Positions 1 through 64,000 of a stretch of DNA of 64,000 nucleotides are shown here, one piece after another. Both the position numbers and the translations under genes were made by a program. Position 1 is the first letter of the stretch, and the number at the start of each line of letters is the position of its first letter. The DNA lies in NCBI RefSeq assembly GCF_010672525.1, contig NZ_JAAHGH010000008.1, forward strand, positions 247,715 through 311,714. Reading direction: 5' to 3'. Under the pieces are notes generated by a model that saw only the letters and a program-made list of their open reading frames with translations, was not told where the DNA came from and ran no database searches. The DNA comes from Okeania sp. SIO2B3 (lineage in GTDB: Bacteria; Cyanobacteriota; Cyanobacteriia; Cyanobacteriales; Microcoleaceae).

Positions 1-850
1 CATCTAGTCCTGGAGTTCCTGGTACACCTGCCGGACCTACTGGACCTGCTGGACCGGCCAGACCAGGAGCACCATCTAATCCTGGAGTTCCTGGTACACC
101 TGCCGGACCTACTGGACCTGCTGGACCAGCCAGACCAGGAGCGCCATCTAATCCTGGAGTTCCTGGTACACCTGCCGGACCTACTGGACCTGCCGGACCA
201 GCCAGACCAGGAGTTCCATCTAATCCTGGAGTTCCTGGTACACCTGCCGGACCTACTGGACCTGCCGGACCAGCGAGGCCAGGAGCACCATCTAATCCTG
301 GAGTTCCTGGTACACCTGCCGGACCTACTGGACCTGCCGGACCAGCCAGACCAGGAGCACCATCTAGTCCAGGGACACCAGGAGCGCCATCTAATCCTGG
401 AGTTCCTGGTACTCCTGCTGGACCTGCCGGACCGGCCAGACCAGGAGCACCATCTAATCCTGGAGTTCCTGGTACACCTGCCGGACCTACTGGACCTGCC
501 GGACCGGCCAGACCAGGAGCACCATCTAGTCCAGGGACACCAGGAGCGCCATCTAATCCTGGAGTTCCTGGTACACCTGCCGGACCTGCCGGACCAGCCA
601 GACCAGGAGCACCATCTAATCCTGGAGTTCCTGGTACTCCTGCCGGACCTACTGGACCTGCTGGACCAGCCAGACCAGGAGCACCATCTAATCCTGGAGT
701 TCCTGGTACTCCTGCCGGACCTACTGGACCTGCCGGACCAGCCAGACCAGGAGTTCCATCTAATCCTGGAGTTCCTGGTACACCTGCCGGACCTACTGGA
801 CCTGCGAGACCAGGAGCACCAGGAGTTCCAGGTACACCGGGAGGACCAGG
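1..850. repeat. 72-bp tandem repeat coding for the collagen-like domain
   Basis: The motif CCATCTAATCCTGGAGTTCC recurs every 72 bp (for example at 72, 144 and 216), with occasional shorter units that begin CCATCTAGTCCAGGGACACC. About 11-12 units are visible and the array continues beyond the left edge. Every unit length is a multiple of 9 nt, so both the frame and the Gly phase are kept. Neighbouring units are almost identical, which points to recent expansion or homogenisation. Confidence 0.9.
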
Positions 851-1489
851 TACTAATGGAATAGGAACTTCTACAAACTGATTAGAAGGAATTGATGGCC
901 CAGGAACTAACTCAACACCAGTTACAGTTGTTTGTTGTCCAGGTACAAGGGTTTGAATTTCATTATTAACGACTTGTTGTGCGGCATCTGGAGGTTGAAT
1001 TTGTTGGGCTGTGATCAAAGAATCATTTTTTTCTATTAGTGCTAATACTCTGTAAGTCTGAGCATGGTCACCTACTGCCTTGACTTCTAGGTATTCTTTG
1101 CCAGCTATTTTTATATCTGATATTTGTAATTCATTAGCTCTGACCCCATCTAATAAGAATGGAATTTGTAACCCATCCAGATTATTATCTGCAAACGAAG
1201 TTACTACATCGCTTTCGCTATCTTGATCTGGAATAAATAAATCTCTTAAATTTGAGCCTGTCTCAGTTTCAGGACCAGGCTGTATAAACGGAATCTCATT
1301 GCCAAATGATATCGGGATTTCATTGTTTGTTATGATTTCTACGCTGACATCTTGTGGCCCTATTTCTCTTTCATTGCTCAAAGCATCTTCAGAGAAGAAT
1401 AAGACTAAGTTTTCTTCAGCAGAATTACCAACTGGAAGAGGAACCGAAAATGTATTCGATTCCTGAAAAGAGTTAAAAGGATCGCCCAT
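1..1489 (-). CDS. Collagen-like Gly-X-Y repeat protein, N-terminal part (runs off the left edge)
   Basis: Reading the minus strand from the ATG at 1489 gives an open frame to the window edge. About 210 residues come first, starting [19 protein letters not shown] and rich in E, N, D and P, with no clear signal peptide. From about residue 213 onward the protein is an uninterrupted Gly-X-Y collagen-like domain (units such as [19 protein letters not shown]), encoded by a 72-bp DNA repeat. The C-terminus lies outside the window. Collagen-like proteins are known in cyanobacteria, including a cell-junction protein in Trichodesmium; a surface or structural role here is inference. A second upstream ATG (1495-1497) is out of frame. 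A purine-rich GGGAG lies about 20 nt upstream. Confidence 0.85.
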
Positions 1490-2059
1490 TGGCCATTTTT
1501 CTCAATAAAATAATTTCTCCCAAATTATAAGTGAGAATTTCACTTTTGAAAATAATAATTCTGTAACCTATTCTATAGACATACTAAACAGAACTAAGTA
1601 ATTCTAAATTAGTTCAATGGCCAAATATTTATGTTCTCCAAATCTCAATTTTCCTTGAAGTCAAAGATCAAAATAATTTATACTTAACTTTCATTGAATA
1701 TATATGCCATATTCAAAAACTTTTAAATTCAACTACTCTAACAACTATCCCTATTTGAGATTTTTCAGAATGTAAACACATCAGATATGATTACAGCTAA
1801 TAATTACTTTTATTCTCAATAACTTACTTACCACCTATATTAAAATCGCAAGATAGTGTTTAGTTTAATCTATATTTAAATAAATCAAAAATAAAAAACC
1901 AAAACAAATAAAAAAATAATTCAAAAAATATTTCAATAGCTAAAAAAAACAAATAAATATTACAAGAGACGTTGATTTTTTTGATAAAGTTCCCTAATTA
2001 CAAAATAAAATATTAAGTATTTTATTTGAACTATAATTCCGAATTTACACTCAATCAAA
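1490..2059. other. AT-rich spacer, no gene seen
   Basis: This 570-bp spacer lies between two divergent genes, the collagen-like gene (minus) and cpcT (plus). It is very AT-rich with runs of A and no open frame or strong hairpin. It presumably carries both promoters, but no clear -35/-10 pair stands out. Confidence 0.6.
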
Positions 2060-2650
2060 ATGACTAACTCAACAGACATTCTTACCTTGGCACGTTGGTT
2101 AGCAGCCGACTTTAGTAACCAACAGCAAGCCTTTGAAAACCCTCCCCTCTTTGCTCACATTCGCGTTTGCATGCGCCCACTTCCCTATGAACTATTAAAT
2201 GGACTCAGCCTCTATCTAGAGCAAGCTTACGACATTACCCTCAACCAACCCTACCGAGTCCGAATATTAAAATTAGTCCCTGCAGCAGACTATATTGCTA
2301 TTGAAAACTATGCCATAGATCAAGAAGAAGCATTTTACGGAGCTTCTCGCGATCCTCAACGCTTACAAGCATTCAAAACTGAACAAATAAAGAAACTACC
2401 TGGTTGTAACTTTATTACAAAATGGACTGGCCATAGCTTTAAAGGTGAAGTAGAACCAGGAAAAGCTTGTAATGTAGTCCGTAAAGGCCAAACTACCTAC
2501 TTAGATAGCCATTTTGAGATAGACGAACATAAATTTATCAGCCATGACCAAGGGCGCAACCCCGAAACTGATGAGCATATCTGGGGAGCGATCGCTGGGC
2601 CTTTTGAATTTACTCGTTGGGCTAGCTTTGCCGATGAAGTTACATTATAA
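2060..2650 (+). CDS. cpcT: CpcT/CpeT-family phycobiliprotein chromophore lyase
   Basis: This 196-aa protein matches the CpcT/CpeT family in length and motifs: YRVRILKLVP near residue 65, then GCNFITKWTGHSFKGEVEPG and DSHFEIDEHKFISHDQGRNP, and the C-terminal WGAIAGPFEF. Family members attach phycocyanobilin to the Cys-153 site of phycocyanin beta (CpcT) or act on phycoerythrin (CpeT). The two cannot be separated by eye, so the symbol is tentative. It is cytosolic with no signal peptide. The start is the first ATG of the frame; the Shine-Dalgarno is weak. It stands alone, downstream of an AT-rich spacer and upstream of a decayed tnpB. Confidence 0.88.
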   Translation: MTNSTDILTLARWLAADFSNQQQAFENPPLFAHIRVCMRPLPYELLNGLSLYLEQAYDITLNQPYRVRILKLVPAADYIAIENYAIDQEEAFYGASRDPQRLQAFKTEQIKKLPGCNFITKWTGHSFKGEVEPGKACNVVRKGQTTYLDSHFEIDEHKFISHDQGRNPETDEHIWGAIAGPFEFTRWASFADEVTL

Positions 2651-2828
2651 ATCTTCTTAAATTTCAGAAAATTTACTATTTCAATTTTTCTCAAGAATTA
2701 CCAATCTTAAACAGATAGTAGGAATATAGTTCATCAGGGTATAAGAAATATTTATTGGTGGAATTTTTAGCTACATCGCCGAGAAGCCTCACGCCATATT
2801 TGAAAAATTCGCGACCAGATGAATTGGT

Positions 2829-2865
2829 GGTAAATCAATTGGATTCGATGTCTAATTGATTTACA
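2829..2865. other. 11-bp-stem hairpin near the tnpB relic
   Basis: GTAAATCAATT (2830-2840) and AATTGATTTAC (2854-2864) form a perfect 11-bp stem with a 13-nt loop. It lies upstream of the tnpB remnant and may be the left-end palindrome of that IS200/IS605-type element. That assignment is inference. Confidence 0.4.
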
Positions 2866-2924
2866 ATACTATTCTGGAGTTTTTCACCATTATTTAAAAA
2901 TTTCTGTTATTCTAGCAAAAATCA

Positions 2925-3310
2925 AGCCTAAAACTTGGGCAATCAACTGGATGGGGACAATTTCTAACTATTTTAATTGTCAAAGCTGTTAGCGCAGCTC
3001 CGACCCAGAAGGCAAATGCTGGAGGTGAAGACTATAGTTGTGAATCCTCAAAAACAGAGCCAAAATTGTTCAAATTGTGGTGAGGGGGTCCCCAAAAAAT
3101 TACCAGAAAGAACTCATTATTGTGCCAATTGCTGTGTGATTATTGACCGCTATTTGTTTGCGGAGCATGACAAACGGAAATGCAGCAATAAATATTAAAA
3201 ATAGGGCGGTAGGGCATTCCGTTTTTAAAGCACGCGCTTGTCCGACGGGGTACCGGGACTGAGAAACGAGAAGCCCACGCCATACCTTAAGGTTGGTGTG
3301 GGAGTATGTC
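2925..3310 (+). pseudogene. tnpB (IS200/IS605-type) C-terminal relic with right-end hairpin
   Basis: The frame opening at 2977 encodes a recognisable TnpB zinc finger, SQNCSNCGEGVPKKLPERTHYCANCCVIIDR, but the RuvC-III acidic residue region is degenerate and the N-terminal two thirds are gone. A second frame after the stop (from about 3187) continues as IKNRAVGHSVFKARALVRRG and EKREAHAIP, the usual tail of this TnpB subgroup. The locus ends in a hairpin, CCCACGCCA/TGGTGTGGG (3274-3302), followed by GAGTATGTC. That resembles the omega-RNA 3' end/right end of such elements. It cannot encode a functional nuclease. Confidence 0.75.
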
Positions 3311-3384
3311 ACCTAGTTGCATTTGATTTAAACAAGAAATGCCATAAAGTTCCAATACCTGATACATTAAGCCAATATCAGTAA

Positions 3385-4623
<1,239 letters not shown>

Positions 4624-4634
4624 ACCTAAAAGAT

Positions 4635-5050
4635 ATCGGGAGGAAAGTTCCCGGAAGATTTATCCCCTGGTTGAATAACGACACGCGGGTAATAAAGCGG
4701 AGCAAAAGTCTGTTATACTAGAAACCATAACAAGTAAGAGCAAGGTTTGTTGCCATGAGATGACCGCGCTTTGCGGTGAGATTCCAGCGGACAGGAGACG
4801 GGGATTTGATTTCCTACGACGGCTGTTAGCTCCGCATTCGGCACCGAAAAGCAAGTAGGCAGCATGAGCAGCGAGAAGATTGCTCCAACACCTTGAGTAA
4901 AACCACTCTGAAAGTAAGCTCACAGCTAGATAATGGTCTATGCCGAGGAGTGTAGAAGTCTGTTGACAGGCTTGAAGAAAACGCGGATAAATCCGCATTT
5001 TCGGTGGATTTTCCACAGAATCCAGGGTGTTTCAACCCCTGGAGATGTCA
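4635..5050 (+). mobile_element. Possible tnpB-less IS200/IS605-type element (right-end hairpin present)
   Basis: No convincing ORF lies here. The segment is richer in G+C than the adjacent spacers. It begins with a small CGGGA/TTCCCG hairpin and ends in CCAGGGTGTTTCAACCCCTGG (5022-5042) followed by AGATGTCAA. The same layout, hairpin then (A/G)TGTC, closes the intact tnpB element at 6846 and the relic at 3310. I infer a non-autonomous or decayed derivative of that family. The body could also be a structured RNA; no homology could be run. Confidence 0.45.
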
Positions 5051-5068
5051 ATGTATTCTATAAAAATC

Positions 5069-5100
5069 ATAGAGGTAATAGTTTTTACTATTACCTCTAT
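5069..5100. terminator. Perfect 13-bp inverted repeat, terminator-like
   Basis: ATAGAGGTAATAG (5069-5081) and CTATTACCTCTAT (5088-5100) pair perfectly around a TTTTTA loop. Only TTTAGTT follows on the plus strand, so intrinsic termination is possible but the U-tract is weak. It sits just before the DUF4291 remnant. Confidence 0.4.
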
Positions 5101-5337
5101 TTAGTTAAATAATTTTCAAAAAGAAGCGATCGCCAGTTATAAATTTTAATAGTTTAGTTGATATGGAGCTAGCCACAGAAAACTACTTAACTCAAGTTAA
5201 TAATTGGCCATAACAAGGAAAATACATATTAGCACAATTTGATGAAAATTCTATAGTTGTCTACCAGGCATATAGGCCAAAAATTGGTAAATTTGCAGCG
5301 TCAAAAGGTTATTTTGGTGGTGAGTTTAGTTTAACTA

Positions 5338-5410
5338 GAGCGTGTCATCAATTAAAAAATTGACAAAATGGGTGTTGTATGCTATGAGTCGATGGCGATC
5401 GCTATGCTCA
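5338..5410. mobile_element. IS5-family (IS427-like) end fragment
   Basis: About 70 bp starting CTAGAGCGTGTCATCAATTA match, in inverse orientation, the right end of the transposase relic at 33590-33655, including the internal GCGATCGCTATGCT. Only the terminal fragment is left, and it lies inside the DUF4291 gene in place of its central codons. Confidence 0.75.
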
Positions 5411-5570
5411 TAATTTGATGAAATTTTAGCAAAAGCAGTACATTCAAAATTTATCTAAATGTTGGCATTTATACCGGCGCTCCCTTGCAGGAGAGCGCCG
5501 GGATGAATGCCAATCAATTTTGCGGCACACATAATCTGTTAAGATGTAAGAGTCGAATAGCAAGCAGTAG

Positions 5571-6846
5571 ATGGTTGAGAAAGCATACAAATTTAGGTTT
5601 TACCCTACTCAGTCGCAAGAAAATTTGCTGCGGAGAACTTTGGGCTGTGTACGACTAATCTACAACAAAGCTTTAGCTGCTAGAACTCAAGCCTGGCATG
5701 AACAAAAGCAAAGAGTGAGCTATAAACAAACCTCAACTATGCTTACCAAATGGAAAAAACAAGATGACTTGGATTTCCTAACTGAAGTAAGCAGTGTACC
5801 ATTACAGCAAGGTTTGAGACATCTACAAACAGCTTTTCCTTCGGAATGCTGCGCAAACACTAACTTTTTTAGTGGACGTAGTAAATATCCTAACTTTAAG
5901 AAAAAACGTATGGGGTGGTAGTGCTGAATTTACAAAGTCTGCATTTAAGTGGAAAGATGGTCAAGTCTATTTAGCTAAGTGTTCTGAACCGTTACCTATT
6001 AGATGGAGTAGGCAACTACCAGAAAACTCTGTACCAACTACAATCACAGTTAAACTTGACCCCTCTGGTAGATGGTCTGTGTCTTTGAGAGTCAACGACA
6101 CTAGAAATTTAAAGCTGACACACGTTAACAAACAAATAGGTATTGACTTAGGAATCACTAGCTTAATAACTACCAGTGATGGAGAAAAAGTAACTAATCC
6201 TAAGAATCTGAATAAGTTGCACAAAAAACTGAGATTAGCTCAAAAGTCTTTATCTAGAAAAACCAAGGGTTCTAATAACTATCAAAAGGCTAGGCTGAAA
6301 TTAGCCAGGATACACGCAAAAATTAAAGATTCAAGGCTTGATTACACCCATAAGCTAACTACTCAACTAATCAGAGAAAACCAAACGATAGTGGTTGAGG
6401 ATTTAGCAGTAAAGAATATGGTCAAAAACCATAACCCACCCCCATCCCCTCCCGGGAGGGGAGCAAGAGGGGTGGGTAGTGATGCTAACTGGTCCGAATT
6501 AGTCAGGCAATTAGAGTACAAAGCTCAATGGTATGGACGGGAATTAATCAAAATTGACAGATATTTTCCCAGTTCTAAGCGTTGCTCTAATTGTGGACAT
6601 ATAGTAGAAAAATTACCTCTAAGTGCAAGAGAGTGGGATTGCCCAGAGTGTGCAGCTCACCATGACAGGGACATAAATGCTTCGGTAAATATTTTGGCTG
6701 CGGGACTCGCAGTGTCAGTCTGTGGAGCGACTGTAAGACCATCTGAGAGTAAATCTCAGATGGCTGGTGCTAAGAAACAGAAAGTCTCTAACAGTGGTGC
6801 TAGGGAATCCCGCGCTGTCACGCAAGTGCAGCGTCGGGAGGATGTC
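5571..6846 (+). pseudogene. tnpB: TnpB-type RNA-guided nuclease, frameshifted and carrying two in-frame repeat insertions
   Basis: The N-terminal frame starts at 5571 (MVEKAYKFRFYPTQSQENLL) and stops at 5921. The rest is in the frame of 5872-7170, so one indel near 5905 splits the gene at FKKK/GGSAEF. The RuvC residues are present: GIDLGITSL (Asp), IVVEDLAVKNM (Glu) and HHDRDINAS (Asp), with a CSNC/CPEC zinc finger between. Two segments are foreign to TnpB: PSECCANT, encoded by the dispersed GAATGCTGCGCAAAC repeat, and PPPSPPGRGARGVGS, encoded by the dispersed CCACCCCCATCCCCTCCC repeat. There is no stop of its own; the frame runs into the DUF4291 tail. Probably inactive unless the frameshift is bypassed. 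Confidence 0.88.
6739..6846 (+). ncRNA. Putative omega-RNA 3' scaffold overlapping the tnpB end
   Basis: In characterised TnpB elements the guide RNA overlaps the 3' end of tnpB and the right end. Here a perfect 10-bp stem CCATCTGAGA/TCTCAGATGG (6739-6748 with 6754-6763) is followed by the bulged CCCGCGCTG/CAGCGTCGGG hairpin and GATGTC. The guide would then start at 6847 (AATCCCACTATC...), inside the host gene. Inference from structure; the 5' end is not defined. Confidence 0.5.
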
Positions 6847-7214
6847 AATCCCACTATCTATAAAACTCAAGAAGAATGGAAAGAAGTTGTGAAGCGATCA
6901 AGTGTTAGAGTGCAGTGGGACTCCGATCATAATCCCATGGGTGAAAAACTTGAAAGACGAGCAATTCAATTAGGACTACGGGGTGAAGCTCTACGAAATT
7001 ATAGCCGAGATTGGATTGTGAAGATAGAAAATATTACAGAATTTGTACAACAGCAGCGTATCTATAGAGAACCTAGTAAATGGACTGACTTAATCACACC
7101 TAAAGAAAATGTTTATCCAGTTGAGAATTCTGAGATAATACATAAACTGGGATTATCAATTCGTGACTAAAATCAATAGGCAATAGGTATCATAAACATT
7201 TAACAGAAATATAG

Positions 7215-7580
7215 TCTTATGTAGTTAAATATAGTCATATGGTCTCCAGAAATTTGGGCGAATATTGAGATAATCTAACAATGTCTGCGATAAGAACGAA
7301 AATCAAATAGCCGAGTCGAGTCAGGGATCTGAGTTCAATAGGGTTTTCTGGACTGATACGCTACCTCTAGACACATAAGAACCTACGTCCAAGTCTCTGT
7401 ATGATGACCAACCAGAAATTGAATCAGGGAGATAATCAAAAAAGAGGCAAAGAAAAAGCAGCTCTCTTATGTCTTTGACTATGGGAAGCGAGGGTGTTGT
7501 AGTTCACCCAGTCAGGGTAACACCTGCAAAATAAGGATATGTCTTATGTGACTATATTTTTATGAACTATAGCTATTACC
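7215..7580. repeat. Possible MITE with imperfect inverted ends; no ORF
   Basis: AAATATAGTCATATG (7227-7241) and, inverted, AAATATAGTCACATAAG (about 7544-7560) bracket about 330 bp without coding capacity. The interior contains hairpin-forming stretches. The ends match no other element in this window. The whole 455-bp spacer upstream of sqdX is otherwise empty. Confidence 0.35.
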
Positions 7581-7625
7581 AAGCTGAAAAATTAATATTC
7601 TGACTAAATATTTTCCAAACAATTT

Positions 7626-8759
7626 ATGAGGATAGCCCTTTTTACCGAAACCTTTTTACCAAAAATAGATGGTATAGTTACACGTCTATGCCACACTGTT
7701 GAACATCTGCAACGTGCTGGGGACCAAGTGCTAATATTTTCCCCCGAGGGAGGACTAAAGGAATATCAAGGAGCAACAATTTGTGGCATTGAGGGTTTTC
7801 CCTTACCCCTCTATCCAGAATTAAAATTAGCAATACCAACTCCTACTATTGGCCAACAGCTAGAGCTGTTTCAGCCAGATATAATTCATGTAGCTAATCC
7901 AGCAGTATTAGGTTTAGGTGGTCTGTACTATGCGAAAAAGCTGAATATACCACTCGTAGCATCCTATCATACCCACCTTCCTCAATACCTACATCATTAT
8001 GGTTTAGGAGTGTTCGAAGGGTTGCTTTGGGAGTTACTCAAGTCAGGCCATAATCAAGCAGACTTAAATCTTTGTACCTCTACAGCAATGGTAGAAGAAT
8101 TAAGCAACCATGGCATTGAGCGAGTGGACCTTTGGCAGCGTGGAGTTGATACAGAATTATTTCAGCCTCACCATGCTAGTCAAGAAATGCGCGATCGCCT
8201 CAGTCAAGGAAATCCAGATAGTACAATACTACTATACGTTGGCCGTTTAGGTGCAGAAAAAGAGATTGACCGTATTAAACCAATTCTGGAGGCCATCCCC
8301 AATGCTTGTCTAGCTCTTGTAGGAGATGGACCCAACCGAGAATCCCTAGAAGAACATTTTGCAGACACTCCCACACACTTTGTGGGCTATCTCCGGGGTC
8401 AAAAACTGGCCTCTGCCTATGCTTCTGCTGATGCTTTTATTTTTCCCTCTCGCACTGAAACTTTAGGATTGGTACTTTTAGAGGCTATGGCCGCCGGCAC
8501 TCCTGTCGTAGCAGCTAATTCTGGAGGTATTCCTGATATTGTTACAAATGGAATAAATGGCTATCTATTCGATCCTGTTGATGAAAAAGGAGCGATTAAA
8601 GCTACTCAAAGTCTCTTAGCTCATTCAGAGGAACGAGAAACTCTACGTCAAAATGCCAGAGCTGAAGCAGAACGTTGGGGATGGTCAGCAGCAACTCAGC
8701 AGTTAAGAAACTATTATCAAAAAGTTATCTCTGCTCATTCTATACCATCAGCAGCATAA
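7626..8759 (+). CDS. sqdX: Sulfoquinovosyltransferase (SQDG synthase)
   Basis: This 377-aa GT4-type glycosyltransferase moves sulfoquinovose from UDP-sulfoquinovose to diacylglycerol at the membrane, the last step of SQDG synthesis. The N-terminal Rossmann half starts MRIALFTETFLPKIDGIVTR. SYHTHLPQYLHHYG (acceptor/phosphate loop) is near residues 120-133 and GVDTELFQP near 173. The C-terminal half has LYVGRLGAEKEIDR and the GT4 signature FPSRTETLGLVLLEAMAAGTPVVA. Length is normal. In many cyanobacteria it is adjacent to sqdB; here about 3 kb of mobile DNA and a DUF4291 relic lie between. The ATG overlaps the conserved N-terminus, so the start is firm. Confidence 0.95.
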   Translation: MRIALFTETFLPKIDGIVTRLCHTVEHLQRAGDQVLIFSPEGGLKEYQGATICGIEGFPLPLYPELKLAIPTPTIGQQLELFQPDIIHVANPAVLGLGGLYYAKKLNIPLVASYHTHLPQYLHHYGLGVFEGLLWELLKSGHNQADLNLCTSTAMVEELSNHGIERVDLWQRGVDTELFQPHHASQEMRDRLSQGNPDSTILLYVGRLGAEKEIDRIKPILEAIPNACLALVGDGPNRESLEEHFADTPTHFVGYLRGQKLASAYASADAFIFPSRTETLGLVLLEAMAAGTPVVAANSGGIPDIVTNGINGYLFDPVDEKGAIKATQSLLAHSEERETLRQNARAEAERWGWSAATQQLRNYYQKVISAHSIPSAA

Positions 8760-8760
8760 C

Positions 8761-8921
8761 CTAGGGCGTGTCATCAATTAACAAATTGACAAAATAGCCA
8801 TTCTATGATTGATGGAGGTCTAGTCATTTACAGAAGTCCTTTTTTGTTGATTTCTGTAGTTATTCTTCACAAGCATACTATATCTTTAATGTCAACCTCT
8901 TTAATTGATGACACATTCTAG
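8761..8921. mobile_element. 161-bp MITE with IS5/IS427-like ends
   Basis: The element runs from CTAGGGCGTGTCATCAATTA to an inverted TTAATTGATGACACATTCTAG. The ends match those of the IS5-type transposase relic near 33.6 kb, and the internal segment from TAGTCATTTA onward matches 33653-33753. It starts 2 nt after the sqdX stop codon. CTAG at both ends suggests insertion at TA. Confidence 0.75.
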
Positions 8922-8929
8922 AAATTGTA

Positions 8930-9369
8930 AACAGAGCATACCTTCCACCGATTAGGCTTGACAATACAATTTTACCGAAAAACTGGGTTGAAAGCCTTGC
9001 TGTTCCAGGGCAACTTTGTGTTAAGCTCGGACTGGTTGCAATACCCAACCCCCTACTCCGTAGGCTAGATAAATCATCTAAAGGCAAAGAGTCCGAAAAG
9101 GTCGAAACTAAGAACTTGTGGTAGTGAAAACACAGTCAAAACAGCTATGGAAACTAACGAAGTACCAATAATTTAATCACATTGTATTTTTGTAAAAGAG
9201 TATGGTCGGGCATCCGAGAACTGAGGTTAACCACCTAAATGACTAGGGACATCCCTGCCTCTGGCTAGCTACTGAGTGAGTAGAGATAGTTAAGCGGTCT
9301 GAATTAGCCAGTAATCCCTGATGGGCGAGTCTGGGAGAACCCACTCCCTGAAGTGAGTGGAGTATGTCA
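8930..9369 (+). mobile_element. Possible tnpB-less IS200/IS605-type element with right-end hairpin
   Basis: About 440 bp without an ORF, more structured and G+C-richer than the neighbouring spacer. It ends in the hairpin CCACTCCCTGAAGTGAGTGG (9341-9360) followed by AGTATGTCAAAG, nearly the same terminus as the tnpB relic at 3300-3311. The body has several possible stems (for example around 9200-9330). Either a non-autonomous derivative or a solo guide-RNA-like scaffold; inference. Confidence 0.45.
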
Positions 9370-9391
9370 AAGAATCTATACTCCTACTAAC

Positions 9392-9421
9392 CCATATCTA
9401 AAATCTATGATTTAGATATGG
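9392..9421. other. 11-bp-stem hairpin in the spacer upstream of the cyclase gene
   Basis: CCATATCTAAA (9392-9402) pairs with TTTAGATATGG (9411-9421) around an 8-nt loop. There is no T-run. The remainder to 9704 (about 280 bp) is AT-rich with nothing else recognised. Confidence 0.4.
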
Positions 9422-9704
9422 ACTGCGGGATATTAAATTCAATCTTGTGTGATAATTAAGTAGACTAAAACTAATCATCGGATTTAGCTAATCATACTAA
9501 GGAATCATATTCTAAATACTTCTAATAGTCCTAACTTTTCTAGATTTCTGCCGTACTATTGCAATAAATATACTTAGATATAGTCTAGTTTAGTATAATA
9601 ACATTTTTTGTAAGTAAAAAACTTTATCTGCTTGGAAAAAATTAAACCCAGAGAAAATATACACTTAAGTTGGAGTAATTTAACTTTAAGATAAAGCAGT
9701 TCAA

Positions 9705-12299
9705 ATGACATTCTCTAACGCTGCTGGTAGTATTCTGGCAACATTGACTCAAGTTGATCGTATGGGTCTACTGGCAACTCGCGTCAAAGATTTGCCAGTA
9801 GGAGAGTTTGTTTGTCTGCTAGACTTTATTACTGCTGAATTTCATCAATATCTACGAGCTATTGACTTAATTAACAATGAAGGTGTTGAAACTTTACTAG
9901 AACAACTATTAGATGCTTTTACTATCAAAATTGGTCAAATCCTGAAAGCAGATCAAACAACTATTTTCTTAGTTAACCAAGAGAAAAAACAACTTTGGTA
10001 CAAGACTGTTCTCGAAAGTACGGGTAAGTCCCAAGATTACCACTTACCAATTCATGTCGGTATTTTAGGCCATGTAGCTACAACAGGAGAAGCGCTTAAT
10101 ATTGCTGATGCCAAAACTCATCCACTCTTCAGCGAAGAGGTAGACCAACCTCCAGGCTATGATACTCGTACCATCCTATGCATACCAGTTTTCAGTACCA
10201 CCAACTCTAACAAACCAGTAGCAGTAGTACGACTACTTAATAAAGCAAATGATGTCCCTTTTGATGGAGAAGATGAGCAACTATTCCGCTCTTTCGGAGA
10301 CTCAATGGGAATTATTATAGAAAGTTGTCAATCATTTTATGTAGCAGCTCGGAATCAGCGAGGGGTCTCAGCATTGCTCAAAGCTACCACAACTTTAGGT
10401 CAAAGTCTAGACTTGGAAACAACTTTAAGATCTGTAATGGATCAAGCTTGTAATTTAATGCAAGCAGATCGTAGCACATTGTTTCTACTTAGTAAAGAAA
10501 CAAATGAACTTTGGACTAAGGTAGCGACAGCAGATGAAACAAAAATGGTAGAAATTAGAATTCCTGCAAATAGAGGTATTGCTGGTTATGTTGCTTCTAC
10601 TGGAGAAACTCTTAATATTCCTGATGCTTATATAGACCCTCGTTTTGACCCTAGTACAGATCAAAAAACAGGTTATCAAACAAGAAGTATTCTTTGTATG
10701 CCTGTGTACAATGCTAAGGGCGAATTGATTGGGGTAACTCAGTTAATTAATAAAAATCAAGGTAGTTTTAATTCTTCAGATGAACAATTTTTACTAGCTT
10801 TTAATGCTCAAGCAGGTATTGCCCTTCAGAATTCTCAACTTTTTGAAAATGTTTTAGTAGAAAAGCAATATCAGAAAGATATTCTACAAAGTTTGTCTGA
10901 TGTTGTAATTTCTACAAATATGCAAGGCAGAATTGTGACTATCAATGGAGCAGCTTTAGAAATGTTAGGTTGTCCTATTGACCAAGAAATAAAAGGTAAA
11001 ACAAGTAGACAACTTTGGGAGGAAAAACTGATTGGTAGATATGTATGGGAAGTTATACCAATTGAAAATTTACAGTTTCGTTTAGAAGATAGTTTACAGC
11101 ATGGCACTAGACAATATGTTCCAGAGCAAAATTTACGAGTAGGTTCTTTTATAAAATTTGAAGGTGAAGAAGAAACAGCTTATATTTTAGCAGTTCCCGA
11201 ACCAAAAAATCCTAATATTTTTCTTCCTTGGGGGGAACAAACACCAACAAATCCTAAGGCAAATTTAGTTCAAAATAACCACATGGATTTTAGCAGATTA
11301 ATAGATTTATCTGAACTAAATCGAGTCATTGAACGTAGTTTGAATCTAACAGTTAATCCCTTAACTAATCCTGAAGGTGGTGTGCGTGGTGGATTGGTAG
11401 TTCTTGAAGATATTAGTCAAGAAAAACGCATGAAAAATACTATGTATCGCTACATGACTCCAGAGGTTGCAGAACAAGTAATGGCTTTAGCTGAAGATGC
11501 TTTACTTGAAGGAGAGCGTAAGGAAGTAACTATTTTATTTTCTGATATTCGAGGTTATACAACTCTTACAGAAAATCTAGAAGCTTCTGAAGTAGTTAAG
11601 CTTCTAAATCAATATTTTGAAACAATGGTAGAGGCAGTATTTGACCATGAAGGAACTTTGGATAAGTTTATTGGGGATGCTTTAATGGCTGTTTTTGGTG
11701 CACCATTACCTTTAGAAAATCATGCTTTAATGGCGGTTAAAACTGCTTTAGATATGCGTCATCGTCTCCAAAAATTTAATGAGTCTCGTCCCGATCAACC
11801 ACAATTTAAAATTGGTATTGGTATTAGTTCAGGAGAGGTAGTATCTGGTAATATTGGTTCTAAAAAACGAATGGATTATACAGTAATTGGTGATGGTGTA
11901 AATTTGAGTTCCCGTTTAGAATCAATTACTAAACATTATGGCTGCGATATTATTTTAAGTGAGTTTACTTATGAACTTTGTCGCGACTATATTAGGGTCA
12001 GAGAGTTGGATAAGGTTAAAGTTAAAGGTAAGCAAAAATCGGTGAGTATATATGAATTAATTGGTGCAATTTCAGATAATATTGACCAGGAAACAGAACA
12101 GTTTTTAGAACTTTATTCTAGAGCTAGGACAGCTTATATGGAAAGAAATTTTGCTTTGGCTGTTAGTTACTTTAAGAGAGCTAAAAAAATGAGACCTGAT
12201 GATGAAGCTGTTGGTACACATATTCAACGATCGGTTAAGCATATAACAAATCCACCACCACATGATTGGGATGGAAGTTATACAATGATAACTAAATAG
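9705..12299 (+). CDS. cyaB: GAF-GAF-PAS class III adenylate cyclase (CyaB type)
   Basis: This 864-aa protein should make cAMP. Order: two GAF domains (about residues 60-215 and 235-395; repeated motif GI(L/A)G(H/Y)VA(T/S)TGE), a PAS domain (about 400-520, SDVVISTNMQGRIVTINGAA), then the class III catalytic domain (about 603-785). Metal-binding Asp residues are in FSDIRGYT and FIGDALMAVFG. The adenine-selecting Lys is in LDKFIGD and Thr in YTVIGDGVNLSSR; RLES carries the transition-state Arg. A TPR-like tail (YSRARTAYMERNFALAVSYFKRAKKM) closes it. Architecture and length match Anabaena CyaB1/CyaB2, where GAF-bound cyclic nucleotide gives positive feedback. No membrane segments. Monocistronic. 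Confidence 0.92.
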   Translation: MTFSNAAGSILATLTQVDRMGLLATRVKDLPVGEFVCLLDFITAEFHQYLRAIDLINNEGVETLLEQLLDAFTIKIGQILKADQTTIFLVNQEKKQLWYKTVLESTGKSQDYHLPIHVGILGHVATTGEALNIADAKTHPLFSEEVDQPPGYDTRTILCIPVFSTTNSNKPVAVVRLLNKANDVPFDGEDEQLFRSFGDSMGIIIESCQSFYVAARNQRGVSALLKATTTLGQSLDLETTLRSVMDQACNLMQADRSTLFLLSKETNELWTKVATADETKMVEIRIPANRGIAGYVASTGETLNIPDAYIDPRFDPSTDQKTGYQTRSILCMPVYNAKGELIGVTQLINKNQGSFNSSDEQFLLAFNAQAGIALQNSQLFENVLVEKQYQKDILQSLSDVVISTNMQGRIVTINGAALEMLGCPIDQEIKGKTSRQLWEEKLIGRYVWEVIPIENLQFRLEDSLQHGTRQYVPEQNLRVGSFIKFEGEEETAYILAVPEPKNPNIFLPWGEQTPTNPKANLVQNNHMDFSRLIDLSELNRVIERSLNLTVNPLTNPEGGVRGGLVVLEDISQEKRMKNTMYRYMTPEVAEQVMALAEDALLEGERKEVTILFSDIRGYTTLTENLEASEVVKLLNQYFETMVEAVFDHEGTLDKFIGDALMAVFGAPLPLENHALMAVKTALDMRHRLQKFNESRPDQPQFKIGIGISSGEVVSGNIGSKKRMDYTVIGDGVNLSSRLESITKHYGCDIILSEFTYELCRDYIRVRELDKVKVKGKQKSVSIYELIGAISDNIDQETEQFLELYSRARTAYMERNFALAVSYFKRAKKMRPDDEAVGTHIQRSVKHITNPPPHDWDGSYTMITK

Positions 12300-12956
12300 T
12301 TAAACGAAGACAGAAGGCAGAAAGTAGAAGAGAAAGAAAGGTTCAAAGGAGTAAGGTTTTTGTTATCAATGATCATCCGGACATGATATAAAAATTCAAA
12401 AACTATAAATAAGCTCCAAAATTCTTGTCAATTGACAAGAAATAAGGTTTCAAGGCTCCCCTTTTAAGGAGATAAAAAAAAGAGAATTCTGTATTTTCTT
12501 GCCTGCTTATTACAGGAGCTACTGATAACTGATAACTGATAACTGAAGTGCCCATTTCCTATTCCCAAAAATCAGCAAGATTTTGGACACTAATAAAATA
12601 GTATTGCTATATGTTTAACCAAAAAATCGGATCAATAGCCTCCCCTTTTAAGGGGATAAAAAAATCTACTTCGGTATTTCAATCCCAATGCTTTCCTAGG
12701 TCATGCTGCGCAAACAGCTAGAGGTACTGATAATTGATAACTGAAATGACATTGCAAGTAACCTAAAGTCAAATTATCAAGGTATTTTATTAATTTTTGG
12801 AGATGTCTATTGTTTGAAATTTGTCGGTCTAACAAATTTGGATGTATGATAAATTAAGCAATTATCTATATAAAGTAGATAGACAAAATTATTTGTATAT
12901 TTACTACTCAGATATATTTTCTATTCACTTATTCTCTATATCCTCAAATACTGAAT
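12300..12956. repeat. Repeat-filled spacer
   Basis: The spacer holds two partial copies of the hairpin repeat CTCCCCTTTTAAGGGGATAA (about 12450 and 12640), a CCGGACATGATATA mobile-repeat end (12373-12390), TGATAACTGATAACTGATAA tracts (12525-12546) and a dispersed TCATGCTGCGCAAACAGCT repeat (12702-12720). A 62-codon frame at 12842 has no sign of being a gene. Confidence 0.6.
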
Positions 12957-13745
12957 ATGAAACTGACAATATTAGCAATCATAATGATTTTATCCCAATT
13001 TGGTTGGACAAATTCAGCAAAAGCAGCTAATCCAGCAGCTATTAGAAGACTATTAGAAACTAATGAATGTTCGGGATGTGACCTTAGTAAAGCAAACTTA
13101 TATAATGCTAATTTGATTGGAGCTAACCTCGAAGGTGCTAATCTTGAAGGTGCAAATTTATCTGGAGCTAATCTTGCTGTTACTAATCTTGTTGATGCTA
13201 ACCTTTCTAATGCCAATCTCTCTAGAGCAAAAATGAATGATGCGGATCTTCGAGGTGCAGATTTAACAGATGCTTACCTAGTTCATGTTAATTTATCTAG
13301 AGCTTATCTGACAGAAGCAACTTTAGAAAATGCTAATCTATTTGAAGCTAATTTGATTGAATCTGTTGTTAGTGGGGCTAATTTTTCTAATGCAAATTTA
13401 CGTCAGTCATATTGGTTTAGAGCTAATTTAGAAAATGCCAATATGAGTGAGTCTGATCTTTTTAATGCTGATATGCGTCAAGCAAATTTGAAAGATGTAA
13501 ACTTTTCTAATGCTAACCTTGCTAAGGCAAAACTAATTGAAACAAATATAACTCTTGCTAATCTTAGTGGAGCTAATTTAGAAGGGGTTAATTTGCGTGG
13601 TACAACCATAGGTCCAAGTGTATGTTTACTAACTAATTTTATTGCTTGTGCTCCCGAAAAAATAGTCCCTGAAGTATTTCCTGAAGTAGCTCCTAAAGTA
13701 GTTCCTGAAGTTCAAGAAGAAGGTAAAGAAAAGGTTGATAAATAA
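12957..13745 (+). CDS. Secreted pentapeptide-repeat protein
   Basis: This 262-aa protein has an N-terminal signal peptide (MKLTILAIIMILSQFGWTNS, likely cut after AKA near residue 23) and the cyanobacterial lead-in AAIRRLLETNECSGCDLSKAN. About 30 A(N/D)Lxx pentapeptides follow (residues about 44-220), which form a right-handed quadrilateral beta-helix. A short Cys-containing segment (VCLLTNFIACAPEK) and a VPEV-rich charged tail end it. Likely exported to the periplasm or thylakoid lumen; no specific function can be given. No operon partner. Confidence 0.88.
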   Translation: MKLTILAIIMILSQFGWTNSAKAANPAAIRRLLETNECSGCDLSKANLYNANLIGANLEGANLEGANLSGANLAVTNLVDANLSNANLSRAKMNDADLRGADLTDAYLVHVNLSRAYLTEATLENANLFEANLIESVVSGANFSNANLRQSYWFRANLENANMSESDLFNADMRQANLKDVNFSNANLAKAKLIETNITLANLSGANLEGVNLRGTTIGPSVCLLTNFIACAPEKIVPEVFPEVAPKVVPEVQEEGKEKVDK

Positions 13746-14734
13746 ATAGTTTGGAGTCAATTAAGTTATCTGTTAGCCTCCTCCAGAGGAGCTGTGAACT
13801 TCAATTATCAGTATCGCCTGAAATAGGAAGGCAAGAAAATGCAGAATTTTCTTTTTTATCCCTTTTAAAGGGGAGGTTTGATAACTTATTTTTGCGGTAA
13901 AATTAATATAAAGTTCTAAGTAGTTTTAGGATGGTCAGTGTTGACAAGAGGAAATGAAAGAAACTGAATTTTTCTCATTGCTTACCATCCTACAAAATAA
14001 ACCTTACTTCTTATTTAATAACTGAAGTGTTGAAGAAGTATAGCATTATTTTTGGGAATTGGTATTAAGTAGAACATGGTAAATTTTGGGCGCTATGTAT
14101 CAAATTGTAAATTAGTTCAAAAGTTCATATTCATTGCCTTTAGGGGTTTTTTGATTAAAAATGCGACGTCTTTTTTCTAGCTTGCTCTACTTAGAGTCAG
14201 GAGCAGGGAAGAACAGGAGAAAGTTTTTTTTATAGCAGTAGAAGAAGAAGAAAAGGTTAGGAAATATTAAAAGCTTAAAAATCATACTAATTTCATAAAA
14301 TATTGCTACATTCATCGAAGATGGATTTGGGAACAGAGGAAAATTAGCATAAAAAAAGAGAAAAAAATATTAAATATTGACAATATCTGCAAGTGATAAA
14401 ATTTTATACTTAAGGTCAAAAATATAGATTAAGATGTAACTACCTTTGTTGAATTTGGTATCAGACAACGCCAGATTTTTCCTTCTATCCTAGATAAATA
14501 AACGCCTTCTTCCTTCTGTTATATCGCTTAATTATCTGAACATAATAATATAGCAATCCAAGGAAAGGTTAGGACAGATCGACAGCTTAAAATTCAGACA
14601 ACATAAAATTTTTCCTTCTTCCTTCTTCTTTCTTCCTTCTGCTATAACAATTTATTATGAGCAAACATGGGTTATGGTGTCTAAAAATTTCACCTGATAG
14701 AAATCACAATGTTTACAAAATAAAGTCTTGTTGC
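13746..14734. other. Long spacer, 989 bp, no gene
   Basis: It contains an inverted copy of the CCTCCCCTTTAAAAGGG hairpin repeat (13858-13877), polypurine/polypyrimidine tracts such as TTCCTTCTTCCTTCTTC (14624-14640) and AT-rich sequence. There is no convincing ORF or RNA gene. It separates two convergent genes. Confidence 0.6.
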
Positions 14735-15808
14735 TCAACTTAAATAATTTGGTTGATAAATTTTGCCAATGGAATGATCGGAATTAATTTCTATGATTAA
14801 ATCTACTAATTCAGTATTGTTTATTAGTGGCGTAATAAATAATTCTGGATGTAATGCTTTCCAAAAATACTCCACAAACTTTTCAATTTGTTCGTCGCTC
14901 ATTCCCGACTTTCCAGAAGCAATCATTTGTTGTTCTGCTTGTTGTCGCCATTGTTTAGAAAAGTGATAATCAGTAGGGTATAAAACAATTAATTTATCTA
15001 ACTTTTGCCAAAGAGGTAGATAGTCTATTAATTTTCGATTCATATCACGGGCAAATTCCCGGTCTGTTTCTGTAATAATAGGTGGTGGTGCTGCATGAAA
15101 AGCTTTCTCAGAAATTGGTCTAACTCCAACAAACCAACCTTCAAATAAAACAATATCAACTTTACTTACCATTTCAGGTTCAATTCTATCTCCAGCACCA
15201 TTAAAAAGAGACTTATTAAACCTAGGAATTGGAATTAAATTATCGGAACTTTGATGATTAGATTGACGGAATTTATCTAAAGTTTCTATTCCTAAACTAA
15301 CATCATGGGTTCCTGGAGGACCACGCCAAATTAATCGGGAATCTTGTTTTTGTAATAGTTGACGTTCAGCGTAGGTTTTATAAATATCATCAATAGAAAT
15401 AGATATTGTATTGTAGCCAAGTTTATCTAAAATCAAGATTAAAATTTTAGCAAGAGTAGTTTTACCTGTTCCTTGTCCGCCTAAAATACCTTGAACTAAT
15501 GGATGACCTAAATTTTGACATTTATCTGCTAGTTTTATCCCTAAAGGCAACCAAAATTTCCATAAATTTTCTAAAGTATTATTATCCTTTAAGGGTAATT
15601 TATGATAGTCAGTAATTACAGATTGAAATATAAGCGATCGCTCTCTAATTACTTCTCTGACATTTTCTGAAGTAATGTTAAAAAACTGGGCACGTTTTCG
15701 GTCTATTAATTCCTGAGTTTCTAAGATTTCTAAATCTTTTTTTCCTAGAAAATTGCCTAGTTTTAAAGCTTCTAAAATTTGTACTAGAGATAAATTGGAA
15801 AATTCCAT
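14735..15808 (-). CDS. glyK: D-glycerate 3-kinase, photorespiratory
   Basis: This 357-aa P-loop kinase of the plant/cyanobacterial glycerate kinase type phosphorylates D-glycerate to 3-phosphoglycerate, the last step of the photorespiratory C2 cycle. The Walker A motif GGQGTGKTTLAKIL is near residues 109-122. ISIDDIYKTYAER follows, then the family hallmark RGPPGTHDVSLG (about 172-183), PIPRFNKSLFNGAGDR and LFEGWFVGVRP. The C-terminal MSDEQIEKFVEYFWKALHPELFI is typical. About 100 N-terminal residues precede the P-loop, normal for cyanobacterial forms. Cytosolic, single gene. Confidence 0.9.
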   Translation of the reverse strand: MEFSNLSLVQILEALKLGNFLGKKDLEILETQELIDRKRAQFFNITSENVREVIRERSLIFQSVITDYHKLPLKDNNTLENLWKFWLPLGIKLADKCQNLGHPLVQGILGGQGTGKTTLAKILILILDKLGYNTISISIDDIYKTYAERQLLQKQDSRLIWRGPPGTHDVSLGIETLDKFRQSNHQSSDNLIPIPRFNKSLFNGAGDRIEPEMVSKVDIVLFEGWFVGVRPISEKAFHAAPPPIITETDREFARDMNRKLIDYLPLWQKLDKLIVLYPTDYHFSKQWRQQAEQQMIASGKSGMSDEQIEKFVEYFWKALHPELFITPLINNTELVDLIIEINSDHSIGKIYQPNYLS

Positions 15809-16311
15809 AAAAATTAAATTAACTATTCAAGAAGGTGGTAGGTAGTAGGTTTTAGTTTTGAGGTTTTAGGTTGAAAAAGTTGATCGCCCGACCTTCAGAG
15901 CATAGTGACAATAATAACAGAACCCTAATAGTTTAGGAAATATAGTTTAGGAAACGTAGATATTGGTTTAAAGGGAAGATGAAATATAAATATAGTAATC
16001 CTATTTCAGTTGCGGGTAAAAATATCTTTTAATTGAGGGAATAGGGAACTCTTAACAGAGAATAGGGGTAAAAGTCTCAGAGTTTTTATATATCCTGAGA
16101 TTTTTTACAAATTATTTCTCATTGCTATATCATTGCTATATATTAATCATTACTTGAAAAAGCGGTCAGCAATTCAGCAGTCAGCAAACAGCTTATATTT
16201 ATACTTAAATCGAGAATCGATAAAAATCCTTTTTGAAATGTCATTTCAACCCCTCTTAAATTATCCTGCTTGTAGAAGTATAGAATTTCAACCCAAGGTG
16301 ATAATTGAAGG

Positions 16312-16786
16312 CTAGTTAACTACTCAGTAGTCGGACAAAATTAAAATTTAATACTTAATACCTACTTCCCTAGAACCTACTACCCTAAGCTGATAGCTGA
16401 AAGCTAATTAACTACTAAGTAGTTAGACAAAATTCAAGTTTAATACCTAAAACCTACTACCCTAAGTTGATATCTGAAAGCTAGTTATGGTTTGCGCTTC
16501 ACTAGTCTTTTAGTAGGGATAGGAGACAGGAGACAGGACACAGGAGAAATGGAAATTAAGAAGAGGTAGAAGTAAGAATTGTAAGAATGATTTTTCTGCC
16601 CAACTATGCTCCTAAAATACTAACTTGCATGAGCGTTTTAGACGTGATACCAGGCACTTTTTTTAGCCCAAAAAAGGCTAAAGTCTTTATATGTAAATAC
16701 CTTTAGATTTAATCGACAAGCCCTAGTTAACTACTAAGTAGTTAGACAAAATTCAAGTTTAATACCTAAAACCTACTACCTTAACG
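16312..16786. repeat. Three copies of a 65-90-bp repeat, the third displaced by a MITE
   Basis: CTA(G/A)TTAACTACT(C/A)AGTAGT opens copies at 16312, 16403 and 16723. Each continues with ACAAAATT(C)AA and TACCTAAAACCTACTACC. Copies two and three are near identical and are separated by the element at 16481-16730, which lies exactly at the unit junction with CTAG at both ends. Confidence 0.75.
16481..16730. mobile_element. MITE, family with GGGTTTGC inverted ends (copy 1)
   Basis: Starts CTAGTTATGGTTTGCGC and ends, inverted, with ATTTAATCGACAAGCCCTAG. It contains CTTTTAGTAGGGATAGGAG and GCCCAAAAAAGGCTAAAGTC, shared in order with the element at 20236-20475. No coding capacity. Confidence 0.6.
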
Positions 16787-16796
16787 TAGAGAAAAT

Positions 16797-17129
16797 CTAA
16801 GAACCTAATTTGAAAGCTTCTAAAAATAGACCATAAGTAAAACCAATTTTAAAACCATTCAAAATATCTATTCCCAAAGAACGTGCTATTTTCCCCTTAA
16901 TACCATAAGCAAACCAGTTTAATAGTTCAGTAATCAGCAAACATATTAAAGCATAAATAACATCTAAGTAACCTTCTTGTCCAGCGATCGTAGAAACCGC
17001 AGTCCCAGCAAAATTACCAAATAATAAACTAATAATTAATAGAGAAATTCGACGCCAAGGATTACTCAACCATCGCCTAAACCTTTCACTAATAACATTA
17101 AATAATCTATTGAGACGAGTATTTTGCAT
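16797..17129 (-). CDS. Ycf20-like (DUF565) membrane protein
   Basis: This 110-aa protein has the DUF565/Ycf20 layout: RLNRLFNVISERFRRWLSNPWRRISLLIISLLFGNFAG, then a second hydrophobic segment (DVIYALICLLITELLNWFAYG) and a third near the C-terminus (ILNGFKIGFTYGLFLEAF). Ycf20 homologues occur in cyanobacteria and plastids; a plant homologue is linked to thermal dissipation, but the molecular role is unclear. Thylakoid or inner membrane location is inferred. The first ATG gives the expected N-terminus. Confidence 0.82.
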   Translation of the reverse strand: MQNTRLNRLFNVISERFRRWLSNPWRRISLLIISLLFGNFAGTAVSTIAGQEGYLDVIYALICLLITELLNWFAYGIKGKIARSLGIDILNGFKIGFTYGLFLEAFKLGS

Positions 17130-17389
17130 AGATATAGATATTGAAGTTAAATATATTTTTGTTTTTTTGACTTTTTAAATCAATTTGAAAGTTAAAAATA
17201 CTCTAGTGCAAGAAGGCAGAAGGCAGGAGGCAGAAGGCAGAAGGGAAGAAAGGTTATTTTACAAGCTTTTGAACCTTTTTTAACTGGTTAGTTATTTCCG
17301 CCATCCTCCACTAGGTAGTTTAACATAGCAGAAGAGCAAGCTGTAATGTATCAGGTTAATTGAACAAAATCAGGGTGCCTAGTTAAAGA

Positions 17390-17953
17390 ATGAAAAGAAA
17401 GAATTCAATTCAAATGAAATTTCAACCTTATACACAAACTATTATTACTTTAATATTTTTTTTGTTAGGATTAATTATTGGCAGATTTCAGTTGACAATA
17501 TCTTGGGAAACAAATGATTCTGAGACATTTTCTCAACCTCCATTACTCAACATTCCTACCCAGAAACCCGTACCAAAATCTCCAACAAAAAAGATTCAAG
17601 AATGTGGTCTCCTCATAACTACTTCTCAATCATCTATAGTAAAAACCGATAAAGGAGCTTTTCGAGTTAGTAACTGTACAGATCGTCCAATTCGTCTAGC
17701 ACTACTAGCTAAATCCTCAGACCAATCTTACCAAAAATCTGCTCACTGGGATTTTGCCCCAGGAGAAGGTAGTAATAGAGGATTAATACTTTCTTTGCCA
17801 GAAGAAAAATTAACCTTGAAACCAGGAGATATTCTAGTTGTCTTTGCCCAAGATGGCTCTCGTTTATACTGGGGACCTTATGTTGTAGGAGAAACAAAAT
17901 CTCCTATTTGGAATAGAGAAAAATTAGAATGGTTGTTAATTTTAAAGCCTTGA
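17390..17953 (+). CDS. Membrane-anchored hypothetical protein
   Basis: This 187-aa protein has one N-terminal transmembrane segment (about residues 15-33, TIITLIFFLLGLIIGRF). A Pro/Thr linker and a compact C-terminal domain of about 120 residues follow (ECGLLITTSQSSIVKTDKGAFRVSN... WLLILKP). I do not recognise the family. It lies 86 nt upstream of the glycosyltransferase gene in the same orientation and may be co-expressed with it. Confidence 0.75.
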   Translation: MKRKNSIQMKFQPYTQTIITLIFFLLGLIIGRFQLTISWETNDSETFSQPPLLNIPTQKPVPKSPTKKIQECGLLITTSQSSIVKTDKGAFRVSNCTDRPIRLALLAKSSDQSYQKSAHWDFAPGEGSNRGLILSLPEEKLTLKPGDILVVFAQDGSRLYWGPYVVGETKSPIWNREKLEWLLILKP

Positions 17954-18039
17954 AAAAATATTATTAATGGTCATTCTTTCAATTTCTAGCTAAATTAGGG
18001 TTGAAAATTTTAGGACGAACAAAGGATAACTAAATCTGA

Positions 18040-20088
18040 ATGAAACTCATACAAGAATTAGAAATTATCAATTGGTTGAAAGCTCAACCAAAAAATCATC
18101 TTTTAACATTAGGACTTTCTGTTTTATGGCTTTGTTTACTTGCTTGGTTAGCCTTTTTTTGTAATTTGGGAAATATTGGTCTAATTGATGAAACAGAACC
18201 ACTTTTTGCTGAAGCTGCTCGTCAAATGGTAGAAACTGGAGATTGGATTACACCTTATTTTAATGGAGAAACTCGCTTCGATAAACCACCTTTAATTTAT
18301 TGGTTAATGGCGATCGCTTATCATATTTTTGGTATTAATGAATGGTCTGTGCGTCTCCCTTCAGCAATATCTGCTACCTGTTTAGTATGTTTTGGATTTT
18401 ATGTCCTCTACAAATATGGTAATTATCATTTGAGTAATCAGGAATTTATCCCTAAGAATAAGTCTTTAATAGTAAAATTATTAATAGCATGGATTGGTGC
18501 TGCTATGATTGCCTTAAATCCAGAAACTATTGCTTGGGGACGTATTGGAGTTTCTGATATGTTATTAACAGGTTGTATGTGTTCAGCTTTATTCGCCTTT
18601 TTTATCGGATATGCTTCACAGGCAGATAATACAAATAATGATAGAATTCCTCAAGTAAATTATCCTCAAAAGCCAAAAAATCAACAGCAAAAAAACAGCA
18701 AAATACTCAGAGAGAAAGTTTCATCACTGGCAAATAAAAATCAATTATCAATAGGTACAAAAAATCCCAAAATTAACAGATGGTATTTAGCTTTTTATAT
18801 CCTAATATCTTTAGCAGTTCTTGCTAAAGGTCCGATTGGAATAGTTTTACCAGCACTAATCATTGGTTCATTTTTATTATATGTAGGTAAATTCGTTCAA
18901 ATTTGGCAAGAAATCAATATTTTGCGTGGTAGCTTAATTTTTTTTACTATTACTTTGCCTTGGTATTCTTTAGTCACTTTAGTTAATGGTAAAGAATATA
19001 TTGATAGTTTTTTTGGTTATCACAATTTTGAACGTTTTACCAAAGTAGTTAATCATCATGGAGCACCTTGGTACTTTTACTTTTTAGTCGTACTAATTGG
19101 TTTTGCACCTTGGTCTATTTATTTACCAATAGCGATCGCTAAAACTAAATTTTGGCAACTCCGTTATTGGCGTAATAAACCTCGAAATGAACAGTTAAGT
19201 CTATTTGCTTTTTTCTGGTTTATTTGTATCTTCATTTTCTTCTCAGTCTCTGCCACCAAATTACCCAGCTATGTCTTACCATTAATGCCAGCAGCAGCAA
19301 TATTAATAGGATTATTCTGGAGTAATATTATTATTAATAGAGATTTAGTTCCTAGTCCTAGTCAGACTAATGAAATTGCTAATAATTCCACATCAACTTT
19401 TAATACAAGCAATAACTCTGTTAAACCTGTTGCCAAGTTTAAGAGAAATAATTCTAAATTAATAAGTCACTTTTTATCTGCCTCAATAGTTGCCAATATA
19501 ATTTTTTTGGTCATTTTAGCCATAGGAATTATCTTCAGTTTTAACTGGCTAGATAGAGACCCAGCTATGCCATATTTCCCAGAGTTAATAAGAGAGTCAG
19601 GTTTATTAACTCGTGGAGGATTAATTTTAATAACTGCAGCAATAGTTGTGGGATTTATTTTAATTAAAAAACAAACTTCTTGGATTTGGAGTACTAATTT
19701 TATTGGATTAGTAGCTTGTTTAATTTTTACTATTAACCCCATGATGTTTTTAGTAGACCAAGAACGTCAATTACCTTTACGTCAACTAGCTAAAACTATT
19801 GTTGAAGTTAGACAACCTAGTGAAGAAATAGTGATGATTAGCTTTGAAAAACCTAGTTTAGTTTTTTATACTCAGCAACAAGTAGAATTTTTCCGACGTG
19901 CCACAAATGCCAGAGAATATTTAGAGAAAGTTGTTCAGAAAGACTCTTCTGGTAATGTTGTAATGATTGGTTATCCCAAAAAATTTATTCATGTAGGATT
20001 AGAGCCAGGACAATATCAATATTTAGACAGTCGTGGAGCTTATCAATTAGGCAAAGTTCCTAAAAATATGTTCTTAAAAAAGCAGTAA
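18040..20088 (+). CDS. GT39/ArnT-like membrane glycosyltransferase (PMT_2)
   Basis: This 682-aa polytopic protein uses a polyprenyl-phosphate sugar to glycosylate a lipid or protein outside the membrane. The first periplasmic loop carries the family signature GLIDETEPLFAEAARQMVETGDW (about residues 46-68, catalytic DE) followed by FNGETRFDKPPLIYWL and RLPSAIS. More than ten hydrophobic segments are visible and a soluble C-terminal region ends it (EIVMISFEKPSLVFYTQQ). Two hydrophilic, N/Q/S-rich inserts (about residues 200-248 and 430-475) are low complexity. Acceptor unknown. Downstream DNA is repeats only. Confidence 0.88.
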   Translation: MKLIQELEIINWLKAQPKNHLLTLGLSVLWLCLLAWLAFFCNLGNIGLIDETEPLFAEAARQMVETGDWITPYFNGETRFDKPPLIYWLMAIAYHIFGINEWSVRLPSAISATCLVCFGFYVLYKYGNYHLSNQEFIPKNKSLIVKLLIAWIGAAMIALNPETIAWGRIGVSDMLLTGCMCSALFAFFIGYASQADNTNNDRIPQVNYPQKPKNQQQKNSKILREKVSSLANKNQLSIGTKNPKINRWYLAFYILISLAVLAKGPIGIVLPALIIGSFLLYVGKFVQIWQEINILRGSLIFFTITLPWYSLVTLVNGKEYIDSFFGYHNFERFTKVVNHHGAPWYFYFLVVLIGFAPWSIYLPIAIAKTKFWQLRYWRNKPRNEQLSLFAFFWFICIFIFFSVSATKLPSYVLPLMPAAAILIGLFWSNIIINRDLVPSPSQTNEIANNSTSTFNTSNNSVKPVAKFKRNNSKLISHFLSASIVANIIFLVILAIGIIFSFNWLDRDPAMPYFPELIRESGLLTRGGLILITAAIVVGFILIKKQTSWIWSTNFIGLVACLIFTINPMMFLVDQERQLPLRQLAKTIVEVRQPSEEIVMISFEKPSLVFYTQQQVEFFRRATNAREYLEKVVQKDSSGNVVMIGYPKKFIHVGLEPGQYQYLDSRGAYQLGKVPKNMFLKKQ

Positions 20089-20725
20089 TAGGTAATAGTT
20101 CAACAATTAATAATTAACACAGCAATTCTCAAGAAACGTGAGGTACAAAATTCGTTTATTTTAGGGAGTAGGGAAACAGGGAATAGAAAAGAAGAAAAAC
20201 AACTGTACCTCAATAACTTGAGAAATGCTATAAATAATTAGGGTTTGCTGAAAAAGTCTTTTTGCTGGGGTAGGAGACAGGAGATAGGAGTTAGGAGGAA
20301 TGGGAATTATAGAGGAGGTAGTCAGAAGAATCGTCCCAAGATTGTTATGCCATAATCATTCCGAAATACTTGCTTTTTGAGCTTGAGCGACCGAAAAGCT
20401 TGCACTTTTTTCGACCAAAAAAAGCTGAAACCAGTATCAGTCAATGCTTTGATATTTAATCAGCAAACCCTAATTACCTCTACTTAAAATAAGAGTATTG
20501 GTGAACATAATTTTTTTTCTTGATTTATTCAAAGAATAAGAGGCTTTAAACCTTAATTATTCGGTAAATTTTAATTTTCAATATCTTATATCATGTCCGG
20601 ATAATTAGTTATGAAAAAACTTTCTCCTTTTCCTCCTGTTTATTATTTTCTTGCTTTTTTCTTTTTCTTCTTCTTTCTTCCCTCCTAACTCCTAACTCCT
20701 AACTCCTGACTCCTCCGTCATTTAT
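20089..20725. other. Spacer made largely of mobile repeats
   Basis: Between the GT39 gene and the decayed caspase locus lie short TTAATAATTAACA tracts and two MITE-type elements listed separately (20236-20475 and 20585-20753). No gene seen. Confidence 0.65.
20236..20475. mobile_element. MITE, family with GGGTTTGC inverted ends (copy 2)
   Basis: TAATTAGGGTTTGCTGA at the left and TCAGCAAACCCTAATTA at the right are perfect inverses (17 bp). The interior of about 205 bp has GGGGTAGGAGACAGGAGATA, a CTTTTTGAGCTTGAG segment and paired CGACCAAAAAAAGCTG sequence, and no ORF. This is the best preserved copy; others are at 16481, 45271 and near 48055. Confidence 0.8.
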
Positions 20726-20753
20726 TTATAAGTATTCAACCGGACATGATATT
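20585..20753. mobile_element. MITE with CATGTCCGG ends; supplies the stop of the caspase fragment
   Basis: TATATCATGTCCGG at the left and CCGGACATGATATTA at the right are inverted ends of a roughly 165-bp element whose interior is pyrimidine-rich and includes CTAACTCCTAACTCCTAACT. The last codons and the stop of the downstream caspase C-terminal frame lie inside its right end. Related right ends occur at about 34423 and 62764. Confidence 0.7.
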
Positions 20754-21160
20754 ACTGCAATTCCTTCAAAATCTTTATTCTGTTCAAATGCCTGCTTTTG
20801 AATATTGAAATTTAAGAGAAAATCCCAATCTTGACGCGCCCTGGGAGACCACAGCCAATTTTTTTGCAATTCTTGGATATGAAAATCTTTACCACTTTCT
20901 CCCATAACTTTATTCACATAAAATAAAGCTTGCTTGGGAGTTTTTTGTAAATTTTGAGCAGATTTAAACTGTATTAATCCCAGACCAGCATAAGCATTCA
21001 AAATTTCTCTATTATTGACAGATAAATTTATCAGATCATTATCAGAAACAGGAGTAATTTTTCCTGACAAATGCAATACTTTTAACCAAGCTCCATAAGC
21101 TTTTTCCATATCTCCTTTAGTGTAATAAGCAAAGCCTAAAGCATTTTGATATTGAATAAT
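20726..21160 (-). pseudogene. Severed C-terminal TPR-like part of the metacaspase
   Basis: The frame directly after the TAA at 21161-21163 continues in phase as IIQYQNALGFAYYTKGDMEKAYGAWLKVLHLSGK, a TPR-like hairpin that continues the helical repeats of the upstream gene (ITYWEKAATKSP). The tail FEGIAVISCPVEYL comes from an inserted mobile repeat, so the natural C-terminus is also lost. The ATG at 21109 is internal and unlikely to be used. Confidence 0.75.
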
Positions 21161-22657
21161 TTATGGACTTTTAGTAGCAGCTTTTTCCCAATAAGTTATA
21201 GCTTCATCTATCAGATTATTTTGATTACTATCTTGGAAGATTTCCCAAGCTAATCTACCTTTAAGAAAATTAATTTCTGGATGGTCTTCGAGTTGTTCCG
21301 GTACAACAGCGATCGCTTCTCTTGCTTTTTCTAATTCTCCTGTTTCTAGTAATCTTTCTACAGCCCATTTGCCAGCCGGAATATCATTTTGATTAAACTG
21401 TCTAATTGCTAAATTTTCTTCCAGGATATTATTAACTCTTTCATCAACAAGTCGAATCCTTTGATAGTCATAGTTCATACCTGGGTAAGCTGCTTTAGGC
21501 AATTTATGTTTTGCTTGTGATGGTCGATTGAAAGTAATTGTATTAGTACCAAAGGCTAACATTACTAATGATGCGGCAGATACTAATATTTTTTTCCAGG
21601 AAAACTTATTAGACTTTTCCTGAATATTTGATGTGCTTAATACTGACTGAGTTTGTGTTACTATTTCTTCTTGTTTTTTATTTCTTTGATTACTGAGTTG
21701 TTCTCTTGTTTCTCTTTCTTGCAATAACTCTTGGAGAGTCTTTACTTGAGCTTGATTATCTGTAGTCTGCCAATTAAGATTATCTGTTTGAGGTTCACTA
21801 GGAAATTCCTCAACATTCTCCAGATCGATATTTTTTTCTACGCAAATTGAATCTTTTGGCAGTTTTGGTGATGCAATTTTTTCGCCAATAGGCGTCAGGA
21901 AGTCCTCTTCTATTTCATTTTGAGAATTGTTTATAGGTGCATACTTTGGCATCAAAATAGAATCAGACATTTCAATTGGGTCAACTACAACATAAGGAGT
22001 TTGTCGTCCTTTGTCTTGAGTTAATTGTTTCACCCTTTCTTGCAGAGATTTATTTAACTTTTCAACAGTTTCCCCCTTCTCTGTACCCAATAGTTCTAAC
22101 AACGCATAAGTAAAAGCTCCATGTTGCAGTTCGGGTAGTTCCCAAGAATATTCATAAGAACTACAAGAGTAGATACTAATCACTCCCTTTTGATGAACTT
22201 TTTCTTCAGTTTGGTCTCCCACCCCTTTGATATTTTTAATACCCTGGTATCTGCACATATCCAGAAACAATACAATATTCCCCGCTCCACATTTTTTAAG
22301 CTGCTGAATGACATAGTTAACTGAAATTCCACTTTTTTGAATATCTTTATGGGTATCAGAAAGTATGAGGTACTCAATACAATCATGTCTGGAACCATGG
22401 CCACTGAAAAAAAACCAAAAGTAATCCTCAGACCCCATTGATAAATTTCCAATCTGTTCTAATTTTATTTCTATATTAGAACGTCCTGGATATTCATCAC
22501 TATTAGAAGAATCATCTGAGTAGTGCCAAACTTCATCAAAACCTGCTTTCTTAAGTAAAAAATTTCGCATTTTTTCAGCATCATTTGCAGCACACTTGAG
22601 AGGAAGAACAAACTGATATTCCTGAACTCCAATAGTCATTGCAAACTTATTAGCCAT
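21161..22657 (-). CDS. Caspase-like peptidase (metacaspase, C14) with membrane anchor; C-terminus cut by an in-frame stop
   Basis: The 498-aa frame begins with a p20-like domain. MTIGVQEYQFVLPLKCAANDAEKM is the usual opening. Catalytic His87 is in FFFSGHGSR and Cys135 in LFLDMCRYQG, both present. A Q/E-rich linker, a transmembrane helix (about residues 357-378) and helical TPR-like repeats follow. TAA at 21161-21163 ends it, but the repeats continue in the same frame for 51 nt and on to 20726, so the stop looks like a recent nonsense change (for example from CAA, GAA or AAA). Metacaspases are numerous in Trichodesmium and relatives, and are linked to stress and programmed cell death. It begins 4 nt after a Pepco-like relic, suggesting a former operon. 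Confidence 0.85.
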   Translation of the reverse strand: MANKFAMTIGVQEYQFVLPLKCAANDAEKMRNFLLKKAGFDEVWHYSDDSSNSDEYPGRSNIEIKLEQIGNLSMGSEDYFWFFFSGHGSRHDCIEYLILSDTHKDIQKSGISVNYVIQQLKKCGAGNIVLFLDMCRYQGIKNIKGVGDQTEEKVHQKGVISIYSCSSYEYSWELPELQHGAFTYALLELLGTEKGETVEKLNKSLQERVKQLTQDKGRQTPYVVVDPIEMSDSILMPKYAPINNSQNEIEEDFLTPIGEKIASPKLPKDSICVEKNIDLENVEEFPSEPQTDNLNWQTTDNQAQVKTLQELLQERETREQLSNQRNKKQEEIVTQTQSVLSTSNIQEKSNKFSWKKILVSAASLVMLAFGTNTITFNRPSQAKHKLPKAAYPGMNYDYQRIRLVDERVNNILEENLAIRQFNQNDIPAGKWAVERLLETGELEKAREAIAVVPEQLEDHPEINFLKGRLAWEIFQDSNQNNLIDEAITYWEKAATKSP

Positions 22658-22661
22658 TTGG

Positions 22662-23108
22662 TTAATGTCCCTTGAATTTAAGTTTTATAGCACCCTTTCT
22701 AGCAGCTTTTACCGAATAATTAATAATTAAATAATTCAGGTTTAAAGCCTCCCCTGTAAAGGGAAAAATTTCTTTTTTTCTTAAACGTCAATCCTCTCCC
22801 TCAAAGGGAGAGGTAATTATTAATTGTTAATTTTTAATTGTTAATTGCTGAAACCACTTCCAAAAAGACTTTCTTTTCCTTCTCCATCAACTTCAACAGA
22901 AAGTTCTATCTCATCTAGTTGAATTTCAGTTTTGTAGCTGTCGCTTGAATTTAAGTTTGATAGCACCTTTTCCACCAGCTTTTCCACCGCTTCCGAAAAG
23001 ACTAACTTTTCCTTCTCCATTAACTTCAACAGAAAGTTCTATCTCATCTAGTTGAATTTCAGTCTGAGTTTGTTTTTCTGCTCTACTCAACAAACGCTCA
23101 AAAACATC
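22662..23108 (-). pseudogene. Duplicated and disrupted Pepco/trypco-like (peptidase-co-occurring) domain gene
   Basis: Reading the minus strand gives three pieces of one small domain. Copy 1 (23108-22926): DVFERLLSRAEKQTQ, EIQLDEIELSVEVNGEGK, GGKAGGKGAIKLKFKRQLQN, stop; it has no ATG because the tandem array at 23.1 kb abuts it. Copy 2 (about 22925-22838): TEIQLDEIELSVEVDGEGK then ESLFGSGFSN, stop. After an inserted two-hairpin repeat its tail resumes as VKAARKGAIKLKFKGH, stop (22662-22664), 4 nt before the metacaspase ATG. The family assignment (a domain co-occurring with trypsin/caspase peptidases in bacterial conflict systems) is from memory of the motif. Confidence 0.6.
22735..22840 (+). 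repeat. Two-hairpin dispersed repeat inserted in the Pepco-like gene
   Basis: GTTTAAAGCCTCCCCTGTAA at the left, CTCTCCCTCAAAGGGAGAGG (22794-22813) at the right, then TAATTATTAATTGTTAA. It is the same composite seen near 48.4, 52.9, 53.1, 53.3, 53.5, 61.1 and 62.1 kb. Here it separates the two halves of a coding domain. Confidence 0.75.
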
Positions 23109-24218
23109 TTAGTTATGAGATTTTAGAGTCACCGAGAAAATTGAGCTTTGCCTGTGGTGGAAAATTTCCCTAACTACAACGTCTTAGTTATCAGATTTTA
23201 GAGGAACTGAGAAAATTGAGCTTTGCCTGTGGTGGAAAATTTCTATAACTAATAACTACAACGTCTTAGTTATCAGATTTTAGAGTCACCGAGAAAATTG
23301 AGCTTTGCCTGTGGTGGAAAATTTCCCTAACTACAACGTCTTAGTTATCAGATTTTAGAGGAACTGAAAATATTGAGCTTTCTGTGTGATTGAAAATTTC
23401 TATAACTGATAACTACAACGTCTTAGTTATTAGATTTTAAAGTCACCGAGAAAATTGAGCTTTGCCTGTGGTGGAAAATTTCTATAACTAATAACTACAA
23501 CGTCTTAGTTATCAGATTTTAGAGTCACCGAGAAAATTGAGCTTTGCCTGTGGTGGAAAATTTCCCTAACTACAACGTCTTAGTTATCAGATTTTAGAGG
23601 AACTGAAAATATTGAGCTTTCTGTGTGATTGGAAATTTCTATAACTAATAACTACAACGTCTTAGTTATTAGATTGTAGAGACACCGAGAATGAGGAACT
23701 TTCTGAGTCGTTGAAAATTTCTCTAACTACAACGTCTTAGTTATTAGATTGTAGAGGAACTCAGAATTAAGAGCTTTGCCTGTGGTGAAAAATTTCCCTA
23801 ACTGCAACGTCTTAGTTATCAGATTTTAGAGGAACTGAGAATATTGAGCTTTGCCTGTGGTGGAAAATTTCTATAACTAATAACTACAACGTCTTAGTTA
23901 TCAGATTTTAGAGTCACCGAGAAAATTGAGCTTTGCCTGTGGTGGGAAATTTCCCTAACTACAACGTCTTAGTTATCAGATTTTAGAGGAACTGAGAATA
24001 TTGAGCTTTCTGTGTGATTGAAAATTTCTATAACTAATAACTACAACGTCTTAGTTATTAGATTTTAGAGTCACCGAGAATTTTTGAGCTTTCTTTGAGT
24101 TGAAAATTTCTATAACTAATAACTACAACGTCTTAGTTATTAGATTTTAAAGTCACCGAGAATATTGAGCTTTGCCTGTGGTGGAAAATTTCTCTAACTA
24201 CAACGTCTTAGTTATCGA
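23106..24218. repeat. Tandem array of about 15 units alternating between 75 and 82 bp
   Basis: The marker GTCTTAGTTAT recurs at about 23181, 23263, 23338, 23420, 23502, 23577, 23659, 23734, 23809, 23891, 23967, 24048, 24130 and 24204, with a degenerate first copy at 23107. Each unit then has AGATTTTAGAG, (T)CACCGAG or GAACTGA, TTGAGCTTT, GCCTGTGGTGG or TCTGTGTGATTG, and AAAATTTC. The 7-bp difference is an extra TAACTAA before ACTACAACG. Both strands are full of stops and unit length is not constant modulo 3, so it is non-coding. No unique spacers, so it is not CRISPR. Confidence 0.92.
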
Positions 24219-24318
24219 ATTCTAGATATAGCACTACGCAAATAGGCCACGAATATTTGTAAATGCTCAAACTAAGTCAAGAATTACTCCCTACTCCCTA
24301 CTCCCTACTCCCTACTCC

Positions 24319-27300
24319 CTAAAATATCAACTGACCCTTAATTTCCTCCAATAAATCTACTATTGATAAATCAGAAGGCAAAATTTTTGTAGCTACCTTG
24401 CTCAAGACTAAATTTAAACTTTCTACAGTCATATTTTTGGGTAATTTATAATCATAATATTCCAACACTAATATAGGAGGTTTTATAACTATTTGCTCTA
24501 AATCAGATAATGCCTTATCCAAACCAGGTGGTAAATTTCTCCGTAAACAAATTAATAATAAATCCACACTCTGATTTTTCAATTGTGACAAAACTTCAAC
24601 CCAAGATTTAGCAATTAAACCTTTAAACCCAGAAGTTTGAATATACTGGACTAATACCTGTGTACTATCAATTGGTAATTTTGTTTGTTCACAATATTTC
24701 CAACTTTGATTAGCCACCTCTAAATCAGAACTCAAAGCAGGAAAAATCGGAGAATTAAAAGTATTATTTCCTAAATCTCTCCCCTTTTGTTCAGGAGTAA
24801 AATCGGAAAAATTAACAACAGCTTCCTTAGACAAAACATCCGTTAAAGGTACTGTAAAATCCTCAATATTTGCCACATCCATAACTAATATAGTTGGCAG
24901 CCAACTCATACCCGCAGCAATAGAAATTACTTGACACAACGCAGAAGTTAAATATTCATAATCAAGTTTTGTTTCTGTTAAATTATTGTCATTTTTCTCA
25001 AAAGCCAAACAAGGAAACACAGACAATTCTTTCACTTGATTAGCCACTTGAGTAGTTTCAGAATCTAGAGTTACTAAAGGAATAGCTGTTAAAGCAGAAT
25101 ATTGACTGAGTTTATTAATAAATTTAACTGGACTTACTGAATTACTAATTTTTTCTATGAGAATGACATTAGGTTGCCAAATCTTAGCAAGTAAATTTGC
25201 TTGAGCTAAATCATCTGCTTCTATTACTGTGTATTCTCCCGGCAGCGAAGGGAACTTATCCTCATAAATATAATTTTCTTCTGTAGACTGCTGAAACTCA
25301 TATTTACCTGGAACTAAGTGCATAATTACTAACTTTTGATAATGATTTTGTGCTTTTGAATCAGGAAATTCTGCCAGTATTTCTTCTAATTCTAATTGTT
25401 CCACAGGTAAACTTAAAAACTTATTTGCACCATTATTTATCGCTCGTTCTTTATCCCCTCTAGTTGCAGTTATTACTACAGGAATCTGACAAGTATCAAC
25501 ATCCGTTTTCAGCAGAGTTAATACATCCCAACCCGATAAAAGAGGCAGTAATGGATTAAGAAATATAAATTTTGGTTGTAATTTTCGCGCCTTTTCTACC
25601 GCTTCTGTGCCAGAACGTGCAATAACAACTCGATAACCTAAAACTGTTAATTTACTCGTTAAATCTTCAATAAATAGTGGCGCTGCTTCAACAATCAAAA
25701 CTAAGCGAGATGAATAATTAATAACAGGTACTTGGTAATTGTTAACAGGTAATTTACTATATTTTTTTGTACCAACTTCACTTTGCTGAGTAGGAATTAA
25801 TCCTTGTTCTTTGAGATAATCATTTGTTTCCCATCCTTCAGTTCCTAAATCTTTTTGAGGCGGACTTGGCGGCAAAATTAACGTAAACTCACTTCCTTTA
25901 CCTTCCTGAGAAATAAACGTAACATCCCCACCATGTAAACGAGCTAAACGTTGAGTTAATACCAAACCTAAACCAGTTCCTTCAAACTGACGAGTTAGAG
26001 GATTTTCTAATTGTTGAAACTTCTGAAAAATCAAATGTTGCTTGTCTGCTGAAATACCAATGCCACAGTCCCAAACTGTAAAAGTTATCCACTTTTCCCA
26101 TTTAGCTACTTTCAATCCCATCTTGCCATCTGCTGGAGTAAACTTCAAAGCATTGGATAACAAATTTACCAACATCTGACGCAAACGCAATTCATCTGCA
26201 ATAAAAGTATTTAGACCAGATTCTATTTCCAATGTATACTTTGCTTTTAAAGAATCAGGTAGTGAGGAAGAAGATGAATCTTGAGTATTTTTATACTGAA
26301 GTTGTAAAGCCTCTTGAAAAGCGCGATCGCAAACTTTCTGAATTTTCACAGGTTCAGAGTTCAACTCCATCTGACCTGTTTCCATGCGAGTCAAATCTAG
26401 AATATCATTAACTACAGCCATTAAATGACGACCACTTTGATGAATTAGTTGAGCATAACGAGCTTGACGTTCATTAAGACTCCCCAGAGCTTGCTCCTTC
26501 AATAAACTAGATAAACCCAATACAGCAGTTAAAGGCGTTTTCAGTTCATGGCTAATACAAGCCAAAAATTCGTCCTTAAGTCGATTAAGCTGAATCAAAT
26601 CAGCATTTTTAGCTTCCAACTCTTTTGCTATCAAGCGTTGCTCCGTGACATCCTGAGCTAAAATTAATGTCAAGTCAAATAATGGTTGACTACTAAACTG
26701 CCATACTCGTTCCTGGCCATTTTCTTGAGGACAAGTACAAATATAGGTATCTGGTTGAGTGTAATAACAAAAGCTAGAAGCAGAATTTGACTCTGGCAAT
26801 TTTGCTCGTTCTTGTAGAAGCGTTGCAGGAGAAAATCTCCAATTAGTTGTAGCTGGACATGACAATGTAATCATATCTTTCACTACTGCTAAAGAGTCTG
26901 GCATTTCTACTCTTCTGGGCTGTTGTTGAATATTTTTAGTAGATAAACTTACAACAGCATCTGCAATTTCCATCAAATCAGATTCTTTTGTTATCTGAGA
27001 ACGCCATGCCAGATTTTGCTTAATAATTTCGCCGTCATTGCTCTGTAACATTAAAGGTAGAGGCAGTTTTTCTAAGAGCTCTATTAGTGAATAGAGGTAG
27101 GGAGAAGTCTCTGCTGTTGTCTGGAGTTGCAAATTTTCCTTGGGAGTAGGTGTAGGTAAAAACTTCCCAGATGTTTTTAGAACATTTTCTGGAGCAGAGA
27201 TACAACTTTTTCTACTTAATTCTGCCTCTCGATCTTGATTTATGGCAATAAATTCTAGTAGACGCAAGGTATTTAGCAACCCTAAAAATTGACCTTCCTT

Positions 27301-27714
27301 GTCTACCACTGCAATAGGTGTACTAGGAGATGCAAGGTCTAAAGTATCAGATTCTTGATTAATTTGCCCTTCTGATTGTGCCTGGAGATATGGCCATAGC
27401 TTAGTAATAGGTAAATCTGCTGATAAAACTCTCAGACTATTGAGTGTGAAAGAACTTACTTCAGATAGAGGTTGTTGCCAATTCAAAATTAGAGCATGAT
27501 TTTGAGAAGATTGAGTTTCAGACTTTAAATCTATATCGGGAATTAAATTATGTAAGTAAATTAGTCCTAGTGGTTGGTGCTGATGATTTACTACTACTAA
27601 CTCATTGTATTTTTCTTTACAGAGAATTGACCATACTACCTGCAAGTTTTCTGTGTGTAAGCAGATTGGTATAGAAGATATAAATTTTTTTAAAGTAGTG
27701 TAGGCCATTGACAT
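24319..27714 (-). CDS. Hybrid histidine kinase: CBS pair, PAS-like, HisKA, HATPase, degenerate receivers
   Basis: This 1131-aa cytosolic protein starts with a CBS-like pair (about residues 5-60 and 95-170; AVVDKEGQFLGLLNTLRLLEF). A PAS-like region (about 210-370) follows, then HisKA with the phospho-acceptor in FLACISHELKTPL (about residue 390). The HATPase has DELRLRQMLVNLLSNALKF, WDCGIGIS and FEGTGLGLVLTQRL (about 505-620). The C-terminal half has two or three receiver-like folds. The first (about 670-785) reads FIFLNPLLPLL where the phospho-accepting Asp is expected, so it is Asn. The later ones are further degenerate (ILIEKIS, LLLICLRR). Signalling to other proteins via non-phosphorylated receivers is inference. 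Divergent from kaiA, 436 bp apart. Confidence 0.88.
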   Translation of the reverse strand: MSMAYTTLKKFISSIPICLHTENLQVVWSILCKEKYNELVVVNHQHQPLGLIYLHNLIPDIDLKSETQSSQNHALILNWQQPLSEVSSFTLNSLRVLSADLPITKLWPYLQAQSEGQINQESDTLDLASPSTPIAVVDKEGQFLGLLNTLRLLEFIAINQDREAELSRKSCISAPENVLKTSGKFLPTPTPKENLQLQTTAETSPYLYSLIELLEKLPLPLMLQSNDGEIIKQNLAWRSQITKESDLMEIADAVVSLSTKNIQQQPRRVEMPDSLAVVKDMITLSCPATTNWRFSPATLLQERAKLPESNSASSFCYYTQPDTYICTCPQENGQERVWQFSSQPLFDLTLILAQDVTEQRLIAKELEAKNADLIQLNRLKDEFLACISHELKTPLTAVLGLSSLLKEQALGSLNERQARYAQLIHQSGRHLMAVVNDILDLTRMETGQMELNSEPVKIQKVCDRAFQEALQLQYKNTQDSSSSSLPDSLKAKYTLEIESGLNTFIADELRLRQMLVNLLSNALKFTPADGKMGLKVAKWEKWITFTVWDCGIGISADKQHLIFQKFQQLENPLTRQFEGTGLGLVLTQRLARLHGGDVTFISQEGKGSEFTLILPPSPPQKDLGTEGWETNDYLKEQGLIPTQQSEVGTKKYSKLPVNNYQVPVINYSSRLVLIVEAAPLFIEDLTSKLTVLGYRVVIARSGTEAVEKARKLQPKFIFLNPLLPLLSGWDVLTLLKTDVDTCQIPVVITATRGDKERAINNGANKFLSLPVEQLELEEILAEFPDSKAQNHYQKLVIMHLVPGKYEFQQSTEENYIYEDKFPSLPGEYTVIEADDLAQANLLAKIWQPNVILIEKISNSVSPVKFINKLSQYSALTAIPLVTLDSETTQVANQVKELSVFPCLAFEKNDNNLTETKLDYEYLTSALCQVISIAAGMSWLPTILVMDVANIEDFTVPLTDVLSKEAVVNFSDFTPEQKGRDLGNNTFNSPIFPALSSDLEVANQSWKYCEQTKLPIDSTQVLVQYIQTSGFKGLIAKSWVEVLSQLKNQSVDLLLICLRRNLPPGLDKALSDLEQIVIKPPILVLEYYDYKLPKNMTVESLNLVLSKVATKILPSDLSIVDLLEEIKGQLIF

Positions 27715-28150
27715 GACAGTTAGAGCATATTATATGCTGAGAGTAAGTTCATTAGCGATGAGTGTATTTTGACTAACCTAACTATAATTTAGGCCATTAT
27801 TACCAAACCCAATTATCCCCACATTGTATCTACAAGATTATTCAAAATAGCTACGTTAACACTTGCTAGAAAACTTCTCTATAATTTATGGTTTGTTATA
27901 ATCTTAATACTGATTGGTGAGAACAACAGAAATAAATGCCTTGTAAACGGATACCATTCCGTTAAGCTGCCACTATGTTAGAGATATTCTTGGGTTGGGA
28001 AATTAAATATAATTTGAGAAATATTATTCATCGTTAATCTATATTCCTTATTCCTTATGCTATCTTCCTGACAAAGAAAATATAGAGGCAGTCTATGTTA
28101 ATATTTGTTAAAATTTGTTTTTAGATGTTTAATATAATAATAATTTTGTA
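27715..28150. other. Divergent intergenic region between the hybrid kinase gene and kaiA
   Basis: AT-rich, with no ORF. It should carry the promoters of both genes. One candidate for the kaiA side is listed separately. No conserved repeat is recognised. Confidence 0.6.
27856..27885 (+). promoter_or_regulatory. Candidate sigma70-type promoter for kaiA
   Basis: TTAACA (27856-27861) and TATAAT (27880-27885) are spaced by 18 bp on the plus strand, about 265 nt upstream of the kaiA ATG. In DNA this AT-rich such pairs arise by chance, so support is weak. Confidence 0.25.
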
Positions 28151-29122
28151 ATGGAGATTTCTCAGATTACAGATTCTAACCCTAACCAAGATTTAGCTAC
28201 TTTACCTAAAACTTTGTCTACTCAAATATCTGTCTGTGTATACCTATATGACGATCAATTTGCTAATTCAGTAACGAAATTACTGAGTAGCGATCGCTAT
28301 CTTGTCGCACTGACTAATTCTTCCAGAGAATTTTTTCAGCTTGTTGAGGAAAATACTAACATAGATTGTCTGATATTCCAAGAGTATTCTCAACTAATTT
28401 CTTTGATTGAGAAGTTACAAGATAAATCAATTTTACTACCTGCTGTAATTATCAAACAACTTGAATCTGAACGCGATCAGGAAAATCCGAATTTAGCTAA
28501 TACTAATTTTACTAAATCTCAGGAACAGCATAACGATTCAAGTTTTATTTACCATGAGGCAGAAGTTTCATTACTCATTGAACAACTAAGCCAAATTGAT
28601 TTTTATATTGGGCAGTCAATTCAAAAATTTCTGAAACTTTCTCCAAGTAATTCCTCAACAGATAAATCTCAAAAGTCTAGTCAAATTGCCGATGAGAATA
28701 CCAAAAATTTACTCAATCAACAGCAACGTAGACTGTCTGAAAAATTAAGAGAAAGATTAGGATACCTAGGTGTGTATTACAAAAGGAATCCCATAAATTT
28801 CATTAGGAATATGCCTCCAGAAGAGCGGCGTACGTTTTTAGATAAACTTAACTTAGAGTACCGTCACATTGTGCTCAAATATTTTTCTAAAGATAATTCC
28901 CTCAACAATCAAATAGATGAGTTTGTCAACTTATGTTTTTTCTCAGATGTTCCTGTAACACAAATTGTAGAAATTCACATGGACTTAATGGATGAATTTT
29001 CCAAACAATTACAGTTAGAAGGACGTAGTGAGGAAATCTTACTAGATTACCGATTAACTCTTATAGATACAATAGCACACCTATGTGAAATGTACCGACG
29101 TTCTATTCCTAGAGAATCTTAA
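28151..29122 (+). CDS. kaiA: Circadian clock protein KaiA
   Basis: This 323-aa KaiA promotes KaiC autophosphorylation by binding its C-terminal tail. The N-terminal pseudo-receiver (about residues 25-165) starts SVCVYLYDDQFANSVTKLLS. A variable, Q/S-rich linker follows (about 166-195). The C-terminal four-helix KaiC-binding domain has LRERLGYLGVYYKRNP, NMPPEERRTFLDKLNLEYRHIVLKYF, FFSDVPVTQIVEIHMDLMDEFSKQL and LDYRLTLIDTIAHLCEMYRR. Full-length type, not the shortened form. It is separated from kaiB by 1.6 kb instead of the usual short gap. Confidence 0.96.
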   Translation: MEISQITDSNPNQDLATLPKTLSTQISVCVYLYDDQFANSVTKLLSSDRYLVALTNSSREFFQLVEENTNIDCLIFQEYSQLISLIEKLQDKSILLPAVIIKQLESERDQENPNLANTNFTKSQEQHNDSSFIYHEAEVSLLIEQLSQIDFYIGQSIQKFLKLSPSNSSTDKSQKSSQIADENTKNLLNQQQRRLSEKLRERLGYLGVYYKRNPINFIRNMPPEERRTFLDKLNLEYRHIVLKYFSKDNSLNNQIDEFVNLCFFSDVPVTQIVEIHMDLMDEFSKQLQLEGRSEEILLDYRLTLIDTIAHLCEMYRRSIPRES

Positions 29123-30720
29123 AATTTTAAATTATAAAATAAAAATTAACTAGCTCAATATTATGGCACTGCAATGATACCTTAAATATTTATCAAAAGT
29201 AAGTATAAAGTACATAAATATATAGGTAAGCTTAAGAACTTTCAAGATACATATCAGGTAAAGTATCCTAGGTGTAAAATTTTATATTGCAAATAAATAA
29301 TTTACCTTTAATTAAAGTTTAATACTTTTACTGGAAAGTTGGGTTTAAAGCCCTGTCCTTTTAGGAAAGCTTTCAAATTGATTATGGTATAATAGACAAT
29401 AGATTATTGTGGCAAAACCGCCGGAGTGTGACCATCAAAATTTGCTTGGCTAGGGGCTAACTACAGAAGTTAAAAGTTAGACATAATTATACATAATTAT
29501 ATGTTTATTGTGATATAATTGGGTCGATATCTAACTTGATGATAGGAGGTAACTGATCGCTGACAATGAAATCCTTTAAAACTAAGTTAAAAGTTAATAA
29601 TCAGCAAAAAACAATACTTGATAAACACCCCCCGAGTTGCTCGTTATGATGATAACCGGGGAGTGACAACTTCTACCAAAGAGTACGAATCAACCAAGAA
29701 ACGTCCGAATGCAATTACCTTGCATAAACCTTTAGTAGCTGAAGTCAAATCAATTAATCCCTGGTATTATGAGGTATCTAAATGTGCGCCAAGGTCAAGC
29801 CTTAACAGATTTAGAACGGGCATTTAAAAACTTTCTAACTATTCCTAAACAAGGAAGTATTAAGATTATTCAAGGGAACTACATACAATTACCAAGCTGT
29901 CAACCTGAAAAACTATGTGTATCAGTAGGTGGAGTCCCCACCGATTTTAAGCCTGTGGAGAGAAGAAGGTGACAGACTGCGGTCGGTGATTCTCACAGAA
30001 GCAGGAAGCTAGCTCCAAAGATCAAAATATCGTTTTGGGTAAGTTTGGTTAAGTTTAGTAGAACGGAGATGCTACAGTTTCGCACAACATCCGGAAAATA
30101 ATAAAGTCTAGCTAAAGTGGTGGCGATCGCACTTAAAGCAGCTAGTAGACTTCATAAAGTCCACACCAAAAAAGTTGATATCTGGCAACACATTATCGTA
30201 TCTTGCTGGAGATATAGCCCTCTGGGATTAGCTAAATTAAGCTTGTTCATTGGTTCTATTGAACGGTGGAAACAGTTTAAACATTGCTCATAAGAGATAG
30301 CTGATTTTAAGGTTTGTCGAAGAAAGAGGAAACCTTGGAAGTTATTCCAATAATCTCCCTGCCTTGAGGCCAGAGAAAACATCAAATTATTAAATATATT
30401 TTAATGAATATATGAACCTTCAAATTGTAGAAAAGAATCAGGTAGATGAACTGTCGGATTAGGGACATATAGTAGTTGGGGCAATTGAGGTAGGAATTAA
30501 ACTCCACCCAGATTGATTAATATGTGGAATATTAAACCCAATAGTTAACGGGAGTACACAACAGAAAATATCTCTTACTCCTTACTCCTTGCTACTGTCC
30601 GCCTTAGATGAATAAAAAATATAATTTTTTTTGTAAATTTTGTAAAATTTAAACATAGTTAAAACCTCTTTTCATCAAGAAAAAACTCCTCAAACAGCAA
30701 AAAATCACTAGAGAATAACT
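29123..30720. other. 1.6-kb kaiA-kaiB spacer containing a tnpB relic
   Basis: 29123-29560 is AT-rich with a GTTTAAAGCCCTGTCC repeat end (29343) and tnpB left-end-like sequence. 29566-30060 is the tnpB relic. 30100-30420 is open on the minus strand for 77 codons (30152-30385) but I do not recognise the product and the codons look like decay. 30420-30720 is spacer leading to kaiB. A promoter for kaiBC must lie here, but none is clear. Confidence 0.6.
29566..29971 (+). pseudogene. tnpB relic, internally deleted and frameshifted
   Basis: MKSFKTKLKVNNQQKTILDKH (29566 onward) is a typical TnpB start. The frame then shifts to PRVARYDDNRGVTTSTKEYE, PNAITLHKPLVAEVKSINPW and YYEVSKCAP, and shifts again to QALTDLERAFKNFLTIPKQG. 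Most of the RuvC region is deleted. A TnpB-like tail (CVSVGGVPTDFKPVERRR) ends at 29971. GGTGATTCTCACAGAAGCAG and following DNA may be its right end. It cannot be functional. Confidence 0.8.
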
Positions 30721-31035
30721 ATGAGTCCCCTGAAGAAAACCTACGTTTTAAAATTGTACGTTGCTGGAAATACTCCTAATTCTGTGCGGGCACTAAAGAC
30801 ACTCAAAGATATTCTTGAGCAAGAATTTCAAGGAGTTTATGCCCTTAAAGTAATAGATGTACTAAAAAATCCTCAATTAGCAGAAGAGGATAAGATATTG
30901 GCCACACCAACTTTATCAAAAATATTGCCCCCACCTGTGAGAAAAATCATTGGGGATCTTTCAGATAGAGAAAAGGTATTAATTGGATTAGATCTACTTT
31001 ATGAGGAACTCAATGAAGACGAATTTAATCTCTAA
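30721..31035 (+). CDS. kaiB: Circadian clock protein KaiB
   Basis: This 104-aa thioredoxin-like, fold-switching protein binds phosphorylated KaiC and sequesters KaiA. Motifs: [64 protein letters not shown] and the acidic C-terminal tail NEDEFNL. Normal length. Followed after 249 nt by kaiC in the same orientation, presumably one transcript. Confidence 0.97.
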
Positions 31036-31284
31036 AATGAACTTATTAATACAATTAACATAAATTTTAGTATTTTGTGATATAAATACTCTGGACATAG
31101 TCGCGATTTTCATTTAGGTATGGTATGTAGACTTTTGCCTTCAAGCAAAAGCCAGAGAGCAGATTTATCTGTATTCTACCAAAATTAAAACGCCGTACAT
31201 TATGATGCGACAATCCTGATATATGTAGATATACTTATATATTTGCGGATAGCTAAATTTTTTTAACATTCCAAAGATAAAAAT

Positions 31285-32844
31285 ATGAATGAAAATAGTG
31301 AACCTATTAAAAGAGATGGAATAGCAACAGTAGGAGTTGAGAAGATTCGGACTATGATTGAGGGGTTTGACGACATCAGTCATGGGGGTATGCCAGTTGG
31401 CAGAACCACATTAGTAAGTGGTACATCTGGAACTGGTAAAACATTGCTTGCTATTCAGTTTCTTTATAATGGAATTATCTATTTTGATGAACCAGGAGTA
31501 TTTGTCACCTTCGAAGAATCTCCCCACGATATTATTAAAAACGCCTATAGTTTTGGTTGGAATTTACAGAAATTAGTTAATGATGGGAAATTATTTATAC
31601 TAGACGCTTCTCCCGATCCAGAGGGGCAAGATATAGTCGGAAACTTTGACTTATCTGCCTTAATAGAAAGAATTCAATATGCTATTCGTAAGTACAAAGC
31701 AAGAAGAGTTTCTATTGATTCAGTAACTGCTGTATTTCAACAATATGATGCTGCTTCTGTAGTCAGAAGAGAAATATTTCGTTTAGTTGCGCGACTCAAA
31801 CAAGTTGGTGCAACTACAATTATGACCACTGAAAGAGTAGAAGAGTATGGTCCAGTAGCCAGATTTGGAGTTGAAGAATTTGTCTCAGATAATGTTGTTA
31901 TAGTTCGTAATGCTCTAGAAGGCGAGCGTAGAAGGCGAACCATGGAAATATTAAAACTGAGGGGTACAACCCACATGAAGGGGGAATATCCATTTACGAT
32001 TACTAATGATGGTGTAAATATATTCCCACTAGGAGCAATGCGACTAACTCAACGTTCTTCAAATGTTAGAGTTTCCTCTGGAGATGATATTCTAGATACA
32101 ATGTGTGGAGGTGGTTTCTTTAAAGATTCAATCATATTAGCAACTGGAGCTACAGGTACAGGAAAAACTCTTTTAGTAAGTAAATTCTTAGAAAATGGTT
32201 GTACAAATAATGAACCTGCGATGCTTTTTGCTTATGAAGAATCTCGCGCTCAATTATTTCGTAATGCCTATTCTTGGGGTATAGATTTTGAAGAATTAGA
32301 AAAAAAGGGATTATTAAGAATCTTGTGTAGCTACCCAGAATCAGCAGGTTTAGAAGACCACTTACAAATTATTAAATCAGAAATTGCGAACTTTAAACCC
32401 TCTAGAATAGCTATTGATTCTCTATCTGCTTTAGCAAGAGGAGTAAGTAATAATGCCTTTAGACAATTTGTGATTGGGGTAACTGGTTTTGCCAAGCAAG
32501 AAGAAATAACAGGCTTTTTTACTAATACGACCGATCAATTTATGGGGTCTCATTCTATTACGAATACTCATATTTCTACTATTACTGATACTATTATCAT
32601 GTTGCAGTATGTAGAAATTCGTGGTGAAATGTCCCGCGCTATTAATGTCTTCAAAATGCGTGGTTCATGGCATGATAAAGGAATTAGAGAATATACAATA
32701 ACATCAAATGGTCCAGAGATAAAGGATTCTTTCCGTAGCTATGAAAGAATTATTAGTGGTTCTCCCACTAGAATTACAGTTAATGAAAAAAGTGAATTAT
32801 CTAGAATTATACAGGGAGTTCAAGAGAAGACACCAGAAGAATAG
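31285..32844 (+). CDS. kaiC: Circadian clock ATPase/kinase KaiC
   Basis: This 519-aa double-RecA (CI-CII) hexameric ATPase is the core oscillator. Walker A motifs are SGTSGTGKT (CI) and TGATGTGKT (CII). CI and CII catalytic Glu pairs are in VTFEES and FAYEES. The CII phosphorylation region reads HSITNTHISTITDT, with the equivalents of Thr426, Ser431 and Thr432 kept, while the usual Asp427-Ser428 is Asn-Thr. The KaiA-binding tail ELSRIIQGVQEKTPEE is present. Length equals that of Synechococcus KaiC. A GAAGGAAGAAGGAAGAAG microsatellite begins right after the stop. Confidence 0.97.
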   Translation: MNENSEPIKRDGIATVGVEKIRTMIEGFDDISHGGMPVGRTTLVSGTSGTGKTLLAIQFLYNGIIYFDEPGVFVTFEESPHDIIKNAYSFGWNLQKLVNDGKLFILDASPDPEGQDIVGNFDLSALIERIQYAIRKYKARRVSIDSVTAVFQQYDAASVVRREIFRLVARLKQVGATTIMTTERVEEYGPVARFGVEEFVSDNVVIVRNALEGERRRRTMEILKLRGTTHMKGEYPFTITNDGVNIFPLGAMRLTQRSSNVRVSSGDDILDTMCGGGFFKDSIILATGATGTGKTLLVSKFLENGCTNNEPAMLFAYEESRAQLFRNAYSWGIDFEELEKKGLLRILCSYPESAGLEDHLQIIKSEIANFKPSRIAIDSLSALARGVSNNAFRQFVIGVTGFAKQEEITGFFTNTTDQFMGSHSITNTHISTITDTIIMLQYVEIRGEMSRAINVFKMRGSWHDKGIREYTITSNGPEIKDSFRSYERIISGSPTRITVNEKSELSRIIQGVQEKTPEE

Positions 32845-33241
32845 GATAGAATTTGAAGAAGGAAGAAGGAAGAAGGAAGAAGGAAGAAGGCAAAATTGCA
32901 TCGGGATAGTCTCCGAAAGGCCACTTCGTGTCTTAAACCCCAGAAAATTTTAAGGCCCCCCTTTCTGATAGGAAGTGGGGGTGGGGAGATGTCTAACAGC
33001 TAATTAACTATTACCTCTTATTTTCCAGGAGAGGATTGACTAAAAGGAAAAATTTTTCTTGCTTCTACTTGTAGAGTGTAGACAGGCAGAGGCTTTAAAT
33101 GTTGATTGTCCAGTAAAATCAAACTTGAGATGGCGATCGCCTTTTTGCCAATCAAAAGCAAGTAAGTACCTATACAAATATATTCATTTTCAATAATTAC
33201 GAAAATACATGGGGTAGTAGATGCTCTGGGTAATCCCACCC
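32845..33241. other. Spacer after kaiC: microsatellite and repeats
   Basis: Contains a GAAGGAAGAAGG microsatellite (about 32857-32891), a GGCCCCCCTTTCTGATAGGA repeat and an inverted two-hairpin repeat part (ATTACCTCTTATTTTCCAGG, about 33010). No gene. Confidence 0.6.
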
Positions 33242-33655
33242 CTAGCATTTTTAACCCCAGGCCAAGGATGCGACTTAGATGGAGCAGATGTTTTATTACC
33301 GATGGTAGAAGCGACAAGCAGTTTTGGCTGATCAAGCCTATGATGCTCAAGAGCGGGTGCCAATCGCCTTTAACTGAGGGAGGAATAGAAGTAGTAATTC
33401 CCCCGAAAAAAAACCGCGCGTGAACTCCGCAACTACGATGAGATATTGTACAAAGCACGCCATCTCATAGAAAATTTCTTCGCCAAACTCAAACAATATA
33501 GAGCGATAGCTACAAGATATGACAAGGATAGAGTAAACTTTCACCGGAGGAATTCCTACAGGTAGCCTCAGTCATTTTATTAGCATAGCGATCGCCATTG
33601 ACCTAGCTCATACAATACCAATTTTGTCAATTTTTTAATTGATGACACGCCCTAG
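33242..33655 (+). pseudogene. IS5-family transposase relic (C-terminal DDE half) with right terminal repeat
   Basis: Translated pieces LAFLTPGQGCDLDGADVLLPMVEA (33242 onward), LTEGGIEVVIPPKKNRA and LRNYDEILYKARHLIENFFAKLKQYRAIATRYDKDRVNF are the C-terminal half of an IS5-type (IS427-like group) DDE transposase. They lie in more than one frame, with an in-frame stop after KKNRA. The N-terminal half is missing. The element ends in TTAATTGATGACACGCCCTAG (33635-33655), the same terminal repeat as the MITE at 8761. Confidence 0.8.
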
Positions 33656-33753
33656 TCATTTAGAGCAGTCCTTAGCATGTTGTTCCTGTAGTTATTCTTC
33701 ATAAGCATACTATACATTTAATGTCAACCTCTTTAATTGATGACACGCCCTAG
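33652..33753. mobile_element. 102-bp IS5-type MITE fragment abutting the transposase relic
   Basis: From CTAGTCATTTA to TTAATTGATGACACGCCCTAG it matches the right two thirds of the 161-bp MITE at 8761-8921. It shares the CTAG of the adjacent relic's terminal repeat, so either the two recombined or one inserted into the other's end. Confidence 0.7.
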
Positions 33754-33813
33754 GGCTTTTCAGACGGGGCTAAGAATATAAAAGTGTAAGACCCCAGAAA
33801 AGGCAACAATATA

Positions 33814-34320
33814 ATGAAAAAGGCCAACAATATAATTGAGAGCGGTGGACGAGGAAAGGCCAAAATACAAAGCAAAAAAGGCCGACTAGAAATAAGGTTT
33901 TCTAAACAGATATTCGGCCAAGATAAGGTAATGGCCTTAAGGCTGGCCGACTCTCTAGATAATTATCCTCAAGCAAAATCTGTCTTGGCCTTAATCAACG
34001 CTGATATCTCTGCTGGGAAATTTGATTTCAGCCTGGAAAGATATCGCCCCACTTTGCAAGTGCCAACAGAGGCGATCGTGAAATCCCCTTTAATAATATT
34101 TGTCTGGGAAGAATTCTTAAAAGCTAATCGCTACAGATGGAAGGATTCAACCTCTCTTTATCTAAAGAACACTATTATAAAGATGGATTCCTGGTCAGTT
34201 TTGTATCGATGATGCTGAAGTGTACAGAAATTGGCGGCTAGCAAACACTACAACTTCTATGAGCAAAAGAGTACTTATTTGGGTTAGAGCTGCTGTCGGG
34301 TGGTGGAGCGATTTGCATTC
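33814..34320 (+). pseudogene. Tyrosine recombinase (XisC-like phage integrase) N-terminal relic
   Basis: The first 132 codons carry an arm-binding domain (GKAKIQSKKGRLEIRFSKQIFG, MALRLADSLDNYPQAKSVLALINADISAGKFDFSLERYRPTL), then the core-binding domain start (LIIFVWEEFLKANRYRW). A frameshift near 34190 ends the frame, but DAEVYRNWRLANTTTSMSKRVLIWVRAAVGW continues in another frame to about 34306. The catalytic domain with R-H-R-Y is absent. Similarity is to cyanobacterial element-excision recombinases. Non-functional. Confidence 0.7.
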
Positions 34321-34425
34321 AACCTCCTTCTTTCTTCCCTCCTTCTTTCTTCCCTCCTGACTCCTGACTCCTGAGGACTCCGTAGTTATTTATTTATCAC
34401 TGTTCAACCGGACATGATATTAATG
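34310..34425. mobile_element. MITE fragment with CCGGACATGATATTA right end
   Basis: Pyrimidine-rich DNA (CTTCTTTCTTCCCTCC repeated) followed by TTATTTATCACTGTTCAACC and CCGGACATGATATTA, as in the 20585-20753 element. The left end is unclear. It truncates the recombinase relic. Confidence 0.55.
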
Positions 34426-34626
34426 CTTTATCCATGGCCAATATTTAGGTAGCGATCGCCTGTCAGTATCCAATATTTCAAAAGTGATCGCATCCAAGTA
34501 TTTGTAACATTCTTTTTTCAAAATGGTATTAGAGATTTTCAAATTCTCATACCTTTGTCAAACTCTGAATTTTCCTTTTTACTATAGAATATCATCAAGA
34601 AAGTTATATTTTTTATTCCTATTTTA

Positions 34627-35658
34627 ATGATGAGCGATCGCCGTTACTTTTTAAAATTTCTAGGTCTAAGTTTATTGACAACCCAACTCGCTGCTACAAA
34701 TAAGCGATCGCTCCGGGTTGCCTCAGCAGTATCCCCCCAACCTATCCTCAAACCACCCCGCCTCAAAGTAGGCGATACCGTAGCAGTAGTTAGTCCTGCA
34801 ACTATGATTTATAAAAATCAACTCAAATATATCAATTTTGTTTTAGGGCAACAAGGGTTTAAAGTAAAAGTTGGTACCCACGTTCTCGATAGATATGGAT
34901 ATTTAGCAGGTAAAGATATAGACCGTGCAGCAGATATCAATGCCATGTTTGCAGATGACGAAGTAAAAGCATTGGTAACAACTACAGGTGGTTGGGGTAG
35001 TAGTCGCATCTTGCCATTATTAGACTATGACTTAATTCGGAAAAATCCCAAAATTATCATTGGTTACAGTGATATTACTGCTCTGTTATTAGCGATATAC
35101 GCACGCAGTGGTCTGGTGACATTTCACGGTCTCTTTGGTACATCTACCTGGAATAAATTTTCTGTTGGTTATCTCAAAGATATCCTGTTTGAAGGAAAAG
35201 CGATGACCTTGCAACCTCCCACAAATATTGTGGAAACTATTACAAGTGGAAAAGCACGGGGGCAACTGGTGGGAGGAAACTTGTCTGTATTAACGGCAAT
35301 GGTGGGGTCTAATTTTTTGCCAGACTGGCGAGGGAAAATTTTGTTTGTGGAGGAGATAAGAGAAGATATTTATCGGGTAGACAGGATGTTGACTCATTTG
35401 AGTTTGGCAGGTGTATTGCAACAGTTAGAGGGTTTTGTGTTTGCGCAATGTACTAGATGTCTGGATGAGGAGGATGATTTTCCCACATTAACTTTATGGC
35501 AAGTTTTGGTAGACCTTATTCGACCTCTAGGTATTCCTGCTTGGTATGGTACAGCGATCGGTCATATTCGGAATAAGTTTACGGTGCCATTGGGAGTAGA
35601 GGTAGAGATAGATAGCGATCGCGGCACGATTCAGATGTTGGAAACTGCTGTGGTTTAG
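34627..35658 (+). CDS. LD-carboxypeptidase (peptidase S66, LdcA/MccF family), Tat-type signal
   Basis: This 343-aa serine peptidase family cuts the terminal D-Ala from peptidoglycan tetrapeptides (LdcA) or inactivates microcin-like peptides (MccF). N-terminus SDRRYFLKFLGLSLL fits a twin-arginine signal, so export is likely. The nucleophile Ser is in IIGYSDITALLL (about residue 146), the Glu in ILFVEEIREDIYRVDRMLTHL and the His in YGTAIGHI near the C-terminus. VVSPATMIY and TTGGWGSSRILPLLDY are family motifs. ATG ATG starts are adjacent; either may be used. HIP1 sites lie within the signal-coding region. Monocistronic. Confidence 0.88.
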   Translation: MMSDRRYFLKFLGLSLLTTQLAATNKRSLRVASAVSPQPILKPPRLKVGDTVAVVSPATMIYKNQLKYINFVLGQQGFKVKVGTHVLDRYGYLAGKDIDRAADINAMFADDEVKALVTTTGGWGSSRILPLLDYDLIRKNPKIIIGYSDITALLLAIYARSGLVTFHGLFGTSTWNKFSVGYLKDILFEGKAMTLQPPTNIVETITSGKARGQLVGGNLSVLTAMVGSNFLPDWRGKILFVEEIREDIYRVDRMLTHLSLAGVLQQLEGFVFAQCTRCLDEEDDFPTLTLWQVLVDLIRPLGIPAWYGTAIGHIRNKFTVPLGVEVEIDSDRGTIQMLETAVV

Positions 35659-36106
35659 GGAACGGAGTTGGATTGAAGAAGGCAGAAGGCAGAATAGAAA
35701 ATTGCATAGCGCATAACCGCTATATCTAGCGAATTGCATTCGCCCTCTACGCAGCGGTTTTCATTTGGGTAAAGCACAGTAGGGACGTTCCATGGAATGT
35801 CTCTAAAAGGTTTTATTTGTGAAGATATGGTTCATCAACTTGAAAAGCGCTGACGGATAGCGTATTGTCTAAGAATATGCGTAATTCCTGATGGGGATAG
35901 TCTTCGACAAGCAACTTTCGTGTCTAAAAATCCCCAGATTTTGTACCATTAACAGGATATCTGAAAAGTTGTTTAATAATGAATTTTGCCCCCCTAGCCC
36001 CCCAATTCTGGGGGGAACAAGAATCCATTAGCTGGTAAAAGTCCCCCAATGCGCGGGGGATGCGCGGGGGCGCGTGATGTAGCAAATGAGACTTCTCAGA
36101 CAACCT
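35659..36106. other. Spacer with repeats, no gene
   Basis: Holds a GAAGGCAGAAGGCAGAA tract, a degenerate copy of the 28-bp palindrome (35779-35806, core GACGTTCCATGGAATGTC) and CCCCCTAGCCCCCCAATTCT repeat DNA (35990-36075). Confidence 0.55.
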
Positions 36107-36289
36107 CTAAGAAACTGCATTCAAATAGCTTTGATAAATTTTGGGATTAAAGCAGACAAAAATCGCCTTTTGGATGGAGCGATCGCGATACAAAAAAGTA
36201 GCAACCTGTTCGATAGCAACTTTGGCTGACACATCGGCAGGACAGCCCAATACACCCGTACCGATCGCAGAAAAAGCAATTGTTTCCAC
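36107..36289 (-). pseudogene. Macro-domain (ADP-ribose-binding) C-terminal relic
   Basis: The 60-codon frame reads METIAFSAIGTGVLGCPADV then SAKVAIEQVATFL and KAIFVCFNPKIYQSYL, the C-terminal third of a macro domain (normal form IAFPAIGTGVLGFP). The ADP-ribose-binding N-terminal part is absent upstream. A short gene with an internal start is possible but would lack the binding pocket. Confidence 0.65.
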
Positions 36290-36673
36290 TGTTTAGAATA
36301 CGCTATATATAGTGTCTTTGCGTAAGTCCTGAATATAAGACTTTTAGCTATTTGGCCCTCCTGCAATTTGTAAATATACCAGCGCTCATTGCTATATAAG
36401 TCAAAAGTCAGGTATCGAGTGCGTAATTCTGAGGAAACCTCAAAATGTAAGACGCACTCAAGACAGTCAAAAGTAAGATTTTATAGAGCCACAAAACTTT
36501 GATGATACAGTAATTTCAGGAAATTATTGAACATTTAAAATTTGAAACTATTTGTGGCATTTTTAAAGTGAATTGGTATCAGCAATCAGCAGATTTTTTT
36601 TGAGATACCCTCTTTGACGGAGCATTCCGGATAAGTTCAATATTCTGCTGACAAGCCTTTAGTTACTATCAAC
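36290..36673. other. Spacer, 384 bp, nothing recognised
   Basis: AT-rich sequence between the macro-domain relic and the convergent end of the epimerase gene. Short AAAGTCA(A)AAGT tracts only. Confidence 0.5.
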
Positions 36674-37606
36674 TTACACCTTCAAAATTTCATCATCAAT
36701 TGAAAAATCTACTTCTTTTTTGTCACGACCAGAGGCAATAAAATCATTTTCCAATGAATCTTTTAACCCAGAAACTAAATCAAATTTTGGCTGCCAATTT
36801 AGTTCAGTTATGGCTTTATTTATACTGGCAAAAAAATGTTGAGTTCGTAATGGAAAGGCTTTCTTTTTTCCAAAGTCAAATTGCTTCGGGTCATAATGTA
36901 CTAACTTAATAGAATCAGGAGATTTTCCAGCAGCTTCAGCACAGGCATGAGCTAAACCATCAAAAGTCACATAACGCTCTCCAGAAACATTATAAATTTG
37001 CCCAATTGCTTGATTATTTCCTAATACATTTGCCATTGCCATTGCTAAATCTTTGACATGACCTAATTGGGTAATATGGAGTCCATTTCCCGGAATAGGA
37101 ATCGGGCGATCGCGTACAATTCTGTCAAAAAACCATGCTTCTAGATCGTTATAGTTTTGTGGTCCATAAATATAAGTAGGGCGAATTGAAGTCCAGGGTA
37201 AACCTTGATTTGTTAATTCTGTTTCTGTTTCATATTTTCCTAAATGACGGCTTTTTGGGTCTACAGCATCTCCCTCAATATGAGGCATTTGGTCAGACTT
37301 TAAATAAACCCCCGCAGAACTCATATAAACGAAATGTTGTACCTGGTCTTTGAAGATTTCAGCTAAGGGTTTTGTATCAGTTAATTTTCTGCCATTATTA
37401 TCAAAAATAGCATCAAATTTTTCTGGTGCTAATTTTTCTTTGAGTTGAGTGGCATCCGTGCGATCGCCATGAATTTCTTTAACTTCTGGAACTGGACTTG
37501 GTTTATTACCGCGGTTAAATAGCACCACTTCATGTCCTTGTTCTACTAGAATTTTAGTTAAATAGACTCCAATAAATCGAGTCCCACCCATAATCAGTAT
37601 TCGCAT
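36674..37606 (-). CDS. NAD-dependent epimerase/dehydratase-fold protein, CSP41b-like
   Basis: This 310-aa extended-SDR protein has N-terminal MRILIMGGTRFIGVYLTKIL and resembles CSP41, the chloroplast stem-loop-binding protein, and its cyanobacterial homologues (IFDNNGRKLTDTKPLAEIF, FVYMSSAGVYLKSDQMPH, RPTYIYGPQNYNDLEAWFFDRI, HITQLGHVKDLA, YNVSGERYVTFDGLAHACAEA). The usual YxxxK motif is not intact: the region reads GKYETETEL, as in CSP41 proteins. Plant CSP41 acts in plastid RNA stability; a role in RNA metabolism here is inference from the family. The start is set by the Rossmann motif. Confidence 0.87.
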   Translation of the reverse strand: MRILIMGGTRFIGVYLTKILVEQGHEVVLFNRGNKPSPVPEVKEIHGDRTDATQLKEKLAPEKFDAIFDNNGRKLTDTKPLAEIFKDQVQHFVYMSSAGVYLKSDQMPHIEGDAVDPKSRHLGKYETETELTNQGLPWTSIRPTYIYGPQNYNDLEAWFFDRIVRDRPIPIPGNGLHITQLGHVKDLAMAMANVLGNNQAIGQIYNVSGERYVTFDGLAHACAEAAGKSPDSIKLVHYDPKQFDFGKKKAFPLRTQHFFASINKAITELNWQPKFDLVSGLKDSLENDFIASGRDKKEVDFSIDDEILKV

Positions 37607-38979
37607 TTTTCCTCTTTTTCAGCAACAGTTAACGAGAAGGCAGAAGTACGAAGGCAAAGGGCAGAAGGCAATCTGCCTGGGACTTCTTGCGACCCCACTA
37701 AAGGGAGTTAAGTAGCTCCTTCTCAGGAGGGGTCTGAATTGCCTTCTGCGAAGTTCCTTCTGCCTTCTGCCACCTGCCTTCTGCCTTATTCAATAGATTT
37801 CATCATACCCATTTACCAAGCCAAAAGTCAAAAGTTAGATTCCATAGTTAATTTTGAATACATAAACAACCTTGAATTTTGATTTTTTAACTTGATTAAA
37901 TCTCTCAATACAGGTAAGCATTTAGCTATTAGCATTTAGCACTTCCCTGCGGGATGCTACGCAGACAGCAATTAGTAATTAATCATTACTTCTAAGGTTT
38001 AGGAAGGGTACTTTAGCTGTAACTTTTTAGTAAGCATTCAGCATTCAGCATTTCCGTTTGTCATGCTGCGCAAACAGATACATGAACATATTCAAGAAAT
38101 TACTAAGGTTAGCTGAAGACATTTTTTTTATAAGTTTTAATTCTCCTTGGAGACTAATTCCTATTTTGGGCTGATAATGAGCTAACAACTCATAGCTGAT
38201 AGCTGATGGCTGAATGCTTACACTTTTTATTCTTTCTCAATTTCAAAGGTTGCTTTTATATTCCACAAAATTAATTGCTGAAGTCCGCAGTTCCGACGTA
38301 AGCATTTCCGTTTGTCATGCTGCGCAAACAGCTGTCAGCTATTAGCCATCAGCTATTGCTTTTAGTTTATACCATTTCTCCATGAAGTTGCACTTAATAT
38401 AAAGATGAGAATAGTCAGTTTAATAAGGTCTGAGCAATAATTATTAAGCGCATTTTTACAGAGAAATGGTATTACGATAAAAGCTTTATTAGGAGAGCGA
38501 CCCCTAACCCCTCCCAGAAGGGGTAGTAGGGGAAAACGGCCGTTTGCCCTTACAGGAAGTTGCATGCAACGTCTGTACAGGGAGTTAACCGACCCCTAAC
38601 CCCTCCCAGGAGGGGAATTAAACATAATAATAATTAACATTAACTGAGCTACTAATTAGCAAAAAAGCTATTCAAATTGTGTTAATTAATTAATAGCTGA
38701 AGTGCGACCTAAGTATAGCATTAATCCATGGGAATTGGTATGAATTGTTTTGTCCAAATGACTTAAATTCGAGATAAATATTAAAATTTAGAGAATAGGG
38801 AAGATGGAAAATGAAATAAACTAATAAGTAGAGTTTTCAATGCATATTTATTCAAGGCAATTCAATTGAATCATCAAGAAATTTATCAAATTAATTTCAA
38901 AATTGCTATGGTAAGTATTATATTTTAATTTTTGTTTCGACGATTTAAAATTTATAGTAATACCAGGGTTAACTTACTT
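37607..38979. repeat. 1.37-kb spacer built from several dispersed repeats
   Basis: Contains GAAGGCAGAAGG-type tracts (37630-37795), AGCATTTAGC and TCAGCTATTAGC tracts, three copies of the TCATGCTGCGCAAACAG type repeat (37960, 38058, 38315), GACCCCTAACCCCTCCCAG (twice, about 38500 and 38592), the half palindrome TTGCATGCAACGTC (38560) and a small ACCATTTCTC/GAGAAATGGT-bounded element (38370-38475). No gene seen. Confidence 0.65.
38368..38476. mobile_element. Small element bounded by ATACCATTTCTC inverted ends
   Basis: TATACCATTTCTCCATGAAG at the left and ACAGAGAAATGGTATTA at the right, about 108 bp, no ORF. Similar sized segments with ACCA/TGGTATTA ends are at 54789-54916 and 56642-56754. Short ends, so moderate support. 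Confidence 0.45.
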
Positions 38980-41900
38980 ATGTCTACTCAAGATTTAGAG
39001 AATTCAAATCAAAAAACATCTCGAAAAACTTCTCTACGCAAAGTTTTTGTATTACCTATTGTGCTGCAAATTATGTTTGCTGTAGGTTTAACCGGATGGC
39101 TATCGTTACGCAATGGACAAAAAGCGGTCAATAATGTTGCTAGTCAATTACTCAATGGAGTGACAACCCGTGTTGATGAACATTTAGAAAGCTATCTAGC
39201 AATTTCTCCTTTGATTAATCAAGTTAATAGAGATGCTATTCGTCTCAATAATTTAGATATAGAAAATCTCTGGAGTTGGCAACCATATTTATTGAAACAA
39301 ATGCAACTATTTCCAAATATTAGTAGTATTAGTTTTGGCTCTACAAAAGGAGAAGCAGTATGGTTATTTAGATTAGAAGATCGAAGATTACAATTAGGAA
39401 TTAGCGATTATTTAACAGCAGGAAATATAGAACAATATACTATCGATCAACAGGGAAAGATTATTGAACCACCTATTAAAAGTTTTCCATACGACCCCAA
39501 AAGTCAACCTTGGTATCAAGCTGTTATCGAAGCAGGAAATCCTACCTGGAGTAAAATTTATCCTTGGATAGATGGCAATGGTTCCACTGTCAATTTTGGC
39601 ATTTCTAATGGATTACCTTATTATGATGAACAAGGTATTCGTCAAGGTATACTTAATGTACATTTAACTCTTGATAAAATTAGTCAATTTTTAAGTAAAC
39701 TAAAGATAGGTAAATCAGGAAAAGTATTTATTGTCGAACGCTCTGGATTAATAGTGGCCACATCCATTTCAGAAGAGCTATTTATGACTCCAGATAATGA
39801 ACAAAATTTACAACGACTGCCAGCATTAGAAAGTAGTGTACCTGTAATTAAAGCTTCAGCTCAATACTTACAAAAAACCTTCCTTGGTCTGACTAAAATA
39901 AATCAAAGTCAACAGCTAAGTTTTGAATTTAATCATCAACGTCACTTCCTAGAAATCAAACCCGTAAAATATGGTTTAGGTATTGACTGGATTATTGTGG
40001 TAGTAGTTCCAGAAGCAGATTTTATGGAGGAAATTAATATTCAAAGACGTAATACAATTTTATTATGGTTAGCAGCTTTGGGATTAGCAATACTTGGTGG
40101 AGTTTTAACCTCTAGATGGGTAATTAAACCAATTATCAGTTTAAATAAAGCAGCTAGGGGTTTTGCTGAAGGAGATTGGCAACAAAAAGTAGATATTAAA
40201 CACTCTGACGAACTAGGAGAATTAGCCAATTCATTTAATACAATGGCTGTGCAATTACAAGAATCATTTAGTACCCTAGAAACTAAAAATTATGACTTAC
40301 AAAGATTAGATAAACTTAAAGATGAGTTTTTGGCAAATACATCTCACGAACTTCGTACTCCTCTGAATGGAATGATTGGAATTGCTGAATCAATGTTAGA
40401 TGGAGCAACAGGAAAATTATCAAAAACACAGCAAAAAAACTTATTAATGATTGCTCAAAGTGGTCATCGACTTACAGATTTAGTCAATGATATTCTTGAT
40501 TTTTCTAAACTAAAACATCAAAATCTGGAGTTGCAGTTAAAACCTATAGGAATCAGAGAAATAACAGAGGTAGTTGTCACTCTCTGTCAATCTTTAGTAG
40601 GTTCTAAAAATTTAGAGTTAGTTAATTATATTCCTGTTGATTTACCTGCGGTTTATGCTGATGAAAATCGTCTGCATCAAATTTTATATAACCTGATTGG
40701 TAATGGGATTAAATTTACAGATACTGGGAAAGTAGAAATATCGGTAGAGATTATTGATCGACAAGAAAATTCGCAGTTCAATAGTCAGCATCCAATTCTC
40801 CAAAACCAACAATTAGCAATTACTATTTCTGATACTGGTATTGGTATTGCAGAAGATAAACTAGACAGAATATTTGAATCATTTGAACAAGCTGATGGTT
40901 CCACAGCACGTCAATATGGAGGTACTGGTTTGGGTTTAGCTGTTACTAAAAAACTGGTGGAATTACACGGAGGAAATATTTGGGTAAAATCTCAAATTGA
41001 CATAGGTTCTCAATTTACTTTTACTCTGCCAATATCGACAGAACTTGCTATTAGTAATAATTCCGTTATATCAAGATTTACAAATGCTAATAATCTAGCT
41101 ATAACTGAAGAAAAAGAAGAAGAGATTGTTATTCAAGAAGAGTCAAAAGATGATTCTATAAATTCCCTAGAAACAGAAAAAAAATTTAAAATTATGATTG
41201 TCGATGATGAACCAGTAAACTTACAGGTACTCGTCAATATTTTATCCCTCGAAAATTATTCCATAGTTCAAGCAATGAATGGTATAGAAGCTTTAAAAAT
41301 AATTGAACAAGGTTTTCAGCCAGATCTAGTTTTATTAGACGTAATGATGCCAAAAATGACTGGTTATGAAGTTACACAAAAATTGCGACAAAATTTCTTA
41401 CCTAGTGAGTTACCAATTCTAATGTTAACTGCTAAAAATCAAGTTTACGATCTAGTAGAAGGATTGAATGTTGGTGCTAATGATTATCTGACTAAACCAA
41501 TTTCTAAAAATGAACTAAATGCCAGACTTAAAACTCATTTGAGACTATCTCAAATCAATAGTTCTTATAGTAGATTTGTGCCTTATGAATTTCTAAAATT
41601 CCTCAAAAAAGACTCTATAATTGATGTGGAATTAGGCAATCATGTAAGTAAAGAAATGGCAGTAATGTTTTCTGATATTCGCTCCTTTACCGCTCTTTCA
41701 GAAACAATGACACCCCAAGAAAACTTTAACTTTATTAATTCATATTTAGGGCGTGTCAGTCCAAAAATTAGAGACAATTCTGGATTTATAGTTAAATATT
41801 TAGGAGATGGAATGATGGCTGTATTTCCTAATAGAGCAGATGATGCTGTCAAGGCAGGTATTTCTAAAATCAAAGAAGTTGCAGAATACAATATTATTAG

Positions 41901-42423
41901 GAAAAATCAAGGCAATAAACCTATTTCCATTGGCATCGGCATTCACTTTGGACAAATGATGGTAGGTATAGTAGGAGAGCAAGCAAGAATGCAAGGTGAT
42001 GCTTTTTCAGATAGTGTAAATTTAGCTGCTCGTTTAGAAGGATTAACAAAATTTTATGGCGTTTCTATAATTATTAGTGAAGCAGTATTTGATAATTTAG
42101 TAGATGCAAATCAATATCAAATTAGATTTTTAGACCGAGTCCAGGTGAAAGGGCGGAATCATCCCATTAAAATTTATGAAGTTATGGATGGAGAAACCGA
42201 ATCTTTGCTAAACTTAAAAAGACAGGTTCAATCAAATTTTGCCCAAGGAATTTTACATTATCAACAACAAGAATTTACCATGGCAAAGGAATATTTCCAG
42301 AAAGTATTAACAGTAAATCCAAGCGATCGAGTCGCAGAAATTTATTTAGAACGAGTGAATAATTTTTTATCAGAGGGCACACCTACAAACTGGCAAGGAG
42401 TTACAATCTGGAATAAAAAATAA
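38980..42423 (+). CDS. Cache-HAMP histidine kinase-receiver-adenylate cyclase fusion
   Basis: The ATG at 38980 (MSTQDLENSNQK) is preferred over an upstream in-frame TTG at 38932; it gives 1147 aa. Order: TM1 (VFVLPIVLQIMFAVGLTGWL), dCache periplasmic sensor (about residues 45-350), TM2, HAMP (about 380-430), HisKA (NTSHELRTPLNGMIG, His near 455), HATPase (DENRLHQILYNLIGNGIKF, GTGLGLAV), an intact receiver (IMIVDDEPVN, LVLLDVMMPKM) and a class III cyclase (about 893-1070). The cyclase has FSDIRSFT and VKYLGDGMMAVF (Lys), and DAFSDSVNLAARLEG with Asp at the adenine-selecting site, as in cyanobacterial CyaC. TPR-like tail. It should couple an extracellular ligand to cAMP. Confidence 0.92.
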   Translation: MSTQDLENSNQKTSRKTSLRKVFVLPIVLQIMFAVGLTGWLSLRNGQKAVNNVASQLLNGVTTRVDEHLESYLAISPLINQVNRDAIRLNNLDIENLWSWQPYLLKQMQLFPNISSISFGSTKGEAVWLFRLEDRRLQLGISDYLTAGNIEQYTIDQQGKIIEPPIKSFPYDPKSQPWYQAVIEAGNPTWSKIYPWIDGNGSTVNFGISNGLPYYDEQGIRQGILNVHLTLDKISQFLSKLKIGKSGKVFIVERSGLIVATSISEELFMTPDNEQNLQRLPALESSVPVIKASAQYLQKTFLGLTKINQSQQLSFEFNHQRHFLEIKPVKYGLGIDWIIVVVVPEADFMEEINIQRRNTILLWLAALGLAILGGVLTSRWVIKPIISLNKAARGFAEGDWQQKVDIKHSDELGELANSFNTMAVQLQESFSTLETKNYDLQRLDKLKDEFLANTSHELRTPLNGMIGIAESMLDGATGKLSKTQQKNLLMIAQSGHRLTDLVNDILDFSKLKHQNLELQLKPIGIREITEVVVTLCQSLVGSKNLELVNYIPVDLPAVYADENRLHQILYNLIGNGIKFTDTGKVEISVEIIDRQENSQFNSQHPILQNQQLAITISDTGIGIAEDKLDRIFESFEQADGSTARQYGGTGLGLAVTKKLVELHGGNIWVKSQIDIGSQFTFTLPISTELAISNNSVISRFTNANNLAITEEKEEEIVIQEESKDDSINSLETEKKFKIMIVDDEPVNLQVLVNILSLENYSIVQAMNGIEALKIIEQGFQPDLVLLDVMMPKMTGYEVTQKLRQNFLPSELPILMLTAKNQVYDLVEGLNVGANDYLTKPISKNELNARLKTHLRLSQINSSYSRFVPYEFLKFLKKDSIIDVELGNHVSKEMAVMFSDIRSFTALSETMTPQENFNFINSYLGRVSPKIRDNSGFIVKYLGDGMMAVFPNRADDAVKAGISKIKEVAEYNIIRKNQGNKPISIGIGIHFGQMMVGIVGEQARMQGDAFSDSVNLAARLEGLTKFYGVSIIISEAVFDNLVDANQYQIRFLDRVQVKGRNHPIKIYEVMDGETESLLNLKRQVQSNFAQGILHYQQQEFTMAKEYFQKVLTVNPSDRVAEIYLERVNNFLSEGTPTNWQGVTIWNKK

Positions 42424-42424
42424 T

Positions 42425-42698
42425 CGGCTTTACTGAAGCGCGTGTATGATATTATCTTAATTACCGAGGAGTCAACCCACCCCTAACCCCTCCCCTCCTG
42501 GGAGGGGGAGTCAGGAGGGAAGAAAGAAGAAAAAAGAGGAATAGAAGAAGACAGTTTTTTGTTTAGCTGGCGTACAACGCACGTTAACCCTGCGCAATAG
42601 GTCAAGCGCAGCATTCCGCACCGAAAACCTGTAAGCAGAACGGAGTTTTATCGCTCTCTAATCCAGGCATGATATCATACCTTAAATCACCAACGCCC
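42425..42698. mobile_element. MITE, GGCGTTGSTGA family (copy 1)
   Basis: It begins 2 nt after the cyclase stop with CGGCTTTACTGAAGCGCGTG, TATGATATTA, and ends TGATATCATACCTTAAATCACCAACGCC. The middle has the CCACCCCTAACCCCTCCC repeat and ACAACGCACGTTAACCCTGC, GTCAAGCGCAGCATTCCGCA. Copy 2 at 44835 is nearly the same through its right half. Confidence 0.7.
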
Positions 42699-42758
42699 AA
42701 TAATCAAAAACTTGAGCAAATTGTATCTGTATAATTGAATAAATTAGCGATCGCTATT

Positions 42759-44798
42759 ATGCCAAAGTTACCACTAAACCCTCTATTTTGCCAACCCTCA
42801 CCAAAACTCCCCTTACGATTCATAGTTATTGTCCCATTTGTGCTGCAAATCATAGCAACAGTAGGATTAGTGGGGTATCTTTCATTTACAAATGGTAAGC
42901 GCGCTATCAACGACCTAGCTAATCAGTTACAAGGCGAAATTACAGCTCGCATTCAGCAGAAACTGAATATTTTTTTAGATACTCCTCATTTGGTTAATCA
43001 ACTGAATGTAAATGCTATTCGTCTTAATCAACTTAATATTCAAGAAATTAATGATTTAGAGCGTCATTTATGGCAACAAATTCATTCTTTTGATTCCATT
43101 GGTGTTATTGGTATTACATCTACATCAGGATCTATGATTGCAGTCAGTCGCCAACAGAATAATACATTTAATATCATCATTACAGATGAATCTACAGAAG
43201 GAGAACTGCAGGAATATGCTACCAACCCTCAAGGGGTACGGACTAATCTCACAAAAGTCGTTCCGGAGTACGATCCCCGTATACGACCATGGTATCAAGA
43301 TGGCATTGCTACAGGTAAAGCAGGTTGGGGTGAAATGTTTAGATCGCTAATTGATGAAAGAGTAGAAATTATGGCAACTCAACCTGTCGTTAATAATGAT
43401 GATAATGCGATCGCCTTAGTTTCTGCTACTCTCACTTTCTCTCAACTTCATGACTTTCTCAAACAGCTAAAAATTAGTAAATCTGGGGAAGCTTTCATTT
43501 TAAATCGTTATGGACAATTAATAGCTAGTTCCGCTACTTCTGAGTCTTTTATTCAAGAAAATGGGAATCTAGAATTAATTGACGCTGCCAACAGTAACGA
43601 TCCTTTAGTTAATTCCGCAAGTCAACATCTAAAAGACAGGTTTGAGGACCTCAATCAAATCCAAAGCAATTTATTACTGAACTTTGATATTAATGGTCAA
43701 CAACAATTTTTACAAGTCGTACCTTTTAGTGATAAATATGGTTTAGATTGGTTGATTTTGGTAGTAATTCCTGAAGCAGATTTTACAGAACGTATTAATA
43801 CCAATACCCGAATTACTATTGTTCTATGTTTGATTGCATTAATAATAGCAATTATTTTTGGTTTATTCAGTTGTGAATTGATTATTAAACCAGTAAAAAA
43901 TTTAAAGCAAGCAGCAACTTCTGTATCAATTGGAAAGTGGGAGCAAAGAGTAAAAGAAGTTCCCATTGAAGAACTAGCAGTATTAGCTCAAGCATTTAAT
44001 CAAATGACCGAACAATTACAAAAATCATTTGTTGAATTGGAGAACAACAACTCTGCTTTACAACAGGCAGATCAGTTTAAGGATGAATTTATGAAGAATA
44101 TTTCCCATGAACTGAGGACTCCACTGAATAGTATTATTTGTTCTATAAAATTAATTCTTGATGGCTTTTGTGATAGTCAAGAAGAAGAAATAGAATTATT
44201 AAGTCAAGCTGATAAATCTGCCATTCATTTACTGAATCTAATTAATGAACTTTTAGATTTGGTGCAAATTAAACAAGGCAAACTTCCGGTCAACAAAAAG
44301 TCAGTAAATTTGTATGATTGTTTAAATGAAATAATTGATTCTCAGCAACCTATAATTCAACAAAAAAATCTGCAACTATATAAATCTAATATCTCTAAAT
44401 CTATATTTGTAGAAGCTGACGCCAATAAGCTAAAGCAAGTATTCTTAAACGTTATTGATAATGCAATTAAATTTACTGAAACTGGTAGTATTACTATTGA
44501 TGCTCAGATTAAACCAGGTGTTAATACTTATGATATAGATCAAGTACCCATTGTAGTAGTAACTATTAAAGATACAGGAATTGGGGTAGAACCAAGCGAA
44601 CAGTATAAACTATTTCAATCTTTTGTAATGGTAGATGGTTCGACTACTCGTGCTTATAGTGGTTGTGGTTTAGGATTATCAATTTCTCGTAGTTTGATGG
44701 AATTGATGGGAGGTAATATTGCTCTAGAAAGTGCTGGAAAAAATCAAGGTACTACAGTTTCTATCTCTTTACCCATTACTCTCAAAACTACGGAATAA
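42759..44798 (+). CDS. Cache-HAMP sensor histidine kinase, paralogue of the upstream protein
   Basis: ATG at 42759 (MPKLPLNPLFCQPSP) gives 679 aa; an in-frame TTG 24 nt upstream is less likely. TM1 (FIVIVPFVLQIIATVGLVGYLSFTNG), a dCache-type periplasmic domain (about 55-350), TM2 (ITIVLCLIALIIAIIFGLF), HAMP, HisKA (MKNISHELRTPLNSII) and HATPase (EADANKLKQVFLNVIDNAIKFTETG, IKDTGIGV, GCGLGLSISRSL). TM1 (VPFVLQI..VGLxGxLS) and the Cache-HAMP order align with the preceding gene, so the pair probably arose by duplication, the second lacking receiver and cyclase. It may phosphorylate the receiver of its neighbour (inference). Confidence 0.9.
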   Translation: MPKLPLNPLFCQPSPKLPLRFIVIVPFVLQIIATVGLVGYLSFTNGKRAINDLANQLQGEITARIQQKLNIFLDTPHLVNQLNVNAIRLNQLNIQEINDLERHLWQQIHSFDSIGVIGITSTSGSMIAVSRQQNNTFNIIITDESTEGELQEYATNPQGVRTNLTKVVPEYDPRIRPWYQDGIATGKAGWGEMFRSLIDERVEIMATQPVVNNDDNAIALVSATLTFSQLHDFLKQLKISKSGEAFILNRYGQLIASSATSESFIQENGNLELIDAANSNDPLVNSASQHLKDRFEDLNQIQSNLLLNFDINGQQQFLQVVPFSDKYGLDWLILVVIPEADFTERINTNTRITIVLCLIALIIAIIFGLFSCELIIKPVKNLKQAATSVSIGKWEQRVKEVPIEELAVLAQAFNQMTEQLQKSFVELENNNSALQQADQFKDEFMKNISHELRTPLNSIICSIKLILDGFCDSQEEEIELLSQADKSAIHLLNLINELLDLVQIKQGKLPVNKKSVNLYDCLNEIIDSQQPIIQQKNLQLYKSNISKSIFVEADANKLKQVFLNVIDNAIKFTETGSITIDAQIKPGVNTYDIDQVPIVVVTIKDTGIGVEPSEQYKLFQSFVMVDGSTTRAYSGCGLGLSISRSLMELMGGNIALESAGKNQGTTVSISLPITLKTTE

Positions 44799-44834
44799 GG
44801 GATAGGGAAAGTGGCGATAGTAGCTAAATTTTTC

Positions 44835-45113
44835 GGCGTTGCTGAAGCGCGTGTATGATATTAATCGCGCATTACTTAGGAGTCAGTCCTCAGAAGTCAG
44901 TCCTCAGGAGTCAACCCACCCCTAACCCCTCCCAGGAGGGGAAGGAAGAAGAAGGAATATAAGGAGAAAGCTTTTTGTTTGCTGGTGCACAACGCACGTT
45001 AACGCTACGCGACAGGTCAAGCGCAGCATTCTGCACCGAAAACGCGGAGCACAGAACGGAGTTCTATCGTGCTCTTATCCAGACATAATATCATACCTCA
45101 AATCACCAACGCC
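44835..45113. mobile_element. MITE, GGCGTTGSTGA family (copy 2)
   Basis: GGCGTTGCTGAAGCGCGTGT at the left and AAATCACCAACGCC at the right. The interior shares ACAACGCACGTTAACGCTAC, GGTCAAGCGCAGCATTCTGC and CGGAGTTCTATCG with copy 1, and contains AGGAGTCAGTCCTCAG direct repeats. Together the two copies bracket the kinase gene 42759-44798. Confidence 0.75.
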
Positions 45114-45270
45114 AATTTTTCCATAAGAGGGAAGATATGGTTTTTTTTACAGCAGAAGGAAGAAGGAATAAGGCAAAATCTAGCGTTGTCTGAGTTTTAA
45201 GCTTTTGATATTTCCGTATCCTTTCTTTCCACTGCTATATAACAAATTACCAACTTGATGTAACCTTATT

Positions 45271-45577
45271 CTAATTAGGGCTTACCGATCTAATCTAAAA
45301 GTCTTTATAGATAAAGGTAAGTGCCTTTTTAAGTATCAAAAAGTTCGAGGTTTTAAGTGGTAATTGTTCAATTAGGAGCGGATTTTGGTCAATATTTGGG
45401 CCGAAAAATTAAGGGACAAAACGCCCGCTCCTACCTCCTGTAAATTCCCATTTCTCCTGTCTTCCCCTCCCAGGAGGGGAGGGGGAGGGGCGAGGGGTGG
45501 GTTTTCTCCTGTCTCCTGTCTCCTGTCTTCTGTCTCCTGTCTCTACTAAAAGACTTCCATAAGCAAACCCTAATTAG
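45271..45577. mobile_element. MITE, family with GGGTTTGC inverted ends (copy 3)
   Basis: CTAATTAGGGCTTACCGATC at the left and AGCAAACCCTAATTAG at the right, 307 bp. The interior has TTCGAGGTTTTAAGTGGTAA, GGAGCGGATTTTGGTC and a GCCCGCTCCTACCTCC stretch plus TCTCCTGTCTCCTGTC tracts. Confidence 0.65.
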
Positions 45578-45603
45578 ACAAAACTAAAATCTAGAGTGAA
45601 AAT

Positions 45604-45795
45604 ATGCCATCCAATTCCGATAATTTACCAGAACAAGATTCGGTGGTACCTAATACCTCCGAATTATCTTCTTTCATCAAAAATTTATCAATTGCTTCCT
45701 TGGTAGGAATAATAGCTTTTGTTGGAGTAAGTTCTTTGATTATTGCTGCTAGTCAAAACAATGTTAATGACATTGAAACAACAGAAGGAAAATAG
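45604..45795 (+). CDS. Small single-span membrane protein, unknown
   Basis: A 63-aa ORF with an acidic N-terminus (MPSNSDNLPEQDSVVPN), one transmembrane helix (residues about 27-48, NLSIASLVGIIAFVGVSSLIIAA) and a polar tail. Amphipathic/hydrophobic layout and in-frame composition look protein-like. I do not recognise a family. 175 nt upstream of the PsiE gene, same strand. Confidence 0.5.
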   Translation: MPSNSDNLPEQDSVVPNTSELSSFIKNLSIASLVGIIAFVGVSSLIIAASQNNVNDIETTEGK

Positions 45796-45970
45796 ACTGC
45801 TCCATACTCAAAAAGTTAAAAACAAAAAATAACATTCTCTCAGTTTCCGAATTCTAACTCAAGTCCCTAATACCAATTAGATCGAAGAATATTTCAAAAC
45901 TGTGACGATCAGAAATAGGGAATAGAAAGAAAATAGAATATTGATTCAAATAGTATAACTAAATCTAAAA

Positions 45971-46441
45971 ATGAATAATTTCCTTAAAACTATCAAAAAT
46001 ATTTTTTTTCCTGAAAAAGATGATATTTTTCTAGCATTTGTTGAAAATATAGAACTCGTAGTATCTAAAATTCTATCTTTAGCATTGATCGCTGTAATTC
46101 TTTTTGCCGTCTTTGACGTGATAGTTTTTATCTCTCAACAACTTTTTTTTACATCCCATCCTTTATTTAAAGATACATTATTTGAAATATTTGGACTATT
46201 TTTAAATATTTTAATTGCCCTAGAAATTTTAGAAAATATTACAGCTTATCTCCGCAGGCACGTCTTTCAAGTAGAATTAGTAATTTCTACTTCTTTAATT
46301 GCTGTAGCTAGGAAAATTATTATTTTTGATATTGATAAAAAAACAGGAGAAGATTTAATCGGATTAGGAATTGCTATTATTGCTCTATCAATTAGTTTCT
46401 GGATTATTCGATCGCAAAAAAATAGACCATCTAATCATTAA
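45971..46441 (+). CDS. PsiE-family (phosphate-starvation-inducible E) membrane protein
   Basis: This 156-aa protein has four transmembrane segments (about 32-52, 70-90, 105-122, 132-147) and the PsiE-family core FEIFGLFLNILIALEILENITAYLR with QVELVISTSLIAVARKIIIFD. Family function is not established beyond phosphate-starvation induction in E. coli. Normal length. No pho box recognised upstream. Confidence 0.8.
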   Translation: MNNFLKTIKNIFFPEKDDIFLAFVENIELVVSKILSLALIAVILFAVFDVIVFISQQLFFTSHPLFKDTLFEIFGLFLNILIALEILENITAYLRRHVFQVELVISTSLIAVARKIIIFDIDKKTGEDLIGLGIAIIALSISFWIIRSQKNRPSNH

Positions 46442-46595
46442 TATTGTCGTCGCTACTCTGTCCTAGGGTTTTGGGTTTTACGAAACGGTCGAAAAACCCT
46501 AACAACACTTATTTCTCAAATACTTAATAATGCCAATCCTACCGTATTTGAGAACAACCAAAATTTAAGATTGAACCTACAACCTACAACCTACT

Positions 46596-47282
46596 TCAAT
46601 TATCTTGGCGCTTCAGTATAGAAGTAGCGCCAAATGTTGCGAAAGCTAATAAACCTAATATTGAAGTAGGTTCGGGAACAGGAGTTAACATGATATTATC
46701 AAAATTTACATCACCAGAACTAGCAATATAAACTTGAGTAATATTTTCAAAACCATCTATTGATAAAGTTTGAAAAGGTGAAGATATATCGTCACCAATG
46801 GAATATTCTATAAATTGACCAGAAACTTGCATTGTCGGATCAAATGTTGTGGAAATTAAGATTTTAGTATCATCTGTTGTATAACCAGTAATTGCATTTA
46901 CATTATTCCGCAATTGATAATCTAAACTTTCTAAAGAGAAGATGCCACCATTTTTTAAAGTTATAAATGAACCTAAAAGTCCGAATTCATTAGTAAAATG
47001 TTGAGCTTCATAACTCTCGCTAGGATGAAAATGTGAACTATCACTAAAATAAGCTGATGAACTGCCTATTTCCTGTGCTGAAAATGCTGCTACATTAAAC
47101 CCATTTTCCATGAAACATTTACCCGCACTCAATGGAGAAGTACAAGTATTGGGATTGGAATTATCATATATTTCAAAATCATAAGTAATTGTTGCTGCGT
47201 TAGTTTGCCCACTACCAACAAATAGTATCGCTAAAGTTGCACAACAGCTAATACCCGTAGTTTTTAATCTTTTGAAGATCAT
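46596..47282 (-). CDS. PEP-CTERM exported protein
   Basis: This 228-aa protein has an N-terminal signal peptide (CCATLAILFVGSGQTNA, cut near residue 29) and a C-terminal sorting signal VPEPTSILGLLAFATFGATSILKRQDN: PEP motif, hydrophobic helix and basic end, as recognised by exosortase systems. The body is a beta-rich domain of unknown role (TITYDFEIYDNSNPNTCTSP..., FDNIMLTPV). Likely anchored and then released at the cell surface or matrix. Confidence 0.87.
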   Translation of the reverse strand: MIFKRLKTTGISCCATLAILFVGSGQTNAATITYDFEIYDNSNPNTCTSPLSAGKCFMENGFNVAAFSAQEIGSSSAYFSDSSHFHPSESYEAQHFTNEFGLLGSFITLKNGGIFSLESLDYQLRNNVNAITGYTTDDTKILISTTFDPTMQVSGQFIEYSIGDDISSPFQTLSIDGFENITQVYIASSGDVNFDNIMLTPVPEPTSILGLLAFATFGATSILKRQDN

Positions 47283-48451
47283 ATTATTAATGCCTAAATT
47301 TCAGTAAATTAATCATGGAGATAATAGCACTGAATTTCTGAAATTACAACTGCTTTGATCTGATTTTTATCTATGACAAAATGTCATACTTTTTCTAGTT
47401 AATTAAAAAGTATAATTTATTGTTGAGTTATTATCAATTTTACTGACTTTTTAATAACTGATATTTGAATTAAAAATATGAAACTCACAGGTATAGCAGA
47501 AGTGAAGAAGGAAGAAGGAAAAACTTTACGTTGTCTGAGTTTTACAGCACTTTTGCCGATCTCTGAACCAGCTCATCACAACAAAAATAGTTTAGGGGCG
47601 AATGGCCATTCGCCCCTACTATAATCTACTGAAATTAAAACCGCTATAAGCTTTTGATTTGTCCGCGTCCTTTCCTTCCACTGCTATAATTATTAATTGT
47701 TAATTATTGCTCTGCTGATTAATTCTAAAAGTATTGACTGATAAAGGTTTTAGCGTTTTAGAATTGAAAAAAGTACCAGCTTTTCGGTGGTAAGAGCTGC
47801 ATAAAGGTAGTATTTTGGGATGATTATGGCAGAAAAATTTAGAGACAATTCTTACTCCTACCTCCTCACTTATTCCCATTTCTCCCCTCCACGGTCGGGG
47901 TTAGGGGTGGGTTGTCTCCTATCTTCCCCTCCTGGTCGGGGTTAGGGGTGGGTTATCTCCTATCTTCCCCTCCTGGTCGGGGTTAGGGGTGGGTTATCTC
48001 CTGTCTCCTGTCTCTTACCCCAGCAAAAAGACTTTCCATACGCAAACCCTAATTATTATAGCGACCACCAAGTTGGTGAAAACTATTAGTGCAAGCATCT
48101 TGCTCGCGTCATAAATCATTTTATGTATTACCCGATGTCCTAGCTATAGTGGCGACTGCTATAATTGTTGAAAATGACCTTAACTATTATAGCTTCTGGC
48201 GTTGCGTAACCAGACTAGCATTGACTTATCAGGATGGCTGCCACAAGGGTGGTCTGATTTTGCACCCCTAACTATTCAGCTTGTCAAATTATAGGATAAT
48301 TAGTAGCTTTGTATCGCAAACCATTAACCTGAATTTACCTCAAAATTAAGGTACAAAGCCTCTCCATTCATGGAGAAAAATAAAAAAAACCCTTTTAGCC
48401 AATCCTCTTATTATAAAGAAGAGGTAATTATTAATTATTAATTATTAAAAA
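47283..48451. repeat. 1.17-kb spacer of dispersed and tandem repeats
   Basis: Holds a GAAGAAGGAAGAAGG tract (about 47505), TAGGGGCGAATGGCCATTCG (palindromic, 47592-47617), a threefold TGGTCGGGGTTAGGGGTGGG tandem (47892-48000, period about 49 bp), the right end of a GGGTTTGC MITE (copy 4, about 48020-48056) and a two-hairpin repeat (48358-48432). A 60-codon frame at 48089 is not supported. Confidence 0.6.
48358..48432 (+). repeat. Two-hairpin dispersed repeat
   Basis: AAAGCCTCTCCATTCATGGAG then ATAAAAAAAACCC, CAATCCTCTTATTATAAAGA, AGAGGTAATTATT. Same order as the copy at 22735. It ends about 20 nt from the 3' end of the tRNA gene. Confidence 0.65.
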
Positions 48452-48524
48452 TACCCCCAAGGGAATTCGAATCCCTGTCGCCTCCGTGAAAGGGAGGTGT
48501 CCTAGGCCTCTAGACGATGGGGGC
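48452..48524 (-). tRNA. trnE: tRNA-Glu (anticodon UUC)
   Basis: The minus strand folds as a complete 73-nt cloverleaf: acceptor GCCCCCA/TGGGGGT, anticodon stem-loop CCTCC-CTTTCAC-GGAGG with anticodon TTC, T arm AGGGATTCGAATTCCCT (one variant position) and discriminator A. CCA is not encoded. In cyanobacteria tRNA-Glu also feeds tetrapyrrole synthesis through glutamyl-tRNA reductase. Confidence 0.95.
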
Positions 48525-48622
48525 TTGTTTGTTTCTTTTCACTCTTACTAACTTAGCGAATTCCTAAATAAATGTCAAGGGGTATGAAAAAAAAAATTCG
48601 CTAAACTGTTTGGTTCTCTTGA

Positions 48623-50056
48623 CTACTGAAGATTTTGGCTTTGTTGTAAAGCCATCTGAGCCGATATACCCTCTTTTTGGTCCCCAAAATACCATAAAAC
48701 AGCAGCAGCTTCAGCCCGACTCACTGTTTTATCTGGCCTAAATAACTTAGTATAACCAAAAACCCGCCTAATATTAGAAAAATCATTCTGAGCATCTGCC
48801 AATACAGCTCTCAAAGCAGCAGGGTCAATCCTAGAAGCATCTTGAAAATCCCAAGCTTCTTTAACTTTCTCTACTGTAGCCTCTGGCAATGCCTTGCGAA
48901 AATCTAGAGGTACTTTCCAAAGAATCAAATCCTCACGGGTTAAAAAATCATTTGGACGAAATTTAACTACATTAATATCTCCAGACAAAGGACTAGGAAT
49001 TAAACCAGCTTCTGCCAAACCTTGAATTATAGCAAAGTCTGGGTCGTTTTTCGGGACATCTTCAAAAATTGGTGTTTCATTGACCCCTGCTAGTCTAATA
49101 TGTTGAGCAGAATTATTAGTAAAAATCTGATTATTAGTATTTACCAACCACCGAACATATTCCCGCCTAGTGACAAGATTCTGAGGATCGACTAAAAGAA
49201 TAGTAGCATCTGGGTTATTTTGATTTTTGGGCTGTGACTGCTGAAATATTCCCAGTTTGGACAAATCTGCGATGTATTGACGTAATCCTGAAGGCACATC
49301 TCTGAGAGCTTTTTTTAAGACAGGGGAGTCTGGAGAAGTGGGGATGGACATTGGGGGGATGTTATTGGGAGGGAATGTTGTGGGAGTCGGTAATGCCGCT
49401 ACTCCGGGAGTGGGCAAAGGTGTCGATAATGATGTAGTTGGAGATGGCTCAGTAATGGGTGATGCTGTGAAATTGGGAGATGGCTGAGTTTCTAGCTGGG
49501 TAGTTGATGGAGAAACTGGGATAACAGGATACGAGGGGACATTAGCAGTTTCTTGATTCTTGAGTTGATAATCTATCTCATATTCTGTGGCTATTCCTGG
49601 AGTTTGGCTTGGTTTAAGGGATATCTCTACTTGCAAATCATTTTTTTCTGCTACCAGAGATCCAATACCCTCTTCGGTAGGGTTGCTAATAATTTCCCAA
49701 TTCTTGTCTCGAAATTCTTTTTGATAGAAATTTTGGACTACGTTAGTAGGGTCTGAACTACTCCAAACTGTTTTTTGCTCTTGTTCGGATTTTTCAATTA
49801 ATTGAGAGTTGGGATATGGGGATATTTCTGAGGGAAAATTAGCCGGAATTTGTGTTGGTTGTTCAGGTTGTTGGTTGTTTTGACTGGAGGTTTGAATTAA
49901 TTGGTTAAAAGGAGGGTTATTTTTTAACTGGGGGTCTGCTGCAAAAACTTTTTCTAGCTCTTTACTTGCGGGATTATTTGCACAAGCACTGACTGACATT
50001 AATAAACAAATAGTTAAGCTGGTAAATATAGAAGGTCTATTTAATAACATATTCAT
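48623..50056 (-). CDS. SLH-domain lipoprotein
   Basis: This 477-aa protein starts with a lipoprotein signal (lipobox MSVSAC, Cys25). A small alpha/beta domain (about 75-170, PSEISPYPNSQLIEKSEQEQ), a long Pro/Thr/Ser linker (about 180-250) and S-layer-homology type repeats follow (YIADLSKLGIFQ, TRREYVRWLVNTNN, EDVPKNDPDFAIIQGLAEAGLI, FRPNDFLTREDLILWK, FRPDKTVSRAEAAAVLWYFG). The layout is common in cyanobacteria. Anchoring to the outer membrane or cell wall is inferred. Confidence 0.85.
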   Translation of the reverse strand: MNMLLNRPSIFTSLTICLLMSVSACANNPASKELEKVFAADPQLKNNPPFNQLIQTSSQNNQQPEQPTQIPANFPSEISPYPNSQLIEKSEQEQKTVWSSSDPTNVVQNFYQKEFRDKNWEIISNPTEEGIGSLVAEKNDLQVEISLKPSQTPGIATEYEIDYQLKNQETANVPSYPVIPVSPSTTQLETQPSPNFTASPITEPSPTTSLSTPLPTPGVAALPTPTTFPPNNIPPMSIPTSPDSPVLKKALRDVPSGLRQYIADLSKLGIFQQSQPKNQNNPDATILLVDPQNLVTRREYVRWLVNTNNQIFTNNSAQHIRLAGVNETPIFEDVPKNDPDFAIIQGLAEAGLIPSPLSGDINVVKFRPNDFLTREDLILWKVPLDFRKALPEATVEKVKEAWDFQDASRIDPAALRAVLADAQNDFSNIRRVFGYTKLFRPDKTVSRAEAAAVLWYFGDQKEGISAQMALQQSQNLQ

Positions 50057-50338
50057 TAATATAAATTTAGTTGCTATTTTGTAAGCATTCAGCCGTCAGC
50101 CATCAGCAATCAGCTATTGCTTTTAGTTTACTATAAAAGCCTTATTAATTGTCTTACTACAAAAGTTGGCTCCCTTAGCCTTAAAGTCTATTTTAATTTA
50201 AATACTGTCCTTAAGGAGAGAGTATTGTTGCAGAGAGCTGACAGCTAATAGCTGTTTGCGCAGCATTCCGAAGGAAATGCTTATGCTATTTTTCAGGGAG
50301 GTTTTTGTTTCCTCCCTTAATTCTTAAAACTATATTTT
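50057..50338. repeat. Spacer with TTTGCGCAGCATTCCG repeat, copy A
   Basis: CAGCCGTCAGCCATCAGC, AGTTTACTATAAAAGC, AAGTTGGCTCCCTTAGCC, AAAGTCTATTTTAATTTAAA, then GCTGTTTGCGCAGCATTCCG and GGAAATGCTTA. The same series recurs at 51700-51965, so a roughly 250-bp segment is duplicated on both sides of the SLATT gene. Confidence 0.75.
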
Positions 50339-51208
50339 TCAGGTATTCTTTAACAAGGATTTTGCCTGTTCAGTAGATAAGTTGTTTTTTTCTTCCTTTT
50401 TTTCTTCCTGTTGTGTTGATTCCTGTCCTTCTACTTGTTTGAGATGAATAGTATTTACCTTAGTAATAAAATTAGCTATAGAATTTCTTGCTTTTTTGCC
50501 ACGTTCAGTTGTATCTTCTACATCATAAATTCTATAAGATAAATTTGCCCCTAAGATAAATTTCTCCTGTTCTGCTTCTAGGAGTTCCACAACTCGATTA
50601 GCAGAAATCCAATTTTCTTGGAAAGGAAATGAAGTTACAACACTAGCAACTATAGAAGCGATCGCTGGACAAATTACAGGCAACCATTTTAACCAAGCCT
50701 GACCAGTTTCTAATTTATCAACAAGGACTAAAATGGGGGTAACTCCGGAAAAAACTATTGTGCCTAACTGCAAAATATAGTAGATATTTCTAGCTTTTTG
50801 CCTGGTCTTTTTGTAATCGTCTATTAACTCTTGAGTATAACGTAAAGCTTTTTCTACTTCTTGAGTTATCTGAATATTTTCTGGAGAATTTTCTAGTTGT
50901 AAAACATTACCGTATAAGGTTGCTTTTTTAAGTACATTAGAATCCTTTATTTTTTGAGTGTAGTTGATTTGTAATTGCCGATTTAGGAGATACAAAAAAA
51001 TAAACAGAGCAATAGAAACTACTAAAACTATCGGCAATTGAATCAAATCTCGAAATAAATAAACACTAATTCCTGAGCCAATAGTAGTGGCAAAAGATAG
51101 ATATTCAAGTATTCTCAAAAATGATAAGATGCCAGGACTGGATGGTGGAGATTTATAATTATCGGCCTTGATGTTTAACTGAGAATCTAGGGTTTCCAAA
51201 CTTGTCAT
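50339..51208 (-). CDS. DUF4231/SLATT-type two-TM protein
   Basis: This 289-aa protein has an N-terminal pair of hydrophobic segments (about 30-50, 57-75). A coiled, charged stretch follows (QEVEKALRYTQELIDDYKKTRQKARNIYYI), then the DUF4231 core: LQLGTIVFSGVTPILVLVDKL, a second membrane span (WLPVICPAIASIVASVVTSF) and FQENWISANRVVELLEAEQEKFILGANLSY. A Lys/Glu-rich tail ends it. SLATT-fold proteins are proposed membrane effectors in nucleotide-signal or SLOG-linked defence systems, but no cyclase or SLOG partner is adjacent here, so function stays open. Confidence 0.75.
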   Translation of the reverse strand: MTSLETLDSQLNIKADNYKSPPSSPGILSFLRILEYLSFATTIGSGISVYLFRDLIQLPIVLVVSIALFIFLYLLNRQLQINYTQKIKDSNVLKKATLYGNVLQLENSPENIQITQEVEKALRYTQELIDDYKKTRQKARNIYYILQLGTIVFSGVTPILVLVDKLETGQAWLKWLPVICPAIASIVASVVTSFPFQENWISANRVVELLEAEQEKFILGANLSYRIYDVEDTTERGKKARNSIANFITKVNTIHLKQVEGQESTQQEEKKEEKNNLSTEQAKSLLKNT

Positions 51209-51968
51209 ATTCTGTTTATTCCTTTGATTTGTGATTTGATAAGTGGACTAAAATATTCTCTTGCTAATGAGAAAGTAAGGACAGAATTACCTTAATCTAT
51301 TATTAATATATTATTTTACCGAGCAAATTACTTATATTTATTTTTGGCGTTGGTGAATCAACATAAGAATTAAAATATTTGGACTAACCATAATCAACAT
51401 AAGAATTATTAATACCCCTTTCATTACTTGTTCCCGAACAACATACTGAACGAACTAATCTGTACTGTACGGACGTTGCATATCACGTCCCTACCTATTC
51501 TTACAGCCACGAAAATCATAGCTAAATTCACCAACACCTTATTTTTATATTTTAAATTAGTATATTTGATGCTAAATTTTGGCGTTGCATAGTGACGAAT
51601 AATGTTAGATTTTTGATGAACAGGATGTTGGATTAATCAATTGCTAGAATGATTAATATTAGGTTTTTTTAGTCAAAATCTAAACTAATTTTTGGCAATA
51701 TCATGTAAGCATTCAGCCGTCAGCCATCAGCTAGCCTCCTATCGGAGGAACTACGTTAACAGCTATTGCTTTTAGTTTACGATAAAAGCAATATTTAATT
51801 GTCTTACTAGAAAAGTTGGCTCCTTTGCCCTTAAAGTCTATATTAATTTAAACACTGTCCTGTCCTATATGAGAGAGTATTGTTGCTGAAGTCCGCAGTT
51901 CCTCCGGAGGAGGCTAGCTGACAGCTAATAGCTGTTTGCGCAGCATTCCGCAGGAAATGCTTACAATA
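51209..51968. repeat. Spacer: MITE plus duplicated repeat block, copy B
   Basis: 51346-51538 is the GGCGTTGGTGA element. About 51700-51965 repeats the block found at 50085-50285, here with an added CAGCTAGCCTCCTATCGGAG segment. No gene. Confidence 0.65.
51346..51538. mobile_element. MITE, GGCGTTGGTGA family (copy 3, different interior)
   Basis: GGCGTTGGTGAATCAACATA at the left and AAATTCACCAACACC at the right. The interior carries the half palindrome GGACGTTGCATATCACGTCC and shares little with copies 1 and 2 beyond the ends. Confidence 0.6.
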
Positions 51969-52766
51969 TCATTTCATAATGTGCAAACCCCAAATTTTTG
52001 CCATACCCAAAAAAATTACTTCCGGTGCATCAATAATAGTTGCACCTAACTCAGGAAAAAGTTTTGTGAAATGACTTAATAATAAGGTGCGATCGCCTCC
52101 TGTAAATACTATTTTCCCTTCAGGAAATTCTTCTAACCAGGCGACAATATAATCTTTTATACCAGCTAATACTGTATATATTATCCCGCTTTGAATGGCT
52201 GTTGCTGTTTCTTTTGCCCACCGTGGAGGTAACTCTACTGGTATATCAACCAAAGGTAACATAGCTGTTCCTGCTATCAAAGATGATAATTGCAACCTTA
52301 ACCCTGGTAAAATAGACCCCCCCACTATTTTTTTTTGGACATCAGCACCAGTAAAAGTAATTGCTGTTCCAGCATCTATTACTAGCACAGGCCAACCCAA
52401 CTTTGTGCCTGCACCCAAAACTGCTAAAGCTCTATCTATTCCTAAGGTAGGATAAAGTCCTTGCAGTGGCAGTTTTTCTAAAGTAATCATATCAGACCAA
52501 GGATAAGTTTGCCAAAGTGCTGTTTGTTGAGGAACTACTGATGCTATTAATAAAGGCATCTGATGATTGAATTTTATATTCTGAGTTTCTAATATACTTT
52601 TGAGTAGTGTTATTACTACTGTTTCTCCATTAATATTTCCCTGATTTTCCAATTTTTGAAGACGATCTATATCCCAGGTTTTCTGAAGTACTGTACCCAC
52701 AAAATATCCCCAGTGTAACCGGGTATTTCCAATCATTAAAGCGAGCCATTCTTGATTTTCAGACAT
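51969..52766 (-). CDS. coaX: Type III pantothenate kinase
   Basis: The ATG at 52766 (MSENQEWLALMIGNTRLHWGYF) gives 265 aa, the usual CoaX length. An in-frame extension to 52838 would add residues encoded by a dispersed repeat and is rejected. It phosphorylates pantothenate in coenzyme A synthesis. Acetate-kinase-fold motifs: the nucleotide loop MIGNTRLHWG, GIDRALAVLGA, VIDAGTAITFTG, GGSILPGLRLQ and FTGGDRTLL. The usual first-motif Asp (D-x-GNT) reads M-I-GNT, as in other cyanobacterial members as far as I recall. Single gene flanked by repeats. Confidence 0.88.
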   Translation of the reverse strand: MSENQEWLALMIGNTRLHWGYFVGTVLQKTWDIDRLQKLENQGNINGETVVITLLKSILETQNIKFNHQMPLLIASVVPQQTALWQTYPWSDMITLEKLPLQGLYPTLGIDRALAVLGAGTKLGWPVLVIDAGTAITFTGADVQKKIVGGSILPGLRLQLSSLIAGTAMLPLVDIPVELPPRWAKETATAIQSGIIYTVLAGIKDYIVAWLEEFPEGKIVFTGGDRTLLLSHFTKLFPELGATIIDAPEVIFLGMAKIWGLHIMK

Positions 52767-52800
52767 ATATAGTAATTTCATTTGAGTTGCGTAAAAAACA

Positions 52801-53569
52801 TGGTCGCTTTTAGGCAACAGGCAACAGGCAACAGGCAACAGTTCAACAATGAATAATGAATAATGAATAATGAATAATTACCTCTCCTTGAAAGAAGAGG
52901 ATTGACAAAGAGATGAAAATTTTTCTTGATTATCCCCTTAAAAGGGGAGGCGCATACCCACAATTTTTTCGGTAAGAAGGTTGGCCGAACTTTTTACTGT
53001 TAGTTATTTACTAACTCTTGTTTGACATATCATTTGAAAACCCTATATAAATCTGTTCGACAATTAATAATTAATAATTACCTCTCCTTTAAAAGAAGAG
53101 AATTAACTCAAAGGAAAATTTTTCTTGATTATCCCCTTAAAATGGGAGGCTTTAAACCACAATTTTTAGGTTAAATTTTCACTAATGGTCGCTTTTAGGC
53201 AACAGGCAACAGGCAACAGGCAACAGTTCAACAATGAATAATGAATAATGAATAATGAATAATTACCTCTCCTTGAAAGAAGAGGATTGACAAAGAGATG
53301 AAAATTTTTCTTGATTATCCCCTTAAAAGGGGAGGCGCATACCCACAATTTTTTCGGCAAGAAGGTTGGCCGATTTTTTTACTGTTAGTTATTTACTAAC
53401 TATTGTTTGAGATATCATTTGAAAACCCTATATAAATCTGTTCGACAATTAATAATTAATAATTACCTCTCCTTTAAAAGAAGAGAATTAACTCAAAGGA
53501 AATTTTTTCTTTATTATCCCCTTAAAATGGGAGCCTTTAAACCACAGTTTTTAGGCTAAATTTTCACTA
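52801..53569. repeat. Tandem duplication of a 385-bp repeat block
   Basis: TGGTCGCTTTTAGGCAACAG begins at 52801 and again at 53186, and both copies run to TAAATTTTCACTA with a few differences (GGTAAGAAGG versus GGCAAGAAGG, AACTCTTG versus AACTATTG). Each block holds AGGCAACAGGCAACAGGCAA, TGAATAATGAATAATGAATA and two inverted copies of the two-hairpin repeat. The 61-64-codon frames inside it are repeat translation, not genes. Confidence 0.92.
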
Positions 53570-53633
53570 TTAGCCATCTCTAATCATCAAAAATAAAATC
53601 AGTTATCCCAAATAAATTATCAATTATTTCCCT

Positions 53634-53661
53634 GTACGGACGTTGCATGCAACGTCCCTAC
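53634..53661. repeat. 28-bp palindrome (core GACGTTGCATGCAACGTC)
   Basis: A near-perfect 28-bp inverted repeat, GTACG-core-CCTAC. Relatives are at 62792-62819 (one mismatch), 35779-35806 (diverged core), 51467-51494 and 38555-38580. All are intergenic. Confidence 0.8.
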
Positions 53662-53696
53662 TCCCTACTCCCTACTCCCTCTTTTGATGGAGATGT

Positions 53697-54632
53697 CTAT
53701 TTGTAAGGAAGTCCTACATTTAAACCAGAAGTATATATGGCAACTGCTTGGTCTTGCATATTAAAAACTATTTTTATACCTGTATTATCAGGATTTTTCC
53801 ATTCATAAGCACCCTTAATTTGATTTTCTGCTTGTGACTCATCTGATGTAACTTCTTGTTCTCTACCAAGAGTATTATTAATTTGCATTTCCCTTGCTTC
53901 TCTAGATTGTACAAAAGCTTCTGAGTCAAATTCTGGGTCTATTTCTCCCTCTTTTCCCAGAATATTTCTTATTTCTCGGTATGTCATTCCTAGCTGCAAT
54001 TTTTCATATTTTTGTCGCGTAATTGAATAGACTGGTTTTGGTTGATTCCAGAAAGGATTACCAAAATTATAAGTATTCATATTTTTAGTCCGAATAGTAA
54101 CCACTTTCTGATTAGAATCAAAAATTATACTCATGCTTGTACCATCAGGATTAACCCAATTATATACAACAGTATTAGCATTAGTTAAAGGATTATCTCT
54201 TGTTGGTTGTTTTATTCCTTCATTACCAATAATTTCTCTCACTTCATCGTAAGTCATCCCAACTTTAATATTTTCAAAATCTGTACTGGTAACTACAGGA
54301 GGTTTTCGATTAACTCCGAAGTTAGTAGCGTTCAAATTTTGAGCAGATAATTTAATCAGTTTATTCTCTGAATTAAATATGGCAATTATACCTGTATTAT
54401 CATTATTTAGCCAGCGATATGCTACACCAAATTCTTTAAGTGTCGGACTATTATATTCTGTATAAACTTTACCTTCTCTTCCCAATATTTGCTTAACTTC
54501 TTGATAGGTCATGCCAATTTTTAAATTGTTATAATCAGCTCTGGTAATTCGATTAGCTAGAGCAGGTTGAAATTGTATATTTAAGATAGATAGAAAACCA
54601 CTAATAAATATTGCCAAGAAAAACTTTTTCAT
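53697..54632 (-). CDS. Secreted protein with three BamE/SmpA-like repeats
   Basis: This 311-aa protein has a signal peptide (MKKFFLAIFISGFLSILNIQ, cut after ALA near residue 26). Three copies of a BamE/SmpA-OmlA-like module follow, each opening with (I/V)x(R/S)xx(Y/F)xxL/I-K/Q-(V/L)GMTY-x-E-V/I-R/K-x-I-(L/I)G-x-EG and closing with Y-x-W-x-(N)PD-x-(T)-x-I-x-(I/F)-x-F (starts near residues 31, 114 and 208). The third copy has a 35-residue acidic, Q-rich insert. E. coli BamE has one module and no repeats. Periplasmic location inferred; function unknown. Confidence 0.82.
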   Translation of the reverse strand: MKKFFLAIFISGFLSILNIQFQPALANRITRADYNNLKIGMTYQEVKQILGREGKVYTEYNSPTLKEFGVAYRWLNNDNTGIIAIFNSENKLIKLSAQNLNATNFGVNRKPPVVTSTDFENIKVGMTYDEVREIIGNEGIKQPTRDNPLTNANTVVYNWVNPDGTSMSIIFDSNQKVVTIRTKNMNTYNFGNPFWNQPKPVYSITRQKYEKLQLGMTYREIRNILGKEGEIDPEFDSEAFVQSREAREMQINNTLGREQEVTSDESQAENQIKGAYEWKNPDNTGIKIVFNMQDQAVAIYTSGLNVGLPYK

Positions 54633-55083
54633 AGTAATTATCTAAAATATTTGCTATATTAATGATTATTTTTCAGGTAAGCATTTCCTGCGGAATGCGG
54701 AGCTAACAGCAGTCAGCTAGCCTCCTATGGTCGGAACTTTCCTAGGTCATGCTACGCAAACGTTAACAGCTATCAGCTTTATTACCTTTATACCAAATTG
54801 AAATGAAGCTGCATAGAATAATATTTCAAGCATAATTGACTGCAGAAAGGAGTAGATAGAGATAGATCGATTTAATGAATTTCATAATTCTATGCAACCT
54901 CATATAAAACTGGTATTAGTAGACAATTTAAGCTTGTTGTTTTTGTGCTTCAATTCTTTGTTTAAAAATGTAGTATAAGTTAAGCAAATGCTTGCTTCAT
55001 TCATTTTTATTGCTGTTTGGGCAGCATGACCTAAGAATAGCTGAATGCTAATAGCTGTTTGCGCAGCATTCCGCAGGAAATGC
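54633..55083. repeat. Spacer with dispersed repeats
   Basis: GTAAGCATTTCCTGCGGAATGCGG (54676) and an inverted TTTGCGCAGCATTCCGCAGG (55052) lie about 370 bp apart as inverse copies; TCATGCTACGCAAACGTTAA is at 54738. A 128-bp segment (54789-54916) has ACCAA/TGGTATTA-type ends. No gene. Confidence 0.6.
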
Positions 55084-56580
55084 TTACTTTTTCAGAAGTT
55101 CAAATTGTTCGGAATTAATCTTACTAGACTCATATAAAGTTTGAGCAATTTCTGTCAAAGTCAATACTGAATAACTCCGATATCCATTTGCTTGTAACTT
55201 ATCTTTTACTCCCCGTTCATGGTCAATAAAAACAACAATATCTTCTACATTTAATCCCACTGATTTAAGTTTATCTGCTCCCTTCATTACACTATTACCG
55301 CTAATCATAATATCATCCACAACAACAATTTTTTCCCCTGGTTGAAAATGTCCCTCAATTAATCGACCAGTACCATGAGCTTTCACCTCTTTCCGAGGAA
55401 ATATCATCGGACGTTCTAGACGCAAAGCTAAACCTGTTGCAGTGGGTAATGAACCATAAGGAATACCTGCAATTCTATCAAATTCCAAATCTTTGAGAAT
55501 TTCTGCATAAGCAGTGACTATTTTATGGAATATTTGAGGAATAGAAATGATTTTTCGTAAGTCTATATAATAAGGAAAAGTCGCCCCCGATGCTTGTACA
55601 TGGTCGCCAAAAATAATACAGCCAATATCGTAAAGTTGTAAGATTAAATCCCGATGTGGTTCATGCTTTAAAAAACAAACATCTGGCAACCACAATTCAC
55701 AGGTCGGACTACCTTCAACTACTTGTAGACGTTGTTCATTAATCCTATTTCTTAAGGTTTCAATTTCTTGATTAGGATGTGCTGTACCAAATAATTTTGG
55801 TGGGATTGGTAATAATAACCCTTCACCATTAATATTCAAACCAGCAGCTAAAAGTTGAGCTAATTCTTCTGGATTAGTAATATCATTTTCTTCCGCTATA
55901 TCTCCCTGAATTAGTATTAATCTTTCGGGAGCAATTTTTCTAATTCTAGCGAGAATATCCGGCATTACTCCTACTTCTAAACCTAGCTGTTCAATACTTC
56001 CCCAACTTTGAGCTTCTTCTACTAATTTGAGATAAAGAGGTTGCCCTTGATTTGGGTATTCTTGTAATACTGCTGCTGAAGAATTTGCTGTGGCACAAAG
56101 CAGGAAGACTGTTTTGCCTGGATAAAGTAAAAAAGGTGCAACTAAATCAAGACCAGTATAAGGTGAAATTGTACAAGCATCTACTTGTAAATCTTGAAAA
56201 ATAGTCCTAGCAAATACTGTACTTGTATTAAGGTCGCCGTGTTTCGCATCTAAAATAATTGGAATTTCAGAAGGAATAGTTTTTATGGTTTGCTGAAGTA
56301 GTTCTAAACCTGGTATACCCAAAGATTGATAATAACCTAGAGAAAGTTTATAAGCACATACATATTTTTCTGTTTGAGTTATTAAAAAATAGAGCCACTC
56401 ACTCCAATTTTGAATTAATTCTTGATCATCTTTTTCTGGAGGGTTGGCAAATAAAGATTTTGCTGGAATATTTTGGTGGGCAACTTCTTTGGGTAAACTT
56501 TCTGGGTCTGGGTCTAATTCGAGGTAGAGTAAACTTTGATTCCGTTCTATACTGATTAATAATTTATCAAAAAAGTTCAT
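55084..56580 (-). CDS. pyrFE: Bifunctional orotidine-5'-phosphate decarboxylase / orotate phosphoribosyltransferase
   Basis: This 498-aa fusion catalyses the last two steps of UMP synthesis. The N-terminal PyrF-like TIM barrel (about 1-275) has LYLELDPDPESLP, IILDAKHGDLNTSTVFAR (catalytic Asp-Lys-x-x-Asp) and LILIQGDIAEEN. The C-terminal PyrE part (about 285-498) has IDLRKIISIP, DRIAGIPYGSLPTATGLAL, RKEVKAHGTGRLIEG and the PRPP motif VVVDDIMISGNSVMKG. The PyrF-PyrE order (opposite to human UMPS) is found in cyanobacteria. Length normal. The start MNFFDKLLISIERNQSLL matches the family. Confidence 0.93.
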   Translation of the reverse strand: MNFFDKLLISIERNQSLLYLELDPDPESLPKEVAHQNIPAKSLFANPPEKDDQELIQNWSEWLYFLITQTEKYVCAYKLSLGYYQSLGIPGLELLQQTIKTIPSEIPIILDAKHGDLNTSTVFARTIFQDLQVDACTISPYTGLDLVAPFLLYPGKTVFLLCATANSSAAVLQEYPNQGQPLYLKLVEEAQSWGSIEQLGLEVGVMPDILARIRKIAPERLILIQGDIAEENDITNPEELAQLLAAGLNINGEGLLLPIPPKLFGTAHPNQEIETLRNRINEQRLQVVEGSPTCELWLPDVCFLKHEPHRDLILQLYDIGCIIFGDHVQASGATFPYYIDLRKIISIPQIFHKIVTAYAEILKDLEFDRIAGIPYGSLPTATGLALRLERPMIFPRKEVKAHGTGRLIEGHFQPGEKIVVVDDIMISGNSVMKGADKLKSVGLNVEDIVVFIDHERGVKDKLQANGYRSYSVLTLTEIAQTLYESSKINSEQFELLKK

Positions 56581-57197
56581 AATAATTTCTCTCTATCCTT
56601 TGATGATTTTTATATTATTGCTCTACTCATTTTCAATACATAATACCATTTTGAAAAAAGAATGTGTTTGAATAATAAGCATGAGAAAAAGATTTTACAG
56701 GAGGTCTCCCTTTGACAAAAAATAGAATTTATTAGCTTAAAACTGGTATTGAAGCTATTCCCATACGACTCGGTCCTCCTGAGTTACCCTCCCCTCCACG
56801 GTCGGGGTTAGGGGTGAGTTTACTCCTAAGAAATAGCCTAACTATTTGTAGCAAACATTCATAAAATTGGTATAAAACTTGTTGCGAAATAAAAACGATC
56901 AAGTTATGATTAGATGAAACTATCCCCTATCAGCAATGGATCGGGAATCCCGCGCTGTCTAGTAGAGCAGCGTCGGGAGGATGTCATTTCAGTTATCAGT
57001 TATCAGTTAGCCTCCTCCGGAGGAACTGCGTTATCAGTTATCAGCACCTCTGTCTGTTTGCGCAGCATTCCGCAAGAAAGTCAGAGGCTTGAAATATTGA
57101 ACTTGATTTTTTTTCATCCCCTTGTAGAGCGGTAGCTCGCGGCGCAGCCAAGGGGAGGCTTGAGACCCCATTTTTTGGTCAAAAAAGGAGAATAATC
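56581..57197. other. Spacer with a solo tnpB-type right end and repeats
   Basis: 56642-56754 is a small TAATACCA/TGGTATTG-bounded element. 56790-56825 has the CCTCCACGGTCGGGGTTAGG repeat. 56946-56985 is a solo tnpB-type right end. 56990-57090 has TCAGTTATCAGTTATCAGTT and CTGTTTGCGCAGCATTCCGC. 57150 has a GGGGAGGCTTGAGACC repeat end. No gene. Confidence 0.6.
56943..56985 (+). mobile_element. Solo right-end hairpin identical to that of the tnpB element at 6.8 kb
   Basis: GGGAATCCCGCGCTGTC, an 8-nt loop, then AGCAGCGTCGGGAGGATGTC match 6804-6846 except in the loop (AGTAG versus ACGCAAGTG). No tnpB sequence lies upstream. The loop differs while both stem arms are kept, as expected if the fold is selected. 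Confidence 0.8.
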
Positions 57198-57689
57198 TTA
57201 AACAATTTCCAACTCTAAATTATAACTTTTAGCAAAGTCGTGAGAAAAATGATCTACCTCATTTGTATCACTCAATTCTAAGTTGTAAAAATCTACAAAT
57301 TCATAATCTGAATATGGTCCTGCGTGCCAAGTTCCCACCTCTAATTTAATAAAGCAATTCCCGGGAATTTTAAAAGCAACTATATCTTCTAATTTTGGTG
57401 CATTCTCTACGCAAGGTGGAGCAACTGCCATTAACCATTCCTTACCTTCTAGAGAACCCAAACATTGAGTACATTTTATATGACGAGTAATTTTAGTAAA
57501 TTTTCGACCTTTTCCAAATAACCGCATAATATAGAATCGTGGCGTACCATTTTCTAAATTTAATAGAGCATCGTCTTGGTCATATTTTTTGCCATCTTTT
57601 GCAGCCCAAATTACCTGCCCAAAAGGTCGAAAATTCTCTGGTGTAATTTCTTGGGTAAACAGTTGTTTAACTACTATTGATTTACTCAT
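57198..57689 (-). CDS. Ureidoglycolate lyase family protein
   Basis: This 163-aa cupin-like protein matches the ureidoglycolate lyase/hydrolase (AllA) family: ITPENFRPFGQVIWA, LFGKGRKFTKITRHIKCTQCLGSLEGKEWLMAVAPP, AFKIPGNCFIKLEVGTWHAGPY and FVDFYNLELSDTNEVDH. AllA releases glyoxylate and urea from ureidoglycolate in allantoin breakdown. No other allantoin gene is adjacent, so the substrate is not certain. Length normal. Confidence 0.85.
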   Translation of the reverse strand: MSKSIVVKQLFTQEITPENFRPFGQVIWAAKDGKKYDQDDALLNLENGTPRFYIMRLFGKGRKFTKITRHIKCTQCLGSLEGKEWLMAVAPPCVENAPKLEDIVAFKIPGNCFIKLEVGTWHAGPYSDYEFVDFYNLELSDTNEVDHFSHDFAKSYNLELEIV

Positions 57690-57970
57690 TTTTGATTTTT
57701 CTAAAATTTAGCTATACAAGTTTTTTGATCTTTTATGTGGCGGGTTTAATACTAATACTCCACCTGACAAGGGATGCTTAAAATTGTTTGGGTTTATAAG
57801 ACACAAAGTGGCGTGCCCTTGACCAAAAATTAAGGTTTTAAACCTCCCCTTTTAAGGGTATGAAAAAAATCAACTTCAGTATTTTATTGCCTCCTAATTC
57901 TGATTTGAAAGACTGATAACTGAAATGACTATCCCTATCCACTTCTTCCTTTTTCCTTCTTCAAAGTTAC

Positions 57971-58333
57971 TTAATTAGACTTAAACTCAAAACCATTCGC
58001 CTCAGCGTAACGGTGCAAAAATCGCATCACTCTCTCAAAATTTTCCTCTGATTCAACTTCAAAAGAACATTCTACTTGAGAAAAATCACTTTCATCAGCA
58101 GACAAAAATTTAATCCCACTAGGAGCAACTTCAATATTTCCTTCCTCGTCTTTCAACCATAATTTATTTATTTTATTAGTGAAGGAACGAAAGCTTTCTG
58201 TAGCTTGGAGACGGTCAAACATTAGTACAACTATTTTTGTGTCAGAGTTACGACGTTTTCTCAGACTAACTTCTGTAATTTTCTCATTCAATCCTTCAAT
58301 AAATTCCACAGATACTGTCATTTTATTTCTCAA
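57971..58333 (-). CDS. Psb28-family photosystem II assembly protein (Psb28-2-like)
   Basis: This 120-aa protein shows the Psb28 fold pattern: VEFIEGLNEKITEVSLRKRRNSDTK, LWLKDEEGNIEVAPSGIKF and the C-terminal ENFERVMRFLHRYAEANGFEF (normal Psb28: DRFMRFMERYAEENG). The divergence from classic Psb28 suggests the second paralogue, Psb28-2 (inference). Psb28 proteins bind CP47 during PSII assembly. Cytosolic face of the thylakoid. Confidence 0.82.
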   Translation of the reverse strand: MRNKMTVSVEFIEGLNEKITEVSLRKRRNSDTKIVVLMFDRLQATESFRSFTNKINKLWLKDEEGNIEVAPSGIKFLSADESDFSQVECSFEVESEENFERVMRFLHRYAEANGFEFKSN

Positions 58334-58536
58334 GCTGATATTGAACAGTTATTATTTTACCAAAAAAAAGCAGAAAGTGAGGAGTAGAAGAAAAAAGTCT
58401 TCCTACTCATACTCATAAATTTATTTGTGAGATTTCTATTTTCCTCTCTGCCTTTATACTAATGCTTCCTATCAGCAAAAAGCTATTAGGTATTAGCTAA
58501 ACTCCAGTTGTCTCTAAATGTACCGAAAAATCAACT

Positions 58537-60036
58537 TCAGTTTTTCCTTCTTCCCTCTTCCTTCTTCCTTCTTCCCTCTTCCAAATAATTAATAAATCGT
58601 CGAGGAATATCTACCCTACTTCCCCAATGAATATGAAAATAGGAAGCATGAAGTTGATAAAAATTCCAACCTTCAACAGTTGCTTTGTTCCGATTTTTAT
58701 CCTCATCAATTCGCCACATTTTATATAGATGTCTTGCGGGAGCTTCAGTTAATTCAGAACGATGAAATTCATGTCCATAAACTTGTGTATTTGCTGCTAA
58801 TAAAGGAGTATCTATATTAGTAATTGCTTGCCGATATCCTAACTTTAAATTTTTACCCATTACTGCCGTAGTTGGTAAAATTCCTACCATCTCCCAAGAC
58901 TTGCTATTAAAGTCAATAATTGCCTGAGATAAATACATCAACCCACCACATTCAGCATAAGTTGGCATTCCAGAAATAATTGCTGTCTGAATAGCTTTTC
59001 TCATTAAAATATTTTCGCTTAACTGTTGGGCAAAAACTTCTGGAAATCCACCACCAAAATATAAACCTTCCACTCCCGCAGGTAAATTGTCATCCTTTAG
59101 GGGACTCCAAAATACTATTTTTGCTCCTAACTCTTCCAGAATATCTAAGTTGTCTTGGTAATAGAAATTAAATGCGCGATCGCGAGCTACTCCTATCAAA
59201 AATTGCGACTTTTTTTTCTCAACATTCTTGACATTTGATTGTGAAAAATGTATTCTGTTATTAGGGGGAACTTGGCTATATGAAAAGTGCTGAGACCCCT
59301 CATTCTGAATTTTTAAAAGTGGTAGTAATTTCTCCCAATCAAAACAAGTTTTTGCCATATCGGTTAAGTCATTAATTAAATTATCTAAATCAGGCATTTC
59401 ATCGGTAGGAAGTAAACCCAAATGTCGGTCAGGAATAGTAATATTTTGATGTCGTCGCAGTACCCCAAGTACAGGTAAATTTATAAATTTAAGGGAATTT
59501 TGAAGTAACTGTAAATGGCGATCGCTCCCGACCCGGTTGAGTATCAAACCAGCAAAATTAATATTAGGGTCAAAAGAAATTAAACCATGAGCGATCGCTG
59601 CCACAGAACCTGATAAACGACTACAGTCAAGCACCAATAATACAGGTACGTTCAGCAACCGAGAAATATGAGCAGTAGAAGCAAAATCAGGAAAACACCT
59701 ACCACTTTCATCTTTTACCCCCCTTTGTAAGGCAGGCGAGGGGGGATCAAAACTCACTCCATCAAACAAACCCATCACCCCTTCAACCAAGGCAAAATCA
59801 ACATCTTGAATATTTTGTGCAAAACATTGCTGCACATAAACCTCGGAAGTCAACACCGGGTCTAAATTCCGACAAGACTTACCCGTGACATACTGATGAA
59901 ACATCGGGTCAATATAATCAGGTCCCACCTTAAATGATTGCACCTGCAAATTTTGCCACTTTGAATAAGAAAGTAAAGCCAACGTAACAGTAGTTTTGCC
60001 AACCCCACTACGCTCTCCCGCAACTATTAAACTCAA
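58537..60036 (-). CDS. cobB: Cobyrinate a,c-diamide synthase, with repeat-derived insert and tail
   Basis: This 499-aa CobB/CbiA amidates cobyrinic acid in B12 synthesis. The N-terminal P-loop GERSGVGKTTVTLALL (7-22), FKVGPDYIDPMFH, LVEGVMGLFDGV and, after an insert, DFASTAHISRLLNVPVLLVLD. The C-terminal glutaminase has GLYFGGGFPEVFAQQL and the nucleophile Cys in TYAECGGLMYLS (about residue 360). Residues about 95-112 (DPPSPALQRGVKDESGRC) are encoded by a dispersed GC-rich repeat, and the last about 15 residues (EEGRRKKEEGRRKN) by a CTTCTTCCCTCTTCC microsatellite. Activity is probably kept, because both lie outside catalytic motifs (inference). Confidence 0.9.
   Translation of the reverse strand: MSLIVAGERSGVGKTTVTLALLSYSKWQNLQVQSFKVGPDYIDPMFHQYVTGKSCRNLDPVLTSEVYVQQCFAQNIQDVDFALVEGVMGLFDGVSFDPPSPALQRGVKDESGRCFPDFASTAHISRLLNVPVLLVLDCSRLSGSVAAIAHGLISFDPNINFAGLILNRVGSDRHLQLLQNSLKFINLPVLGVLRRHQNITIPDRHLGLLPTDEMPDLDNLINDLTDMAKTCFDWEKLLPLLKIQNEGSQHFSYSQVPPNNRIHFSQSNVKNVEKKKSQFLIGVARDRAFNFYYQDNLDILEELGAKIVFWSPLKDDNLPAGVEGLYFGGGFPEVFAQQLSENILMRKAIQTAIISGMPTYAECGGLMYLSQAIIDFNSKSWEMVGILPTTAVMGKNLKLGYRQAITNIDTPLLAANTQVYGHEFHRSELTEAPARHLYKMWRIDEDKNRNKATVEGWNFYQLHASYFHIHWGSRVDIPRRFINYLEEGRRKKEEGRRKN
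59716..59757. repeat. Dispersed repeat inserted in frame in cobB
   Basis: TTTTACCCCCCTTTGTAAGG and GGCGAGGGGGGATCAAAA form an imperfect hairpin (CCCCCC/GGGGGG) typical of intergenic repeats. On the minus strand it codes PPSPALQRGVK inside the N-terminal domain and keeps the frame. Confidence 0.7.
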
Positions 60037-60124
60037 TATTCCCCCCGTCTTTTTAACTAGGTATCAGCTTTTAGCATTTCCGTACCGGAATGCTCCTTCA
60101 ATAATTAATAATTAATAATTAATA
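60037..60124. repeat. TAATAATTAATAATTAATAA tract before the satellite element
   Basis: A short spacer with a TTAATAA microsatellite that provided the target site of the element at 60134. Confidence 0.7.
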
Positions 60125-61122
60125 ATTAATAATGGCTTTGTTGCATGAAAGTATATAGCTGCCGCACTTGCTCCGCATATGTACTTGATAATGCACGGAA
60201 ACTGCTGTAACTATTGGACAATAGATCGATAGAAGATCAATGTTTGACATAAAAAGGCTGAAACTTTTACCTGTAAAGGCTTTGATGTTTAATCACCAGA
60301 GCAATAACTATTGGACAATAGATCAATAGAACATCAATAATCGCGAAAAGAGCCTACGCTTTCTGTGCACCGCAATAACTATTAAACATATGTACTTGAT
60401 AAGGCGCGGAAACTGCTGTAACTATTGGACAATAGATAAATAGAAGCTCAATGTTTGACATAAAAAGGCTGAAACTTTTACCTGTAAATGCTTTGAGTCT
60501 TGAACGCAATAGCAATAACTATTGGGCAATAGATCGAGCAAACATCAATAATCGTGAAACAGAGCCTACGCTTTCTGAGCACCGCAATAACTATTAAACA
60601 TATGTACTTGATAACGCACGGAAACTGCTGTAACTATTGGACAATAGATAGATAGAAGATCAATGTTTGACATAAAAAGGCTGAAGTCTTTACCTGTAAA
60701 TGCTTTGAGCTTCGACCGCCAGAGCAATAACTATTGTACAATAGATTTATCAAACATCAATAATCGTGAAACAGAGCCTACGCTTTCTGTGCACCGCAAT
60801 AACTATTAAACATATGTACTTGATAAGGCGCGGAAACTGCTGTAACTATTGGACAATAGATCGATAGAAGCTCAATGTTTGACATAAAAAGGCTGAAACT
60901 TTTACCTGTAAATGCTTTGAGTTTTGAACGCAATAGCAATAACTATTGGGCAATAGATCGATCAAACATCAATAATCGTGAAACAGAGCCTACGCTTTCT
61001 CAGCACAGCAATAACTATTGGACAATAGTATCGATAGAACATCAATAATCGCCAAACAGAGCGATATAGCTGCGGAATGGATGTTAAGAACGCTACTTTC
61101 ATGCAACAAAGCCATTAATAAT
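60125..61122. mobile_element. 980-bp non-autonomous element: IS903-like ends, 9-bp target duplication, internal satellite
   Basis: The perfect 20-bp terminal inverted repeat is GGCTTTGTTGCATGAAAGTA (60134-60153, and inverted at 61094-61113). ATTAATAAT flanks both sides (60125-60133 and 61114-61122), a 9-bp target duplication although in a repetitive tract. GGCTTTGTTG and a 9-bp duplication are features of the IS903 group of IS5-family elements. There is no transposase ORF; the interior is the satellite listed below. Subterminal ATATAGCTGC segments also pair inversely (60153-60163 and about 61063-61073). Confidence 0.88.
60176..61060. repeat. 212-bp satellite, four units, inside the element
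   Basis: CATATGTACTTGATAA begins units at 60176, 60387, 60599 and 60811 (spacings 211, 212, 212). Each unit carries GGAAACTGCTGTAACTATTG, TTTGACATAAAAAGGCTGAA, ACCTGTAAA and GAGCCTACGCTTTCTG. The motif CTATTG-G(A/G/T)-CAATAG-like palindrome followed by AT(C)GAT appears twice per unit and once more in the right arm, about nine in all. The last unit is partial. Stops occur in all frames; non-coding. Confidence 0.9.
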
Positions 61123-61325
61123 TAATAATTACCTCTCCTTGAAAACGGAATTGATTGACTAATCATGAAAATTTTTTCTCTCTTGGTCTCATGGATATGG
61201 CGAGGAGACCCGTTCTTGCAGACCCGCTCCGAATGGCGCCATCTCACCCTTCGGGAAGCCCCGAAGATCGACCGCTTGTTTCTCCACGGCGAGTGAGAGG
61301 CTTTAAACCTTAATTTTTCGGTAAA
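61123..61325 (-). repeat. Two-hairpin repeat with a GC-rich interior insert
   Basis: ATTACCTCTCCTTGAAAAC at the left and GTGAGAGGCTTTAAACCTTA at the right are the outer parts of the dispersed two-hairpin repeat. Between them lie about 120 bp of unusually GC-rich DNA with GGATATGGCGAGGAGACCCG, CGGGAAGCCCCGAAGATCGACCGC and CCACGGCGAGTG. Confidence 0.7.
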
Positions 61326-61396
61326 GGAGAGCCTCAAAAAAATGATCCTACTGAGTGCCGACCGCTGACAGCTTCTTTAACTCAAAAAAAATGAAA

Positions 61397-61840
61397 TCAG
61401 GAAGCACTTTCCTCTTCATAAATTTCATGCTCTCGTTGAATAAAAACTTCTGCCAACGCCTGATAAGCTTCTGTCCAAGCAGATATCACTTCTGGCGTAG
61501 CTACCTCTCCCAAAACATCCTGCATAGCTTGCAACATACATTCTCCCACCACTGGATATTGTTCTGGTAGTACATGAGTTTGCACATGGCGGTGAGCAAT
61601 TTTTTCAACCATTGATTTTAGACCAGTCAAATTATCAATATGAGCAGCATAACTATAAACTGCAGTAGCTAACTTTGCAGGTTGAGATCCATCAGCTTGA
61701 GCAGACATATCAAACTGAGATTTGATTTCAGGATGATTTTCAAACATTATTTCATACATCCGAGTAGTAATTTGCTTTCCCTGTTTTTTCAGTACTGGTG
61801 CGGTGGATTTGACAATATCGATTGTTTGTTGACTAACCAT
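61397..61840 (-). CDS. Single-domain globin (flavohaemoglobin-type, Vgb-like)
   Basis: This 147-aa globin begins MVSQQTIDIVKSTAPVLKKQGKQITTRMYEIMF with Tyr at B10 (TRMYE). It has the CD-region FDMSAQADGSQPAKLATAVYSYAAHID, the proximal His in VEKIAHRHVQTHVLPEQYPVVGECML, and a C-terminal helix AWTEAYQALAEVFIQREHEIYEEE. The FAD/NAD reductase domain of flavohaemoglobin is absent. Binding of O2 or NO is expected; role (NO detoxification or O2 supply) not shown. Confidence 0.9.
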   Translation of the reverse strand: MVSQQTIDIVKSTAPVLKKQGKQITTRMYEIMFENHPEIKSQFDMSAQADGSQPAKLATAVYSYAAHIDNLTGLKSMVEKIAHRHVQTHVLPEQYPVVGECMLQAMQDVLGEVATPEVISAWTEAYQALAEVFIQREHEIYEEESAS

Positions 61841-62099
61841 ATATTTTGTTAATAGCTTGATACCAAAATAATTGTACCTTTCGATAATTTGTTATGGAAT
61901 TAAATCCACTTTTTCTTTATAAGTAGTCACACAAAATTACAGCAGTTATCGAGTTTATGAGGTACAAAGTTTTATTGCTCTAGGCAACAGCTCCGGAAGG
62001 CAACAGGGAATATAGGAATAAATAATCTTATAACTGTACCTCACTATCCTCAAAAGTTCTGTAATTACCGAATTATTAATTATTAATTATTAATAATTA

Positions 62100-62330
62100 A
62101 ATAATTTTGGTTTAAAGCCTCCCCTTGATCGGGTTGATCGGGGAAAAAAGCGGTCGAGGGATGGCGAGGTCTCCTCGCCATATCCAATCGACCAAGACAG
62201 CGGTCGTTGCGTAGCTTCCCGAAGGGTAGGATGGCGAGGTCTCGGAGCTGTCCGACCATCGACCAAGAGAAGAAATAATATTTCCTTATATTCAATCAAG
62301 AAAGGTTTTAACTTTCTTGTAATTATCAAT
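62100..62330 (+). repeat. Two-hairpin repeat with an expanded GC-rich interior
   Basis: GTTTAAAGCCTCCCCTTGATC at the left and TTATCAATTATTAA at the right. The interior repeats GCGGTCG...GATGGCGAGGTCTC twice (62150-62174 and 62200-62255), each with a GGTCTCCTCGCCATATCC or CTTCCCGAAGGG hairpin. It shares AAGCGGTCGA, GGCGAGG and TCGACCAAGA blocks with the inverse copy at 61123. Confidence 0.7.
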
Positions 62331-62569
62331 TATTCATTATCAATTATTAATTAATTAAACATATCAAGTAAAATAATATAAGTCATAAAAATAGGCTTTA
62401 TAAAGATAATTATTATGAGGTTTATTAGAGAATTAAATTCAGAAAATATCAAGCTTTCAAAAGGATAAATTTTTAATAAACTATCTGAAAAAAAGTGCTT
62501 GATAATTTAGGTGATCAATATGTAATATCATGTATAGAATCCGGTTATATAATATCTGTTTATAATTTC

Positions 62570-62764
62570 TTAAATTATATCATGTTCGGACGGGTCAGTT
62601 ATAAATAAAATTTCAGAACTGACAGTACCGAATAAATACTAAAATTATCTTGAAATACTGAAATTATCTTGATTTTTCTCCTTTCTTCCCTCCTGACTCC
62701 TGAGGACTGACTCCTGACTCCTCGCTAAGTTATTTATAAGTATTCAACCGAACATGATATTACT
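62570..62764. mobile_element. MITE with CATGTTCGG/CCGAACATG ends
   Basis: TTATATCATGTTCGGACGGG at the left and ATTCAACCGAACATGATATTA at the right, with a CCTGACTCCTGAGGACTGAC interior as in the 20585 copy. Ends are compensating variants (T/A change on both sides) of CATGTCCGG. Confidence 0.7.
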
Positions 62765-63001
62765 TCAATATTAGACATCTCCTCCAAAAGAGTAGAGACG
62801 TTGCATGCAACGTCCCTACAGGGAAATAATTGATAATTTCTGTACGATAATTGATTTGATTTTTTATTATTGAAGATGTCTATTTAATCTCCCCCACTCC
62901 CCCACTCCCCCACTCTCAACTATATAATAACAACCGGATTTGATATTATTTCTCCCTGTTGTCTGTTGCCTCTTTTCTGGAGATATCTATCAGAACCAAG
63001 A

Positions 63002-64000
63002 CTAAATTTCACAGACATATTCGCTCCGTTGCTGAATCAACTTTGCTACTAAACCAGTCCAACCAGTCTGATGACTCGCTCCTAAACCCGCGCCATTATC
63101 GCCGTGAAAATATTCATAAAACAAAATTAAATCTTGCCAGTGGGAGTTATTTTGAAATATTTCTGTCTCACCATAAACCGGACGTTTTCCATCTTTATCT
63201 TTGAGGAAAATTTTAATTAGTCTCGCTTCAATTTCTAATGATACTTCCCATAAATTCATCATCCTACCTGAACCTGTCGGACATTCCACTCGAAAATCTT
63301 CACCTAAATAGTTATGAAATTTTTGTAGAGATTCTATCATTAAATGATTAATTGGAAACCAGATTGGACCCCGCCAATTAGAATTTCCTCCAAACATTTG
63401 ACTGGTAGATTCGGCAGGTTCATAATCAACTCTATATTCTTCTCCATTAGCATTAAAAATATAGGGATTTTCGGTATGGAAATGAGATAAGGAACGAATG
63501 CCATAATCGCTGAAAAATTCATTTTCATCTAACATTTTTTCGAGGATTATTCGCAGGCGATCAGGACTAACAATTGCTAATAAACGTTCTGAGTCAATAC
63601 CGCAAGCTTCCATACAAGCAATATTAGCACTAAGATCTATCCTATTTGCCATAAACCATTTTACCCGCTTCTGGAATTTAGGTAATCGTTGTAAAGTTTC
63701 TGAGTCAATAATTGCCACAGCAAATAATGGAATTAATCCTACTATTGAACGGATTTTTATATGTATATCTTCTTTCTCCGGTTGGTGGAGAACATCATAA
63801 TAAAAATTATCAGTTTCATCCCAGAGTTGAGTTCCATCTGAACCTAAATGATTCATAGCATCAACTATGTAGAGAAAATGCTCGAAAAATTTACAGGCAA
63901 TATCTTCATAAACATCATTTTCTTTAGCAAGTTCCAGAGCAATAGTTAACATATCTAGACAGTACATTGCCATCCAACTTGTACCATCTGATTGTTCAAT
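63002..64000 (-). CDS. GH63-like glucosidase, C-terminal part (runs off the right edge)
   Basis: The minus frame is open from the window edge (IEQSDGTSWMAMYCLDMLTIALELAKEN) to the stop at 63002, about 332 codons. It matches the (alpha/alpha)6 catalytic domain of MGH1/GH63-type glucosidases in bacteria: EQSDGTSWMAMYCL, DGTQLWDETDNFYYDVL, ESTSQMFGGNSNWRGPIWFPINHLMIESL, VYGETEIFQNNSHWQDLILFYEYFHGDNGAGLGASHQTGWTGLVAKLI. The internal ATG at 63973 is not the start. Substrate unknown; related cyanobacterial enzymes act on glucosylglycerate-like or oligosaccharide substrates, not shown here. Confidence 0.85.
   Translation of the reverse strand: MEQSDGTSWMAMYCLDMLTIALELAKENDVYEDIACKFFEHFLYIVDAMNHLGSDGTQLWDETDNFYYDVLHQPEKEDIHIKIRSIVGLIPLFAVAIIDSETLQRLPKFQKRVKWFMANRIDLSANIACMEACGIDSERLLAIVSPDRLRIILEKMLDENEFFSDYGIRSLSHFHTENPYIFNANGEEYRVDYEPAESTSQMFGGNSNWRGPIWFPINHLMIESLQKFHNYLGEDFRVECPTGSGRMMNLWEVSLEIEARLIKIFLKDKDGKRPVYGETEIFQNNSHWQDLILFYEYFHGDNGAGLGASHQTGWTGLVAKLIQQRSEYVCEI

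Follow-up and report, generated by a model that had tools for sequence, protein, structure and literature searches.

The 980-bp non-coding element at positions 60134–61113 of the window (the whole 64-kb stretch of DNA that was analysed, from contig NZ_JAAHGH010000008.1 of Okeania sp. SIO2B3, assembly GCF_010672525.1, a 10.0-Mb genome in 249 contigs) is probably a MITE whose internal minisatellite is made of operator-like sites for a multicopy HTH protein family of the host, with docking or titration of these proteins as a possible outcome. The element is bounded by a perfect 20-bp match between GGCTTTGTTGCATGAAAGTA on the left and its reverse complement on the right, and identical 9-mers (ATTAATAAT) are located on both flanks (Table 1). 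As the 9-mers are inside an (AATAATT)n run, the sole local support for a 9-bp duplication is the phase of that repeat; unambiguous 9-bp duplications occur in sister copies, such as GTATTTATT and AATTTTTGC. Tandem Repeats Finder resolves the interior into 4.0 copies of a 212-bp period, in which the exact palindrome CTATTGNNCAATAG is found nine times. The sequence-only reading of this DNA had described IS903-like 20-bp ends, a 9-bp duplication, four 212-bp units, no transposase and about nine palindromes, and all of these were seen at this place, the exact CTATTG-nn-CAATAG count being nine. No ORF of at least 60 aa starts and ends inside the element, and Rfam returned no match at E ≤ 1 for the element together with its flanks (59500–61800). 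The neighbours are a CobB/CobQ-like ORF on one side and a globin ORF on the other, and a function based on these genes was set aside. A CRISPR array was likewise rejected, since the spacers are not unique but alike within each array.

Table 1. Coordinates of the repeat features in the window
Positions	Strand	Feature
23103–24216		Second window satellite, units of 75 or 82 bp, repeats AACTACAACGTCTTAGTT
60125–60133		Left copy of the 9-bp target duplication ATTAATAAT, in heptamer run
60134–60153	+	Left terminal inverted repeat; identical to the right end of the decayed parent IS
60154–60210	+	Leader, resembles sister-element leaders (..CGGAAACTGCTGTAA ahead of first palindrome)
60176–61019	+	Tandem array, period 212 bp, 4.0 copies
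60211–60224		Palindrome 1, CTATTGGACAATAG, operator type O1
60243–60311	+	Spacer resembling the end of a second dispersed repeat (MITE-B); like spacers in later units
60308–60321		Palindrome 2
60422–60435		Palindrome 3
60519–60532		Palindrome 4, centre GG
60634–60647		Palindrome 5
60731–60744		Palindrome 6, centre TA
60846–60859		Palindrome 7
60943–60956		Palindrome 8, centre GG
61015–61028		Palindrome 9
61029–61093	+	Tail, resembles sister-element tails (CGATATAGCTGCGGAATGGATGTTAAGAACGC)
61094–61113	-	Right terminal inverted repeat
61114–61122		Right copy of the 9-bp duplication

Several other repeats were observed in and around the window. MITE-B, noted at 60243–60311 and at loci L058–L066, is dispersed in abundance and has ends like TAGGGTTTGCTGA and TCAGCAAGCCCTA; its end part resembles spacers of the window element. 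The stretch adjoining the element (61114–61325) belongs to a dispersed repeat matched dozens of times in the genus. At positions 1–825 lies a tandem repeat of the GGACCTGCCGGA type with units of 9, 18 and 72 bp, which by eye may be collagen-like, and positions 52800–53569 hold a 385-bp tandem duplication (97% matching) with heptamer runs inside.

The window element belongs to a large family in its own genome. The pattern AACTATTGNNCAATAG, in which a single palindrome may score on both strands, has 204 forward and 177 reverse matches genome-wide compared with 0 for the reversed-pattern control, and the 18-bp end (up to two mismatches) has 70 matches compared with 1; given these control scores, neither the palindromes nor the ends are due to chance. 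There are 110 stretches similar to the window element at E ≤ 0.001. Pairing of ends (at most 4 mismatches in 18 bp) in the fetched loci delimited 25 elements, dispersed across many contigs, of which 20 bear palindromes, 2 to 15 each when counted at up to two mismatches, thereby supplying the further copies and unit counts by which the sequence-only reading could be checked. Among these 20, the 9-bp duplication is perfect in 8, carries one mismatch in 7 and is lacking in 5. The window-type end, which is the right-end type of the parent, stands at both sides in 16 of them, and the variant GGCTTTGTTGCACAAAAG occupies one side in 4. Three delimited elements of 271 bp (L036, L044 and L045) hold just two palindromes, and three short relatives (L112, L118 and L125) have similar ends and a duplication and no palindrome.

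A decayed parent IS of 1076 bp is present in contig C101. It contains a 159-aa partial DDE_Tnp_1 ORF, its right end is GGCTTTGTTGCATGAAAGTA and its left end resembles the variant GGCTTTGTTGCACAAAAG; no palindrome inside, no matching duplication and neither leader nor tail were seen in this copy. Each of the other five own-genome matches to the C101 protein is interrupted or shorter, which leaves no intact parent among them, and the IS5-family transposase gene with the same ends that had been anticipated was seen here as a decayed copy. In the one parent copy read, the satellite does not lie outside the ends, an arrangement that the sequence-only reading had named as contrary to its proposal; the palindrome does occur in another mobile element and in arrays without ends (see below). 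The proposal of a non-autonomous IS5/IS903-like element with its own satellite is borne out by the shared right end and similar left end of the decayed IS and by the palindromes lying inside the ends of 20 copies. Judged by these sequence comparisons, the window element is almost certainly a MITE of the IS903-like group of the IS5 family.

Similar sequence is found in all five species of the genus compared, own species included (57–177 matches each). When named genomes were scanned for an end together with the palindrome, own-genome records possibly being left out, 60 stretches were found, solely from Okeania, Hydrocoleum sp. CS-953 and one Microcoleaceae MAG. At the window locus, both flanks are present in three of four species (G001, G002 and G004), separated by about 113 to 180 bases that do not contain the element. 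The dispersed repeat adjoining the element is missing there too, so these are not clean empty sites. In the fourth (G003), the left flank alone was followed. The family appears to be absent at the orthologous place in these relatives, and its movement by an enzyme of the parent is predicted.

The palindrome-bearing elements follow this plan: an end, a leader, a run of units each consisting of TAACTATTGGACAATAG and a spacer, a tail and an end. Spacers are alike within one element and unlike between elements, with usual periods of 58 to 100 bp. An orthologous insertion with flanks 95–99% identical has 12 palindromes in the own genome versus 13 in G003, partly at other spacing, and a second orthologous copy has two palindromes in both genomes. 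For conservation, 17 own-genome arrays were entered and 16 are reported, one (L135) having too few units; in-phase sites were accepted at up to five mismatches, and the two sites so accepted (both in L047) are outside the compared units. In pairwise comparison within these 16 arrays, the palindrome arms differ at 27/4428 positions, the two central bases at 85/738 (11.5%), the 8 bases on either side of the palindrome at 447/5854 and the remaining spacer at 3040/17520 (17.4%). A single array (C112:104 kb), for which no ends were recognised, accounts for all 27 arm differences. In the remaining 15 arrays the count is 0; 14 of these have one or both ends recognised, and L052 (950–1300) has neither. 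Because the arms are fixed, the centre is free and compensatory changes are absent, these patterns point to recognition of the dyad as sequence rather than to an RNA stem. As a separate observation, the array at C112:104168–104950 (in L413) has a 70-bp period and no mobile ends, and its last two units keep the spacer with the palindrome replaced by TTATTGCGGATAGAGCAATAGT, which resembles a site upstream of the HTH paralog L401.

The HTH family was found because two isolated palindrome matches, one in G157 and one in G010 of another family, lie directly upstream of homologous small ORFs. The encoded proteins are about 150 aa long. Their N-terminus weakly resembles HTH_17 or excisionases, and in 5 of 6 proteins the C-terminal domain matches phrog_8676, a PHROGs group of unknown function. 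The best HTH_17 (PF12728) score among nine proteins was 25.6 bits and did not reach the cut-off of 27; NCBIfam gave one excisionase match below its cut-off, PADLOC gave one weak match, and no relative was found in the PDB for the one protein tried. Comparison with phages gave three weak matches and that with plasmids none. Of ten ORFs adjoining HTH genes, seven are mutually unlike or matchless and three are IS605 OrfB-like.

In the own genome, 22 places encode members or fragments of the family, two of which are genes of the L402 clade (the O1 clade), and many copies are found in related genera. In the own family, 61 genomes were compared: the HTH family is present in each of the 13 that have at least three palindrome matches, and 5 of the other 48 have one HTH match each. 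Genomes of other families, f14 among them, have many HTH copies without the O1 palindrome. In the palindrome-rich genome G369, the two best HTH matches belong to the sister and third groups; no first-clade gene was obtained from this fragmented assembly, and the sister-group dyad keeps the TTG/CAA arms.

The dyad before the HTH genes corresponds closely to the array palindrome. Upstream of L402, AACTATTGTCCAATAGTT starts 31 nt before the ATG and is the MITE palindrome on the other strand, central bases included; L403, also in the own genome, has the O1 dyad with one change. A survey of HTH clades took in 95 loci, of which 89 were readable and 84 remained after removal of duplicates (84 non-redundant genes from about 33 genomes); C-terminal fragments, L404 (which has a stop) and L488 were left out. 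In the L402 clade (34 genes from the own genus and the sister genera g5 and g10), a TTG/CAA dyad is located about 30 nt before the start in 34/34 readable genes. Eight of these are the exact palindrome and 26 have one arm base changed, the right arm being CAACAG in 22 and CAAGAG in 4, so that the array sites are more perfect than most gene-side dyads. The dyad is also present in 4/4 genes of the sister group, with one or two changes and overlapping the start codon, and an ACTATAG-nn-CTAnAGT dyad stands close before the start in 4/4 genes of the third group; for L470, the script chose another stretch and the ACTATAG-type dyad was read by eye. A dyad at a fixed place upstream of its cognate gene is thus a property of the O1 clade and not of several other clades; several clades from other families showed no clear AACTA-TAGTT dyad in the 84-gene survey, and L488, a further first-clade copy, lacks both the upstream region and the dyad.

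When upstream regions were scored against the MITE palindrome, 13/16 was reached in 9/46 HTH regions compared with 0/361 control starts; the HTH genes are related, and neither this count nor the 34/34 represents independent events. A dyad score blind to sequence discriminated poorly, with at least 7/8 reached at 18/46 HTH starts and 75/361 controls. HTH copies that are 78–94% identical begin to resemble one another from the dyad or slightly ahead of it (–29 to –35), and in the closest G285 copies the similarity extends up to –243. The O1 palindrome (TAACTATTGTCCAATAGTTA) is quite likely a recognition site of the HTH family.

The surroundings of the HTH genes showed further regularities. In G285 (L477–L482), an HTH gene and its dyad occur as dispersed copies 92.6–94.7% identical to L477, with similarity stopping some 590 nt past the start codon in 4 of 5 copies. 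This suggests a mobile or duplicating gene cassette, around which inverted ends were looked for and not recognised. Many first-clade genes have a similar non-coding stretch of about 110 nt (CACCAAAAAATATTTATTCGCTC...CTGACAATAACTTCAGCAGGCTTTGTGCTG) on their 3' side (for example L461, L462, L486 and L489), and a different 3' region is common to L449, L452–L455 and L457.

Sites of a second and a third type were also observed. In an 864-kb sample (two 400-kb contig stretches and the window), there are 52 exact dyads of the form CTAnnn-2-n'n'n'TAG. TTG arms account for 40 and TAA arms for 9, every other triplet staying below 3; when eleven other outer sequences were tried, the highest count was 32, for ACTA (itself containing CTA), and none of the remaining ten exceeded 8. 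The TAA form, O3 (CTATAACGTTATAG), is the perfect version of a dyad abutting the start codon of L390 and L392–L394, in which the right half of O3 is kept and the left half is one to three bases off. O3 forms arrays at C195:130591–131058 (with ends like those of the 89-bp element described below), at C112:107 kb and in C20, and it lies at the centre of an element of the 89-bp type in G358. In the family genomes, O3 is present in 12/13 HTH-carrying genomes (1 to 80 sites, three of the 12 having one) versus 0/7 HTH-less genomes. The O3 site differs at 0/210 positions in the C195 array versus 68/921 elsewhere; in the C112 array the figures are 6/140 versus 96/1140, which gives no clear protection.

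The second window satellite (Table 1) carries AACTAAGACGTTGTAGTT on the reverse strand, 13 times exactly and once with one change, and the reverse complement of its repeated motif is one base from a dyad upstream of the HTH paralog L390 on the same contig. No mobile ends were recognised around this satellite. Its 18-bp site differs at 12/1404 positions (0.85%) compared with 808/4593 (17.6%) in the rest of the unit, and is conserved though its dyad is imperfect. The pattern AACTA-N8-TAGTT has 22 matches in the 864 kb (13 in this satellite, 7 at the first operator, 1 third-group-like and 1 other), and 40 control pentamers gave a median of 3 and a maximum of 8. Other dyads without a known HTH link are enriched in the genome as well (CCCCTCC with 58 copies, GCGAATG with 33), and therefore enrichment alone is not special to the HTH sites. 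A site predicted for genus g26, CTATATCGATATAG, was weakly borne out: one of three genomes has it, at just two places separated by 225 bp within a duplicated block.

The O1 palindrome is not confined to the window-type elements. None of the 40 exact CTATTGnnCAATAG sites in the 864-kb sample is solitary: 22 are in two elements of the window-element family (9 of them in the window element itself), 9 are in one array of 70-bp period without ends, and the others are in an unrelated inverted-repeat element of 89 bp (ends AGGACTTACGC), present in nine copies, of which one has a single recognised end. In the 89-bp element the O1 dyad forms the centre, and differing dyads (O1, O3 and O2-like) occupy this same central position. 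Among the loci read from the first 100 places listed for contigs C1 to C39, the same kinds of site recur, together with an array without recognised ends (C19) and a site in an ORF (C17). Across the order, 37 of 388 genomes contain AACTATTGNNCAATAG one or more times, with large numbers just in the own genus (5/5) and the sister genera g5 and g10; as the reversed control is found in 12 genomes with one match each, lone matches elsewhere may be due to chance. A scan of viral contigs for the palindrome gave 106 stretches, and among the 80 listed, 75 have one match and 5 have one site scored on both strands.

These observations suggest a model in which the window-type MITE would be moved in trans by a transposase recognising the ends of the parent IS. 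Its interior would be a minisatellite whose conserved part is the dyad TAACTATTG-nn-CAATAG, and this dyad may serve as the operator-like site of the host's own small excisionase-like HTH proteins, whose dimers would bind the dyads and repress their own genes through them. The arrays, whose sites outnumber gene-side dyads (over 200 exact sites versus two clade genes), may dock or titrate these proteins, and array length would change by duplication between palindromes after insertion. That titration or docking is the main consequence is proposed tentatively. The elements may keep the sites for shielding from silencing, for help in transposition or for a gain from derepression. A protein-binding array had been suggested from the sequence alone; comparative evidence now stands behind it in the conservation of the arms and the dyads before HTH genes, and binding itself is predicted. 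For iterons, the other likeness named there, nothing observed gave support; the delimited copies are scattered over many contigs.

The simplest competing account takes the array as a passive minisatellite of a selfish MITE, in which palindromes drive slippage or unequal crossing-over and the arms remain identical as nuclei of pairing or duplication, with no protein partner. Spacers that repeat from palindrome to palindrome, the 271-bp elements with only two palindromes, the 12 versus 13 palindromes of the orthologous array in two species and the precedent of a minisatellite MITE (BrickBuilt) would all fit this account. We nevertheless consider it improbable: the centre is an equal partner in pairing and yet varies by 11.5% while the arms are invariant, the same or nearly the same dyad stands upstream of HTH genes and in unrelated elements, and the 18-bp site of the second satellite is equally conserved despite its imperfect dyad. 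An RNA function, with the palindromes as hairpins in transcripts or 5' leaders, draws on the strong fold of the 89-bp element (–40.9 kcal/mol, z –7.9) and on a hairpin that the L402 gene-side dyad can form (–5.7 kcal/mol), but the minimum-energy fold of the window-type sequence tried leaves the palindrome arms unpaired with each other, compensatory changes are absent with arms invariant in 15/16 arrays, and the dyad abuts or overlaps the start codon in some HTH subgroups. This makes an RNA function the least probable of the readings considered.

The opposite direction of causation would make the HTH proteins silencers of the host, evolved for binding to mobile elements and diversifying in an arms race; the gene-side dyads would be feedback sites or captures from elements. 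The 22 HTH places in the own genome and the many copies in related genera are in line with such a role, as are the differences in dyad between HTH clades and the different dyads at one central position of the 89-bp element. By comparison, sites are also present in arrays and satellites without recognised mobile ends, the dyad start in the listed genes has no 89-bp-element end closer than 50 bases except at L451 (35 bases), and purely harmful binding would be expected to lose sites rather than keep them; we regard this direction as somewhat unlikely. The array might alternatively be a docking platform that helps assembly of the transposition complex, as IHF-like proteins do. The first window palindrome starts 77 bp from the end, and elements with either of two kinds of ends carry palindromes; both observations would suit a transposition host factor. 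However, the parent copy read lacks palindromes, the short relatives with similar ends and a duplication do so as well, and arrays exist without recognised ends, which leaves this role very unlikely.

Against these alternatives, we conclude that the window-type elements and the satellites are mobile and satellite-borne arrays of putative operators, from which we infer binding, docking and titration. A wider reading, somewhat less likely than not, is a genome-wide two-part system: a diversifying, autoregulated HTH family, together with matching operator satellites in unrelated mobile elements and non-mobile arrays, each conserving chiefly its operator. The arrays would then set the level of free HTH protein, give the nucleoid its organisation or be the trace of a silencer–element arms race. 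If the preferred operator-array reading is true, repeats usually dismissed as selfish or structural in large cyanobacterial genomes would be binding-site arrays for a dispersed protein family, and a host operator would have been copied by mobile elements over 200 times in one genome. It would also provide a directly testable protein–site pair, a case of natural operator titration and a model of co-evolution between regulators and mobile DNA in bacteria.

Our comparison with known systems places the window element beside four kinds of repeat. The IS903 group of the IS5 family, which we take to have the end GGCTTTGTTG- and a 9-bp duplication as in the window element, is presumably represented in the own genome by the IS of about 1.1 kb with such ends; the window element differs in having no transposase, and 16/20 copies differ in having the right-end type of the parent on both sides. 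REP/BIME arrays and the small dispersed repeats of cyanobacteria comprise many short intergenic palindromes, some of them in arrays, whereas here the palindrome matches the dyad of HTH genes and sits in IS-type MITEs. In the open-access literature, with few subscription papers, we found no link between MITE or satellite arrays and operators of a multicopy HTH family, and no description of such repeats in Okeania or Trichodesmium.

A minisatellite in a bacterial MITE (PMC4596501) and a site for a host factor in a MITE (PMC10969869) are each already known, as passages of these papers record. The statement in the sequence-only reading that no described element has this plan was accordingly too strong, given that BrickBuilt of Porphyromonas gingivalis, in passages of its description, is a non-coding, intergenic MITE with an internal minisatellite, present in 19 copies in one strain (PMC4596501). 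BrickBuilt shares with the window element the inverted-repeat ends, the leader, an internal minisatellite of variable copy number and the tail; by comparison, it has 23-bp units without spacers, and its host and ends are different (PMC4596501). The word stem 'palindrom' is absent from the main text of that paper, and its passages draw no link between the repeat and the operator of a regulator (PMC4596501). The Correia element, in passages of its description, resembles the window element as a MITE carrying a site for a host DNA-binding protein, but the site is that of IHF and is associated with neither a tandem array of sites nor a multicopy HTH family (PMC10969869).
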